Positions 1-64,000 of a stretch of DNA of 64,000 nt are shown here, piece by piece (position 1 is the first letter of the stretch; each line of letters begins with the position of its first letter). The notes under the pieces were generated by a model. That model was given only the letters and a program-made list of their open reading frames with translations. It was not told the origin of the DNA and searched no databases. This stretch comes from Rosa chinensis. Taxonomy: Eukaryota > Streptophyta > Magnoliopsida > Rosales > Rosaceae. The position numbers and the translations under genes were made by a program. Location of the stretch: positions 52,357,897 to 52,421,896 of the forward strand of contig NC_037088.1 in the NCBI RefSeq assembly GCF_002994745.2, given 5' to 3'.

Positions 1-457
1 GAATCATGTCTAACCGTTTGATTTATGACTGCTTGATCAATTTCTGTGTTATGACCTGTTGGAGAGGAAAGATCCCACATTAGAAAAGTGACAAATAAAA
101 TATAACTTATAGGTGGGTGGATCTCACCCAATTGTACCGAGGCCTTTTGTGATTAAAACCCAACACCTATCGGGTGGTTAAGTTGGGACAATATCGATAC
201 AATGGTGGGTCATGGGCCACGCTTGTCGCTGTTTAACATGGTATCAAAGCGGGTCGCTCTTCAATACGTCGTCATCATGGACCCAGATATGGGTTCATTC
301 ATTAATTGATTGGTGTTAAATTGGCCATCGGAAGTTTCCGATTGGATTATTGCCAAGTGTCCGATGTGGGCCTTGGATTGTTATGTGATTGGTCAAGTCT
401 CTAATGTGGGACTTGTGACCCGATTTCCAATGTGGAATCGAGTTTGTCAATTAATTC

Positions 458-489
458 CACGTGCATACCTAGCTCTAGGTATGCACGTG
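458..489. repeat. Perfect 15-bp inverted repeat before the TRIM polypurine tract (first unit)
   Basis: Arms CACGTGCATACCTAG (458-472) and its exact complement (475-489) are separated by two bases. They sit directly before the G-run that abuts LTR 2. The same hairpin recurs unchanged 441 bp later. Confidence 0.9.
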
Positions 490-898
490 AGGGGGTGTGT
501 TAGAGAGGAAAGATCTCACATTGGAAAAATGACAAATAAAATATAACTTATAAGTTGGTGAATTTCACCCAATTGTACCGAGGCCTTTTGTGGTTAAAAC
601 TCAACACCTATCGGGTGGTTAAGTTGGGACAATATTGGTACAATGGTGGGCCACTGGTCACGCTTGTCGCTGTTTAACATGGTATCAAAGCGGGTCGCTC
701 TTCAATACGTCGTCATCATGGACCCGGATATGGGTTCATTCATTAATTGATTGGTGTTAAATTGGCCATCGGAAGTTTCCGATTGGATTATTGCCAAGTG
801 TCCGATGTGGGCCTTGGATTGTTATGTGATTGGTCAAGTCTCTAATGTGGGACTTGTGACCCGATTTCCAACGTGGAATCGGGTTTGTCAATTAATTC

Positions 899-930
899 CA
901 CGTGCATACCTAGCTCTAGGTATGCACGTG
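899..930. repeat. Perfect 15-bp inverted repeat (second TRIM unit)
   Basis: This is an exact copy of the 458-489 hairpin one 441-bp period downstream, again directly before the G-run adjoining an LTR. Confidence 0.9.
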
Positions 931-1120
931 AGGGGGCGTGTTGGAGAGGAAAGATCCCACATTGAAAAAGTGACAAATAAAATATAACTTATAAGTGGGT
1001 GGATCTCACCCACTTGTATCGAGGCCTTTTGTGATTAAAACCCAACACCTATCGGGTGGTTAAGTTGGGACAATATCGGTATAATGGTGGGCCACGGGTC
1101 ACGCTTGTCGCTGTTTAACA

Positions 1121-2027
1121 TGACCCATTTGATTCATGATTAAAGTTCTGGAAATTTATTTTGGGCATTTTTTAGGTTTGCATGCAAAAAATAACAAAAA
1201 AAAAAGGAATGGAGGTGTAGTTAGTGAAATTATACCTCTAAGAGTATTTTATTTTTTTGTATGTGAATAATATAACTAAGGTTATTTGAGGAATTCAAAA
1301 GGAGCTATAGTGAGCAAATATTTGTACTTAAAAGCACAAAGGAGGTGGAAAGAGTATGAGATGTCAAATGCGCAAATTTGGAGGTCTCAATAGAAACTCT
1401 CTGGATTAAATGATTGTGGTCATATAATTTTATACATATTTATCATACTTATTTGTATTTATGAGAGAACTTTTTGTTGAGCTGTTAATGTCTTCACGAT
1501 TGACTGTTGTAAATTTGAGAGCTGCCGAGCTGGTATGACCATAGTTTATCGACTGTATCAATTACTAAGAAAAGAAGATGAATTATGTACGTTTAGGAGG
1601 CGGTGATGGAAAATTGAACATCTTTGCCATGCATTGCAATCAATATAAAGTTGTTCGGACAATCACAAGAGGCAAACTTAAATTATCACGGTGAGCATAA
1701 ACCTAAAAGACTTTTTGTTAATATTATTGACATGTTTACTCAGAATGTTATGATGGCATGTTTTATGCATATAATCAATGTTAGGAATTTTTCAACCGTT
1801 TAATTTGATGGAAGCTAAATTTATTAGTTGAAAAATTCATAACATCAACTACATTGCTTTTACAATGGATGTGTTATTTATGTTTAAAATTATTAAACTA
1901 TGATTGTGTTTTAATATGTCTTATAGACGTTAAGATTCAAATCTAAGGAAAGCGTATTAAATCATAAGACTACAAGACTACAAAATTATTTTGCATTTTA
2001 AAAGTTCATGTGTATTCAACTCGAGAG
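1121..2027. other. AT-rich intergenic DNA, no gene seen
   Basis: No long reading frame or recognisable element was found apart from the 3' copy of the TRIM target duplication. Composition is AT-rich with short homopolymers. Confidence 0.6.
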
Positions 2028-2191
2028 ATTATTCAAAGCATCGCCGTGCACTTGCACCAACATAAATGAATTGTTAGATTGCATTAAATACATTTTTTGT
2101 TTATTAAAAATAAAGTTGATAATAAATATCAAGGGTTGAGATTATTTTATAAGGGTTGAGTCACTTACACCGTCGGTGCATAGAATAATAC
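2028..2191. mobile_element. Short MITE-like element, copy 1
   Basis: About 164 bp bounded by imperfect inverted ends built on ATTATTC ... GAATAAT, with GCACC/GGTGC boxes inside. The same unit occurs in opposite orientation at 52727-52889, including the shared core AAGGGTTGAG. It has no coding capacity. Two independent copies in one window support a mobile family; the superfamily is unassigned because no clean target duplication is visible. Confidence 0.6.
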
Positions 2192-4489
2192 TCATGAGTA
2201 CTTATGTAGGATATGAAAGAGTATTTTCAAATCTTATTGCATTCAATTAAGATTTCAAATATCTATCCAAATCTGACGCTATTCAAAAGTTGATTTGGTG
2301 GTATCCAAAAGTTTAATGTTTTTTAAATATTCAATAAAATTCTTATTAGCCTACAATCAGAGCATGTATACGATCAAATTTTTGTTTTCAAAAAAAAATA
2401 GAAAAGTGGGTAGTTATTGCAAAAAAAAAAAATTAGTAGTAGTTATTGCAGAGAGAAAATAGTGAGAGAGAAAAGTGGAGATTATGGAATTTTTTTATTT
2501 ATTTAATTTTCTTAATAAAAATTTATTTTATAATTCTCCTATTTATCCTTGTAATTTAATTTATTCTCAAAGTTTTTTAATCTTTTAGGGTTAAATCTGT
2601 CAAAATTTTCAGTTTTGACTAACAAAGCCTCTATATAGATTATGGAGGATTTAGAGTGTCGGTTATAAATACCAAAACTCATAGAGAAGTTCACTCACCC
2701 TCAAAGAGATTTTGACATTCTTTCTTATTTAGAAGAGAGGAGATTTCAATTGAGACGAACAAAACTTTTTCTATTATCTTACCAACCAAGGTACTTTCTA
2801 ATTTTTTTTTTTTTTGTAAACTTGTGTATTCAACTTATTGATAAAATGGGAGTTGAAATGTATCCTACATAGCCATCGTGTGATAGGATATAGAGCTTTG
2901 CAAATCTTGACTTCAACAAGGTTTGAATCGTTTGAGATCTTTCATAGTAAAGTTCCATATTTCTGGCAATTACTAACAACACTTCCATTGTAAAAACATT
3001 TTTTAAATAAAAAATGTTGTTTATTTTTCACTCTATTTTAAAGGTTTGAGCTTTGAGTAAAACGGTTTAAGAAGTAAAGAGGAAAAATCCCTGTAAGTAG
3101 GCACAATGATGAAAGGAACATCAAGTTCTAGTTAAAGGGTTTACTAAGAATGATTACTATTTTAAGTTGTGGTTTTGAAATTAACAGTGTTTTGGGTTTT
3201 TTTTGTCTGGTTTTGGTTTTTTCTTGATATCATCATAAAAAAAGAAGAAAATGGAAGCATAGTCTTTGATTCCCTCTGTTCTCTTCTCTACGGCTAATGC
3301 GTACGGCCACAGTTCACAATTTGGTTTTTTTTTTCTTTCAAATAACAAGTCAAACTGGAGGGTCCAAATCGTAAATAACCATTAGCCACGAATCCACGAT
3401 GTCATATTCTTAACCGCACCATGGCCTCAGTTCAAAATATAACCTGAAGCTTTGAGCGACCACATAAGAAGAATTTGAAAAGCAAAAGATCCCAAAATTC
3501 TTCCATTAAAGCGAAAGAGAGCAACAGTTGCTGACCGGTGCACTCATCAGACCCATAAATTCCTTATAGTTTCTTTGACAAGTTTTTTTGTGTTACTTTG
3601 GACTTTGCATTGCTTTGTTTCCAAGCCAGCCTAGCTATTGCTGTGTCCTCATTTCCTCTCCATGTTCTTGGTTGAACTTCAAAGGGTCAGTGCCTTTTCA
3701 CTTCAGAAATGTTTTGAAGAGTTTTTGTTTTTTTTTGTTTTTTTTGTTCTAGGTGTTGATGATAATTGACATGTTTTGTTTTATTTTGTATGATAGTTCT
3801 TTATTGCAGTGTGAAGATGTGTCATTTAGTTGAGGTTGAGTTTGTGTTTGCTTAATTTGATTGGAGACTCTGTATGTGGCTCAGTTTTACTTCCAAGTTC
3901 TCTGCTTGATTTGTTTGCAGACTAGTCCTGTTCTCTCTCTCTCTCTCTCTCTCATGGTATGAAGCTACCTCTGGTTGATTGAGTTGAAGAATTAGTGAAA
4001 AGAAGACATTTTTTTGGCTTGCAGAGGAGAGTAAAGTTCAGTTCAATTTCTTTGAACAGTAAGACTTTATTATTATTATTTTTATTTTTATGATGAGATT
4101 TTTTTTCTTGTATCAGATTTTTGACATTATGGTTTACAGCTTATTACATTGCTTTTCCACTTTTGAATTATCACTTCCTATTTCCTAATCTGAGGATTTA
4201 TGGTTCATGCTCTTCTTTTAGTTTATTAATTTTTTTGGCCAAGGTGTCTGCTGAAGTTTCTACATGTTCTTGGATAGTTCTGTAGGTATCTGAGATGCGT
4301 TTAAGAGTTTTTAACTTATAATTTTGGTTGAAATTGGGACTCCAGCTTTTATATTTATTTTTATGGTTCGTGCTGTTCTGAAATTTCTTACATGTTTTGG
4401 TTAATACTGTAGGAACCTGACATGGTATTCAGAGAATTTTAATTGAGCTTTCATTTTGGGTGCAATTCGAACTCAGAAATTAAGTACCA
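2192..4489 (+). promoter_or_regulatory. Upstream region and probable 5' UTR of the Ca2+-ATPase gene
   Basis: No protein-coding frame of note. It holds poly-T runs, a CT microsatellite at about 3932-3952, and T-rich stretches typical of plant 5' UTR introns before the ATG at 4490. I cannot fix a transcription start; a TATAAAT stretch near 2665 is a weak candidate. One or more 5' UTR introns are likely but unproven. Confidence 0.35.
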
Positions 4490-8214
<3,725 letters not shown>

Positions 8215-9261
8215 TAAAATCTCAGGTTATGATCAGAGTGAAACCAGACATACTGGATATGATAGAAGTAAAGCATATTGTAGTTAATTAGATTTCTCTG
8301 GTAGCTAATTTTATTTATTTCCAAAACTACAGTTTGTTTTATGTATAAGGAAAATCACTAATCAGATTTGTTCATCAATTAAAATATAATTGAAGGCTTG
8401 TTTTACTGTCTATTACTGAGTCATCAAGTCAAATTCTGCCTTTTTTTTGGATAATAAATTTTGCCTTGTTTTTGCTATGGTATATAATGCATGAATTGGA
8501 TTTGATGACCCTTTGCAAAGTAGTAACCTGTGAATTTCTATACATATAGAAGATTTTCAAGCCACTAGTGTTTCTTACCAATCCACATACATACATTGAT
8601 ACATAGAACATACATATTGACCAAAACGGTTTTCAGGAGCTGCTTTAATGAAACATGGGCATAAATTGCATAGACCACGTAGTAATATGAATGGAATTTG
8701 AATGACACTAATACCTGAGAAGTTGATATGGTTCTTTTAACTGCTTTTCCTACATATACACAAGAAAGAATCAACGCCTAATAGTAGAAAAGAATTTAGT
8801 GATGTCGGAAAAATGATCTCCACTTCCTTACCAGAGTTTAACAGTGGTGGTTTACACTGATTTTTCTTCTGCTTGCACCAACAATCAAATCAAGCTTCAA
8901 ATATACAAACAGAAATGAACGTCCTGCACCACCTCGTGTGAGTCACAATCAAGCTCCCTACAGTGGGAATCCTACTTGTCGTACAGCTCACTTTCTATCT
9001 AAGACCAGTAGAACTAGAATTGTCAAATGTGGTACTTGAAGCTGCAACTCCATGTCAAGACAAACTGAATTTCGTCCCCAGATTAATGTCAAGAAAACCA
9101 GATACTTTCTAGCTCTCACAGAAATGTGAAGAGCTCCCATGTTTAGTTCCCCCCACAAGTTCTCATGTAGATATAAGATATTAGTCAAGTTGAAGCATCA
9201 AAGTGAGTTTATGCTTGATCTTTCAATCACTGAACACGTGCAGGTGAATCAAGAAGTTCCT
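8215..9261. other. Intergenic space between two convergent genes (3' UTRs)
   Basis: The stop codons of the Ca2+-ATPase (+) and the U-box gene (-) face each other across about 1 kb. The stretch is AT-rich and holds no convincing frame; it should contain both 3' UTRs and polyadenylation sites. Confidence 0.6.
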
Positions 9262-12200
9262 TTAAAAATAAGAAGACTGATCATGAAGCACGTTCAAGTG
9301 AGCAAGTATTCTCGCTGCCATAGATTTCATACTACCAGTTCCACGCTGAGTTAAGTCAACCAAAGGCATCTGAGCTGAGGCTCCAAACTTCTGTTTAAAC
9401 TCCAGCAGCCGGAACATTCTCTCTAGAGCATGTAGAGCCTTCTCCTGCAAACTAGGGGAGGGTTGAACAAGAAGTTTAATTATAGGTGGTATGGCATCTG
9501 CATCTGTAAGCACCTTACTACCATTCTGCAGTCTCTCACCTTCAATTAAAGTTACTAAAGCATCTAAAGAAGCCTCGCAAGCTTCAGGATCAGGTTCCCC
9601 AAGCATCCGGACTAGCGGTCTCACTGCATCAGCCTCCACGAGGCAAAATGATGAAACAATGCCACAGATTCCTCCATGAACAGGGCACCCAGTTTCTGGT
9701 GGGGGTGAGAAGCACCATAGCCCTCTGCGCTTAGGTAATGACCTGGTTAACCTGGGCGAACTCTGTGAAAATCGAGAAAGAGATAAGGCTGCACGTGTTT
9801 TAGTCAAGGAGGTTCCAGACTCCAGCAACTGTACAAACAAGGGTATAATGCCAGCTTCAGCTGCACTTCGTTGCCATTCCAAGTTTGATGGAACAGTGAA
9901 ACGGCAAATGGCTCCAACAGCATTCTCTATCACCTGATTTTGATGGGGACCATTCTGCTTGCCGTTCCGGAGGAAATTGAGTATGACAGGTAGTACCCCA
10001 GCATTGACAAACCACTCTGTGATCTGGGGAATTTCTGGAAGATTAGAGATAACACCCATTGCAGAAGCAATCTCGTCTTCATCACTAGAAGATTTGATAA
10101 TCTTGACCATAGTCTCAATGCACTTCTGACCCACATGCTCCTTTATGCTGATGGCTTCACTGCCACCTTCTATTAAGCATGAGAGCAGCTTTACTGCATT
10201 TGCTCGTAGATTTGGGTTATCATGCTCCATCAATTGAGTCAATACTTGCACAGCTGAGGACTGTAAACGTAACTAAATCAGTGCAAGATTATATAATGAT
10301 TACATAGAAGAAGCTGAGCAAATCAAATTAGCATCATGTAACACTATCATTATACCAAGTAATGAAATGATTGAAATGCGGAACTAGGAATCAAATACTT
10401 CGATAAGAAATTAATTCAGACATGTCCTCACTTCATAATGTATCTGTATCAGGGGTGAAAAGAACCATGAACATGGTAAAGCCATAATGGGATGAAAGAA
10501 TATTCCAAGTGATGCCGATGTTACAAGCGGACAAGCACATCTGAATTCACATATTTCACAATTGGGATTATGGTAAGTTTAAGTTATTTTAGTCAACAAT
10601 TTTCACTTTGCACGAATTCCCAAGGTCTTATCAAACTAGCCACCCATGATCATCTCACTTATTCAAACGTCTGGATCCCATTAACATTATACTAGTAATT
10701 TAAGTCAGCAGGTAACATACTTTTATTAAAATGAAAACGTATTCACCAATAAAAGACACACCTCTATCAACTTGGTCTTGATGTTTATAGCAGAGGAGGA
10801 TTGACACAAAGTGTGGAAGGTGAGAATGATGCTGTCCTGTACATCAGGCCCCGTTAGGTTAATCAAATACAAAAGCTTGGAAATATCTTCATCCGATTCC
10901 AGAAGAGAAGCAGGTGCCTGGCTGGATTCTTGAAACACCACTGACCTGGCTAGGTGCATGAGTGTGGCCGCTGAATGCGCACGCAAACTTGACGTTGATG
11001 AGCTATGATCAAAAAGAAGGTCAAGTAATGGGCGTTCTGCACCTGCTCTAATCATCTGCAGACCATTTTTAGGTAAGCTAGAGAGGTTTCTAAGAGCTCT
11101 AACAGCCCCCATTTTAATCGGAACGTCACCATGTGAAACCATATCAAGAAGTGGACCCAGTACTCCCCCTTTAAGCAAAGACTCTTTATTGTGGTCAGTC
11201 AACTCCATCTCTGCCAAATTTGATGCCATGACCACTTTTACATCTTCTGGTCCTGAATTAAAAGTGACAAAGTTGTAGAAAAAAATTAACATGAGATGAA
11301 GCCTTGCACCACATAGATAGTAGCAAACATACAAAATGAAAGCTGCATTGCATGCCAAGGCTAATTATTATTATTTTTCCAAATTATAAACATACAACAA
11401 CAAATTCAAGCTTTGATAAACCATTCTAAGATATCTACAGCATATCATTGAGTTTAACATAATCACATGCAAGGAACTATTAAATGAGATAGTAATGAAA
11501 TACAATTTCATGAGTAAAAAGTTGGATCACTGATGAATTAATTGTACTTCTATTTCTCACGCTGTGAGATCAGGTTACTTGTAGGGTTATTTTAATTTGC
11601 AATACTTTAAACTGATTCTTCCTTACAAGCTATTTTATAAGGAATTAAGATGGAAGAATATGAAAAGAACCTGTAGAAAGACGCTGTAGCAAATGTTTAA
11701 AATAATTTGCCTTTGCCATTTGTATAACATTTTGGTCTGAGAATGACAGATTCTCCAACAGCTCTCGTGCGTCTCTGGCAGCTTGATTATCATCACTGTT
11801 GGACATGGTAACTAATAGGAGTATGGAACCTTGAACCTTCCCAATTTTGTCTCTTATCAAATTATACTTTGACAATTCCAATAGTAATGCCACTGCTAGC
11901 TTCCTTTCCTCGACACGGCGCCCAAGTGACCGAACAATAAGTTCAATGCCATTATCAGCTCTGGCAGTTCTTTCCTGCAACATTAATATCAGGTTATAGA
12001 TAATTTAAAGAAGTAGAAAATAGAGGAAATCAGATGTATTTTTAGCTAAATATAAACCTCCTATTTTTCTTTATCATTTGTGTAGGCAAAAATGAAGATG
12101 TTCAGAAAAAGAAAAACACAGCACAAGGCTCATTCTATGCACACAATTCTGTTAATCAAAGTATTACCTTGGCATCATCACTGTCCTTCACCAAAATGAA

Positions 12201-13403
12201 AAGGTTGACAAGAACTTGATTCCTTATCTCAGGTTTTCTTACACCAAGAAGTTGAAGGAGAATAGGTATATAGTCCTCCAATAAGACCCATTCCTGATGT
12301 AGGTCTCTTTGTTTACAGAGATCTAGTAGTTCTTTAAGGCAATGGAGCACTTCCTCCTCGTCTTCAGACTTGAGTTTTGATTTCATGGAAGCAATCATAA
12401 TCATGGTATTTCTATCCTTCCATTCTTCTATTGATTGCCGCAGAGTTTTATTTGGCCGTAAAATTGATGTGTCTAAAGAAGTCCTGGTCAGCGGACACAA
12501 ACTATTCCCATCAGCTAACCACTTTTCTATAGCAGTCCTCTCAAATGTTTGTCCAGAAGAAGTTTCCACAGGGTCCACCATAACATCCCCAGTGATTGGG
12601 CAATGAAATGACTGAAGTGGTTCCAATGGTTGACTGCCCAACGATCTTCGCTTAGTGAAATATTTCCTTTCTTTCTCCTCAGGAGATGAAGCTGCATCAG
12701 CTCTTTCTAATAAAGCAATTATTTGTTCCATCTGTATAGCTTCTGCCTGGTCTTTCCTTAGCCGAGCATTTTCTATCTCACTTCTGAATTCCTCTAATTC
12801 CTTCTTCAATGCTGACCTCTCAGTTGAGATTCCAACTGCCTCTGCTATGAGAACCAACAAACTATTGGCATAAGAACGATCCATATTCCTCTCCTGGATT
12901 CCAGTCTCAATTTTGTTCAGAATCTCTTCTTCTGCTATAGCTGCCCTGAACTCAGCTCCAAGCATATTGTCACGAACCTTACCAATTTCTTCAACTATGC
13001 CAGACGAAAGATCTAGAGAGGTCAGGGGAAGAAGACCTAGAGCACGACTGATCTCTCCCATAGTATTCTGTAGGTGGTTAACTATTGTTCGGCAATTCAT
13101 TAAGAGATACATTTTGTTTCTCTTGCTGCACTCGATAGTCATTGTCTTCGCAGATCTTATTTCTCGGTTAAGGATCTCCAGAACATTGTTTAAGCTCTCA
13201 GAATGCGAAACTGTTTTCTTATTCAACTCTCTTAAGATGGGGACAATCCTTTCCAAATAAGTTGCAAGTTCCTTAAAAGTGTCCTTCTTAACAAGGACGT
13301 CCCTGGAAGCAACTACGGTTTCGAAAATGGCCTCTACCATTTGAGAAATGACTTCTGAAGCTGGAGCAGATGCAACACTTGTAGCCAAGTCTAGGGCCAA
13401 CAT
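9262..13403 (-). CDS. U-box / armadillo-repeat E3 ubiquitin ligase (plant PUB, 4 coding exons)
   Basis: Predicted plant U-box ubiquitin ligase of the long PUB42/43/44-like group. It would pass ubiquitin from an E2 to substrates held by its ARM repeats. Exons on the minus strand: 13403-12168, 11974-11671, 11252-10762, 10260-9262, giving 3030 nt and 1009 aa with phases that agree. The N-terminal 250 residues are helical with a charged coiled-coil stretch (about 195-235). The U-box lies at about 265-338 (FHCPITGDVMVDPV, GQTFER, CPLT), and the rest is a run of ARM-like repeats (for example GVLGPLLDMVSHGD, IPPIIKLLVQP). The ATG at 13403 follows a likely 3' splice site at 13412-13414, so the 5' UTR is probably split. 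Substrate and exact Arabidopsis counterpart are not identifiable here. No lesions seen. Confidence 0.9.
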
Positions 13404-14810
13404 TTTGCAACCTGCTATAACTAGGAAGCAAGACCCTCATTTCCTATGTGAGTGCATAATTGACAAAAATTTGCAGAAGTGCTGTTGCCGGACAATAACC
13501 TGAAACTTTTGATCCACCATAGTTTTCACACCCAGAATATTATTTCTGGCATATGCCTGCATTCAGGTGCAATCTGGAATATTACAGCATTGCTTAGTCT
13601 TGGTAATACTCTAAATTTATCATATAAATTGAATGTATTTACTCGTAAAGAGATGGACCCAACTACCCATAAATTTGGAGAGCACTAGGCAGAAATGAAA
13701 AGCACACAACTTCAAAACAACATATGCTTTTTCTGTTCGGTTTTGAACTATGGAAGCAATGTCCCTAGTCCAATAACTACTCTCCGTTTTCCAGATATCA
13801 AAACAGCATGAAATCACTATTGAAACTGTCATTTTCTTCTCTACCCTTCAGTTCACTCAGTGACCAAAAGAAGGGTTGTTTTGCTTGGTTAATCAACAAG
13901 AAAAGACTGAAACTAAGCTCAGGCATCAAATTGTTCTGGACACAATCCAGTGGAGTTTCCTCGTTTTATACTAATAAGCGATAAGTACTGTAATTTACCC
14001 AAACTCTTCATTATTTCCCTACATTCCCTCAGGAGCCAAACAGAGTTCACAAAAGCTACATAACCATTCCAGAAAAACAGGGTCAACAAACCCAAGCTAA
14101 CAGACATCAAGCACTTCAAAGTTCAACCAAAGATTGAAAGCACAACTGAATCCTGGTCCTAGTTTAATAAACTGAAATCAAATGCTTTTACTTTTCAGCT
14201 TCTTTTTCAATTTCCAGCTCAAAATTTGCAATTTAGAACAACCCCATAAACATCTACCACACATGCCAGAAGGCAAGGACCCATCTAGTCAACTACAGAA
14301 GTCTTCACTAACTGAACAAGAGAAGGTTAAAGATACACACCTGAGAAAGAGTTCATGCCCATCAAACTTCACAACACCACCACTCTATTCAACCCAACTT
14401 TGGAGGAAGCTGGAATCAAATTTCCAGAGAAAACTGGCAATCAAGTCACCATATAGACCTTCAAAGAAAAACCCAGACAGAAAATTGAAAATAAATGACC
14501 AAAAAGAATTTCTTCTTGGGTTTTTGGGTGTTTCTGGAAGATTGTAGTCTGAAAAATAATCTGTATTTCAGTTTGTTGCCCTCTAAGTGGAAAGTGAAGA
14601 CTCCCTTCCTCTAATGTCTTGACCTTTTCTAAGAAAGTTTGGGTCTTTTGTGGTAAAACACCAACAATGCCAAAAAGAAAGGATATGATAGTGGTAAAAA
14701 GACACAACTTTGTTTCTGGGTCTCTTTGCTTTGATCTTGTGGAAGTCACTTGGTATCCAGCGAGGCCAGCAAACATGAACCGTTGACTGAAACACAACAA
14801 AACCAATGAG
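13404..14810 (-). promoter_or_regulatory. Probable 5' UTR exon, leader intron and promoter of the U-box gene
   Basis: On the minus strand a good 3' splice site (TATAGCAG) lies just before the ATG, and a good donor (CTCAG/GTGTGT) occurs at 14340. An untranslated first exon of about 14341-14800 with a leader intron of about 0.9 kb is therefore plausible. Frames in this stretch (for example 14441-14821) have no recognisable homology. Confidence 0.4.
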
Positions 14811-15504
14811 TCAAGGACCAATCTCTGTAACTAGTATTTTTTGATACGATCTTTGTAACTATGATAAGCAATTACTAAGTAGTAGATTAAACCCAAACTT
14901 GGACCCGTCACTACTACAATTAGTACAATCAATCACTACAATGCCATCCACCTTTGAAAAGTATGAAACTCGTTATATACACGTTATTTGAGGCCCCGTT
15001 GGCGTCTCAGACTCCAGTAGTCAATCATGTGTTTTTTCCACAGAGATTTGTATCGGGTTGTCAAAAGGTTTACGAAAATCATCGTTTGTGATTCTGAACT
15101 AGTTTTTACCAATAGAACTTGTAGTGGTGTCAATAATGGAATCCAATGTGTTCCACGGTTCTTCCACCCACCCATTTGATTTATACAGTTTATGGGGTGC
15201 ACCTGTTCGTTTTCTGTTTTAATATGGCCAATGGGGTCTAGCTGTTCGTTTAGGGGAAGAAGTGCCTCTTGAGTTTTCTAATAAAAAATATAAAAAAATC
15301 AAAAGAAATTTTCAGTTGAGCAACGGCCCTGATCGGCAGTCGGCACTAATAAGGCCGACTTTTGTCCCTGCTCGGCAGGTAAGTTTAAACTTTAAACCTT
15401 TGCTACACATAGATTTAGGTTGGGAAGTGAGTGTTTCATAATGTGGTATATGTAATGCATTTTTCATGTTCTTGCATCCTTTAAACAATTCTCACGGTTT
15501 TCTA
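14811..15504. other. Intergenic DNA, nothing recognised
   Basis: No domain-bearing frame, repeat or RNA gene was found in this stretch. Confidence 0.5.
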
Positions 15505-16240
15505 CAGGTTCCATGTCCGTACATCCGTTGAAGAAATCCATGTTTAGTTGTTCAAACTTGGCACAGTTATCATTTGTTTTCTCACATGCATTTCTTAACC
15601 TCCCAAGAGCTTTGGGGTTTCGACTCATCCAAATCACGCTTCGGATCCTCTCGAATTGTTCAACAGAAAAATTAAGTCACCATCCTGTTATCAAAGTCTT
15701 CGATCGCCTCCAAGATGAGTGTCTCCAGCTGTAGCCTTCACTTCAAGCACACCATCCCCTATGGTAATTAAGTAGCGACACATCTAAAGTTCCACCGCCC
15801 AAGTCAAATACCATCATGTTTCTTTTGCCAGAATTCATCCTGCCTTCTTGTCGAGTCCGTAAGCAATGGCTGTGGCAGTTGGTTCTCTGAGAATATGAAT
15901 ATCAATAACATTTAGGCCAGCAATGGCACCAGCTAGTGTTCTTCTTTCCTTGACTTTGTGAGTGATTGAAGCAATGGCACCAGCTAGCGTTCTCTTTTGC
16001 TTGACTTTGTGAGTGATATATTGAAGTAAGCTGGGAGGGTGATAACTACGTTCTTCACAGTTGAGCCAAGGAAGGCCCCAGCAATTAATCCCCCGCATCT
16101 TTACAAGAACCATGGATGAGATCTCTTCAGCAGAAAACTGTTTCTCTTGACCGTCGTGGGTAACCACAATCATTGGTGTGTCACAAAGACCTTCAATGAC
16201 CTTGGATGGCCAGAGTTTTAAATCGTTTTGAACAGTTTTA
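15505..16240 (-). pseudogene. Decayed HSP70 exon-2 fragment (copy A)
   Basis: Minus-strand remains of a cytosolic HSP70 second exon. Recognisable pieces in order are [57 protein letters not shown], a shifted [19 protein letters not shown] and [10 protein letters not shown]. It has several frameshifts, a deletion in the helical linker, and a tandem duplication of about 50 bp (15913-16017) repeating TLAGAIA. The start of the exon has lost its splice acceptor. It covers roughly the front half of the ATPase domain plus scraps of the next. Its first exon may be the copy at 22460-22676, about 6 kb upstream on the same strand, with nested transposons in the intervening space. It cannot encode a working chaperone. 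Confidence 0.85.
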
Positions 16241-16419
16241 TCACTGAATATAAAGTTTCAAACTTAGATTGATGTCTGATTAAGATAATCCAATAAGGAA
16301 AAAGAACAAGGGTGTATAGTGCAAAGGATATATTTAACAGTGTATAGTTTTCACCAAACTAATTTATTACTTCCAATGCCAAAAGTTTTAGCGACTCTCA
16401 TATTGCTAAAAGAAGAAGG

Positions 16420-17100
16420 GGGCCACGCTAGGTTTCCCCTCGTTTCCCTCGTCCGACGTTGCACCCTAGTCGGCGCGGGCCTCTGGCCTCGTTGGCGCGT
16501 GGCGCGTGCAGCCAGACGGGCTCTAGCCTTCGTGGCAATGTTTCTCTCAGATGGTGAGGATGGTGCTGGCCTAGTTTTGGCCGTTGTTGAGGAGATGGAA
16601 CCACTCGATACCAATCGGATCCATTCTGATATGGGGTTGAGTGTGTTGGATGATGGAATAGGCAGCATGGCTTGGCAAGGGATGGCAGGGGATAGGCGGC
16701 CTGGAGGGATGAGGTGGAGCCGTGGAGGATTTGCGTTGTTGAGGCCATGGCGTCGTTCTGTGGCTCTGGTGGTTCGGTGTCTTCACCGGTGCTTGGGTTT
16801 CTGGGGGCCAGATTGGTTGCCGATCTGATCGTTATGGTGGCTGGGCTCTGGACGGAGATCGGGTCACGACAGAGGTGCGGTGATGGTGGCGTTGTGGTGG
16901 CGGCGGTGTTGGTATGGCTGTGGTGTAGCTGAAACCCTGCATATTCATTGTTGGGCCGGGTGCTTCTTGGGCTTGGGCAAGGGCTCTGGTTTTAAATTTA
17001 TTTAATGTTATATTTATATTTTATTGCTGTTTGGATCCGGCCCACTGTTTGGGTCTGGCCCAAGATGTTTTATTTTTTACAATTCTTATTTTGTTTTTTT
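16420..17100 (+). other. GC-rich block joined to a LINE 3' end
   Basis: The block is markedly GC-rich compared with its AT-rich flanks, with open but low-complexity frames (Gly/Trp/Arg or Pro/Ser-rich) that match no domain I know. It runs straight into the LINE 3' tail at 17114, so it may be the 5' part of the same element with an internal deletion. That is inference; no reverse transcriptase is visible. Confidence 0.35.
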
Positions 17101-17113
17101 TTTTTTTTTTTTA

Positions 17114-17615
17114 AAGTTGTCTAGGTTGGATGCGCTTTATGCGACCAATAAAATCCTACCTATATTGTGTAGGCCTAATCGGGCTATGTGCCTGGGTATG
17201 CACTCTACGTGCCTTGTCTGCTCTAGGTCGGTAGCGACTTATTTACTTCGTCAAATGGACGCTACCGCCTAGTGGCAGGGTGAGACTAAGTGTCATCAGA
17301 TTTACTGTTCAGCGGCAACATAGGAGGAAAGTTGTGCTAAAGCTGGTAATTACGCTATGCTGTACTCGGGGTACATATCGAGTTATCTTTCCGCTATGTT
17401 AAAGCAAATGGACTCAATATTTGTGCACTCTTTGCTAGTTGGTGCTTGTTAGAATACAAGTCTTCTGTAGAGATTTCTGATATTATTTCAGAAAATATTT
17501 TAGATGCTTATTGTAATCAAGGGTTTAGGCTCAATGTCCCCTCCTTGTATTCAACAGTTTCATTAATCGAGGATTGAGGGCAGCCGCACCAGCCCTTTAT
17601 TCAAAAAAAAAAAAA
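17114..17615 (+). mobile_element. 5'-truncated LINE 3' end with poly(A), copy 1
   Basis: The non-coding 3' region ends ...CAGCCGCACCAGCCCTTTATTC followed by an A-run (17603-17615). The same sequence is present inverted at 33359-33815, also ending in its poly(A/T). Shared blocks include GTGCCTTGTCTGC, CGAGTTATCTTTCCG and TGTATTCAACAGTTT. The shared end plus poly(A) and unequal 5' limits are the signature of target-primed non-LTR retrotransposons. Confidence 0.75.
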
Positions 17616-18881
17616 GGGATCGTGATCACTTACCCAATTTGAGCCTAAAAATTGATCACTTACTTCACTAAGAAGTTTTTAATCCCTTTTATCTAATTTA
17701 AACATAAATGACAATGTTACCCTCATTTTAATTAACAAACCCCTCAGACTCTCTCTCTCTCTCTCTATGTCGACTTCTCTCAAAGATTCTCTCTCTCTCT
17801 CTCTCTCTCGACCGAGTCGACTCAGTGAGTCACAACTAGTGGACAACAACTACCATTCCTGCCGAATGAGGAATTGACGGCGATTGGTGAGGTAGTTGGG
17901 GATGAAGATCTCGGCGTCCCTCCACCATCTCTGCCGAGCGAGGAATGGACGACGATTGGAGATCTCGGTTGGGGAGGATGATCAAGAAGCAGCGCGCCCC
18001 GATCCCGCTCCATGTGACGCAGGAGATCGTTGCTCTCATCTCCACTGTATGGTTGCATGTCCGGTTCGGGGCTTGACAACCCACGCCGAAGCATACAAGC
18101 CCTTCATCAAGAGCTACCATGTCATCGTCGGGGACGGCGAAGTCTGTATTCTTTGTGAGGTCCCAGCCTACAACAACATGGAGAGGCTAGACTTGCTGGA
18201 TGAGGAGAGCCAACTCATCAGCTTCAGCATGGTGGGTGGCGACCACAGGCTGTCTTCTTCTTCTTCTTGTGTTTTTTTTTTTTTTTTTTTTTTTTTTGGG
18301 GCAGAACATAGGCCACAGGTTGTCTAGTGTGTGAAAATATGCAGAAAAGATGTTTTCATTCTAGTTATGTACTAGAATAGCATCTGTTTGGTATATTTTG
18401 TAGATTGGTGACTGCCTATACTAATGTTTAATTGTTTTAATCGTCTTGTTGGTATTTTATTGGGAGCAATAAAATGTTTATTGGGGCAATAATTAGATTA
18501 TTGGTGGACAATAATATGATTATTGGGAGGCAATAAAAATATTATTAGGGGGCAATAATATGATTATAGAGTATTACTAGGGGCAATAAAATAGAACGCC
18601 GGAATCCGGCTACCGGTCCGATGGCCGGATTCCTGTCACCAGAGTCCGTGGCCAGCCGCTGGTCATCGGAGTCTAGCAAGGTCTCCAATGACTTCTCACT
18701 CTAAGTAAAAAAGAAGGAGAGGACAAAATTGTCCTAAAAATAAATTAAAAGTAATTAAAAAATACATAATTGGGTATTAGGGCAAAATATATATTAAATA
18801 TTGGGAAAGTAGGCAATCTCTTAGAGTATTTAAGTAAGTGGGGTTAATTAACCCCAAAATTAGGTAAATGATCATTTTCCC
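17616..18881. mobile_element. Pack-MULE-like element carrying an ABA-receptor fragment
   Basis: Its ends are diverged inverted repeats: GGGATCGTGATCACTTACC at the left, and GGGAAAATGATCATTTACC reading inward from the right. They are followed in the same order by ACTTACTT and CTAAGA blocks. The flanks fit a 9-bp target duplication, AAAAAAAAA (17607-17615) versus AAAGAAAAA (18882-18890), which would place the insertion in the poly(A) tail of the preceding LINE. The interior is GC-rich, bounded by CT microsatellites (about 17747-17767, 17788-17808), and contains a PYL gene fragment. No transposase. Nine-bp duplication plus captured host sequence points to a non-autonomous Mutator-like element; the A-rich duplication is weak on its own. 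Confidence 0.6.
18011..18258 (+). pseudogene. PYR/PYL-type abscisic acid receptor fragment
   Basis: The fragment matches the START-like fold of PYL4/5/6-type ABA receptors. Seen in order: HVTQEIVALISTVW in one frame, then, two bases out of frame, AEAYKPFIKSYHVIVGDGE, MERLDLLDEE and LISFSMVGGDHRL. The last is the highly conserved latch-region motif of the family, and ERLDLLDEE the conserved stretch before it. The part corresponds to about 80 residues from the middle of the receptor. A stop (TGA at 18074) and a frameshift separate the two halves, and the C-terminal third is replaced by a CTT repeat and poly-T. It cannot make a receptor. The likely parent is an intronless PYL4-type gene elsewhere in the genome. 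Confidence 0.82.
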
Positions 18882-18957
18882 AAAGAAAAATGCATGTACG
18901 TTATATATTGGTTCGACATCCTTTCACTCTTAACTATGTCGTACGGTATGTATAAGT

Positions 18958-19160
18958 TTTTTTTTTTTTTTTTTTAGAGAACAACGACAAACAATTTTAT
19001 TGATCTTGAGAACTAGTGAGTACAAATAAGAGCAACAATGTTACTCAAAGGTGAAGGGTTAATCCTTCCCACAGAAAATGAAAATCTGAGGCCAAAGCAG
19101 CCTTTGCTAATTCATGTGCAGCAGAATTAGCATCCTACGCAAATGAACCGAGCAATGATA
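18958..19160 (-). mobile_element. LINE 3' part: RNase H tail with poly(A) (minus strand)
   Basis: On the minus strand DANSAAHELAKAALAS is followed by FHFLWEGL and a stop, then a 3' UTR and an A-run (T-run about 18959-18976 on plus). This is the characteristic end of the RVT_3 RNase H domain in plant LINE-type ORF2. An in-frame TAG precedes the motif, so it is dead. The upstream part of this ORF is found beyond the repeat element at 21370-21500. Confidence 0.75.
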
Positions 19161-19369
19161 TAGGGCCTCAATGAGGCCTAAGATTTGTGGCCTCAATCCT
19201 AGGTGTCAAGCTATGTCACCTATATACCTCATTAATTTGTCAAATCATGTCATGTCATTCTTGAATAAAAAGACTATCTTATCATTTCAAAATCTAATGG
19301 CTCTAAATTATTTTAGCTTTATTCTAGAAAAGATACATTATTTTATTCTTTTTTTATATTTTTTTTATT

Positions 19370-19474
19370 ATATATATATATATAATTCGTCTAAATTTTT
19401 TTTATATTTATATATTTTTGTGAATATATATATATATATATATATATTTATTTATTTATCTATAATTCGTCAAA

Positions 19475-19505
<31 letters not shown>

Positions 19506-19632
19506 AATATATAACGGCTCTAAATTATTTTGACTTTCTTCTAAAAAAAATATTGTTTGGTTTTTTTTCCTTTCTTTCTTTTTCATTATTTTGGGTTTTT
19601 TTTTCATTATACATATTAAAAAAAAAGTATGG

Positions 19633-19665
<33 letters not shown>

Positions 19666-19735
19666 ATTCTTCCAAAAATTTATATATTTTCGATGGAGAA
19701 TTAATGTGTGTGTGTATATATATATATATATTAAT
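19370..19735. repeat. AT and GT microsatellite cluster
   Basis: Several (TA)n runs (about 19370-19384, 19425-19447, 19479-19498, 19652-19664, 19717-19731) and (GT)n runs (about 19630-19652) sit in very AT-rich DNA inside the TIR element. Confidence 0.85.
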
Positions 19736-20084
19736 ATCGTAATTATAATCCATGAAATCTGGTAAATTGAAGTAATATTTAAATCTTTTAATAAATAAAT
19801 TTAATAAAATTAATGGAAGATTAGTTACCTTATATTAACAAGTTAATTTGAAAAGTCAAAAATTAAATTAGATTCACAAAAATGGAAAGAAAATGTATTT
19901 AAATCGTAATTTTAACTCATAAAATCTGGTGATTGAAAACCTAGATATCTAAATTGATTGGGAAGTTGATATCTGAAAAGAAATTGCTTAATATGGAATA
20001 CAATATATTGCACATGAGGAAATTAATTTTTGAAAGTATACTTGTTTTGTTGATCCCAAATTTTTCAATAGACAATAATGATTT

Positions 20085-21135
20085 TTAAATGTGAATGATA
20101 GCTTCTATTTTAGTGTAAATATGTCATTAGAAAAAAGTTATCAGTGAACTCTACTTGTTCATTATTAGCTACTTAGTACTTTTTTGTTCGTATAAGACAT
20201 GTTAGTACTTAGCTGACTTTCAATTTCAATGTGAATGATATATGGCTTCAATTTTAGTGTGAATATGTTATTAGGGAAAGATTCCCCGTTGAACTTTACT
20301 ATTGACTACTTAGTACTTACTTGTTCGTGCAAGACACACTAGCTTATTTTAAGTTTCAATGGATGATGGCTTCTATTTTAGTGTGAATATGTCATTCGGG
20401 AAAGGTCTCTAGTAAACTTTACTGGCTCAGTATTAGCTACTTAGTACTTATTGTTCGTGTAAGACATGCTAGCTAACTTTAAATTTCAGTATGGATGATG
20501 ACTTCTATTTTAGTGTAATTATGTCATTAGGAAAAGGTCCCCAGTGAACTTTACTAGCTCATTATTGATTACTTAGTACTTATTTGTTACTGTAAGACAA
20601 TGTGGATGGTGACTTCTATTTAAGTGTAATTATGCCATTAGAAAAAGATCATCAGTAAACTTAACCAGCTCATCATTGGCTACTTAATACTTACTTGTTC
20701 GTGCAAGACATGTTAGCTCTTTCAGTTTCAGTAGATGATGGCTTCTATTTAAGTGTGAATATGCCATTAGGTAAAGGTCTCTGGTGAACATTGGCTATTT
20801 AATACTTACTTGTTTGTGCAAGACATGTTAGTTCTTTCAGTTTCAGTAGATGATGACTTCTATTTAAGTGTGAATATGCCATTAGGTAAAGGTCTCCAGT
20901 GAACTCTACTGGCTCATCATTGGCTACTTAGTACTTAGTTGTTACTGTAAGACATGTTAGTTGACTTTAAATTTCAGTGTGGATGATGATTTCTATTTCA
21001 GTGTAAATATGCCATTAGGGAAAAGTCCCCAGTAAACTTTACTGGCTCATTATTAGCTACTTATTACTTATTTGTTCGTGTAAGACAAGTTAGCTGACTT
21101 TAATGTTAATGTGGACGATGACTTCTATTTTACAC
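20085..21135 (+). repeat. Nine diverged tandem units of about 110-145 bp
   Basis: Each unit carries GGATGATGGCTTCTATTT-like, ATGCCATTAGG-like, GAACTTTACTGGCTCATTAT-like and TACTTACTTGTTCGTGTAAG-like blocks in the same order. The CTTCTATTTT-type block recurs near 20102, 20246, 20370, 20501, 20611, 20741, 20857, 20990 and 21121. Units differ by substitutions and small indels, so the array is old. No frame is conserved. Confidence 0.88.
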
Positions 21136-21369
21136 CTTTCTTAATTGCACTTTTTCTTTGATTATTGTTGTGTTATACACCTATTGTTCATTGAATTTCT
21201 ACATAGTATTAATAACATTATGATTGTTTTTTCATGTAAAAATAAACGAACAGTTGTATTAATGAAGCGTCACTTGACCTTTAAGGAACACTTCCTAATG
21301 TTACGTTTGGCAAATAGGTGATGTGTGTAGGTGACATGGCATGACACCTAAGATCGAGGCCACAAAACT

Positions 21370-21500
21370 GCAATCTCTACTAATATGGGCAATTGATTCA
21401 TCTCCAGGATCACAAAAGCAACAACCCTCCCCAACAAAGACCCGTTTAGAACGAAGCTTGTCAATGTATGTAAAGTTGGTATCTCGTTGTAATGCATAGC
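21370..21500 (-). mobile_element. LINE ORF2 zinc-finger fragment (zf-RVT)
   Basis: The minus strand reads KRVFVGEGCCFCDPGDESI then AHISRDC, matching the Cys/His pattern of the zf-RVT domain near the end of plant LINE ORF2. It lies on the far side of the 19182-21369 element from the RNase H tail. The two are best read as one interrupted, partly deleted element. Confidence 0.6.
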
Positions 21501-22459
21501 TTATTTGTGGCCTTATCTTTCATTCTGCATGTGTTAGACAAACAAGACTAATGTTGTATAATACAATAACATATCTATGTTGAACAAATCAGGAAAGTCC
21601 AGTAAAGAGTGGTACCTCTATATATAACCATATATACACAACGAATTAATTAGTTGAACATAGGATGTAGAAGAGGTCTTTCCAGAATGATAAGGTAAAC
21701 ATATAACAGCTAGCTAAGAAATTCTACAAGGTAACCTGATCGAGTAAATTTATGTTGTAAGCTTCTAGCCTGATAGGTTTCCTTCATCAAAATCTATGAA
21801 AGTCTAAAGTAGTTGATCCAAAGGTCTCTAGGTAAGGAGCAGTACATATACTAAGGCGTCTTATTACATAAGCCAAATTTTCCAAGAGTTGTTCTCTATA
21901 AATGGATACAGATCACAAGCATATTATCTTAGAAAATAGAAAGCTAATTTGTTCTCAAAATACTACTCTAGATGATGCAGTCGGATTGATAACTAGGTTT
22001 ACCAGCAATAAACCTAACAAAAGGGTTCTAGAGTCCACCAGAGATAAAAGAGAAAATCTCTATTTTATTGATTAAAAGTTGAAAGATAGGTTCTGCAGCC
22101 GCAAGAAGAGAAAAGTACCCTAGGGCGACTAACAATGAAACCCTAAAGCCCATGGGTAAAAATGAAAACAACCAAAAAATAATTAGGAAAACCAAAACTT
22201 CGAAAAATAGAAAAATGCAATTTTGAGGCCTTAAACGACCCCGAAAGCCCGAAAAAGGGCCACAGCTCATGGCAAAGCAATGAATCTTGTTTCTGACGTG
22301 ATTCCCTTTCAGGAAAGGTAAGGCACGTCCCAATCAGACACCGAGCTGTTTCGTGTCTACTAGTCACTTTTCGTTTTCCTCCTTTAGCACAATCCAACTG
22401 TTCTTCGAATTGGGCTGCCATCCGTTCTGCATCACTAGACTATTGAGGAAAGAACATAC
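21501..22459. other. Intervening DNA downstream of HSP70 exon 1 copy A; possible LTR remnant
   Basis: On the minus strand this follows the donor at 22459-22458. A stretch at about 21965-22330 has a minus-strand frame of about 100 codons with hydrophobic residues but no start context or homology I can name. It may be part of an LTR. Nothing else recognised. Confidence 0.3.
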
Positions 22460-22676
22460 CAAAGATGGAGTTGCTGGTCGGGTTACTGGTGATCTGGTTA
22501 AGTGCCGCTTGACCGATCAAGCGCTCTGTATCAGTGAAAGCAACATGAGATGGAGTGGTCCGGTTTCCTTGATCATTCACTATAATTTCTACACGATCAT
22601 GCTGCCATATGGCCACATAAGAGTAGGTTGTCCCCAGATCAATCCCAATTGCATGACTCTCTTCTACTCCTGCCAT
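22460..22676 (-). pseudogene. HSP70 first coding exon, copy A
   Basis: ATG at 22676, reading [20 protein letters not shown], then [20 protein letters not shown] and NPTSNSIF, ending in phase 1 at a GT donor (22459-22458). This is the standard first exon of plant cytosolic HSP70, including the phosphate-binding DLGTTYS loop, where the usual Cys is Tyr. The exon itself is open. Its matching second exon is not nearby: the nearest downstream piece on the strand is the ruined fragment at 15505-16240. Judged part of a pseudogene for that reason. Confidence 0.8.
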
Positions 22677-22687
22677 TCTGAGATTAA

Positions 22688-22953
22688 TGGCACGTTTATT
22701 TACTTGGAATGGAAAATAATCATGAATCAAAGACAAGTGGAATGGGAGAAGAAATGAATCAGTATTGATTCCGAAGGAATGATTCCTAAACCCATCTCCC
22801 CCCTTAGTAATCGAATTCCTGAGTATTCAGGAATCGATTCCTGATAAGGAGGTGGGACCTACATTCATTCCAATTCATTCATGTGTTAGTAAACGCAGGA
22901 ATGTTTTTACCCCGTAATCATTCCCTTTCCTTCCAAGTAAGTAAACGTGCCCT
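22688..22953. mobile_element. MITE just upstream of HSP70 exon 1 (copy A)
   Basis: Inverted ends GGCACGTTTATTTACTTGGAA (left) and, inward from the right, GGGCACGTTTACTTACTTGG. About 266 bp, non-coding, only 11 bp upstream of the ATG. The duplicated promoter of copy C (32494-32600) lacks it, so insertion postdates that duplication. Target duplication not clean. hAT-like ends are possible. Confidence 0.7.
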
Positions 22954-23549
22954 AAGAGTAATCAAAGAAGACTAAGTGAAAAATGGTAGTAGCTAAAGCT
23001 CTGCTTTATTGAGGAATGCACACTACAGAATTTAAATCGTTGGTGAAAGATTTGTTGGGGAGTGTAATAGCTAGGTCTAAAAAAATTTATTTTACTTTAA
23101 TATCCTATGTATACCACTCTTTCCAACACAGCAAGGTAAAATTTATTGCAGATGAACCAAACTGAATTGAAAATTTGAAATCCTAAAATAGGTTGGTGTA
23201 CAATGTACATGAAATAAATTACAGTTCATTTCCCTGTCTTTTTTTTTGTGTGTGGAAGAAACATACTAGTGTTGACTGTTTAGTTCTTTTGAAATCTGGA
23301 TTACATTGACACAATCTATCAATATTTCAGAACATGGACTTGTCTAATAGAAACATAATTGTGTTTTATGTGATCAAATCCTGTGCAATGATTGTATGAA
23401 CCATGCATCCAGAAAGGAAGCTCATATGAGTCACTGACTATGTTTCCTTCTCCTTCAGTCCCAAATGAATTGAAAATGTACTACAGAAATAATGGGAATA
23501 GCCAACAAGAGGGCATTTTCGCCTCAACAAAATGGCATTCTAGCATACA
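22954..23549 (-). promoter_or_regulatory. Promoter-side DNA of HSP70 copy A
   Basis: No frame. Segments match the DNA upstream of HSP70 copy C: AAAATGGTAGTAGCT near 22982 (also near 32562), and ACAATGTACA followed by ATTTCCCTGT near 23200 (also near 33870). This shows the promoter was duplicated with the gene. Confidence 0.55.
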
Positions 23550-23554
23550 TAAGG

Positions 23555-26500
23555 TGAAGCAGATTTGAGTAAAGTGTTTTCCTTAGTTTCTCATTGAACT
23601 ATGTCAATCATATATACATGGTTGCTGATCAGTTTTGTTCCTAAAGATCAGCCATTACAATGAATACAATTGAAGCACTGCTGATCAGTTTAGATTCTAG
23701 AGATTTTTAGTTTAGATCATGACATCCTAAGATCAAGAATAATCAAGATAAACAGATATCAGCAATGTATAATAAATACAGAAAGAGAAATCAAGGTAAA
23801 TCAGTTTCATTATTGTTTACCCCAGCCCCCCCCCCCCCCCCCCCCCGCCCGGCAAGCTGATGGGTCGGGCACGGACATGAAGCTTGGGAAGAAGATAGTG
23901 GAAGCGATATGAACTCAGACCCTTGGTGAAGATATCCGCGAGTTGATCTTGGGAACATATATAGGCAACTTGAATTTCCTTGCGAACGACCTTTTCCCTA
24001 ATGTAATGATAATCAACTTCCACATGTCTTGTTCTCATATGGAAAATAGGGTTGTAAGCAAGATATATGGCACTAATGTTGTCACACCATAAGGTAGGAG
24101 ACTGCAGAGGAATGCATAGGTCCCGAAATAGAGCCCAAAACCAAGAAATATGTGCAGCAGTATAGGCCAATTGACAATACTCCGCTTCTATACTAGAACG
24201 AGACGCTCCACTCTGCTTTTTAGAACTCCATGAAATGAGGTTTGTACCCAAGTAGATGCAAGTGCCACCTGTTGAGATTCTTGTGTTTGGATCCCCGGCA
24301 TAATCAGAATCACTATAACCTATTAATTTGAAGTTGCTTGGAGTGTAGAACAAGCCATAAGTAGGTGTGTGTTTGAGATAACGGAGAATCTATTTGACAA
24401 CCACCCAATGCACATTTGTTGGAGAATACAGAAACTGGCATACCTGATTAACGGCAAATGATATATCATGGCGAGTGAGTGTTAGATACTGCAAGGCTCC
24501 TACAACACTCCGATATTGGGAACTATCATGAAGCGGAGTGCCATTGGTGAGACTCAAACGTTTGCCAGTAGCTGTCGGAGTTGAAACAGGTTTAGCATTT
24601 GTCATGTTTGTGCGGTGTAGAAGATCTAAAGTGTACTTGGTCTGAGTTAATGCAAGGCCATGAGAGGACCGCAAAGTCTCAATGCCCAAGAAATAGTGTA
24701 ATGGACCCAAATCTTTCATGGAGAAGAGTTTACTCAAATTGGTGATAAGAGGACTGATGTGATCAACATGTGTGCCAATGACGAGGATATCATCCAGTGA
24801 CGTGAAAGATAAATTCGGCCACTAGATAGATCTAAACAACGATAACCTTTGTGATTGAGAGAATAACCAAGGAAGACACATTTAGTTGACCGAAAATCCA
24901 ACTCATCTTTTGTGTATGGACGAATGTAAGGAAAGCAAGCACAACCAAAAGTACGAAGAAAGGAATAATTGGGAGAGCGGCGAAATAATTTTTCATAAGG
25001 AGAGAGGAAATGGAGGACACGGGTTGGTAATCGATTGACTAAATATAAAAGCAGTGTTGACTGCTTCGACCCAATAAGATTTTGGAACTGAAGAATAAGC
25101 AAGAAGAGTTAAAGCGGTTTCGACAAGATGGTGATGTTTACGTTCTGCTAAACTGTTTTGCTCAGGGTGGTGCGGACAAGAGATCCTATGATGAATGCCT
25201 TTTTGGAGCAAGAATTGTTTAAAGGCATGACTGTTGTATTCACCTCCACCATCTGTTTGAAGAGTTTTTATTTTGGAGGTGAATTGATTTTCAATATAGG
25301 TGAAAAAGGCAACAAAGATAGTGAGGATTTCAGATTTGTGTTTCATGGGAAACAACCATGCATATCTTGTAAAATCATCGACAAAAATAACATAATATTT
25401 AAAACCTTGAATAGAAAGAGTGGGAGAGGTCCATACATTACTAAGTATTAATTCAAAAGAAAATGTAGTAACAGATTCGGATAAAGTAAATGGTAATTTA
25501 GCAGATTCACCCAACGGACACGAATGACATGGTGATGAATGATTATTGTCTAACAAGGATATCCTAGATGCAAGACGATGAAGGATTTGAGCTGATGGAT
25601 GCCCTAAGCGTTAGTGACATACATCCGCAGAAACTTTATTTGCAGTAAAGGTATGAAAAAGACTCGATTTATTAGATGATGAAGGAACATGATTGACAGG
25701 ATAGAATCTATTATTAGTTTGACCCTCCAAAAGCGTTCTCCCTGAGCTCAGATCCTTGACATAAAAGGCATTGGGAAACATTAGAATATAGCATGAGTTA
25801 TCTGAAAGCAATTTATGAGCAGAAAGGATATTGGCAGAGGCATGTGGGCAATAAAGAACATCATAAAGAGTTATAGGAGAGTGGGAAGAAGGAAGAGATG
25901 TATTTCCAATTTTCGAAATATGCAAACCTTGACCAGACACAACGCCGCCAACCTTGTCAGAACTATGGTAGTCGCGAGTATTTGTTAATGTATGAGGATT
26001 ATTGGTGATGTGGGTATTTGAGCCGGTGTCTAGGAGCCAAGCAGAGGAATCATGGGGAGAGGTTGTAGCTGCAGCCATGGCAGAGAGACGAGTGCTTGGT
26101 GGTCGACCTTCATAAGCCATGTTGAGTCGATGGAAGCAATCAATGGCTGTATGACCATTGCGGTTGCAGATTTGGCATGGGCCACGTGAATCATAGGTAG
26201 GTTAAGGAGATGGAGCTGGACAAAGAATAGAACCACCACTGGATGGAAAGCGGGAGCTGGAACCACGTCCATATGTGGTAGGACCAGACAAGGATCCACG
26301 GCCATGAATGTTTGGACAACCTCTTTGAGAGCCAGAGAACGAGCAGCGTCCACTAGAGCCACCAGTTTGGAGTGGTGCAGTTTGGCGGTTATTGGTGAAG
26401 AGGGCAGAGGGATTCGATTCCAGTCCAACAAGAGCTTGATTTTGCAGACGACTTTCAGCTCCCAAAAGCAATGCTTCAAGTGCATCATAAGTGATGGGGT

Positions 26501-27443
26501 GTCACGGGCTTGAGCAGAGCTAATATTGTTCTCATAGAGAGGGCCAACATTATTCATGATGATTGAAATCAAGTCGGAGTCATCAACCGGGTGCCCAGAT
26601 AAAGCAAGGGAGTCGACAACTTGATTAATCTTATCCAAGTAATCGGATATGGAAAGATTAACCCTAGTGGTGCGGAGAAGGTTGCTGCGAAGTTAGAGAA
26701 TGCGGTTGTGATTCTGTGAAGCATATCGACGTGCAAGAGACGTCCAAGTAGTGTGTGAAGCAATGGAACGTGAAACGGTGGCCAGGACAGAAGGTGTAAG
26801 AGAGCCATTGATCCATCCAAGGATCATTTGATCAGTGGCTATCCATTCCTCATATGCAGGATTCACGGTCTCAGTTAATTCGCCAGCTGTATTCCGAAGA
26901 AAGGCAGAAGGACAAGGCTTTGTTCCGTCAACAAAACCCATGAGATTTCGGCTTTTGAGGAGGGTGGTTATCTGGGCTAACCGTAAGGAGTAATTAGTAC
27001 GATCCAGTTTGATGGTGAGGAAGTTTGATGTGGTTGTGGTGGTGGTGGTGGTGTTGGCGGGGGTAGCCATGGGAAGGAGAGGAAACCGAGAGTAGGATAG
27101 GGAAAAAAAAGAAGAAAATAAGTAAGAGTTTAGGAGATGTCGTTTAGACCAAGAGGCTCTGGATACCATGAAACAGATTTGAGTAAAGTGTTTTCCTTAG
27201 TTTCTCATTGAAGTATGTCAATCATATATACATGGTTGTTGATCAGTTTTGTTCCTAAAGATCAGCCATTACAATGAATACAATTAAAGCACTGCTGATC
27301 AGTTTAGATTCTAGAGATTTTCAGTTTAGATCATGACATCCTAAGATCAAGCAATAATCAAGATAAACAGATATCAGCAATGTATAATCAATACAAAAAG
27401 AGAAATCAAGGTAAATCAGTTTCATTAGTTTCATTGCTTATCA
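23555..27443 (-). mobile_element. Ty1/copia LTR retrotransposon, internally deleted (3.9 kb)
   Basis: LTRs at 23555-23824 and 27169-27443 are about 97% alike. The element is flanked by the perfect 5-bp duplication TAAGG (23550-23554, 27444-27448). On the minus strand the 5' LTR is followed by TGGTATCCAGAGCC (27168-27155), a tRNA-Met-type primer site. The 3' LTR is preceded by a G-run (C-run 23826-23845 on plus) acting as the polypurine tract. Domain order gag, protease, integrase, RT remnant, RNase H identifies copia. It sits at the 3' edge of HSP70 copy B. Confidence 0.93.
23830..27070 (-). pseudogene. Copia gag-pol, broken
   Basis: The probable start is the ATG at 27070 (MATPAN). Gag runs to a zinc knuckle CQICNRNGHTAIDC near 26190-26150. 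Protease shows WLLDTGSNTHIT. Integrase shows TDGGGEY and AERKHHH, but the first acidic catalytic residue appears replaced (SNVW where the family has DVW). After the VFLGY segment the frame jumps at about 24800 directly to DDILVIGTHVD, so most of the reverse transcriptase, including the first two residues of the YVDD box, is missing. RNase H is intact in outline (GYSDSDYAGD, SSIEAEY, DQLADIFTKGL). There are additional frameshifts in gag and a TAG in place of the codon before ILRYLK. It could only move in trans. Confidence 0.88.
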
Positions 27444-27501
27444 TAAGGGAGAAAAAACCCAAAGTATTTTGGGTAGGGGCGATTGCTTATGACGTAAGTC
27501 A

Positions 27502-29201
27502 TCATTTCATCTGGCAACTTCTCCTATCACTATTGATTCTGATTCCTTTCATCTGTCCCGTAGAGACATCCTGAGCATAGACAGTTAAGATACCATTGGC
27601 ATTAATAAAGAACCAAGTATTGAGTAGAGGGACTCCCTTAGGGGCAGGAGGAATGTCATCCATTGTAAATTCTCCCAAATAGTTATTATTTGCAGCTATT
27701 GTACTCTCACCCTAGTATATGGATAATCTGACAGCCTGTTGGTTGTCGTACATGGTAGTGAAGTATTCATTTTTGATGACAGGAATTCTAGTGTTTCTTG
27801 GAACCAGAAATTCGATGGTCTGATTTGGGCCGATTACCACCCCAAGTGACAAAGGTGTGACATCCAAGAAAATACTGAAGTTCTGAAGCTTCTCACTCAA
27901 GAAAGAAGCTTGAACAGCCGCACCCTATGCCACTGCCTCATCCAGATTAGTTCCCTTGCATAATTCCTTCCCCTTGAACAGTTTCTGCAATAGTTCCTGC
28001 ATGCCTTGGGAATTCTAGAAGAGCCATCCGAAAGAACAACATCATGGACACTGCTTACGTCCATGTACGCATCCCTTAAACATTTCTCCACCGGCTCCAT
28101 ACACTTACTGAAGTAATCCATGTTCAATTGTGTTGAGAATATATACATCCCACATGAGAAAAATGGGACCTTGCCTATGAGTTTATAAGGGTTTGGGTCA
28201 CTCTATCCATTGTCAATTGGTTTTGGATGTGAACCCCATATTACTTTATCATGGTATCAGAGCAGGTTACCCACATGTACATACCTCGCTGCCACACAGG
28301 CTCCATGTCATCCAAAGTTGTCCACGTGTATGGCTTGAAAATTCGCCACACGTGCGGGGGCGTGTTGAGAATATATACATCTCACATGAGAAAAATGGGA
28401 CTTTGCCTATGGGTTTATAAGGGTTTGGGTCACTCCATCCATTGCCAATTGGTTTTGGATGTGAACCCCAAATTACTTTATCAAATTATTCGAATTTGGC
28501 ACGAGTAAAAGTTGTATAGAAATCAATACCCTGCTCCAAAGAGTCGATTTCAATGTCAGTTGTAAACGCAAACGAGAGCCTCCTCTTTGCCTTCTCACAT
28601 GCATTTCTTAATCTTCTAAGAGCTTTGGAGTTTCCACTCACGTCTAAATCATGCTTGCTCTTGAACTTTTCAATGCAGAAATTCACCATTTTGTTATCAG
28701 AGTCTTCGCCTCCAAGATGAGTGTCTCCAGCTGGGGCCTTCACTTCAAACACACCATCCCCTATGGTAAGTAGTGACTCATCTAAAGTTCCACCGCCCAA
28801 GTCAAATACCATCACGTTTCTTTTGCTATGCCTTCCTGCCTTCTTGTTAAGTCCATAAACAATGGTTGCGGCAGTTGGTTCATTGATGATATGCATGACA
28901 TTAAGGCCAGCAGTGGCACCAGCATTCTTTGTAGCTTGACGTTGTGCATCATTAAAGTACGCGGGGATAGTGACAACTGCATTCTTCACAGTTGACCCCA
29001 GATAAGCCTCAGCAATCTCCTTCATCTTTCCAAGAACCATGGACGAGACTTCTTCAGCATTTAACTTTTTCTCTTGACCCTTGTGGGTAACCACAATCAT
29101 CAGTGTGTCACCTGGACCTACAATGACCTTGAATGGCCAGAGTTTCAAATCATTTTGAACAGTTTCATCGCTGAATCTCTTACCAATTAACCTCTTCGCA
29201 T
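27502..29201 (-). pseudogene. HSP70 second exon, copy B, split by a TRIM
   Basis: A splice acceptor (TTGCAG at 29207-29202) is followed by exon-2 reading [19 protein letters not shown]. The ATPase domain continues with [61 protein letters not shown] (next residue Glu instead of Val) and [13 protein letters not shown], up to TRAKFE at about 28490. There a 353-bp TRIM (28131-28483) interrupts it. Beyond the [22 protein letters not shown] resumes, then frame is lost near SSRIPK. Pieces of the substrate-binding domain (DVTPLSLGV, NTRIPVIK) follow, with an in-frame stop. The lid is missing, and no first exon lies upstream before copy C. Non-functional. Confidence 0.88.
28131..28483 (+). mobile_element. 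Single TRIM element inside HSP70 copy B
   Basis: Two 121-bp LTRs (28131-28251 and 28363-28483, six differences) begin TGTTGAGAATAT and end TTATCA. The 111-bp interior starts with TGGTATCAGAGC, the exact consensus plant tRNA-iMet primer site, and ends with GCGGGGGCG. The target duplication is AATTG/AATTA (28126-28130, 28484-28488); comparison with copy C shows the uninterrupted target. It differs in sequence from the TRIM at 57-1120. Confidence 0.93.
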
Positions 29202-29204
29202 CTG

Positions 29205-29992
29205 CAAATCAATGTCCAATTTCGAACACAATCCAACAAGAAAAAGGAACAAGGGAATATATAGAAATTTTTTACTTACAAAGTGTAATGCCAATTGGTT
29301 AGTGGTTATAAACTTATCATATTGCTAAATGAAAACAGCATATACTAAGGTCTAGTTTGGGATTGCTTTGCTTTGACAAAGATCAGCTTTTTTCTAAAGT
29401 TTTAGGTTTTAAGATGTGGAAAATTCTGTAATACATATCCGTATATCATACACACATTTACAAATGTGACAATAAATTTGTTGTCAGAGTGGTAAAGTTA
29501 AGTCCTATTTTGTGTAATCTTAGTTTTATTAGTAGTAATTACACCACCTATGACTTTGTTTCATGTTTTTAACAAATTCGTTGTCAATGTTGTAGTTTTT
29601 GTATAATTATATGTAAATAGTGTAAATAAATATGGTAACTTTGTTCTCAATGTTGTAATTTTGATTCATATAAGTTGTAATTTTTGTTCAAATAAATGTA
29701 AAATGAGTGTATGATAAAAATCACAGTACTATAGATTGTCCCTTAAGATGTTTGGTAAACTTAAAAAAAAAAAACAGTTTTAATTAAAAAATATAAGTGA
29801 TTGAGAGCAGATTATAGAAGCTACTCTAAGGTTACTTCTAAAAGCTACTGTCAGTCCTAGCATAAGCGTTTTCTATTACTTCACCTCAGTCCTAGCTAAA
29901 TACAAATGCCAGATACAGGAACAAACGTGCATGTTTTTCCTCGGCAACTCAACTGACGTGACTTGTAATCCCTTGCAATATAACACTTCACC
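29205..29992. other. Spacer between HSP70 copies B and C
   Basis: AT-rich. No HSP70 first exon is detectable here, so copy B lost or never had one. A stretch from about 29348 to 29870 has the look of a non-autonomous transposon (GGTCTAGTTTGG start), but its far end was not convincing. Confidence 0.4.
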
Positions 29993-32493
29993 TTACTTCA
30001 CCTTTTCAATTCCTTCAAAATTTCTTCTGTCACTGTTGATAGTAATACCTTTCTTTCTGCCAGTGGAAGTTTCCTCAGCGGAGACGCTCCAGATACCGTT
30101 TGCATCAATATCAAAACAAACATCAAATTTAGGAACGCCCCGAGGAGCTGGATAAATGCCTCCGATGCAAAATTCAGCCAAAAAGTTATTATTCTTGGCT
30201 ATTCTACTTTCACCCTCGTAAATCGGGAAGCTGATCTCTACTTCGTTGTCATGATGAGTACGTACACTTATTTTCCTCATGATGGGAATTCTAGAGTTTC
30301 TTGGAATAGCAACATTCATGATCAACTCGGATCCATCACGTTTTATGCTCTCCAAACCAAGTGATAAGAGGGGTGACATCAAAGAGAGTGAAGTCTTGAA
30401 GCTTTCCAATCCCACTCTCAGTCAAGACGGCAGCTTGAATAGCCGCACCATATGCCACTGCCTCATCTGGATTAATGCCCTTGCACAACTCCTTTCCATT
30501 GAACACATTCTGCAATAGTTGTTGTACCTTGGGAATTCTAGAAGAGCCCCCAGAAAGAACATCATCATTGACACTACTTACATCCATGTTAGCATCCCTT
30601 AAACACTTCTCCACAGGCTCCATACACTTGTTGAAGAAATCCATGTTCAGTTGTTCAAATTTGGCACGAGTAAAAGTTGTATAGAAATCAATACCCTGAT
30701 CCAAACAGTCAATTTCAATGTCAGTTTCAAATGCATAAGAAAGTCTCCTCTTTGCCTTCTCACATGCATTTCTTAACCTCCTAAGAGCTCTCGAGTTTCC
30801 ACTAACGTCCAAATCATGCTTCCTCTTAAATTGTCCAACACAAAAGTCGACCATTCTGTTATCAAAGTCTTCGCCTCCAAGGTGAGTTCTCCAGCAGTGG
30901 CCTTCACTTCAAAGACACCATCCCCTATGGTAAGTAGTGACACGTCTAAAGTTCCACCACCCAATTCAAATACCAAAACGTTTCTTTTGCTATACCATCC
31001 TGCCTTCTTGTCAATTCCATAAGCAATGGCTGCGGCAGTTGGTTCATTAATAATACGCATGACATTTAGGCCAGCAGCAGCACCAGCTCTCTTTGTACCT
31101 TGACGTTGCGCGTCACTGAAGTGAGCAGGGACAGTGACCACTGCATTTTTCACAGTTGAGCCGAGGAATGACTCAGCAATATCCCGCATCTTGCCAAGAA
31201 CCATAGATGAGACTTCTTCAGGAGCAATTTGTTTCTCTTGACCTTTGTGAGTAACCATAATCATTGGTTTGTCACCAGGTCCTTCAATGACCCTGAACGG
31301 CCAGAGTTTCAAATCATTTTGAACAGTTTCATCACTGAATCTCCTACCAATTAATCTCTTTGCATCTGCGAATTAAAAACCAATGTAGAAACACAAGCAT
31401 TAACTAAATTATTTCATTACAAATTAGTGATAATCATACTGCTAAATCCTTATTCGACATTCTCTCTCTAACTATGCCATACTGTAACTACTGCGTTTTT
31501 ATCATATTATGCCTGGTCAGTTGCTAATACAGGTCCTATGAACATTCATATATTTACCAGTGAATATATTAGACAACAACACAACACTAATACCGTAATA
31601 CAGGTTCCTTATTGTGTTAAAAAAAAAAAAAGGGGGAGGAAGTTATAATGTGTTGTACCTTTTAACCATACACATTCTTTAAATGCATTACATAATAAAA
31701 ACTGAGAAGTTGAACAGAGGATAGGTAGCCATCTGTTCTGAACAATAAGTTAATTAAATATAGCCGAGAATTTTTCTAGGTATGCAATTTACTCGATCTT
31801 CATCTTGTAGAACTCTAGTTTGCTTTAATCTAATAATTTAAAGCTCTTAAGTAATTGATACAGAGGTCTGTACTTGAAGGAGCAGTATATACATTTCTCG
31901 TAAAAATGGAGGTAATAAGACAAACTACTCAAGAATTGAATCTCTATAGATCATAAGCATCTTCTCTCTTTTTCAGATTTAACACTAACTCATAGTCTTT
32001 AGAAATTGAATAATATATGATATACCTCACATTCATATGACGCACTCATTCATACAAATCATATTCACAAAAGACAGTTTCATGTTTCATTCAACAATAT
32101 ACTTTTGGTAACTAATGAAAATTTTGTTAACAGATCTTAGATTTTCTATATTAAATTATTCACACTACAGATTAATCATCAACATCCACTCTTTTTTTTT
32201 TTTAAATAATCACCAACATCCTAAATTTACAAAAATAGAAAGTACTCACTCAAAACAATAGTTGGAAGATGAACTTACCAAAGATGGAGTTGGTGGGGGT
32301 TCCTGATGAGCTGATTAAATGCCGCATCACCGATGAAGCACTCAGTATCAGTGAAAGCAACGAGAGATGGAGTGGTCCTGTTGCCCTGATCATTCACTAT
32401 AATATCTACATGATCATACTGCCACACGGCCACGCACGAGTAGGTTGTCCCCAGATCAATCCCGATTGCATGACTCCCTTCTACTCCCGCCAT
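29993..32493 (-). pseudogene. HSP70 copy C: two exons, frameshifted and truncated
   Basis: Exon 1 runs from the ATG at 32493 to the donor at about 32276 ([33 protein letters not shown]). Exon 2 is 31365-29993 (acceptor CAG at 31368-31366). Relative to the family there are three single-base changes of frame: an extra C in a C-run at about 32297 in exon 1, a lost base near 30888 at GDTHL, and an extra base near 30371 after DVTPL. The protein would also stop at GIEKVK (29993), about 510 residues in, so the helical lid and EEVD tail are absent. Domain content up to then is otherwise good ([12 protein letters not shown] with Glu for Asp, [14 protein letters not shown]). Without sequencing errors it is a pseudogene, though the least damaged of the three. 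Confidence 0.85.
31366..32275 (-). other. Intron 1 of HSP70 copy C
   Basis: About 0.9 kb between a good donor (GTAAGT at 32276-32271) and acceptor (CGCAG). It sits at the conserved position after the NPTN(T/S)(V/I)F segment, as in other plant cytosolic HSP70 genes. AT-rich with no insert recognised. Confidence 0.6.
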
Positions 32494-32601
32494 TCTTAGA
32501 TTAATAGTACTCGAACCAAAGAAAAGATTAAGAGTACTTTAAGAAGGATAAGAAAGTTGAAAAATGGTAGTAGCTGGAGCTCTGCTCTATTGTTTTATTC
32601 T

Positions 32602-33226
32602 GGCTGCGTTTGGGAGGGCTTTTAAGCTCCCCTGCTCATTAAGTAAAGCAGGAACAGCTGTTTGGCAAAGTAGGAAATGACGTGCTTTGCTTTTAAGCCT
32701 AGGCTTTTCAGAGCAAAAGCAGAAGCTGCCTCCTTTTCGAAGCAGAAGTGCTATACTGTAGCACTCACAGCACTTATAATTGGAGTATTTGTACGAACTC
32801 GACGTGCAATTTTAATGAATTGGATAGCGGTGTTGTTGAATTTGATATATTTGCATAGCTGTGTTGATGAACGGTTCACGTTTATTATGGGATCATTATT
32901 TGCTAAATGGCGATTGAAATTGTTCTTACTCAGTAACGTCAATTGATATGGTACTTGGTACTTTGGTAGCAACAGATCAGTATGATTCTGTTTTTACTAA
33001 ATATTGAACATGATGATCAACCAAACGATTAAGGGAAAAAATTATTTCATGTCTAAATTCTTTTAGTTTTGAGTTTACTAAACACTTTGTCACTGCTTTT
33101 AGCACTCACAGAACTTATAAATAGTCAGTTTACTAAACACTCAGCTGCTTTGTTTTTCAGCCACTTATTCTTATAAATAAACAAAAGCCAATTTTTCTTA
33201 AAAGCATAGCCATACCAAACACACCC
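32602..33226. mobile_element. hAT-like non-autonomous element in the HSP70 copy C promoter
   Basis: About 625 bp with ends GGCTGCGTTTGGGAGGGCTT (left) and GGGTGTGTTTGGTATGGCT (inward from the right). Subterminal repeats include GCACTCACAG and TTACTAAACAC. Such TGCGTTTGG ends with many GCTTTTAAGC-type boxes are typical of hAT-family MITEs. No coding. Absent from the equivalent promoter of copy A. Confidence 0.65.
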
Positions 33227-33358
33227 AGAAGCATACTTTGGTTGGTGTCTCTAGAATTTATTTTGGTGGGAAGATAGAGGGTCTTTAGAATTTAAACTAT
33301 CCGTGGAAGAGTTGGGGAATGCAATCTGTCTATTGGAATTTATTTTGGGTCAATTCCA

Positions 33359-33815
33359 TTTTTTTTTTTTAATAAATGGCTAGTGCGGCTGCCCTCAAGC
33401 CTTGATTAATAAAACTGTCGAATACAAGGGGGCGCATTGAGCCTAAACCCCTGATTACAATAAACATTTAGAGAACATCCTGAAATACTATCACGAGTCA
33501 CTACCAAATAATGTATTCAACTAAGCACCAACTAGCAAAGAGCGCTCTACTGGCGAGTCTATTTGCTTTGATATAACAGTGACATAACGGAAAGATAACT
33601 CGATATGTAGCTCGATTACAACGTAGCATAATTGTCATACGCACAGCTTCCTACTATGTTGCCGCCGGAGGATAAATCCAACAACACTTAGTCTCACCCT
33701 ACCACTAGGAGGTAGCGACTATTTGACGAAGCTAGAAACTCACCGCCTACCTAAAGCAGACAAGGCACTTTGAGTGCACACACAGGCGAAATGCCCAACT
33801 AGCCCTACAGAACAA
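33359..33815 (-). mobile_element. 5'-truncated LINE 3' end, copy 2
   Basis: Minus-strand counterpart of 17114-17615, starting on plus with the T-run 33359-33370. It interrupts the duplicated HSP70 promoter: sequence on either side pairs with the promoter of copy A, which lacks the insert. Confidence 0.75.
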
Positions 33816-34347
33816 ATGTAGGGATTTATTGCTCACAAAATGCGCCAAACAACTAATGACACAGTATACAATGTACAAGACATAATGACAATTTATTTCC
33901 CTGTAATTCCTTTTCTTTTTCGCCAGAGATTTGTAAGATACTAAGGTCCACAACAAATTTCTTACGATTGATATCAAATTCGACTCAATTGCAATCTAAA
34001 ATACTATCCTTGCACAACCTATTATCGCAGTGGTGTTCATGTTACTAAACTATACCGATGAAGCATTACATATGTTCATGATTATAAATTAAATTTAAAA
34101 ACTGAGTCATAATTGTGGGCAACTGATACTGATCATTACCAAGATCCAGAGCGTCGTGAAAAGTACTAAAATGTCATAGCAAAAATTTACAAAGTACTAC
34201 TTGCTTTTACATTCTCTTCCTAGATTGCAAAATGCAATCTTTACATTGCTTATGGTATCATTTTACGTTGCTTATGGTATTATGACTAGTATCATACAGC
34301 AAACTAATAAGTCAAGCTTTCATCATAGACCATATTATTCCTTACCT
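33816..34347. other. Spacer, including 3' UTR of the delta-like gene
   Basis: AT-rich. The left end is HSP70-promoter-like (ACAATGTACAAG, ATTTCCCTGT). The right end should hold the 3' UTR of the minus-strand gene stopping at 34348. No frame of note. Confidence 0.5.
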
Positions 34348-34932
34348 TCACCTTGACAGCCCTCTTAGCAATCCTTGATTAGCCCCAGAGAGCTCACTGC
34401 AAATCCTCCCAAACTCCTCCAACATTTCCTTCACAATCCCCACTCTACTTTTCTCAACCAACATCTTCACCAAATTCACCAAGTGCTTGTTGAATTTCCC
34501 TTTCTGGGCCACCAGCTTCATCACTTGGCCCTTCTCCTCCAAACCCACAAATGGGCTTTCCAAAACAGCTTGAACCTGCTTGTTGTGGAGCAATTGCAAG
34601 AACCTCTTCACATCCTTGTGGACCAAATCAAGGGTCCTGTTGCATTGAGCAATGTCCAAAAGAGCAGCTGCATAACCAGAAGCTGGGTTTTTGTGGAGAT
34701 TTGGAGTTGAGAAAAGGGTTTTGGTGGGGATTGAGAATGAGGGTGTGGATAAAGTTAGAGGCTTTTGGGTGAAAGAGGTGGTTTTGGTGGTGGTTTTGTG
34801 GAGGTGGGTTTGTGGAGGAAGTTTGTGGGTGTTGTGAGAGGTCTTGAAATGGTGGAGTAGTTCACGAGATGGAGTTGAAAGAAGGGTGCGTGGGACTTTG
34901 AGAGTTGAGACAGAGCTTGAGAATGTTTCCAT
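34348..34932 (-). CDS. ATP synthase delta/OSCP-like protein, short, probably plastid-targeted
   Basis: A single open frame of 194 codons from the ATG at 34932 to a TGA at 34350-34348. Residues 1-80 are rich in Ser, Thr, Pro, Lys and His with almost no acidic residues, as in chloroplast transit peptides. Residues about 84-183 match the N-terminal helical domain of the F-type ATP synthase delta (OSCP) family: SGYAAALLDIAQ, ESPFVGLEEKGQV, LVNLVKMLVEKSR and IVKEMLEEFGRI. In CF1 that domain sits on top of the alpha/beta head. The C-terminal domain that binds the peripheral stalk is absent, whereas full precursors run to about 240-250 aa. No downstream exon was found. It could be a short paralogue with its own role or a truncated copy; codons look intact. 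Confidence 0.75.
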   Translation of the reverse strand: METFSSSVSTLKVPRTLLSTPSRELLHHFKTSHNTHKLPPQTHLHKTTTKTTSFTQKPLTLSTPSFSIPTKTLFSTPNLHKNPASGYAAALLDIAQCNRTLDLVHKDVKRFLQLLHNKQVQAVLESPFVGLEEKGQVMKLVAQKGKFNKHLVNLVKMLVEKSRVGIVKEMLEEFGRICSELSGANQGLLRGLSR

Positions 34933-35391
34933 GGAGGAAGATGAGGATAGGATTCAGTTTTCAGCCACTGAATGACAAAGGAATTGGAGTATGTTACCGT
35001 TGAAAGCAATTTTTCTGGATTAAAAGGAGTGGGTAGCGCAACGTTGCAGGCTTGAAACTGAAACCTATCCTTATAGCTCGGCCCATAATCAAACCAGTTC
35101 ACCCACCACGTATAAATGTAATTAAGCAGTAGTTGCACTATAAATTATAAGCCTTGATGATTTTGTTGAAACAGAAAGGATTCAATTTGATTAGGGAGGG
35201 TCGGGAAATGTCTACTTAATCGGATTCTTACAAGAAATAAAATAATAATAAAAAGTGCAGACTTTCAATTTTTTCGACTACCATACAATATAATTCAATA
35301 ATTAAAACTGTTCATTCTTAAAAATTTTACATGTTGAATTACAAAAAGAAAACACGGCAAAATAAATGTTTGGGTGTGGGTTTGATGTACT
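34933..35391 (-). promoter_or_regulatory. Upstream region of the delta-like gene
   Basis: AT-rich with no other gene. A minus-strand frame at 34755-35138 overlaps the start of the delta-like CDS in another frame and is a shadow. No firm TATA box. Confidence 0.35.
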
Positions 35392-35394
35392 ATG

Positions 35395-35435
<41 letters not shown>
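35392..35435. repeat. (TA)n microsatellite, left of the foldback MITE
   Basis: About 20 TA units directly abut the MITE start. Confidence 0.9.
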
Positions 35436-35439
<4 letters not shown>

Positions 35440-35831
35440 TCCTATCTAGAGCGGAGCTCCGCTTTCAAAATTAACGTGTGAAGTTCGAGTTTTCGGTCAC
35501 TTTTCGGTCGCATATCCACATCTCGACTGTTCAGTTTTTAGGTACTAGTGTATAGATCGTCTCTGAAAATTTTCAGCCAAAATGATGATCGTTAAGGCAT
35601 TGATTAGTGCCTTAAAGCTAGTATGGTTCAGGTTGACAGATTCAGTCATTCCATTGGTTTAAACGAGTTAGATGCCTTAATGATCATCAATTTGGCTGAA
35701 AATTTGCAGAGATGATCTATACAGTAGTACCTAAAAACTGAACTGTTGAGATGTGGATATGCGACTGAAAAGTGACTGAAAACTCGAACTTCACACGTTA
35801 ATTTCAAAGCGGAGCACCGCTCTGGATTGGA

Positions 35832-35835
<4 letters not shown>
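35436..35835. mobile_element. Foldback MITE with arms of about 165 bp
   Basis: Ends CAGATCC/GGATCTG. The left arm (about 35436-35600) and right arm (about 35670-35835) are inverted copies at roughly 90% identity. Shared blocks are AGCGGAGCTCCGC (AGCGGTGCTCCGC from the right), AACGTGTGAAGTTCGAG and CAGTTTTTAGGTACTA. It lies inside a TA microsatellite, consistent with a TA target duplication. Non-coding. A related element is at about 39858-40170. Confidence 0.88.

Positions 35836-35898
<63 letters not shown>
35836..35898. repeat. (TA)n microsatellite, right of the foldback MITE
   Basis: About 31 TA units continue the array interrupted by the MITE. Confidence 0.9.
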
Positions 35899-35901
<3 letters not shown>

Positions 35902-36156
35902 GTGAAGATTTGCAAAATTGGAAAATGCATACATTCATTCATTCTATGAAGTGTTGTAAAAGGTTGGAAGCAGAATTCTCAAGTGATGTATGTCTTTAAG
36001 ACTTGACATGCATGTGTATATTGAACAATAATACCAGTAATTGAATTTCCTGATTTTTCACATTTATAAGAACATCGTTGATTCCTAGTTTTTAATCATT
36101 CACATTGCTCTTTTTGATCCATTCTAATTTCCATTTCAAAGACATATACATGCCAT

Positions 36157-36960
36157 TGTTTGAGCCCAAAAGTAATTTTGGCAAGATCCTTTAGTGGATT
36201 TAGCACAACGGGCCGATACCTGCGGCCCAAAAATAAGCCTGCTTGGGATTGGGTTACAGCTTCGCCCATTCCATGGTCCATAAGGGAAACAAAACCTTAT
36301 TAGAGTCAAGTAGCAGAGATTGAATAGGAAACTTCAATCAATAATCCTTCTATAGCAAGGAACAGTCGGAACCCTAGTTATAAATACCTGGTTTCAAGGA
36401 CAAAGAAAGGACCTCTCTGAAATCAATCAATCCTAGCAATTACAAAGCCTCCCCGGAGCAAACCTTCAACCTCGTTGAAACCCGGTGACCGCGCGCCAGT
36501 CCTAGTCTCTCCAAGAGCAGACTGTCAGCATCACCAGATCAACCCGGCAACCGTACTTCCAGTCCCAGTCTCTCCGCGAGCCGACTGCCACCGAGACTCT
36601 CTCGACCAGCGAAGCAAGGGTAACGCCCTCGCAACCTAGCGAAGCTAAAGTCACGCTTTAGCAAAACCCGTGCTTTCTCCAAACTTCCCGGTGATTGCTC
36701 TGCTCAGCCTACAACGTTGAGTATCGATTCGGTGACGCGAAGAGATTACATCCAAAGTCCTTATCCGTAAGGCAAGAAGTCCTTTCTCGGAAGGCTAGAG
36801 AAGAACCTTGTGGCGAGGTTGGTGCTCTCCTCGTTCACAGCGCTTGAAGAAGAAGTCAGGTCAAGGGACTCCCCCGAAGACTGCACTCCACGGTGCTGAC
36901 ACTCCCGCACACACGCTCAAAAGAGATAGTTTGCACGCCAACTGGTTTTGGAGCCAAACA
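36157..36960 (+). mobile_element. Probable solo LTR of a gypsy-type family
   Basis: It begins TGTTTGAGCCCAAAAG and ends TTTTGGAGCCAAACA. It resembles the LTR at 50044-51193 in its ends, in GCTAAAGTCACGCTTTAGC, GAGTATCGATT, GGCGAGGTTGGTGCTC and AGTCAGGTCAAGGGAC. A TATAAATA box is at 36379. No matching second LTR or coding region is adjacent and no clean 5-bp duplication is visible, so it is either a solo LTR with a decayed flank or a truncated end. Confidence 0.65.
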
Positions 36961-37021
36961 AACTCCTATGAACCATAATCATTGTCATATATAGCTAAAA
37001 TTGTCTTTACTGGGTTATCTC

Positions 37022-37487
37022 CAGTGGCGGATCCACGTTGTAAGCTATTTGGGCTGTAGCCCAACCCAAAATTATGTAGATATAGTATATAGTATATAAT
37101 ATATGTGGTTTCATGATGTGGTTTCCTTTTCATGAAACCAACTATAACTCAGTTGGCTGCGTGGGTTCGAACCCCCACTTACCCCTTTTTCTGTGTTTTC
37201 TGCCTCTTTTCCCTATTTTTTTTTTCCACCCATTTTCTTCTCCATTCTTGTTTGCTCACAATATTTTCTTCTCTTGTTTCTTTTCCTCTTTCCCCTATTT
37301 TCTTCTCCCTTCCTTCTTCTTGACTACAATTTTCTTCCTCTGTTTTGTAAATTTTCTGTAAGTGTTTCTTAAAAAAAATATATATATATATATATCTTTT
37401 TTAATTCTTAAATTTTAGAAACATTAATGAACAAATATTTTTTATAAATTAGCCTACTCCATTTTTGTATTCTGAATCCGCCACTGA
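37022..37487. mobile_element. MITE with CAGTGGCGGAT ends and a tRNA-like box
   Basis: Left end CAGTGGCGGATCCACG; right end, read inward, CAGTGGCGGATTCAG. The interior is T/C-rich. At 37146-37180 AACTCAGTTGG and GGGTTCGAACCCCC resemble the A and B boxes of a tRNA gene, but they lie too close together for a tRNA. Flanking 8-mers are similar rather than identical. hAT-type is likely. Confidence 0.65.
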
Positions 37488-39010
37488 TCACCTCTGCAGA
37501 CATTTCCAAAATTGACATACAATATTGTAAGCTCTGGACTCATAACCATTCGGTACGTAGCAATAACTATAAGCACTGGGTTGTGTTCCCTCTCCTCGAT
37601 CTCTATCTTCTTTGCTATCATCACCATTACTATTTGATTCCAAATGGTGCTGCACCAAACACTTTGTCGGGGCCAATTAACATCACATTTAAAGATGACC
37701 AATTGTAGTATTTTCCGGACAAAAGTGGGTTACATAAAAGCTATTCCCTGTATTGGGTTTGCTGTTATGGGGCCATAACACTCAAGCATACATATATACT
37801 TCTATAGCATAATCATCCAATAATTCGAAGGGCAGGTCATAAAGATCTAATAACAGAGGCTCTGAGATCTTTAGTGACAGCAAGAATGTGATGATGCTAA
37901 ACTATTTGGTAGAGCTCGGGTTGTATGTCCTTTTTCTTTTTCTTTTGAAAATGTTGAAAATGCTGTATGTCATGTATCATATATATAGGTCATATATAAG
38001 TAGTTAGCTATGCCCTAGCCATTATTATATATAGCTATGATTTCAAGAGAACTGATGTTGTTGAACTGTTAATGTAAATTGTATACATATTTAATCGTTT
38101 AAGTTACGAATAAGATAACTTAAATTTATTAAATTTCGTACATATAATGTCTTATACGTATGTAATCAGATAAATTTAAGTTATATTTATCTTAACTGAA
38201 ACGACTAAAATATGTGTACTATTTATATTGACAGTTCAACAATATAAGACCATCTCAATGAGTATATGTTATAGAGTATTTATAGAGTAATAGAGTTATG
38301 AACAATGTAAACGCCGCATCCCCACCCAAACTACACGAAGGCTTCAAATGCGTGGAGAGGATTGTATGCACTAACAGTACAAGTGCACTGTCGGTTATTT
38401 TAATCTATAAAAAAATAACAGTCACTTATCTAATCCACTCCTTTATATATTTTAATATCAAAAAAATTATATTCATTCATATTACAAGTACTCATGTACT
38501 GACGGTGCATGGAATACACTCCCTTCAAATGCGTTGGGTCATTATCAAGGGCAAACCCACTTTGTATCAACTTTAATGATAACATTAGTGGCAAATGCCC
38601 TGGATTAAGCCACAAAGTCTAAAGACATTAGTTCATATATGCTGCTTATCTGGATCAACCCCTTTAATAATTCCCCAAATCCCAAGTGGAGCAAAAACCC
38701 AAATGACTCATTGTATATATTATACATAGGCAAAACTTGTAGAGCTTCTGACCGACGGTGCTTTGCCCTAACAATCATTCTACACTATTCAACGTTAAAT
38801 AATGCATGGTACGTCCACTTTTCTTCAAAGCATTAAAACAAGAAGACAAAGACCGGACCAAATTCCATTATTATTTGATGCCCTCTTTCTTCCTTCCTCT
38901 CTCCTCAACCCTGTCTTGTCTTCAACGTCTTTTCTTCTGTTCCCTACTTACTTTCCTACTTAACCTCATAGACCAGAAAGACCGAGTCCATTTTCAGGTC
39001 CAGTTTCAAA
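37488..39010 (+). promoter_or_regulatory. Intergenic DNA and promoter of the Rab gene
   Basis: AT-rich, no gene. About 38360-38520 holds a short imperfect inverted repeat (GCACTAACAGTACAAGTGCAC ... ACTGACGGTGCATGGAAT) that may be a decayed MITE. A pyrimidine-rich leader (about 38880-38950) precedes the ATG at 39011. A TATA element was not fixed with confidence. Confidence 0.35.
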
Positions 39011-42000
39011 ATGAACCAGGAAATGAATGGGGTTGAAGCTGAGAGGTATCAGAAGGAGAATCTCAGCAATGGTCATCATGTTCAGGAGAAGATAGACTAT
39101 GTGTTCAAGGTGGTGGTTATTGGAGACTCAGCTGTGGGGAAGACTCAGATACTGTCGAGGTTTACTAAGAATGAGTTTTGCTTCGACTCCAAGTCTACTA
39201 TTGGGGTTGAGTTTCAGACCAGGAGTGTCACTATTAGAGGGAAACTCATCAAGGCCCAGATCTGGGATACTGCTGGCCAAGAAAGGTTTGATTCTTCTCT
39301 CCCTCTCTGTCTGTCTCTCATTTTGATCTTCAAAAGCTAGAAAGGATTTTAATGATCATGATCTTTATGATTCATATATATCTGGTATAGATTACTGTTA
39401 CTTTCACAGTTTCACTTATTAAGCGAATTCAAAATAGTTTTAGTACTGTATGACAATAATCAGGTGAAAAATGCTCGACTAGCCAAAATTGCTGACCAAA
39501 TTATATTTTGGAACACATCTTTGTTAATAACTAATACACGAGATCTAGGGCGAGCACGATCTGAAACACCAACATTTCATTTGATGCAAAATGTATTAAG
39601 CAAATTTATGAAGTGTAACACCACCTACATTGGATTCGAACCTGATTACTACCTAGTAAAATTCAACCTCTTCTGCATGTCCTATGTTTCAGCTATAAAT
39701 GTAGCTATAACAACATATGAAAATATTATAATTATAACCGACATGCTTGCTGTAATATTAATTGATATTAATCTCAACTCAACTACGGTATATTGTGAGC
39801 TAGCAAAGTACGATATTTTATTGTAAAGTAACTTTCTTACTTGTACTCAGTCATAAAAGATCTCTTACTTGTACTAACTTTTTGAACACATGTTGAGATC
39901 TCGACCGTTAATTTTAAACTCTATATGAGTAGATCACTTATGCAAAATTTTAGCTAAATTAATGGTCGTTGAGGTATCAAACTATATTAAATTAATGAAC
40001 GAATCAAATATGTCCAACCTAAACCTTTCATACTTATAATTGTAAATCACAGTTATGAATGTTTTAACGATCATCAATTTGACTGAAAATTTACAGAAAT
40101 GATCTACTCATATAGAGCTAAGAACTGAATGGTCAAGATCCCAATATGTGATCGAAAAATTAGTCTAATAAGCCATCCCTTAAAATAACAAAAAAAATAA
40201 TAATAATAATTCCCCACGGGCCCTGTTTGATATCCGTAGCAAGTTAATCTTTCTCAATTTTTGTTTTATTTGTGCCATAGATGACAGACATTCACGTTCG
40301 TAGGGTTCTGATTTTGAGTGGTTGCTGTAGTTATGAGAACATGAGTTTTGGGCCGAAGGGCTCCCTGTATTTTCTGCATCAGTACCACCAACTGTACTGT
40401 ATGAATGCATTGCAACTGGAACTAGAGCCTAGAGCTAGCCAACCTCAAAATTAATGAGTAGGACAAAATGCATGTTCTTTTGCATTGAATTGGGCCAAGA
40501 ATAATGGGAGAGGATCCTCTCCTGAGCTAGCTTTTAACCTGAGCTGCCTGAGCTTTGAAGCTGATGATGCCACGTGTCTAAAACAACATCTAAAGGCTCC
40601 TCTTGAACTCAGTTTGGACTTCTTCTGTTTTTTCATCAACACTCAAAGTACAATAGGAAGGAAGACTCTGCCCTCTCTCTCATCTTCATCGCAGCCATCA
40701 ACCACTCCAACCTATTTCCTTACACCATTTCTATTAATTGAGTATCAACAAAATTGGACCATCTCTCTCTCAAATTGTTGCAATCCACCTCTCTCTCTCA
40801 TCTTCATCCGGCTACAACTTCCCATTCACAACATGGAGAATCAAATCAAACAGAGAGTAGAGAACCCAGATCAGGTCTCAAAGAAAAAGCTTCAAAAGAT
40901 TCAATTTTTATCTTCTATTTCGTTTGATATTTAATTCAAAATACTGTCTTAATTTGGTCTGGATACTGGGGTAGAACCGTAGAAGAGGAGAGATTACCAA
41001 GGGTAAAATCTGAGATTCGATTTTCATTTAGATTTGATTTTGCTGAGGTTGAATGCGAAGGATTGTAATTTTGGATTGTTATTTTTTGGATCTGTATGAA
41101 AGTGAAGAGAGCAAGGAGGAAAAAGAAAAATCAGAATGATCATGAAGAAAGAGAGGTTTAGTGAGATAATCGAGGAGGAGGAGGACTGCAGCTGATTAAA
41201 CTGCAAAAGATGGAATGAGTTGTTGAAGAAGAAGAAGAAGAGAGATAGAAGAGGCAGAGAGAGAATATCAGCCGTTGATTAAGCTACAAAAATTGAAATA
41301 AATACAATAAAAAGTTGGAGCCATTAGATGTGAGTTTGGACACGTGGTGGCTTGTAATGAAAAGCTCAGGCAGCTCAGGTTAAAAGCTAGCTCAGGAGAG
41401 GATCCTCTCCCAAGAATAATACATACTATGGTGAGAAGATGATGCTAAAAATAATGAGAATGTATTCAGTACACCAACGTGTATTCGCACTAATAAGAGT
41501 AGGCGGTTGATGAATAACATAAAGTATATTTTTTATTATTACAAAGAAAGATTACATGTAAATATCAACAGTTGAGATCTCTTGAATCTGCTAGTTCACT
41601 TGCATCAGCAGTACATAGAAGAATTTCTAAAAAAATAACTTGTAATAAACATTTCGTTAACATAACATGCGAGATTATTTGATCACAGGTATCGAGCTGT
41701 TACAAGTGCCTATTACAGAGGTGCACTCGGGGCAATGCTGGTATACGACATCACCAAGAGGCCGACGTTCGATCATGTGGCTAGGTGGGTCGAGGAGCTC
41801 CGGGCACATGCGGACAGCTCGATCGTGATCATGCTGATCGGGAACAAGGCTGATCTCGGGGATCAGAGGAATGTTCCGACTGAAGATGCAGTCGAGTTTG
41901 CTGAGGAGCAAGAGCTGTTCTTCTCTGAGACATCGGCCTTCAGCGGCAACAATGTGGACAGTGCATTCTTTAGGGTACTAGAGGAGATATACAGTAGAGT

Positions 42001-42133
42001 GACGTCTAAAAAAGCACTGGAATGTGGGAATGGGAAGAAGCCCATTGATGGGATTGGAGCAAAAATTGATGTCATTTCTGGGTCTGATTTGGAAATTAGC
42101 GAGATGAAGAAGTTGTCTGCTTGCTCTTGTTGA
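39011..42133 (+). CDS. RABA3: Rab GTPase, RABA3 type (2 exons)
   Basis: A small GTPase expected to act in trans-Golgi/endosome to plasma-membrane or cell-plate traffic. Exons 39011-39285 and 41689-42133 are joined in phase 2, giving 720 nt and 239 aa. G-motifs are complete: GDSAVGKT (38-45), switch I KSTIGVEF (61-68), WDTAGQER (85-92), NKAD (144-147), ETSA (172-175). The C-terminus ends CSC for double geranylgeranylation. The extended N-terminus (about 30 residues) and the [10 protein letters not shown] segment near the C-terminus fit Arabidopsis RABA3. The intron falls right after GQER, the conserved RABA site, but at 2403 bp is swollen by two transposons. CDS looks functional. Confidence 0.93.
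39858..40170. mobile_element. Foldback MITE in the RABA3 intron
   Basis: Inverted arms of about 110 bp (about 39868-39985 and 40055-40165) share CTCTATATGAGTAGATCA and GAAAATTT-type blocks. The arm core (ATGATCGTTAA, AAATTTTCAG) matches the MITE at 35436-35835, so both belong to one diverged superfamily. Non-coding. Confidence 0.72.
40506..41411. mobile_element. Non-autonomous MULE with perfect 51-bp TIRs in the RABA3 intron
   Basis: The terminal inverted repeats at 40506-40556 and 41361-41411 are identical over 51 bp. The 9-bp target duplication AAGAATAAT is perfect (40497-40505, 41412-41420). The outermost 17 bp contain a 16-bp palindrome around GGATCC. The 906-bp body is CT/GA-rich, with plus-strand and minus-strand frames of no known homology and no transposase. 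Nine-bp duplication and long TIRs indicate Mutator-like. Perfect ends imply recent insertion. Confidence 0.93.
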
Positions 42134-43680
42134 TCCAGTGTCTTGTTCTTATAAGAACGATTATCAAGCAGCGATATATGCATGTACTACTTTTTTGTGT
42201 TATTATCTTGGACTTTGGACAATTCTACTGTGGCAGGCAGTGGCATATTTTTTTTACTAGATTCTTATTGCCATGCACAGAAAGTACTAGTACTAAAGTA
42301 TTTGAACTATAAACCGTAGGATGAAGCATTTTTATGTTGCTTACAAGTTTAGTTGTATGGGATTAGGATGTACCGATGTGTATAAGCATGATATATCTAG
42401 TTATTTGAATCTATGTGCCGAGTGATAAGAATGTTTTGATTTATATAAGGAGACTTTCCACTAGGTGAGATAATTGTTAGTGATTAATTAGTGTACAATG
42501 AGGGTTTGATCAGACTATACACACTTATTTCGTCACCCACATGGCAGATATATCATTGATCGTAAATAGATGAATAATGAGTTACGCCAGATGTTGTCAT
42601 CCTAACGTTATTATAAATTAATTGATGATTGTTAGGCCTTATTACAATCACCAAAGCAATCTGTTCGTTAAAATTCTATTATCTCTAATAATGTCATTCA
42701 TCCGATAACCACAAAATAAGAACTACAAAAAACTGTGTTTAGTTTTTATATCTAACATTTATATAACAATTTTGTCGTATTTTATAATGAACTAAGTTTT
42801 TTTTTTGGAATCTCATGTTAATTATGGCATTGTCATATCTATAAGTGTTATCCAAAACCCAGAATATGGAGGTTTTATATTCTCAAAAGAATTGGATATT
42901 TCCATTATGATTCATATTCATCATACTACTAAGTTTTGAAAATCAAGGACTTGTCCTGTCTAAAAATAAATAAATTCATACTAGAATTGGAGTTGCAATT
43001 ATACTAAATAATTTGATACATTTCACCATCACAAACCAATCCTGTCTAAAATTAGTTGCTTTCTCTTTGTATAATGCTTGGCAAAGTAGAAGATATTTGT
43101 TGGACTAGGCCCTATCTATCACTCTCAAAATTGGCATCAAGTAGTAGTACAATCATAAGTTAGGTCATGGGTCATAACAACTCAAACCAGTACCATACTA
43201 CCATATATATAATTATTGGAAGCAACTCGATCATTTTCTTTTTAAAGGTATCATGCATCTAAGTACTATATGCTTATATATATATAACCCTTGCTTAGCT
43301 TAACCATTCATTATATTCCAACTACTACTTGTGCTTAACAATGATGATGCCTCACCTTTTGATGTTTATTAGGTGAATTATTGCTGTTAAAGATCACAGC
43401 ACACAATTTGTTATCATTTATGTCAGAAATTTAAGAAACAACCAGATGGGATCTGCTCACATTTTCTCAGACAAATTTCAACATGGGATATGCAAATGAC
43501 TAGCTCGATCGTGTCTATATCTAACATTCCATGAACTGAATTATTGGCATGCTCATTCTTAATTAACCAAGTCATGCGTGCGATGGAACTGTAAATAAAA
43601 TGGGGTGATTATTATCCATCATTTTTAATTTGTTATTCTTAAAAGTAAAAGGTAATCGTGTTATATCGTTAACATTAAAG
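42134..43680. other. AT-rich intergenic DNA downstream of RABA3
   Basis: The first 300 bp should contain the Rab 3' UTR. Beyond it no gene, RNA or clear repeat was recognised. Confidence 0.55.
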
Positions 43681-44400
43681 GATTTTTTTTTTTTCGATGA
43701 AAACATTAAAGAGTTGGTGGGTCGGTAATTTTAACTTGATTTGGCTGCATGCAATTGAGGTCAGTGATGTGGAAACTTAAATAATAATCTCAAATCATAG
43801 TATACGTGGTGATTCGGGTTAATGTTATTGGTCCATATGAGAGATATATTTTTTTTTATTGGTTATCTTTATTTAATTTTTTTTTCATCCCTTTGTATGA
43901 ACCACCAAATTCGAGTGATATTATTAGCTTGGACCATCACATGACAGTCATACGTAGTAGTCCGAAATTATAGAATAATTACTCTAGTAATGTAAATTCA
44001 TGCATTAGCGGGTTGAATTTCCATTAATTCTGCAAATCAAGTCATGGGGCCTGCTAAACAACGAGTTACTTTGTTAACATTAAAGGGTTGATAATTAATT
44101 TGGTTCGGCTGCAATTGCAATCAGAGCTCTGTAAACTCATACATCATCAAGTTGAATTTCTATTGATTTTGCAAATCAAGTTGTGGGGCTATTAAACAAT
44201 GAGTTATTCTTTTAAAAAAAAAAAAAACAATGAGTTATTCTTTTCAAAAAAAAAAACAATGAGTTATATTACTAACGTTAAGGGATTGGTAGGTTCGTAA
44301 TTAACTTGGTTTGGTTGCAATTGTGGTCAGTGCTGTAAACTCATAATCAGCCATTTAGATTTCCGTCAATTCTGCAAACCTTAATTACCGTGGAGTTGGT
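43681..44400 (+). repeat. Three diverged direct repeats of about 200-370 bp spacing
   Basis: Blocks of the type TTAAAGGGTTGGT, AATTAACTTGGTTTGGCTGCAA, TTG..GTCAG..CTGTAAACTCAT and GCAAATCAAGT recur from about 43705, 44080 and 44275. ACAATGAGTTATTCTTTT between A-runs is duplicated at about 44198-44265. Origin unknown. Confidence 0.6.
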
Positions 44401-44566
44401 TAAACAACAGCAAGCATGGCATGTGATCTACTATTGTGCTGATATTGTCTTGACTCTTTCATGTTTTAAGAGTTGTGTTTTAACTCAAAAGAGTTCGGTA
44501 CGATTAAGAATGAGCTCGGAACAATTATTAGTGAGTCACAAACTTAAAAGTTATATTATATATTAT

Positions 44567-46030
44567 GACTAAATTCAGTTTGCCCTCTCCAACTTTGGAG
44601 CAAATATCAGTTTGGTCCCTGATTTTTTTTTTTTAATCATGATGGTCCTTGCACTTTCATTTTCTTTCACGCGAGTTCAAAATTCAAATTTGGCACGAAA
44701 AGTGATGTCAGGTGCTGACTTGACACCGACATTATGACCCATTTTTCGAACTTTGACCCTCAATTTGAACGAAATGTCTAAACTACCCCCTTGAATATTC
44801 TTCTCTGCAAGATTCTTCATCTTCTTCCTCTGCACGATTCTTCATCTTCTTCCTCTTGTTCATCCTTCCTGCAAAAAAATATTCACAGTTCATCAAATTG
44901 TGATAGATTCCATAACAGAAACTCATCAACTAAGTTTAGTTGAACATCAGAAACTACGTAATGCCAAAAGAACCACAAAACAAAAAGCCTATTTTACACA
45001 AAAACAATGCTAAATAGTGTCCTAAAATACAATGGAAATACAACCCCAATAGCACCTTCATCACAAATTACACCACTAATCCCAAAAGTTCACAATTTTT
45101 CCTCGAAATTCAAAACTCTAGAAGCTATTTCAAACAGTAAAGCAGCAAAATTACCCATACCAGGCTTCTATACATCTCAAACTCCACAAGACAAACTAAG
45201 ATAGCAACTTCAACCAAGAACAACACAATAGTAAGAAATGCCCAGAACCAAATTTGGCCAATCAAATATAAGAACAACGAAATAGACAGCTGGAATTCAA
45301 AAATACTCAATTGGGTACATGAAGAATAAACCCTCCTCCAACTGGGTACGAATTCACTGGAATTGCTGTGCATACTCCTCTTTCCCCACAGTGGCTTTTC
45401 ATTTGCTTCTTCCCAAGTTTGAGAAACTAAGTGACATTGAAACCTGAACTGGGTTTTTGTTTTGGATTCGTGTTGTTCAATTTGTTGTAATGGCAGACGA
45501 GCTTCAAGAACGACTCGTTCTCTTCTTGGATTGCTGACCCAAACCTTGATGAAGTTGAAGATGCGAAGATGAAGATGATGTCGGCGCGAGCGGTGAGGGC
45601 AGACCTGTGCAAGATGAAAGGCGATGGAGGAGGGCGTGCAGACATGCGGTAGCCGGAATCTCAGGTTTGATGGAGGACGGAGGAGGATTGAGAAGATTGA
45701 GAAGTTGTTGGATCGATTTGGTTTTAGGCTTTGCAAATTTGAGAGAGAGGCAAAGTGAAGCAAAAAATAGATAAGAAAAAAAAAAGAGAAAAGGGGGGGA
45801 AATTAGAAATTAGATTAAATTAGAGATGTCTATTTTGCCATTCTTAGTCTGAAAAATGGGCCCTAATATCGGTGCCAAGTCAGCACCTGATGTCACTTTT
45901 CGAGCTAAATTTGAATTTTGGACTCGCGTGATAGAAAATGAAAGTGCAAGGACCATCATGATTAAAAAAAAAAGTTAGAAACCAAACTGATGTTTGCCTC
46001 GAAGTTAGAGGGGGCAAACTGAATTTAATC
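44567..46030. mobile_element. MULE family member 1, about 195-bp TIRs
   Basis: Inverted ends of about 195 bp (about 44567-44760, 45838-46030) begin GACTAAATTCAGTTTGCCC and GATTAAATTCAGTTTGCCC. They contain the shared blocks CATGATGGTCCTTGCACTTT and AAAAGTGA. Flanks read ATATATTAT at the left and, with a 2-bp offset in a TA run, ATATATTAT at the right. A minus-strand frame (45125-45763) spans the interior without known homology. Same family as the neighbour at 46189. Confidence 0.82.
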
Positions 46031-46443
46031 ATATATATTATCTTTTTGTTAATAGTTTAATATGAGATCTTCACCCTCCACCATGACCGATTCATATGAC
46101 CAAAATTTGTATTTTTTTTTCTTCTCTGTAGTGTACACTAACTTTTAAATTGCTCGAAAGTGCAGAATTTAGAGAAAGATTTGATAAAGGACTAAATTCA
46201 GTTTGCCCCCTCCAACTTTAGGGCAAACATCAGTTTGGTTCCTGACCTTTTTTTTTAATCATGGTGGTCCTTGCACTTTTATTTTTCATTACGCACGTCC
46301 AAAATTTAAATTTGGATCGAAAGATGACGTCACAAGCTGAGCTGGCCCCAACATGAGGGCCCATTTTTCAGATTTTAGAAGGACAAAATGGACATTTCTA
46401 AATTAATCTAATTTCTAATTTTTTTCTCTAATTTTCTCTATTT

Positions 46444-46448
<5 letters not shown>

Positions 46449-46503
<55 letters not shown>
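46449..46503. repeat. (CT)n microsatellite
   Basis: About 27 CT units inside the left arm region of the larger MULE. Confidence 0.95.
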
Positions 46504-46506
<3 letters not shown>

Positions 46507-46551
46507 GTTCACACCTCACACGCTCCCACTTATCCACTGAAATTCTCCACC

Positions 46552-46668
46552 AAACTCCGGTCGACTGCGACGCTTGCAGATGTTTCACCAAAGATGGAAC
46601 CGCACCGCTTGCAACAATGATGTTCACTACGTCCTTTGCCACTGAACGTCTCGACTGGAGCTTCACCA
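46552..46668 (-). pseudogene. Captured armadillo-repeat fragment (ARIA/ABAP1-like)
   Basis: The minus strand reads VAKDVVNIIVASGAVPSLVK then HLQAS, matching one ARM repeat of plant BTB/ARM proteins such as ARIA or ABAP1. About 39 codons, flanked by unrelated MULE sequence, no start or stop context. A captured exon piece inside a MULE, not a gene. Confidence 0.6.
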
Positions 46669-46834
46669 GTAGCACTCCCAAACCGAAATGGCCGGCCCCC
46701 AAATCTTCTTTCTACACCCAAAACTTCTTCTTTCTGGGCACATCCAAATCACAAGCCTCCCAAAAGAACAGACTTCCCAAAAGATAACTGTTTGGACCCA
46801 AAATGAGCATTTTGGCTTAACAAAGCGTGTCCTC

Positions 46835-46985
46835 AAGATGGGAAGGCTCGTACATCATCTATAAAATCTTAGGGAAAGGAGCTTTTCATCTCAAGGACCT
46901 GGATGGAGATGTCCACCATAACCCTATCAATGGCAGATACTTGAAGAAATATTTTCCCAAGGTCTGGGACTCGGAGCAGTCGTAG
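46835..46985 (+). pseudogene. C-terminal tail of gypsy pol
   Basis: The plus strand reads GSYIIYKILGKGAFHLKDL, then NGRYLKKYFPKV and a stop (TAG at 46981-46983). This matches the segment at the end of plant Ty3/gypsy polyproteins after integrase. It abuts an LTR stump, so everything 5' of it was deleted. Confidence 0.7.
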
Positions 46986-47193
46986 ACAGTTTCTTCGCAT
47001 AAGACATGGGGGGCAATTCTAGTGTTCCTACACTTGCGAAGCCCATTCATGAAGGCCTGTTTTTGAGGCCCAACATCGTTTCTTCGCTACGCCTAGCAAC
47101 ACTAGGGGGGAAACACTACACAATACTAAGCTGAGTCAGCGGCTCCGGAAAATTTTTACAATACTAAGCCGGGTCAGCGGCTTAGGAAATTTT

Positions 47194-47868
47194 TTACAGC
47201 TTTGTCTCTTCTCTCACAGAGAAAACACGTTCGCGGGAAAATAGGGTCGAGTCGTAAGAGTTGAGGCTAAGCTCAAGGGAAATGTGAGAGTCACCGTTGT
47301 AGCCGCCCCATCCACAGGAGTAGTAGCTGTAGCCGCCACCACCCTCGGAACTAGTCTTCATGTTGCCAAAGATGTCCTCATTATGCATGGGGAACAGAGG
47401 AAGGGTTTCAATCTCCGTATTCATAGATCCATAACCACCATAGTTCCCCATCTGCCCTTTAAAAGCAATCATCACATCAGCTGAAGAAACAGAAGCAGAT
47501 GCAGAAGATCCGAAGTTAATATACTGATCCTCAGGTTTCCAATTGGTACCATTACCATTACTAACAAGCCCTGATTTTTGCATCGGCACATGAACATGCG
47601 AAGTAGAACTCTTCTTCTGTTTCTCCCGAGCCCTTTGGTTCCTAAACCAATAATAGACGTTCTTGCTCTCGACCGATCCGTACCATCTCAGGTGGAGATA
47701 GATCCTCTGAATCTGCTCTACAGTTGGGGACCTAACTCCCTTGTTGTAGTCAAGCTCCTTGAGGATTCTTATCTGATCTGTAGTGGGAATCCACCTGGTA
47801 CTGCTCTTCCTCCCGGCTACTTTGTTGCTTCCTCCATCCTCGGTTGGTTGCCGGGTTTGTGGTTCCAT
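47194..47868 (-). CDS. WUSCHEL-like homeodomain protein, intronless, inside an LTR retrotransposon
   Basis: An uninterrupted 224-codon frame, ATG at 47868, TAA at 47196-47194. The homeodomain (about 22-86) has the WUS/WOX hallmarks: TRWIPTTDQIRILKEL, an enlarged helix1-helix2 loop (NKGVRSPT) and recognition helix VYYWFRNQRAREKQKK. This keeps the W-F-x-N-x-x-A-R core, while the usual WFQNHKAR is changed to WFRNQRAR. A WUS box TLPLFPMH (155-162) and a C-terminal EAR-like SLELSLN (197-203) follow; in WUS these mediate TOPLESS-type repression. The protein is shorter than Arabidopsis WUS (292 aa). WUS genes normally have introns, whereas here homeodomain, WUS box and EAR motif are continuous. It lies antisense to pol, between pol and 3' LTR of a gypsy element. 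The intact frame suggests recent capture or some constraint. Whether it is expressed is unknown. Confidence 0.82.
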   Translation of the reverse strand: MEPQTRQPTEDGGSNKVAGRKSSTRWIPTTDQIRILKELDYNKGVRSPTVEQIQRIYLHLRWYGSVESKNVYYWFRNQRAREKQKKSSTSHVHVPMQKSGLVSNGNGTNWKPEDQYINFGSSASASVSSADVMIAFKGQMGNYGGYGSMNTEIETLPLFPMHNEDIFGNMKTSSEGGGGYSYYSCGWGGYNGDSHISLELSLNSYDSTLFSRERVFSVREETKL

Positions 47869-48200
47869 TGGTGATGGGTTGAGAGAATGCGAGAATTGAA
47901 GAGTGGTGATGATGAATGATTAAGAAAGATTGTTGTTAGAAAGATTGGGGTGGATGAAATGGTTTTGGGATTAGGGATTTGGGTTTATAATGAGATATAG
48001 GCATGAAATAACCGAACGGTCTTTGAGGAGGTAACTATTCCATTTTCAATATTATCTTCTCACGATGGGGAACCGAACGGTCTTCGAGGAGGTAACTGTT
48101 CCATTTTAAATGTTATCTTCCAAAGGTGGGGAACCGAACGGTCTTCGAGGAGGTAACTATTTCATTTTCAATATTATCTTCTCACGGTGTAGTTTTCCAA
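47869..48200 (-). promoter_or_regulatory. Upstream region of the WUS-like ORF: TATA-like box and three 61-bp repeats
   Basis: On the minus strand TTATAAAC occurs at 47990-47983, about 115-120 bp before the ATG. Further out, three direct repeats of about 61 bp (starting near 48012, 48073, 48133) carry CCGAACGGTCTTCGAGGAGG; degenerate copies occur near 49400-49460. They belong to the retrotransposon, and could supply promoter elements, but that is inference. Confidence 0.5.
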
Positions 48201-48365
48201 GAGGTTTGAGTTGGGGCCTATATTTGGGGCCTTACAAGACATAATTATTGGCTCCTCACGGATAAAGTGGCTTTGCGGCCAAAAGAAGTACATTCATTAC
48301 AAAGCCAAAAGTGGTTAGAATACAAAACAGGAATCTTCAGATATCTTCTGAATCTTTGCTCAAAG

Positions 48366-48640
48366 TGGAGGCAGCTTTGGAATCCAACGTCGGGTTGAGC
48401 CGCGCCATTATCCCAAGGAGGGGCAGACTTCAGGGAAGAAAAAGAGGAGAAACGGAACCCCCGTGCCCCCTTTACATGGAAGCGGCAGAGGAATCCAACA
48501 TAGGCTTGGCCAACGCTATCATCCACGAGAAGGGGAGACTCCAGTGAAAGAAAATGGAGCATCCAATCCCCCTCAATTGGAAGCAGCTTTGGAATCTAAC
48601 GCCGGGTTGAGCCGCGCCATTATCTCCTGGAGGGGCAAAG
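48366..48640 (+). repeat. Three diverged direct repeats of about 101-111 bp
   Basis: GGAGGCAGCTTTGGAATCCA-type starts at 48366, 48477 and 48578, each followed by TTGAGCCGCGCCATTATC-like sequence. They are part of the gypsy region between pol and the 3' LTR, possibly remnants of an extra ORF on the minus strand (48245-48809 region). Confidence 0.7.
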
Positions 48641-50043
48641 AGTGAAAGAACCGAATATCAACTTGAATCTCGGCACCCTCTTCGCCCGTGGCAGCCACCA
48701 TTCTCTTAGCATGAAGTATGGGAATGGCCATAAAATGGCTCATACCCATCACTTCCGCGAATCCATGCTCTCCCTCCAAGATTCTGTCAATGTTCGGAAG
48801 AAAGAGCATGAGTAGAGGGCGACCACCAAAGCCCTTCTTATCTGGAGGACTCGATCTGGTCTGATTCTAGAAGGAAGGGGTTCGAGGAAGGGTCTTTGGC
48901 CTCAAAGTGGCTTTCCTCCCTTCCCCGATTTGCTCCGCGCGTAGGATTATGACAAAGATGATCTCACATGATCGTGGATCCCACACTCGGAGCCCCCTCA
49001 CATTTCTAAACCAATCTGAAGCCTGGCATTGCCGTTGCAGAATTCCAGAAGGCCGAAACAAGGGGTTGCCTGAGATTACACCATAAGGCCTAACCCAGGC
49101 TTGAGATTACGCCATAAAGCCTAAAATTTAGAGGCTAAGGGCCATTTCCTGAGGGGAAGATTTGTGAAGAAGGAGGAAGAGAAGCAAAGATTGAAAGGCC
49201 ATTGTTAAGGATCTGAAGCTCAGAAGAAGGTTCTTGATGTGAACGTTCCCATCCCCAAAACACAACTATTTATAGGGACTTTAGGCAAATCCTCACCCTT
49301 GGATGGATGGTTAAAGAGTCAAACTGATATCAGTAAATCGAGATTAGTGATTCCAAATCTCGGGAAAAAAGGGACTAGTAGCATGTGAGGCTCCAATACC
49401 AAACGATTTTCGAGGAGAAGGAATTAATACCACGTGAGAAGACCGAACGGTTTTCGAGGAGGCCTATAGAGATTGGCCAGCGAAGCTCAATTGCAAGCAA
49501 AGTTCCTCCATGTAGAGGTTCGCCGCAATGGCACCAGCTTCGGCCTGAGTGGCCCGTTCTCTTATACGGGCCAGGTTGTGGCCCATTTCTTCAGAACAGC
49601 CAAAGGTTCATCAAGTTGGGCTTTTTTTGCAGCAATCGCATTCTCAACAGAGAACCAGCAAACAAGGCAAATACTTGCTGCTATATACATGGCGAAGTTA
49701 CCACCAAGGAAGAGAAGGATCCTCATTCGCAATCAAAAGTAGTCTCCTTCGCATGGGGGGCATGCTAAAACTCTGATCTCCTATAACCTGCCCAAGTTTC
49801 ACCAATTCACTGCATACCAGACATCAGATACATGGGGGGCAATAAAGTTGGCAAAGAAAGCGTCAGTTCATGACAAAGGCAATCAGATTGTGGCATTCAA
49901 GATTTATGGCCTATTTAGAGGCCTATATGGAATCAGTCAAGCCAATACAAGTGGCTTTGGAGCAACGATATTATAAGAGAAGTGCTGATTCAAGACCTCT
50001 TCAGTCAAGATGAAGACCTTTGACTTCGAGGTCTGGGGGGCAA

Positions 50044-51193
50044 TGTTTGGACCCAAAATGAGCATTTTGCTAAACAAAGCGTGTCTTAAAGAAATTGAGC
50101 CAATGTCAGTGGCTCAAGCTATATATATATATTGTCAAAAAGTTTGAAATATATTATTTAGAGGCTAAATAAAGCCTACTTGCAAAATGATGGAAGCATG
50201 GAAATGAAAAGTCAACTTGAGCACATTTTCCTACTTTGGCTAGGAGAAACTGAGCTAAACAATGAAGGAGGGGTGGCAGACTGACCAAAAGAAATCTAAA
50301 TGAGCCAAAACTTTCTAGATTCATTCTAGACATCCTAAGAATCATTTATTATGAAGAGTGCAAGAGCTAGTTTGGAGTGGAAAACCTTCAAACAATCAGT
50401 CCAATTTTCTGAAAGACAAAACTGGAAAACTGGACCTACAGGGAGTCCAGCAGCGTTTCTGGCCCAACCACTTGGAAGTAAGCTCTGAAATTTTTCCAGA
50501 ATGATCTACACTCATGATGGATCATTTGATATGAAGAAGTCGAAGACCCATTCGGAATTCGTAGTGGAGATATAGTTGAAGGAATAAAGGAGCCGAAAGT
50601 GACTCAAAATCACTCCAAAACTCATCATTTTTATCCCCATAATTTAGTGCTCCACCTCCACCTCCACCTCCAATTAGTGCTCCACTATCTTCAATTAGTG
50701 CTCCACTATCATTTGTTTAAGGCCAACCACTTTGGCATGGTAGCCTATAAATAGAGGTTACAATGAAACAAGACAACACACAATTCATCACAACAATCTC
50801 TAAGATTATCCAAGCCTCTCTAGATCAACCCCTCTCCTTCTCTTACCGGTAGTCACACTCCAGTCTTAGTCTTCTCAGGAGCCGACTGTCAGTGCCACCA
50901 AACCCTCCAACCAAGCTAAAGTCACGCTTTAGCGAGTTCTCCTCACTTCTCAGTGGTTTTCGCTCTGCTCGATCTACGACGTCGAGTATCGATTGTGATT
51001 TTGAAGAAGCTCAGTAAAAGTCCTCGCCACGAGGCACAAAGAATCCCACGACGAGGTTGGTGCTCTTCTCGTCCACAATCGCTTGAAAGAAGTCAGGTCA
51101 AGGGACATCCCCAACGACCGCACCCGAACGGTGCTGGCACGCCCACGCAAGAAAAGAGACGTTGACTAGCTCAAGAAAAACTGGAGCCAAACA
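50044..51193 (+). repeat. 3' LTR of the gypsy-type element
   Basis: 1150 bp, TGTTTGG ... CCAAACA. It contains tandem CACCTC units and a duplicated AATTAGTGCTCCACTATC (about 50670-50712), a TATA box at 50746, and the GCTAAAG/CTTTAGC hairpin (about 50915-50933) shared with the solo LTR at 36157-36960. Confidence 0.85.
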
Positions 51194-51942
51194 ATAACGA
51201 AACCAACAGAGCACGTCTCTGTGATTTTTTACCTGAGGATGGATCAGTCTGCGGCGGCGATCAGAGGTCAAGAGTGCCCCACCTGCAGGCATAACCGTTG
51301 TTGTTAGGGCTTTCTAGCCCGTCGGCCTCCAACTCCGATTTGGTCATCGCCCACAGAATACGACCACCTCTATCACACCCCAAACCCTCGCTCGATTCCT
51401 TTACTTTGCAATTTGATTGGGCTTCGGGTCTAGGTTTTCGTCCCCGGAGCTCGACTCGGAGGTCATGGAGAAACTTACCGGGGGTGACATTTGATGGAAT
51501 TGAGTGAATGTGAGAAATTAGGGCTTTAATCGAGTTTGGGGAGATAGAGAGAAGGTTGTGCCTACGCCACCGATTTTGATCGAGGAGGAGGACGAGGAGC
51601 GAGACGACGTGGTGTGGAGTTTCAAATCAAAGGGAGGTGGAGGTGGAAGTGGTAGAAGGGTTTTCGTGGTCGTCGATCTAGAGAGGAAGAACAGAGAGAG
51701 TAGAGAGAAAAATTAGAAATTAGATTAATTAAAAAATGTCCATTTTGCCCTTCTAAAATATGAAAGGTGGGCCCCCATGTCGGGGACAACTCAGCCTGTG
51801 ACGTCATCTTTCGATCCAAATTTAAAGTTTAGATGTACGTGATGAAAAATAAAAGTGCAAGGATCATCATGATTAAAAAAAAATATCAAGGACCAAACTG
51901 ATTTTTGCCCCAAAATCAGAGGGGGCAAACTAAATTTAATCC

Positions 51943-52726
51943 TTTGATAAAACAACTATATTGCCAAACCGTCAATTAATTCTCTTTAAAATTTGTTGCT
52001 GTGGGGAATATCTAGTGACTAGTGAGGCAAAGAATAATTGGGTACGTTATCCATGCTGGCATGGGAGGGCAAACCGACGAGCCTTGAAGTTGTAAATGAT
52101 GATGATGAAATTGAAAGAACCCAGCTGGCCTGAGTGCCCGACTCAGAAACATCCTTCTGATAGTTGGATACTTGGATAAATCCCATAATTGCCAAACTAG
52201 TGTAAATACTCATTGCCTACCTTCCCAGAAAGAGGTCGTCGAATATATATTGATTGCTGACAGAAAATGAGCAAGACAGGTCTTTATTGTAATATGGAGA
52301 GGACCATAAAATAAGTAATTGTGATGGAACACCAACTGGTTAGGTGTTTTGTAAATTGATCGATTCAATGAGGCAGTTATGATGAGAAAGGAATAAGAAA
52401 TCGATGAGACATTGAACCAGCTTGCTTCTTCTCATAATGTTTACTTCAAACTCAAAGTTACTCGAATGACTGAGAAAGCTCAATACATGAACTAATTACA
52501 AGGATAATATTATTACTAAATTAGCTTTCTAAAAAAATTGAAAATGGTATGTAAAAATGATGAAATCTAGTCCGTGGTGGGGTTATCTAATCGAATCTCT
52601 ATGTCTTCAAGAGTTTATTCTCATTTAATACTTTAGTTCTAGAATTTAGAGAAGTAATTAAACTAGCTATTTTTATTTTTGAATCAGCAACCCAAAATTG
52701 AGTTTTAAGTTATTCATAAATTGGAA
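51943..52726. other. AT-rich spacer, nothing recognised
   Basis: Begins with the right copy of the MULE target duplication. No domain, RNA gene or further element seen. Confidence 0.5.
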
Positions 52727-52889
52727 ATTATTCTATGCACCGACGATGTAAGTGACCCAACCCTTATAAAATAATCTCAACCCTTGATATTTATTATCAA
52801 CTTTATTTTTAATAAACAAAAAGTGTATTTAATGCAATCTAACCATTCATTTATGTTGGTGCAAGTGCACGGCGGTGCTCTGAATAATC
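52727..52889. mobile_element. Short MITE-like element, copy 2 (inverted)
   Basis: Reverse-oriented copy of 2028-2191. ATTATTCTATGCACCGACG at one end, TGCACGGCGGTGCTCTGAAT at the other, with the CTCAACCCTT core between. Confidence 0.62.
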
Positions 52890-53803
52890 ACTCTTCATAA
52901 ATATGCTTCTAAGTTTGATGAAGAGTCCATTTTACCTTTCTTATAGATGTGCTTATTGTAACGTGTAAACACATGAAAAATCATGTATTTATTTAGTATT
53001 ATATAATAATTAGAATTATACAATAACTAGTCGTTTGTGAGTCGAACTCTTAATCTTTCATTTACAAATGAGAAACTTATGTCAATGATCGTTCATGAAT
53101 AGAACTCATGAATGCAATAAAATTTTGTTTGTATTGTAACTATTGTTTACTAACTTTTTAAACAAAAATTACTAATTTACATGAGTGGTTGAACAACCTT
53201 GCGAAAATGGACAAAATAATATTGTACATTACTCTTGTGTTTCTCACTCCCTTCTACTCTTCTGTCTTTTTTTTTTCTTTTCTTTTTTAAGAATATACTC
53301 TTCTCTCTTTCATTTTGCAAATTTGATTTTGTATTTGATATATATATTTTGATGGGTTATAAGTAGTTTTTATTGGGGGCTTTGGTTGTGTATTCAGATG
53401 TAATATGTAATTACCATCAATCTCTGATCACAATACATCCCTAATGGCCTAATCTTGACTACAATCATATGCTTGCACAGTTGCGAGCCATGCTTGAAGT
53501 TAATGATTATTTTATAGAAGGTTAAAATCATTTCGAGCAAATTGATTTTCAAAGATCAGATATGAATTATGTATCGACGTATGAGCAATCAAGATTTTAA
53601 TGTGAGATTCACTTACTTCGAAAGGTCCTTGATTCACTTACTTTGAAAGGTCCTTGAAAATAGGTACCCTTTTATTGCTAAATATGAATAATCCCACTTA
53701 ATTAACGATCACAATCTATAGTTAATGGGTGTGGCTATTGCCACTCTACCATTTTATTTGTTCACCCTATTTGCTCATTACACCCTATATTTTAATTTCA
53801 ATT
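52890..53803. other. AT-rich spacer
   Basis: No gene recognised. A small direct duplication GATTCACTTACTTCGAAAGG/GATTCACTTACTTTGAAAGG occurs at about 53607-53653. The stretch ends with the copia target duplication CAATT (53799-53803). Confidence 0.5.
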
Positions 53804-54029
53804 TGTTTTAGGGAATCAGAAATTGAGAGATAATCGCTGTGAATTCTCATTGATAATAGGGGCCTATTTATATAGAGGATTACAATGCATAGAATCTCAA
53901 TCATACAAGGAAAGTAATTCTACATTGATTAGGACTCTAGATCCTTCTAATTAAATCCTATTACCACTAGGTCAAGTAAGCTAGAGTTTGGACCAAACAC
54001 AAATAGAGATATCCTTAAACACTCCCCCT

Positions 54030-57000
54030 TGTGTTGTCCAAACGCGGTGCTTCTCTCGTTGCCTCGTTAAAAACCTTGCCGAGTCACAAAAACTCAGTGG
54101 GACAAAAATAACCTCGGTCGAAGGGGAAAAAGAGCACAACACACCCTTCACGATTCGAGATGAACATGTAGACATCTCCTCCTGATGTCTGCACCTCCCC
54201 CTGATGACAACGATCATGGGAGTTCAGATAATTTTCACAAGTCAATTCTTGCCACATGTTTCTCGAACGTGGATTTGGGTAATGACTTAGTAAAAAAGTC
54301 TGCCTCACTGTCCTCAGATCGAACCTAATTCACTTTGATCACGAGGAGAGCCTGTTGTCGCTGATTAAGCTTGGTTTTGTCGCTTTTGATGTAGCCTTGC
54401 CTCATTTGTTCAAAACAAGCAGCATTATCCTAAATGCTCGTAGGCTCATCTGTGGTAGACTTCAAACCACAATTGCTTCGAACATGCGTAATGATGGATC
54501 CAATCCATATACATTCACGAACCACTTCGTGAAGAGCAATGATCTCTGCATTGTTCGAAGATATAGCGACTAAGGTCTATCCTGTTGACCTCCAAGATGT
54601 CACGGTCTTTTCCCATGGTGAACACTTAACCGGATTGGGAATGACCTTTGTGTGGGTCAGAGAGATACCCAATATCAGCAAAACCTTCCAAAACACATGT
54701 CGTTTTGGGATGGGGATAGTGGACGCAGGCCAGTGTTGGCGGCGTACCTGGTGTGTGATGGGTCCGAATCCATCATCTTTTTGTAGGGATAAAACATGCC
54801 CATATCAATCGCACATCTCAAATATCGAAAGATATCTTTTACGCCAATCCAATGGCGTCGCGTTGGCGCAGAGCTATATCTAGCTAACAAGTTCACAACA
54901 TATGAGATGTCTGGTCTTATGCATTGGGATAAGTGCAATAATGCGCCTATTGTACTAAGTAACGCACTTCTGCCTCTAGCACATCTTTGTCATCATCCTT
55001 TCGACGAAGAGGATCCTTTTCAGGATCAAGACTATGGACGATCATGGGGGTGCTTGAAGGCTTGACCTTGTCAAAATGCCTAAGCATCTATCGACACGAT
55101 GCTCAAGTTCTAAACCGAGACATAATTGTGTTCTCCCAGAATCCTTCATCTCAAACTACGGATTTCAAGTGTTCAGCGGTTTCCCTTAACTCTTTAAGGG
55201 CTTCTAATGAAGATCATGTCCAACATAAACCGCGATAGAATCCGAAACTTGTCATAGAAACACGTGGGCATATCCCTTCCCAATCAAGTAGTCACTTTAG
55301 TGAGTGTTTCGATCTTATTGTAAACACGCTCTGTGGTCTAGAACCTCTTGAATTGGGTAAATGAAGTTCGCCATGAACCTTCATGTATATTCTGTATCTA
55401 GATCCCTATAGAGATACGTAGTGACCACATTTGTAAGCTGCATGTTCAGTTATTCGGAAACTACCAAACTAAAAAGGTAGTGGAGTGCAATGACATCCAT
55501 TACGAGAGACTATGTCTCATCGTAGTCGATTCCAGGGCGTTTTGTGAGAAGCCTTGCGCCATAAGGCGAGATTACCATCTCTTTTTCTCATCACGCTCTC
55601 TAACGAAGACCCATTAGTCAATAGGTTTTATGTCAGGAGGTGTTAGCATCTCTAGCTCGAAAACCTTCCTCTTCGTTAGAGAATCCATCTTAACCTGGAT
55701 CGCATCTTTCCATTTAGGCCAAATCTGTCTACGTTGGCATTCATTCATCAACGGAGCGTGGTTCGATATCATCTGACTCAACAAACTCATGCGCAACGAA
55801 ATACGCAACTACATCACCAATTATGATGGAGTTTCTATCCCACGTCTCATGTAAACTGGTGTAAGTTTCATAGAGCTCTATATTATCAGGAATAGGTTCT
55901 GACGTTGAGGTGTCCCCCAACGATAACCATAACCCGGAAGATTCTCATAAGACGGATTTTGAGTCTTGATGATCAAAGGATTGAAATGTGCCAAAGTATC
56001 ATTCGAACTCACGGGCCTCCCACGCATCCTAGCTGGGGCCATGACCTGTAACGCCAGAGTGCCACTCTCTTTGGCGTTGGCACCATGCCTACCTCTGTGT
56101 AGGGTGGCACTATGTCCTCTCGTAAGGACGTACTTCCTTACATGCATGTTTGTAGCATATTTGTGTAATCTCGTCACTTTAATAGGGATCAAGATGAGAC
56201 ATAGTGGGGACAGACCACGACAATTCCTGTCATTCCTGTTGAACATCTGTGTTCTTATCTCCCCCGAACGACGGGAAGACTGTTTCATCAAAGTGACATC
56301 CGCAAATCTAGCGGTAAGGAGATCGCCTTGCAAGGGCATTAAGTGGCGGACGATTGTTGGAGTCTCAAATCCAACTGAGTTGCCCATTCGTCTGTAAGGA
56401 CCTATCATAGTGCGCTGTGGCAGCGCAATGGGCACATAAATGGCTCACTCAAACGTGCGTAAGTACAAAATAGTTGTACCCAGTCACTAGCTGTAACGCA
56501 AGGGTACATTGAATGGCGGTAGGTTATAGACGAATTAGCATAGCTGCATGCGATATTGCATCACCTCAAGCGGATATAAGGAGAATGGTGCGCATTACCA
56601 ATGTCCAGACTATCATCGTAGTCGTTTCTGCAAGACCAATTGGGGTGTACATGCGAATATGATGTCCAACATCAATCCCAATGCAATAACCATCGAAAGT
56701 CTTCGATGTAAACTCTCCAACATAGTCAAATCCAATTGACTGAATATGATGATTTGGGGAGTGAGCCCGTTGTCATATGATATGTGCTAGGAGTGTAGCA
56801 TAAGCAGCATTACAAGTGGACAATGGCACGACACGTGACCAGTGTGTTTGTGTGTCAACCAACATCATGAGATATTTAAACTTCCGCAAGTTGGTTGAAT
56901 CAGTCCATAGAATCCCCATGGATTCGATGTAAGAACAAAATGAGTATTTTCACATCCTTTGTGTAGGACGGTCTCAGTCCTAATTTCCCGAATGAACTGG

Positions 57001-57465
57001 CTTTGCAAAATGAGCGAGAGGCCTTAGAAGCGACCAATGAGGATTTTGGTTGGGCCTGAGCGTCTGTAGCGCTATTAGAAGCAAAATGTGTGACTACATC
57101 TCCCATCATGGCGTTAGAGCCATGGAAATTAGCATGTATGGCGTCATGGCCACAAGGAGGAACAACCATGGCGTTATGCTCATGGTTGGCGCCTTTTATG
57201 GCGTCATCATATTCTTGCTTCGTTTTGCTCAAAATGATGGATGTCCGAGTGAAGTCTTTAGTAGATGGATCATCATATCATGACCAGGATGACCTATCCT
57301 GTCGTGACAAAGCCAATATGTGTCTAATTCCAAGAGATCTTCTCTCATAACTTTATTGGATTTAATAGCTCGAATAGTGACATAGAGTTCACTAGAGAGA
57401 CACATAAACTTCTCTAAGATGCGCCTTTGTTCGCAATCGTTAGAGGTATTCGCAAAGGAACTCAT
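54030..57465 (-). pseudogene. Copia pol remnants: pre-integrase, integrase, RT, RNase H
   Basis: Minus-strand pieces in order: YWLCHDRIGHPGHDMM (gag-pre-integrase, about 57320), a degraded integrase core, PIALPQRTMIGPYRRMG and GDLLTARFADVTL (about 56430-56290), WPKWKDAIQVKMDSLTKRKV (start of RT, about 55720), PDISYVVNLLARYSSAPT (about 54900), and the EIIALHEVVRECIW RNase H end (about 54540). Frames break repeatedly with stops and shifts; no stretch is translatable as a polyprotein. Confidence 0.8.
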
Positions 57466-57639
57466 CTCCGTTCTACATGCGTTTTCGCATGGAATTCATT
57501 GGCTATTCATAAAGAAATTTGCCCTAAGAGCATAGAGAGTTTCTGTGACAGTAATTAAGGTGCCATTTGGCAAGTGGAACTTGGGCTATTCCATGTCCTT
57601 GAATTAATATTGATGGCCCACCCATCGTAATCACAAAGT

Positions 57640-60457
57640 TGTAACGTCCTGTACCTCAATTTACCAGTTTACTAGTCATTTGGACGGTAAACGACCTTTA
57701 CCTTCACTTTTATTGTCGTTTCGGTACTTTTAGGGGGCCCTAAAAGATGACTTTTTGTTCGGATCAAAATTTGAGAAAATTTTCTGCATGAAAGTTGTAG
57801 GAGAAGTTAAACCGAGCGCGTGCATATATGGTACGTAAAAATCGGAGTTCGTATGTCAAAGTTATGAGTATTTTCGTGTGAGTGTCATTTCAGCACACCT
57901 TAATTATAAGGGCTGATCAGCCCCATTTCCAGCCATTCTCCCCCATCTTTTACGACAGAAACCAGAAAGAAAAAGAGAGGAAGAGAGAGAGAAAGAGAAA
58001 GAAAGAAGGAAAGAAAGAAAGGGAGATCCGTTCAAACCGTCGACATTTTGGAGAAACCTCAAGGTATAAAGTTGTTCTTTACCTCATGATCTTTCTTTTG
58101 AGTATAATTTTGCATATATATTGGAGGATTTTAGAGATTGAAAATCCGGCACTATTCACAAATTGGGGGTTTACTGTTTTCTTAATTATTGAGGTAGTTC
58201 TAATTGTTTTCTGAACTTGGTGTAGTTGAGAAAAATGCTAGGGGGATTGAGATGAAGCTGCTGCCAAAATTTGGTGACCATCGGAGAAGTTGACCGCCGA
58301 GTGAACAGTACCGCGCGTGAACAGTGGTGAGATTTAAACAGAATTTAAATTCTATTTTTTTAGCTAGTTAAATCCTATAATTTTTGTAGAGGTTGATTAT
58401 GTGAATTTGGTTGGAATTGGAAAACTTTTTAATCGATTATAAATTTCTAAAGATTTGGATTTCGGTTAATGTTAATCGTGAATCCGATTATCGGATTTCC
58501 TCCATAATTGTTATATAGTCTGAAATCGATGAGTGGGCAGTGTTTGTGAAGTTTGGTAATTTTTGGAGAAACTTGGAATTAAGTATGAATTTTGAAGTTT
58601 AGGGTTTCGATTATCGAATTACGAGAATCCGACCGTCGGATATCTCTCGGTTCTACCTTGAAACCTTTAAATTAACGAATTGGTATTAGTGGTATAATTT
58701 GGGCTAAATCCGAGGAGAATGGGAGATGTAATTATGAGGAATTGATTTTTGGAATCGTATTAAATTATTGAAGAATTATTCACAGAATATAATTGTGTAC
58801 AGGACGACGTACCGAGCTATTGCTCGATGACGGAACACGAATGCGTGATCGTCGGAATAGTACTGTGAGTGGACTTTTATTTTTAAATATTGATGCATGC
58901 ATTTATTTTCTTAAATAATGCTCTAGTTTTAATCATATTACTTATTGAGCAAATGATTTGATTTTCGGAAATTCGATCTCGGTTTATCTCGTGGATTGGC
59001 TCTCAATAATGAGTTTCAAAGGTTGATTATGATTTATAATATTAATTGACAAATTGCTTATTTCCGAGGTAATTTTCCGGAATTAAGTATATTACTAATT
59101 GCCGATTTAAGTTCCTGGAAGATTCTCGAGATGAGTTTCGATGGAGTTGGATTTTCTCATTTATTTATTGACTTTCGGTTTTGGCATCGGGAATGCCTAA
59201 TTAAGGATTTTGGATTTGGTTGGTTTCTTGGAGATTTTGAGAGATTTTTGGAAATGGGATTTGCTTATACTAATTTCCGGTTTCCTTTACGGATTTGAGA
59301 ATATTTTGGGCGTGGGGGACACGCCGTCGATTTATTTCTATTTCTCACTTATTTATTTTGAGATTGAGAGTAATCTTGGCGTGCGGGGTCACGTCGTTGA
59401 ATACATGGTTTCTATCTCGTGAGAAATGTGGGGAAGCTACATGGATTTATTGGTTTTCGATGATTTTTCCTCACCATACGCTGGTCATGTGATTTGGTCT
59501 CCTCCTCACAGACTTTGTGTTTGTGAGTGGCAGTTGAGGTAGCTTATTCTCCTCCTCACTTACTTTGTGTATGTGAGTGGCAGTCGAGGTGATTTATTCT
59601 CCTCCTCACGTGGTTGGCAGTCGAGGTCATATTCTCCTCCTCACACAATCTATGTGTGAGTGGAAGTTGAGGTTATTAGTTCTCCTCCTCGCACAATCTA
59701 TGTGTGAGTGGCAGTCGAGGGTAGGTAGAGCCTGGGAGGCTCCATTACCCGTATGGTGATATTTCTTCCCCATATTCTATCATTACTTGACTAGCAGGGC
59801 CTAGTCTGATTTCCGTTCAACCAGCGGGGCTGGTCTTATTCTGTTGAGTATCAGAGTTTCCATCATTCCTTTCAGTTGTTTGGGACTAGCGGGGCTAGTC
59901 GGTTTTCTTGAGCGGAACTCCTTTTGTTTCGTTTTCCTAAATCAGTGCATGCATCGGGAGATTTTTTAATAAATTAAATGTGGGAAAGTATAAAATCTCT
60001 TTTGTTTAAAATTGCTTATTTTTGTCCACTCACACTAACGTGTTTTCAATACTTTCCCCTGGGCCCTTCGGTTCCAAATGCCCAGTTTGCAGGCGAATTA
60101 GTGAGGTCGGGCGTACACGGAGTTGAGGCATAGTCAACAGCATGGCTTCCTCGTTTGCCTTTGAGTTAGGTTGTCCTTATTTACCTTTCTATTAGAATTG
60201 CTCTGATTATCTATGGGATTTATGTTTTTCAAGTTGAGGTTTGTGTTTTTGTGAATTGGAGATTGATGTTGAGTTGGGGAGCAGGGTAGCTCCAGAAGTA
60301 TAAGGATGATTTGATTTAGAAGTGTAAATGCTTTCTACAGGTTTTGGGTCGCCCATTTTAGGGGAAGTTCCGCCAAATTTTTGGTAGAATTTCTTCTAAG
60401 GTGGGCCCCGCAGGGCCACTTTGGATTTCAGGGTGAAATCCGGGGCGGGTCCTGTCA
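57640..60457. mobile_element. Solo LTR (2.8 kb) nested in the copia element
   Basis: It begins TGTAACGTCCTGTACC and ends GGGGCGGGTCCTGTCA, flanked by a perfect 5-bp duplication AAAGT (57635-57639, 60458-60462). No second LTR or coding region. Its length suggests a large Ty3/gypsy-type parent; the strand is not certain. It contains a purine-rich GAAA/GGAA tract (57962-58024) and tandem repeats (59503-59725). It splits the copia element between gag and pol. Confidence 0.85.
59503..59725 (+). repeat. Five direct repeats of about 40-60 bp inside the solo LTR
   Basis: Each has TCTCCTCCTCAC, then TGTGTGTGAGTGG-like sequence, then CAGTCGAGG. Followed at about 59790-59910 by three copies of an (A)CTAG/CCAGCGGGGCTAGTC-type motif. 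Confidence 0.8.
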
Positions 60458-60617
60458 AAAGTAATATGCTCAGAATCAAAATTGAGTCATAATGAAAAGA
60501 ACTCGAAATTTTATTCATAAGCCAATGGAGTACATCATTGTTTCTTTGATCAAAGAAAATCTAATCCAATAAAAAGTAATATGGCAATCGCCTACATCTC
60601 TTGGAAAATAAAAAGAC

Positions 60618-61706
60618 TTAATCAAAATCGCCAGTTTCTGGGTCTTGATCCTTGTAGTCTTCCACCCTTAGATCTAGATCGCCATCTTGATCATCTTGTG
60701 CCATGTAATTTGCTTCCCTTGCTTCACGATACGTCTTGTATGCGTTTGCAACATTCTGGGGTGCGGTACATGTTTTGGCCCAATGTTCAGTTGATCCACA
60801 TCGAAGACAAACATCATTGTGGTCAGGCTCCCTTGATCGAGGCACCATTGGGGCACGATTTGGACGACCTATGCCCTTGGTGGCGTTACCACCATGGTCG
60901 GAGGCTCCGCCTCTCTCTCTCTTCACACGTTGACCTCCACGGTTCCGTGCACGCCTTTCTCGGCGATTTCCTTCCTCTTTAGGGTGAATATATGGACCAG
61001 AATGTCCAGAATTGTCCCTACTCTTAGGGTTTCGCTCCTTGCGTCCTCCATTGGGGGCGCGACTATAGTTAGACTCCGGAATAGACTTAGTTCCCACGGG
61101 TCTCGCATTATAGTTCTTCACAAGAATATTGTCGTGCTTTTCAGCTACGTTCATGGCTCCAATGAGCTCATGAAACCTTGTGATACGTCCTGCATTTACA
61201 TCAATCTGATAATTCTTTGAAATCATCAGTGCAGAGATGGGGAAGGTAGAGAGAGTCTTCTCGATCAACATCGTATCAGTTATGGCTTGGCCACAAAACT
61301 CCATCAGAGACTTGATACGAAGGGCTTCCGAGTTATAATCAAGCACAGACTTGACATCACAAAAGCGGAGGCTATGCCATCGCACTTCTAAATCAGGAAG
61401 CAGGGAGTCACGAACGTTGCCAAATCGCTGCTCAAGTTCTACCCATAGCTTTCTTGGGTCTTCCTCATTGAGGTATTCATTTTGGAGCACGTCATTCATG
61501 TGCCTTGTCATGAGAATTATGGCTTTAGCTTGTTTTGCTTCCAAAGCAGTAGCTTGCTCAATGGAGAGCACGTTCTGACCAGGCTCTTAGATGGCTCCCA
61601 GAAGTCCATCAGCCTTAAGATGTTGGCGCACATCTCGGACCCACCTATGGTATCCTACGCCAGTTGTCTCTAGTGGAACGAAGTTCAACTTGTTCAGGTT
61701 ACTCAT
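60618..61706 (-). pseudogene. Copia gag with one internal stop
   Basis: ATG at 61706 (MSNLNKLNFVPLE), 362 codons to the stop at 60618. One in-frame TAA at about 61590 (GLLGAI*EPGQN) separates the first 39 codons from an otherwise open frame. The body is a UBN2-type gag (LWVELEQRFG, LPDLEVRWHSLRF), then a basic Arg/Gly-rich segment and a zinc knuckle CLRCGSTEHWAKTC. It is far better preserved than pol. The downstream frame ends in acidic repeats before the solo-LTR insertion. Confidence 0.85.
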
Positions 61707-62773
61707 CCTGAAAAACAACACAAGATTAGGGTTAGTTTCGGAGCGAAAAGGTTACCACGAAAAACTATTAAATTTCTGAGCGTAGTTGCTTCCAAGAAAT
61801 TAGGAATTTTTTTAGTGTAGTCGCTTCCAAGAAAATCCGATTCCAAGAGGGGTTTTGGATTAGATCGAAATAACAATGTATGTGGTCGATCGTTTTCTTC
61901 TCAACAAACTTTAAGTTTGGAGGACCCTACAAGCTCCAAGCTTGGAGTGAGCACGAACCCCCACAGTTCGGCTTTTGGTCTCCCCTATAAAGAAGAAAGG
62001 GGGGTAGAAGAAGGGATGTTGGAAGTCCCCGAGAAAAGAAGAAGAAATTGAAAAACTTCAAAAAACCGGAACTTTTAGAAAAGTTTACCTTAAAAATTGC
62101 CGGAAAAGTTGGCCGGAAAGTTACTGTAGATGTCGGAAAAGTCGCCGGGAAGTGGCACGAAAGTCGCTGGAAAAGTGTTGACCGGCGTTGGCCGGGGTGC
62201 TGACGTGGCAGGTCGGAGTTGACATGGCAGTGCGGCGCTGACTTGGCAGATCCGGTTGATGACGTGGCAGCTGACTGGACGCCTGCGTGTCTGATGACGT
62301 GGTAGAGGATTCTGCGGCTTGGCGGCTCGGCTGTTTCACTTGGGCTTCGCTGGGGCCTGCTGCACGTGGGCTGGACTTGGGCTTCAGCAGTTTGGGCTTG
62401 GGCTGCACAGGTTTCTTTCTTTTCCTTTTTTTTTCTTTCTTTTCCTTTTTTTTTTCTTTCTTTTCTGCCGGTTCAGATGTGCTTGACGCCGGTGGCCGGT
62501 TCGGTTGAATTTTGGCCGGTTCCGGGTTTCTGGGGTGGAGTTGCTGCAGGTGGTCGAGTATGGCTGCAGAAGGTGGTGAGGAAGGCTTTGAACCAGGCAG
62601 AGGGACTTTTGCTACTTCCGGTGGCCGGTTCGGTGGTTTGCCGGCCGGTTCTGTGGGTGGGGCCGTCGGTTCTGGACTGCTAGAGTTGAGATCTTCAAGG
62701 TGGGCAGCGGTGGTTTTTGGGATTTGAAGGCTACGAATTTAAGATTTCAGGGTTAGGGCTTCGTGCTGATAAC
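61707..62773 (-). other. Copia leader between 5' LTR and gag
   Basis: About 1 kb with no gag-pol domain, GC-richer than the surroundings, with many CCGGC/GCCGG boxes, T-rich runs near 62410-62465, and repeated GACGTGGCAG-like units (62195-62300). Frames here are low complexity. Confidence 0.5.
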
Positions 62774-62992
62774 GTGTTTTAGGGAATCAGAAATTGAGAG
62801 ATAATCGCTCTGTATTCTCATTGATAATAGGGGCCTCTTTATATAGAGGATTACAATGCATAGAATCTCAATCATACAAGGAAAGTAATTCTACATTGAT
62901 TAGGATTCTAGATCCTTCTAATTAAATCCTATTACCACTAGGTCAAGTAACCTAGAGTTTGGACCAAACACAAATAGAGATATCCTTAAACA

Positions 62993-64000
62993 CAATTATT
63001 ATATTTACTTATCTAACTTCTAGAAATATCTTTATATGACATATCCAATTAAAGAATATTTTTTTAGACGAAAATTTCTCATTTAGTTTATACCAATAAA
63101 CAAACTAAATATATTAAAATTTTCTAATTAAATCAAAATTTGATTTACTTCTATTTTTTTTATTTTTTTTTCAATTTTAATGTTCATCTATTTTAATCCA
63201 TGTTAAAAAATTAGTAAGTTAACAACTATGAGCAATGAAGAAGAGATTGTTTTTTTTTTTTTTTTTTTTTTTTTTTGTGTTTTACAAAGGATATTGCAAA
63301 AATGATGAAGTTAACACTAGTAGTTTTGTAATTGAATCACGAATTACGATGAGGAGAAAACAAAAAGATTACAAAAAAAATTAATAAATTCAAATTTGGG
63401 TGGTGAAAATGAAGATCAATGTTATTCAATGAAAAACTAAGTAATCTTTGTATTTAATTAATTGATTATGTATTTCGTTTTCTTTACATATTTAGATTTT
63501 AGAAAATTAGTGTATTTATTAGTCATTTTGCACTTGAGTAATAATGTAATATAATATTTCAATAATTCAAATGTTTGTATTATTAATGAAGTTCTTTTTT
63601 TATCAAAAAAAAAAACTAAGAAAATAGTAGGATGACAATAACCGCACCCATAGTTAATTTGAGAATATTCCAAATGACCCAAAACAATAACAATGCCATA
63701 GTTTGGCATTAATCCAAAATAACCAGATATAAATAAACTTTTCAAGAGGGGAATCTCAATATAGAAAAATCTGGAATCCCCAACAAATCCACAATCACTT
63801 AGCAAATGATATGGAAAATCTCAGAAATTGACCAGCAAACGCGTTTTAGCTACGATTATTTGAGGAAAAAACTGCAGCCTATGAGATACTTGTCAATGCT
63901 AATACTGGTCAACTAACTGTAATTTCGTTTTCTTTCTAAAATTTTGGCAGATTCTTCTTCTTCTTCTGCCACAGCCAAGAGACAGAAATGACTTGAAAAG
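62993..64000. other. AT-rich intergenic DNA to the window end
   Basis: A long T-run (about 63249-63276) and A-runs, no gene. A minus-strand frame at 63458-63805 has no homology or start context worth calling. The last 50 bp contain a TTC repeat. Confidence 0.5.

Follow-up and report, generated by a model that had tools for sequence, protein, structure and literature searches.

The window analysed here, a 64,000-nucleotide stretch of the Rosa chinensis genome, most probably contains a Tat-lineage Ty3/gypsy retrotransposon, reduced by deletion, whose lineage captured the spliced mRNA of the host WUSCHEL (WUS) gene and multiplied it in antisense orientation; we assign this reading of its anatomy and origin a probability of approximately 85%. 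Among the hallmarks of LTR retrotransposons, the target site duplication (TSD), polypurine tract (PPT), and 3′ LTR are present in the window, the 5′ LTR is a remnant only, and the primer-binding site (PBS) has been lost. Both copies of the ATAAC duplication (46,784–46,788 and 51,194–51,198) were located around the element proposed in the first-pass annotation (46,789–51,193), together with its 1150 bp 3′ LTR (50,044–51,193, plus strand; TGTTTGG...CCAAACA). The PPT GGTCTGGGGGGCAA (50,030–50,043, plus strand) directly precedes this LTR, homologues of which are found at L032:7280-8525 and L033:6401-7778. The 5′ LTR comprises only approximately 50 bp (46,789–46,838, plus strand; 92% identity to 50,044–50,092), because it has largely been lost, as have the leader, gag, and the greater part of pol. 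The pol tail (46,839–46,985, plus strand), which by frame reading is the C-terminal end of the integrase frame, stops at a TAG codon; the same residues (YIIYKILGKGAFHLKDLDGDVHHNPINGRYLKKYF) close the integrase frame of L012, in agreement with its earlier designation as a gypsy pol tail. Three tandem 61 bp repeats (48,010–48,192) lie upstream of the WUS ORF, and units resembling them are present in many other copies. The end remnant of a second antisense ORF region is retained at 49,463–49,620 (minus strand; approximate limits from by-eye comparison with L031:1722-2948), and in L031 this region comes after a plant mobile domain (PMD) ORF. The whole LTR element is nested inside a MULE-like element (46,189–51,942) with terminal inverted repeats of approximately 245 bp, which is flanked by the 9 bp duplication TTTGATAAA (46,180–46,188 and 51,943–51,951).

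The WUSCHEL-like ORF is intronless, comprises 224 codons (47,194–47,868, minus strand), and runs antisense to the element. Its homeodomain (residues 24–84; 47,617–47,799, minus strand) matches PF00046 with an E-value of 5e-8 and the solved WUSCHEL homeodomain 6ry3 with an E-value of 7e-25, and the residue following WF is Arg, versus Gln in host WUS. Two motifs were read directly from the minus strand: the WUS box TLPLFPMH (residues 155–162; 47,383–47,406) and the EAR-type repression motif SLELSLN (residues 197–203; 47,260–47,280). The uninterrupted frame, the WUS-class homeodomain, and both motifs had been described at first pass, and all were confirmed. On the basis of the homeodomain, WUS box, EAR motif, and tree placement, the ORF is predicted to encode a WUS-clade WOX protein, the final 18 codons of which are element sequence beyond the homology to host WUS.

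The host WUS gene contains two introns of 86 and 335 bp. One element copy, L059, aligns with positions 230 to 1327 of the spliced host transcript at 95.2% identity with one gap and crosses both junctions. The introns are exactly absent in L059, and the element copies are processed, mRNA-derived forms of host WUS. In seven copies, the homology ends inside the transcript at positions 1326–1328. The spliced form of L059 and this common 3′ boundary therefore indicate capture through mRNA, as proposed at first pass, where a spliced WUS-family transcript was thought to have been taken up and moved by a gypsy element. The window copy matches transcript positions 307–955 and 1161–1327, with outer limits of homology at 47,250–48,005 (minus strand, converted from L001 coordinates); it differs slightly close to junction 1, and the stretch surrounding junction 2 is missing from it. 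In a WOX tree including the genome's own WUS, the host gene and 16 sampled element rows grouped together apart from Fragaria, Argentina, and others (support 95/90). The capture probably happened once, in the Rosa lineage, as judged from the sequences compared.

At least 174 matches to the window ORF were found in the R. chinensis genome. At every one of the 29 next-best loci, the ORF is adjoined by element sequence that extends for 113 bp or more on one side; the upstream element flank measures at least 200 bp in 25 of them and the pol-tail-side flank at least 100 bp in 23. The location of the ORF inside the element is therefore not a matter of chance. Further elements with the same antisense ORF thus exist, as anticipated; what the first pass did not recognise is that this is no single retrogene, the window copy being a deleted member of a large family that spans three or more LTR types. 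Host genes commonly leave intronless retrocopies, and an independent processed WUS pseudogene might have dropped by chance into a single element. This explanation is vanishingly improbable and was ruled out by the flanks common to the 29 other loci and the 3′ boundary common to the seven copies.

The architecture of the captured-WUS carrier is best seen in the copy at C1:56.35-56.37 Mb, in which gag (4e-12), protease (1e-6), RT (3e-29), RNaseH, RVT_3 (2e-20), and integrase (4e-10) domains accompany an open antisense WUS ORF of 249 aa and an antisense PMD ORF (1e-16); its LTR parts are 96.8% identical across 650 bp. In the Tat-type carrier, the antisense WUS and PMD ORFs are neighbours in the interval separating pol from the 3′ LTR, and PF10536 (plant mobile domain) is located in L031:62-1327. 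The domain order is RT, RNaseH, and RVT_3 (PF13456) in L032, then rve in L012. An additional RNaseH between RH and INT is the rule for the Tat lineage in excerpts of PMC6317226. Judged on the relatives L032 and L012, the element belongs to the Tat lineage of Ty3/gypsy, with the window copy contributing its integrase tail only. A PBS was found in L032, L034, and L069, and TSDs were found in L034, L038, and L069/L071.

Two further LTR types (groups D and E) also bear the WUS ORF in antisense orientation, with LTRs that are 99.6–99.9% identical and TSDs of their own. The D type includes L034/L035 (TSD CTACA; LTRs 99.88% identical) and L038 (TSD GCATG; 0 mismatches between LTRs in 1666 bp). In the E type (L069–L071; TSD GTTAA), the LTRs measure 3259 bp and are 99.6% identical, and the PBS and PPT lie on the strand opposite to the ORF. 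RT and integrase were not found in the examined copies of groups C (L033), D, and E, and in those of D and E, WUS was the sole ORF with a recognised domain among those searched. In L033, positions 1–3000, read in one frame with X at stops, yielded no PMD and no family; Pfam searches found no family in 1310–1750 and FapA alone (E 0.11) in 5018–5902, and DUF1664 alone (E 0.095) in the 176-aa sense ORF of L034. The D and E ORFs retain homeodomain, WUS-box-like, and EAR-type motifs, with a dS of approximately 0.5 between the two groups and 0.51–1.06 to host WUS.

Across 23 ORFs, which were picked for open frames, the pooled omega was 0.52 (LRT 53.9). The D and E ORFs gave an omega of 0.35 (LRT 54.2), and one D–E pair gave 0.13–0.34 by bootstrap, clearly demonstrating purifying selection. 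Groups A and B, the window's own lineage, gave 0.75 (LRT 2.2), which is not different from 1. The gag-pro and RT of the A and B kind of element gave 0.18–0.33 in comparisons of at least 150 codons; constraint on the A and B WUS ORF is, by this comparison, weaker than that on genes belonging to the element itself. The dN/dS calculation proposed at first pass has thus separated constrained D and E ORFs from a window lineage with no significant constraint. WUS is a conserved accessory ORF of the retroelement family, with constraint in D and E and none significant in A and B.

There is an appreciable possibility, short of probable, that the captured ORF is a functionless passenger whose frames are open only through recent amplification from a few masters. 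The omega of groups A and B, the selection of the tested ORFs as open, stops in all seven close full-length relatives of the window copy, and the silence of most clade I–V members in one expression data set (PMC11405225) would fit such a passenger. It is countered by the constraint in D and E, which holds for the D–E pair despite a dS of approximately 0.5, by the occurrence of the same antisense cassette in three LTR types, and by the WFxN, WUS-box-like, and SLEL[SN]L motifs kept in 23 of the 23 selected ORFs. Since the omega of its lineage is not different from 1, the window copy itself is most likely a relic and probably inactive. Within its set of eight closest full-length copies, only its frame is open, each of the other seven (L002–L008) having at least one stop; this could suggest that the host has adopted it as a functioning WUS paralogue. 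Such co-option is highly improbable, considering the insignificant constraint, the lack of CTATAAATA upstream, the nesting in a MULE-like element, and the altered C-terminus and homeodomain residue.

Returning to a conserved accessory ORF, we tentatively propose, at less than even odds, that transcription from an antisense promoter yields a putative nuclear repressor, an accessory factor that might drive the host cell towards, or keep it in, a stem-cell state and thereby raise the element's odds of entering the germ line. Several observations weigh against this proposal: CTATAAATA occurs within 450 nt upstream in only 9 of 34 copies, and the window copy lacks it; the homeodomain residue after WF differs among copies (Q, V, R, or G); and RT and integrase were not found in the examined copies of groups C, D, and E. 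Published data in which 359 of the 364 rose WOX clade I–V members were almost unexpressed during rooting (PMC11405225) point against a function. WUS autoregulation through LTR sites was also considered, using five WUS-type patterns, five element stretches (one being 47,869–50,043), and shuffles as the reference, and no convincing enrichment was found. The best results, uncorrected for 25 tests, were TTAATG in the L032 LTR (3/100 shuffles) and TAATTG in the L034 LTR (6/100), and a 40 kb control (10 shuffles) was itself high for CACGTG, TGAATGAA, and TGAATGA. Alternatively, antisense WUS transcripts may yield small RNAs or decoys acting on the element or host WUS, a role that is distinctly unlikely. 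Antisense aORF transcripts are discussed as possible dsRNA sources in excerpts of PMC7264820, and L059 is approximately 95% identical to the host transcript. However, an RNA-level role does not predict protein-level constraint in D and E, and these ORFs, at a dS of 0.51–1.06 from host WUS, are distant for cross-silencing.

Host genes are known to be transduced by LTR elements, as in maize Bs1, and by retroviruses carrying oncogenes. Like these, the rose elements moved spliced host sequence; they differ in that the captured sequence lies antisense, exists in many copies and in three LTR types, and is under purifying selection in carriers devoid of RT and integrase. By analogy, these LTR retrotransposons with a putative accessory stem-cell regulator might represent a plant counterpart of the retroviral oncogene, in which the cassette moved among three LTR types, always antisense, D and E forms with added DLN-type motifs would promote or prolong stem-cell fate wherever the elements are active and thereby favour germ-line transmission, and carriers lacking RT and integrase would spread with WUS as the sole recognised gene; we regard this broader picture as rather unlikely.

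Closer relatives are the Tat aORF-3R elements (Grande gene23, RIRE2, and Retand), which, according to excerpts of PMC7264820 and PMC11963269, are likewise gypsy elements with antisense ORFs between pol and the 3′ LTR. Those ORFs carry TRP28, SMC, or no known domain, whereas the rose ORF carries a WUSCHEL-type homeodomain. The Grande antisense ORF has its own promoter and a nuclear product, and the origin of Tat aORFs is described as mostly unknown (both in excerpts of PMC7264820), in contrast to the identified host gene of the rose ORF. PMD occurs in 57% of Ogre elements in excerpts of PMC6317226; as far as these go, Ogre and the rose element share a PMD ORF, an extra RNaseH before integrase, and gag-protease and RT in separate frames, and the rose element differs by its WUS ORF. 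The PMD ORF agrees with membership of the Ogre subclade, which is a candidate placement alongside Retand. A host-type domain has also been recently fixed in an orchid Ty3/gypsy lineage bearing an AlkB-type m6A demethylase, for which enzyme activity was shown (excerpts of PMC9289625), whereas the rose WUS ORF is described here from its sequence. In the same survey, which covers 121 angiosperm genomes, YgdH (LONELY GUY family, cytokinin) is reported in Citrus elements and B3 in Aegilops; homeobox is not named among the extra domains of the survey section, and the word is absent from the main text as available. Among the papers listed in our literature search, none, as judged by its title and the start of its abstract, deals with a retroelement carrying WUS; the search covered neither preprints nor most subscription articles, and novelty is therefore not proven.

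In a 2024 paper, 381 rose WOX family members were taken as genes, with whole-genome duplication proposed; the authors found no collinear pairs among them and called for more data, and "transpos" occurs 0 times in the main text (PMC11405225). The D-group ORFs match the clade motifs SIMEQRG.YHQ.I.TLPLFPMHGEDILGNMKTTSEGG and SHISLELSLNSYRDADMA of that study. Captured-WUS elements would probably account for most of the 381 rose "WOX genes" when these are taken as a set. These findings offer a mechanism for this published puzzle and caution that rose WOX studies may mix transposon ORFs with genes. Furthermore, the rose case gives the Tat antisense ORFs one clear host origin, and the recruitment of meristem regulators by retroelements becomes testable.

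The WUSCHEL-like ORF lies on the minus strand at 47194–47868 and encodes 224 aa with a WUSCHEL homeodomain. It is carried by an LTR element (46789–51193) with ATAAC at either flank, a polypurine tract, and a 1150-bp 3′ LTR. The 5′ LTR is a remnant of about 50 bp joined directly to the end of the integrase frame, and the window copy therefore lacks the leader, gag, and most of pol. This element is nested in a larger one, whose inverted repeats are accompanied by a 9-bp duplication and which we take to be MULE-like by the 9-bp duplication rule. A second MULE-like element occupies 44567–46032, with the 9-bp duplication ATATATTAT at 44558 and 46033, and its inverted ends are related to those enclosing the LTR element. 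Elsewhere in the window, pieces at 36496–36906 share 73–83% similarity with the LTR's 3′ portion and are perhaps an old solo LTR, and an ORF at 41735–42133 presumably resembles part of a Rab-type GTPase.

The Rosa chinensis genome (515,083,735 bases, 53 contigs; the window is C1:52357897–52421896) was searched with the window ORF, yielding at least 174 matches, with 150 of the 682 candidates scored. The copies were sorted by sequence into groups A (window type), B, C, D, and E, which are our own labels; the next-best 29 loci (L002–L030) belong chiefly to A and B. Upstream of the ORF, 25 of these 29 loci share 200 bp or more of the window element's non-ORF sequence; on the pol-tail side, 23 share 100 bp or more; and each of the 29 has 113 bp or more on one side or the other, the weakest sharing being at L010 (113 bp) and L011 (131 bp). 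The ORF has been amplified in the genome. Among the stretches of 0.8–1 kb (L039–L058), LTRs were sought only around L045, which lies in L033, and L050, which lies in L069. By hand count, contig C2 carries about 30 of the 47 listed match rows with identity up to 57%; this excess parallels the 226 of 381 rose WOX genes placed on chromosome 2 in PMC11405225. An LTR element should not favour one chromosome; one possibility is that the excess reflects the cultivar's hybrid ancestry.

The full gene plan is visible in the element around L012, assembled from pieces L036, L031, L012, and L032, each searched separately. One LTR lies at L032:7280–8525 and the other, partial, at L036:4045–4707 (96.8% over 650 bp); the outer end of the 3′ LTR was not found in the pieces examined. 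The element encodes a 1431-aa gag-protease ORF, RT-RNaseH-RVT_3, and then integrase, and it carries in antisense a plant mobile domain (PMD) ORF and an open WUS ORF of 249 aa, which shares a tree row with the annotated protein P0003. According to PMC6317226, an additional RNaseH domain, placed after the usual one and ahead of integrase, is the mark of Ogre/Retand elements within the Tat lineage, and Ogre is where PMD occurs most often. The group C copy L033 has the LTR type of the L012 element and a gag piece; a similarity search of it gave no RT or integrase match.

In group D, the element at L034/L035 spans about 9 kb, and each of its LTRs measures about 1.89 kb (99.88% identical over 1634 bp and 100% over 257 bp); it has the target-site duplication (TSD) CTACA and a different primer binding site (PBS). 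L038 has LTRs with no mismatches over 1666 bp and the TSD GCATG, and L037 resembles it, with no visible TSD. No RT or integrase similarity was found in these elements, and the L034/L035 interior (two ORFs and ten further stop-to-stop frames searched) gave a Pfam match from WUS only. All retain 14 residues of the gag start, and, besides WUS, about 380 bp at 91% is common to L034:4911–5287 and the L012-element leader (L032:6811–7191). This leader, shared with the full-plan element, suggests that D elements may be mobilised in trans. The E copy around L050 (C3:5820095–5829349; pieces L071, L070, and L069) has 3259-bp LTRs, 99.6% identical over 2168 bp, and a GTTAA TSD at either end. The PBS-like GTTTGGTATCAGAGC, which we take to be of the tRNA-Met type, adjoins its left LTR, and a purine tract precedes the right LTR; the WUS ORF, the longest frame of the 2.7-kb interior, lies on the strand opposite to their direction. 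The E LTR gave no match to the window-type or D-type LTR at the cut-off used, and a 237-bp stretch outside WUS, upstream of the ORF, is common to E and D. Since tRNA-Met is not used by non-chromoviruses, as stated in PMC6317226, the E-type carrier could derive from a chromovirus, with no relation to the Tat lineage. Given the differing LTRs of the window/L012, D, and E carriers, the antisense WUS cassette is present in three LTR types.

A gene model based on Fragaria WUS gives the host WUS gene (C2:11711808–11713125, minus strand) three exons, of 406, 110, and 384 nt, separated by GT-AG introns of 86 and 335 nt. The copy L059 matches the spliced host transcript from 230 to 1327 at 95.2% with one gap, spanning the junctions at 856 and 966. 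Host homology stops at transcript positions 1326–1328 in seven copies (L059–L064 and the window), about 24 nt short of the coding-sequence end; it ends at 1322 in L006, 1313 in L012 and L033, and 1323 in L034. The spliced match and the common 3′ boundary indicate that spliced mRNA was captured, probably in a single event. Had template switching joined two sense RNAs, the sense orientation would be expected, not the observed antisense one. In the tree, Rosa host WUS groups with the 16 element rows that were sampled, of which five are R. rugosa sequences, apart from Fragaria, Argentina, and other WUS sequences (95/90), so that, if the root lies outside, the capture would postdate the split of Rosa from Fragaria and Argentina. 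When the host gene was left out and the tree widened, the 34 Rosa rows formed one clade (100/97), and the short retro-type WUS proteins, where named, are all from Rosa among the best 120 of 261 and the best 120 of 182 matches. The Fragaria protein P0025 (174 aa) has terminal residues resembling unspliced intron 2. At the host locus (L065), an insertion upstream of the ATG, bounded by the repeat ACCTCTCTGTCAACTT and bearing a run of T, splits the 5′UTR region and by eye looks like a SINE-type retroposon.

Selection was estimated for 23 ORFs picked for being open, with the null model tried at three kappa values only. Omega (dN/dS) was 0.52 for all 23 (LRT against 1, 53.9), 0.75 for A+B (2.2), 0.67 for C (4.4), and 0.35 for D+E (54.2). 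Pairwise means between D and E were 0.24 overall, or 0.20 for the homeodomain alone (one-pair bootstrap 0.13–0.34), and the A–B value was 0.70 (one pair 0.46–1.12). The D and E ORFs are under constraint. Compared with the L012 element, control omega values for gag-pro were 0.18, 0.25, and 0.32 in stretches beyond the B copies L016, L021, and L018, and those for RT were 0.27 and 0.33, with a third, of 27 codons only, at 0.11. The corresponding WUS ORF values of 0.86, 0.49, and 0.70 exceed these controls; the WUS ORF in group B is therefore under less constraint than gag and RT.

The WFxN, WUS-box-like, and SLEL[SN]L motifs are kept in all 23 ORFs. DLNF-type repeats, which we take to resemble EAR motifs, number zero in the host and A/B (6/6), one in C (7/7), and three in D/E (10/10). 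The homeodomain position following WF, a contributor to DNA specificity, is occupied by Q in the host, D/E, and most C copies, by V in group B and in two copies of C, by R in the window, and by G in L026, L059, and L062. In the 450 nt preceding the ATG, CTATAAATA occurs in 9 of 34 copies, at 119–310 nt, and TTATAAA in most of the others, as in host WUS; the window copy has TTATAAA only, and L004, L010, L011, L017, L024, and L033 have neither. CTATAAATAG is absent from the host WUS locus (3.6 kb, sense strand).

For the captured and amplified ORF, we propose a role in which antisense transcription would yield a nuclear repressor, whose stem-cell effect would bring a gain to the element. We assign a probability of roughly 35% to such an accessory repressor benefiting its element, and an equal one to a passenger ORF with no function. 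As such a protein would work on the cell and not on its own RNA, any advantage to a carrier without RT is most readily explained through cell-lineage fate. PMC11405225 leaves the cause of the large rose WOX family unexplained, counts 170 WOX genes in R. multiflora and 105 in R. rugosa, finds no collinear WOX pairs within the rose genome, and describes clade I–V members as almost unexpressed in rooting (359 of 364); the rose WOX motifs quoted there match the D-group element ORFs. Neither WUS nor homeobox is named among element contents in the examined portions of PMC7264820, PMC11963269, PMC9289625, and PMC6317226, and a WUS-carrying retrotransposon was not found in print in the literature searched. 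The anatomy and origin of the element-borne ORF are firm, and the function suggested for it is hypothetical. It constitutes a real, well-supported case of a host stem-cell regulator turned into a retrotransposon accessory ORF.
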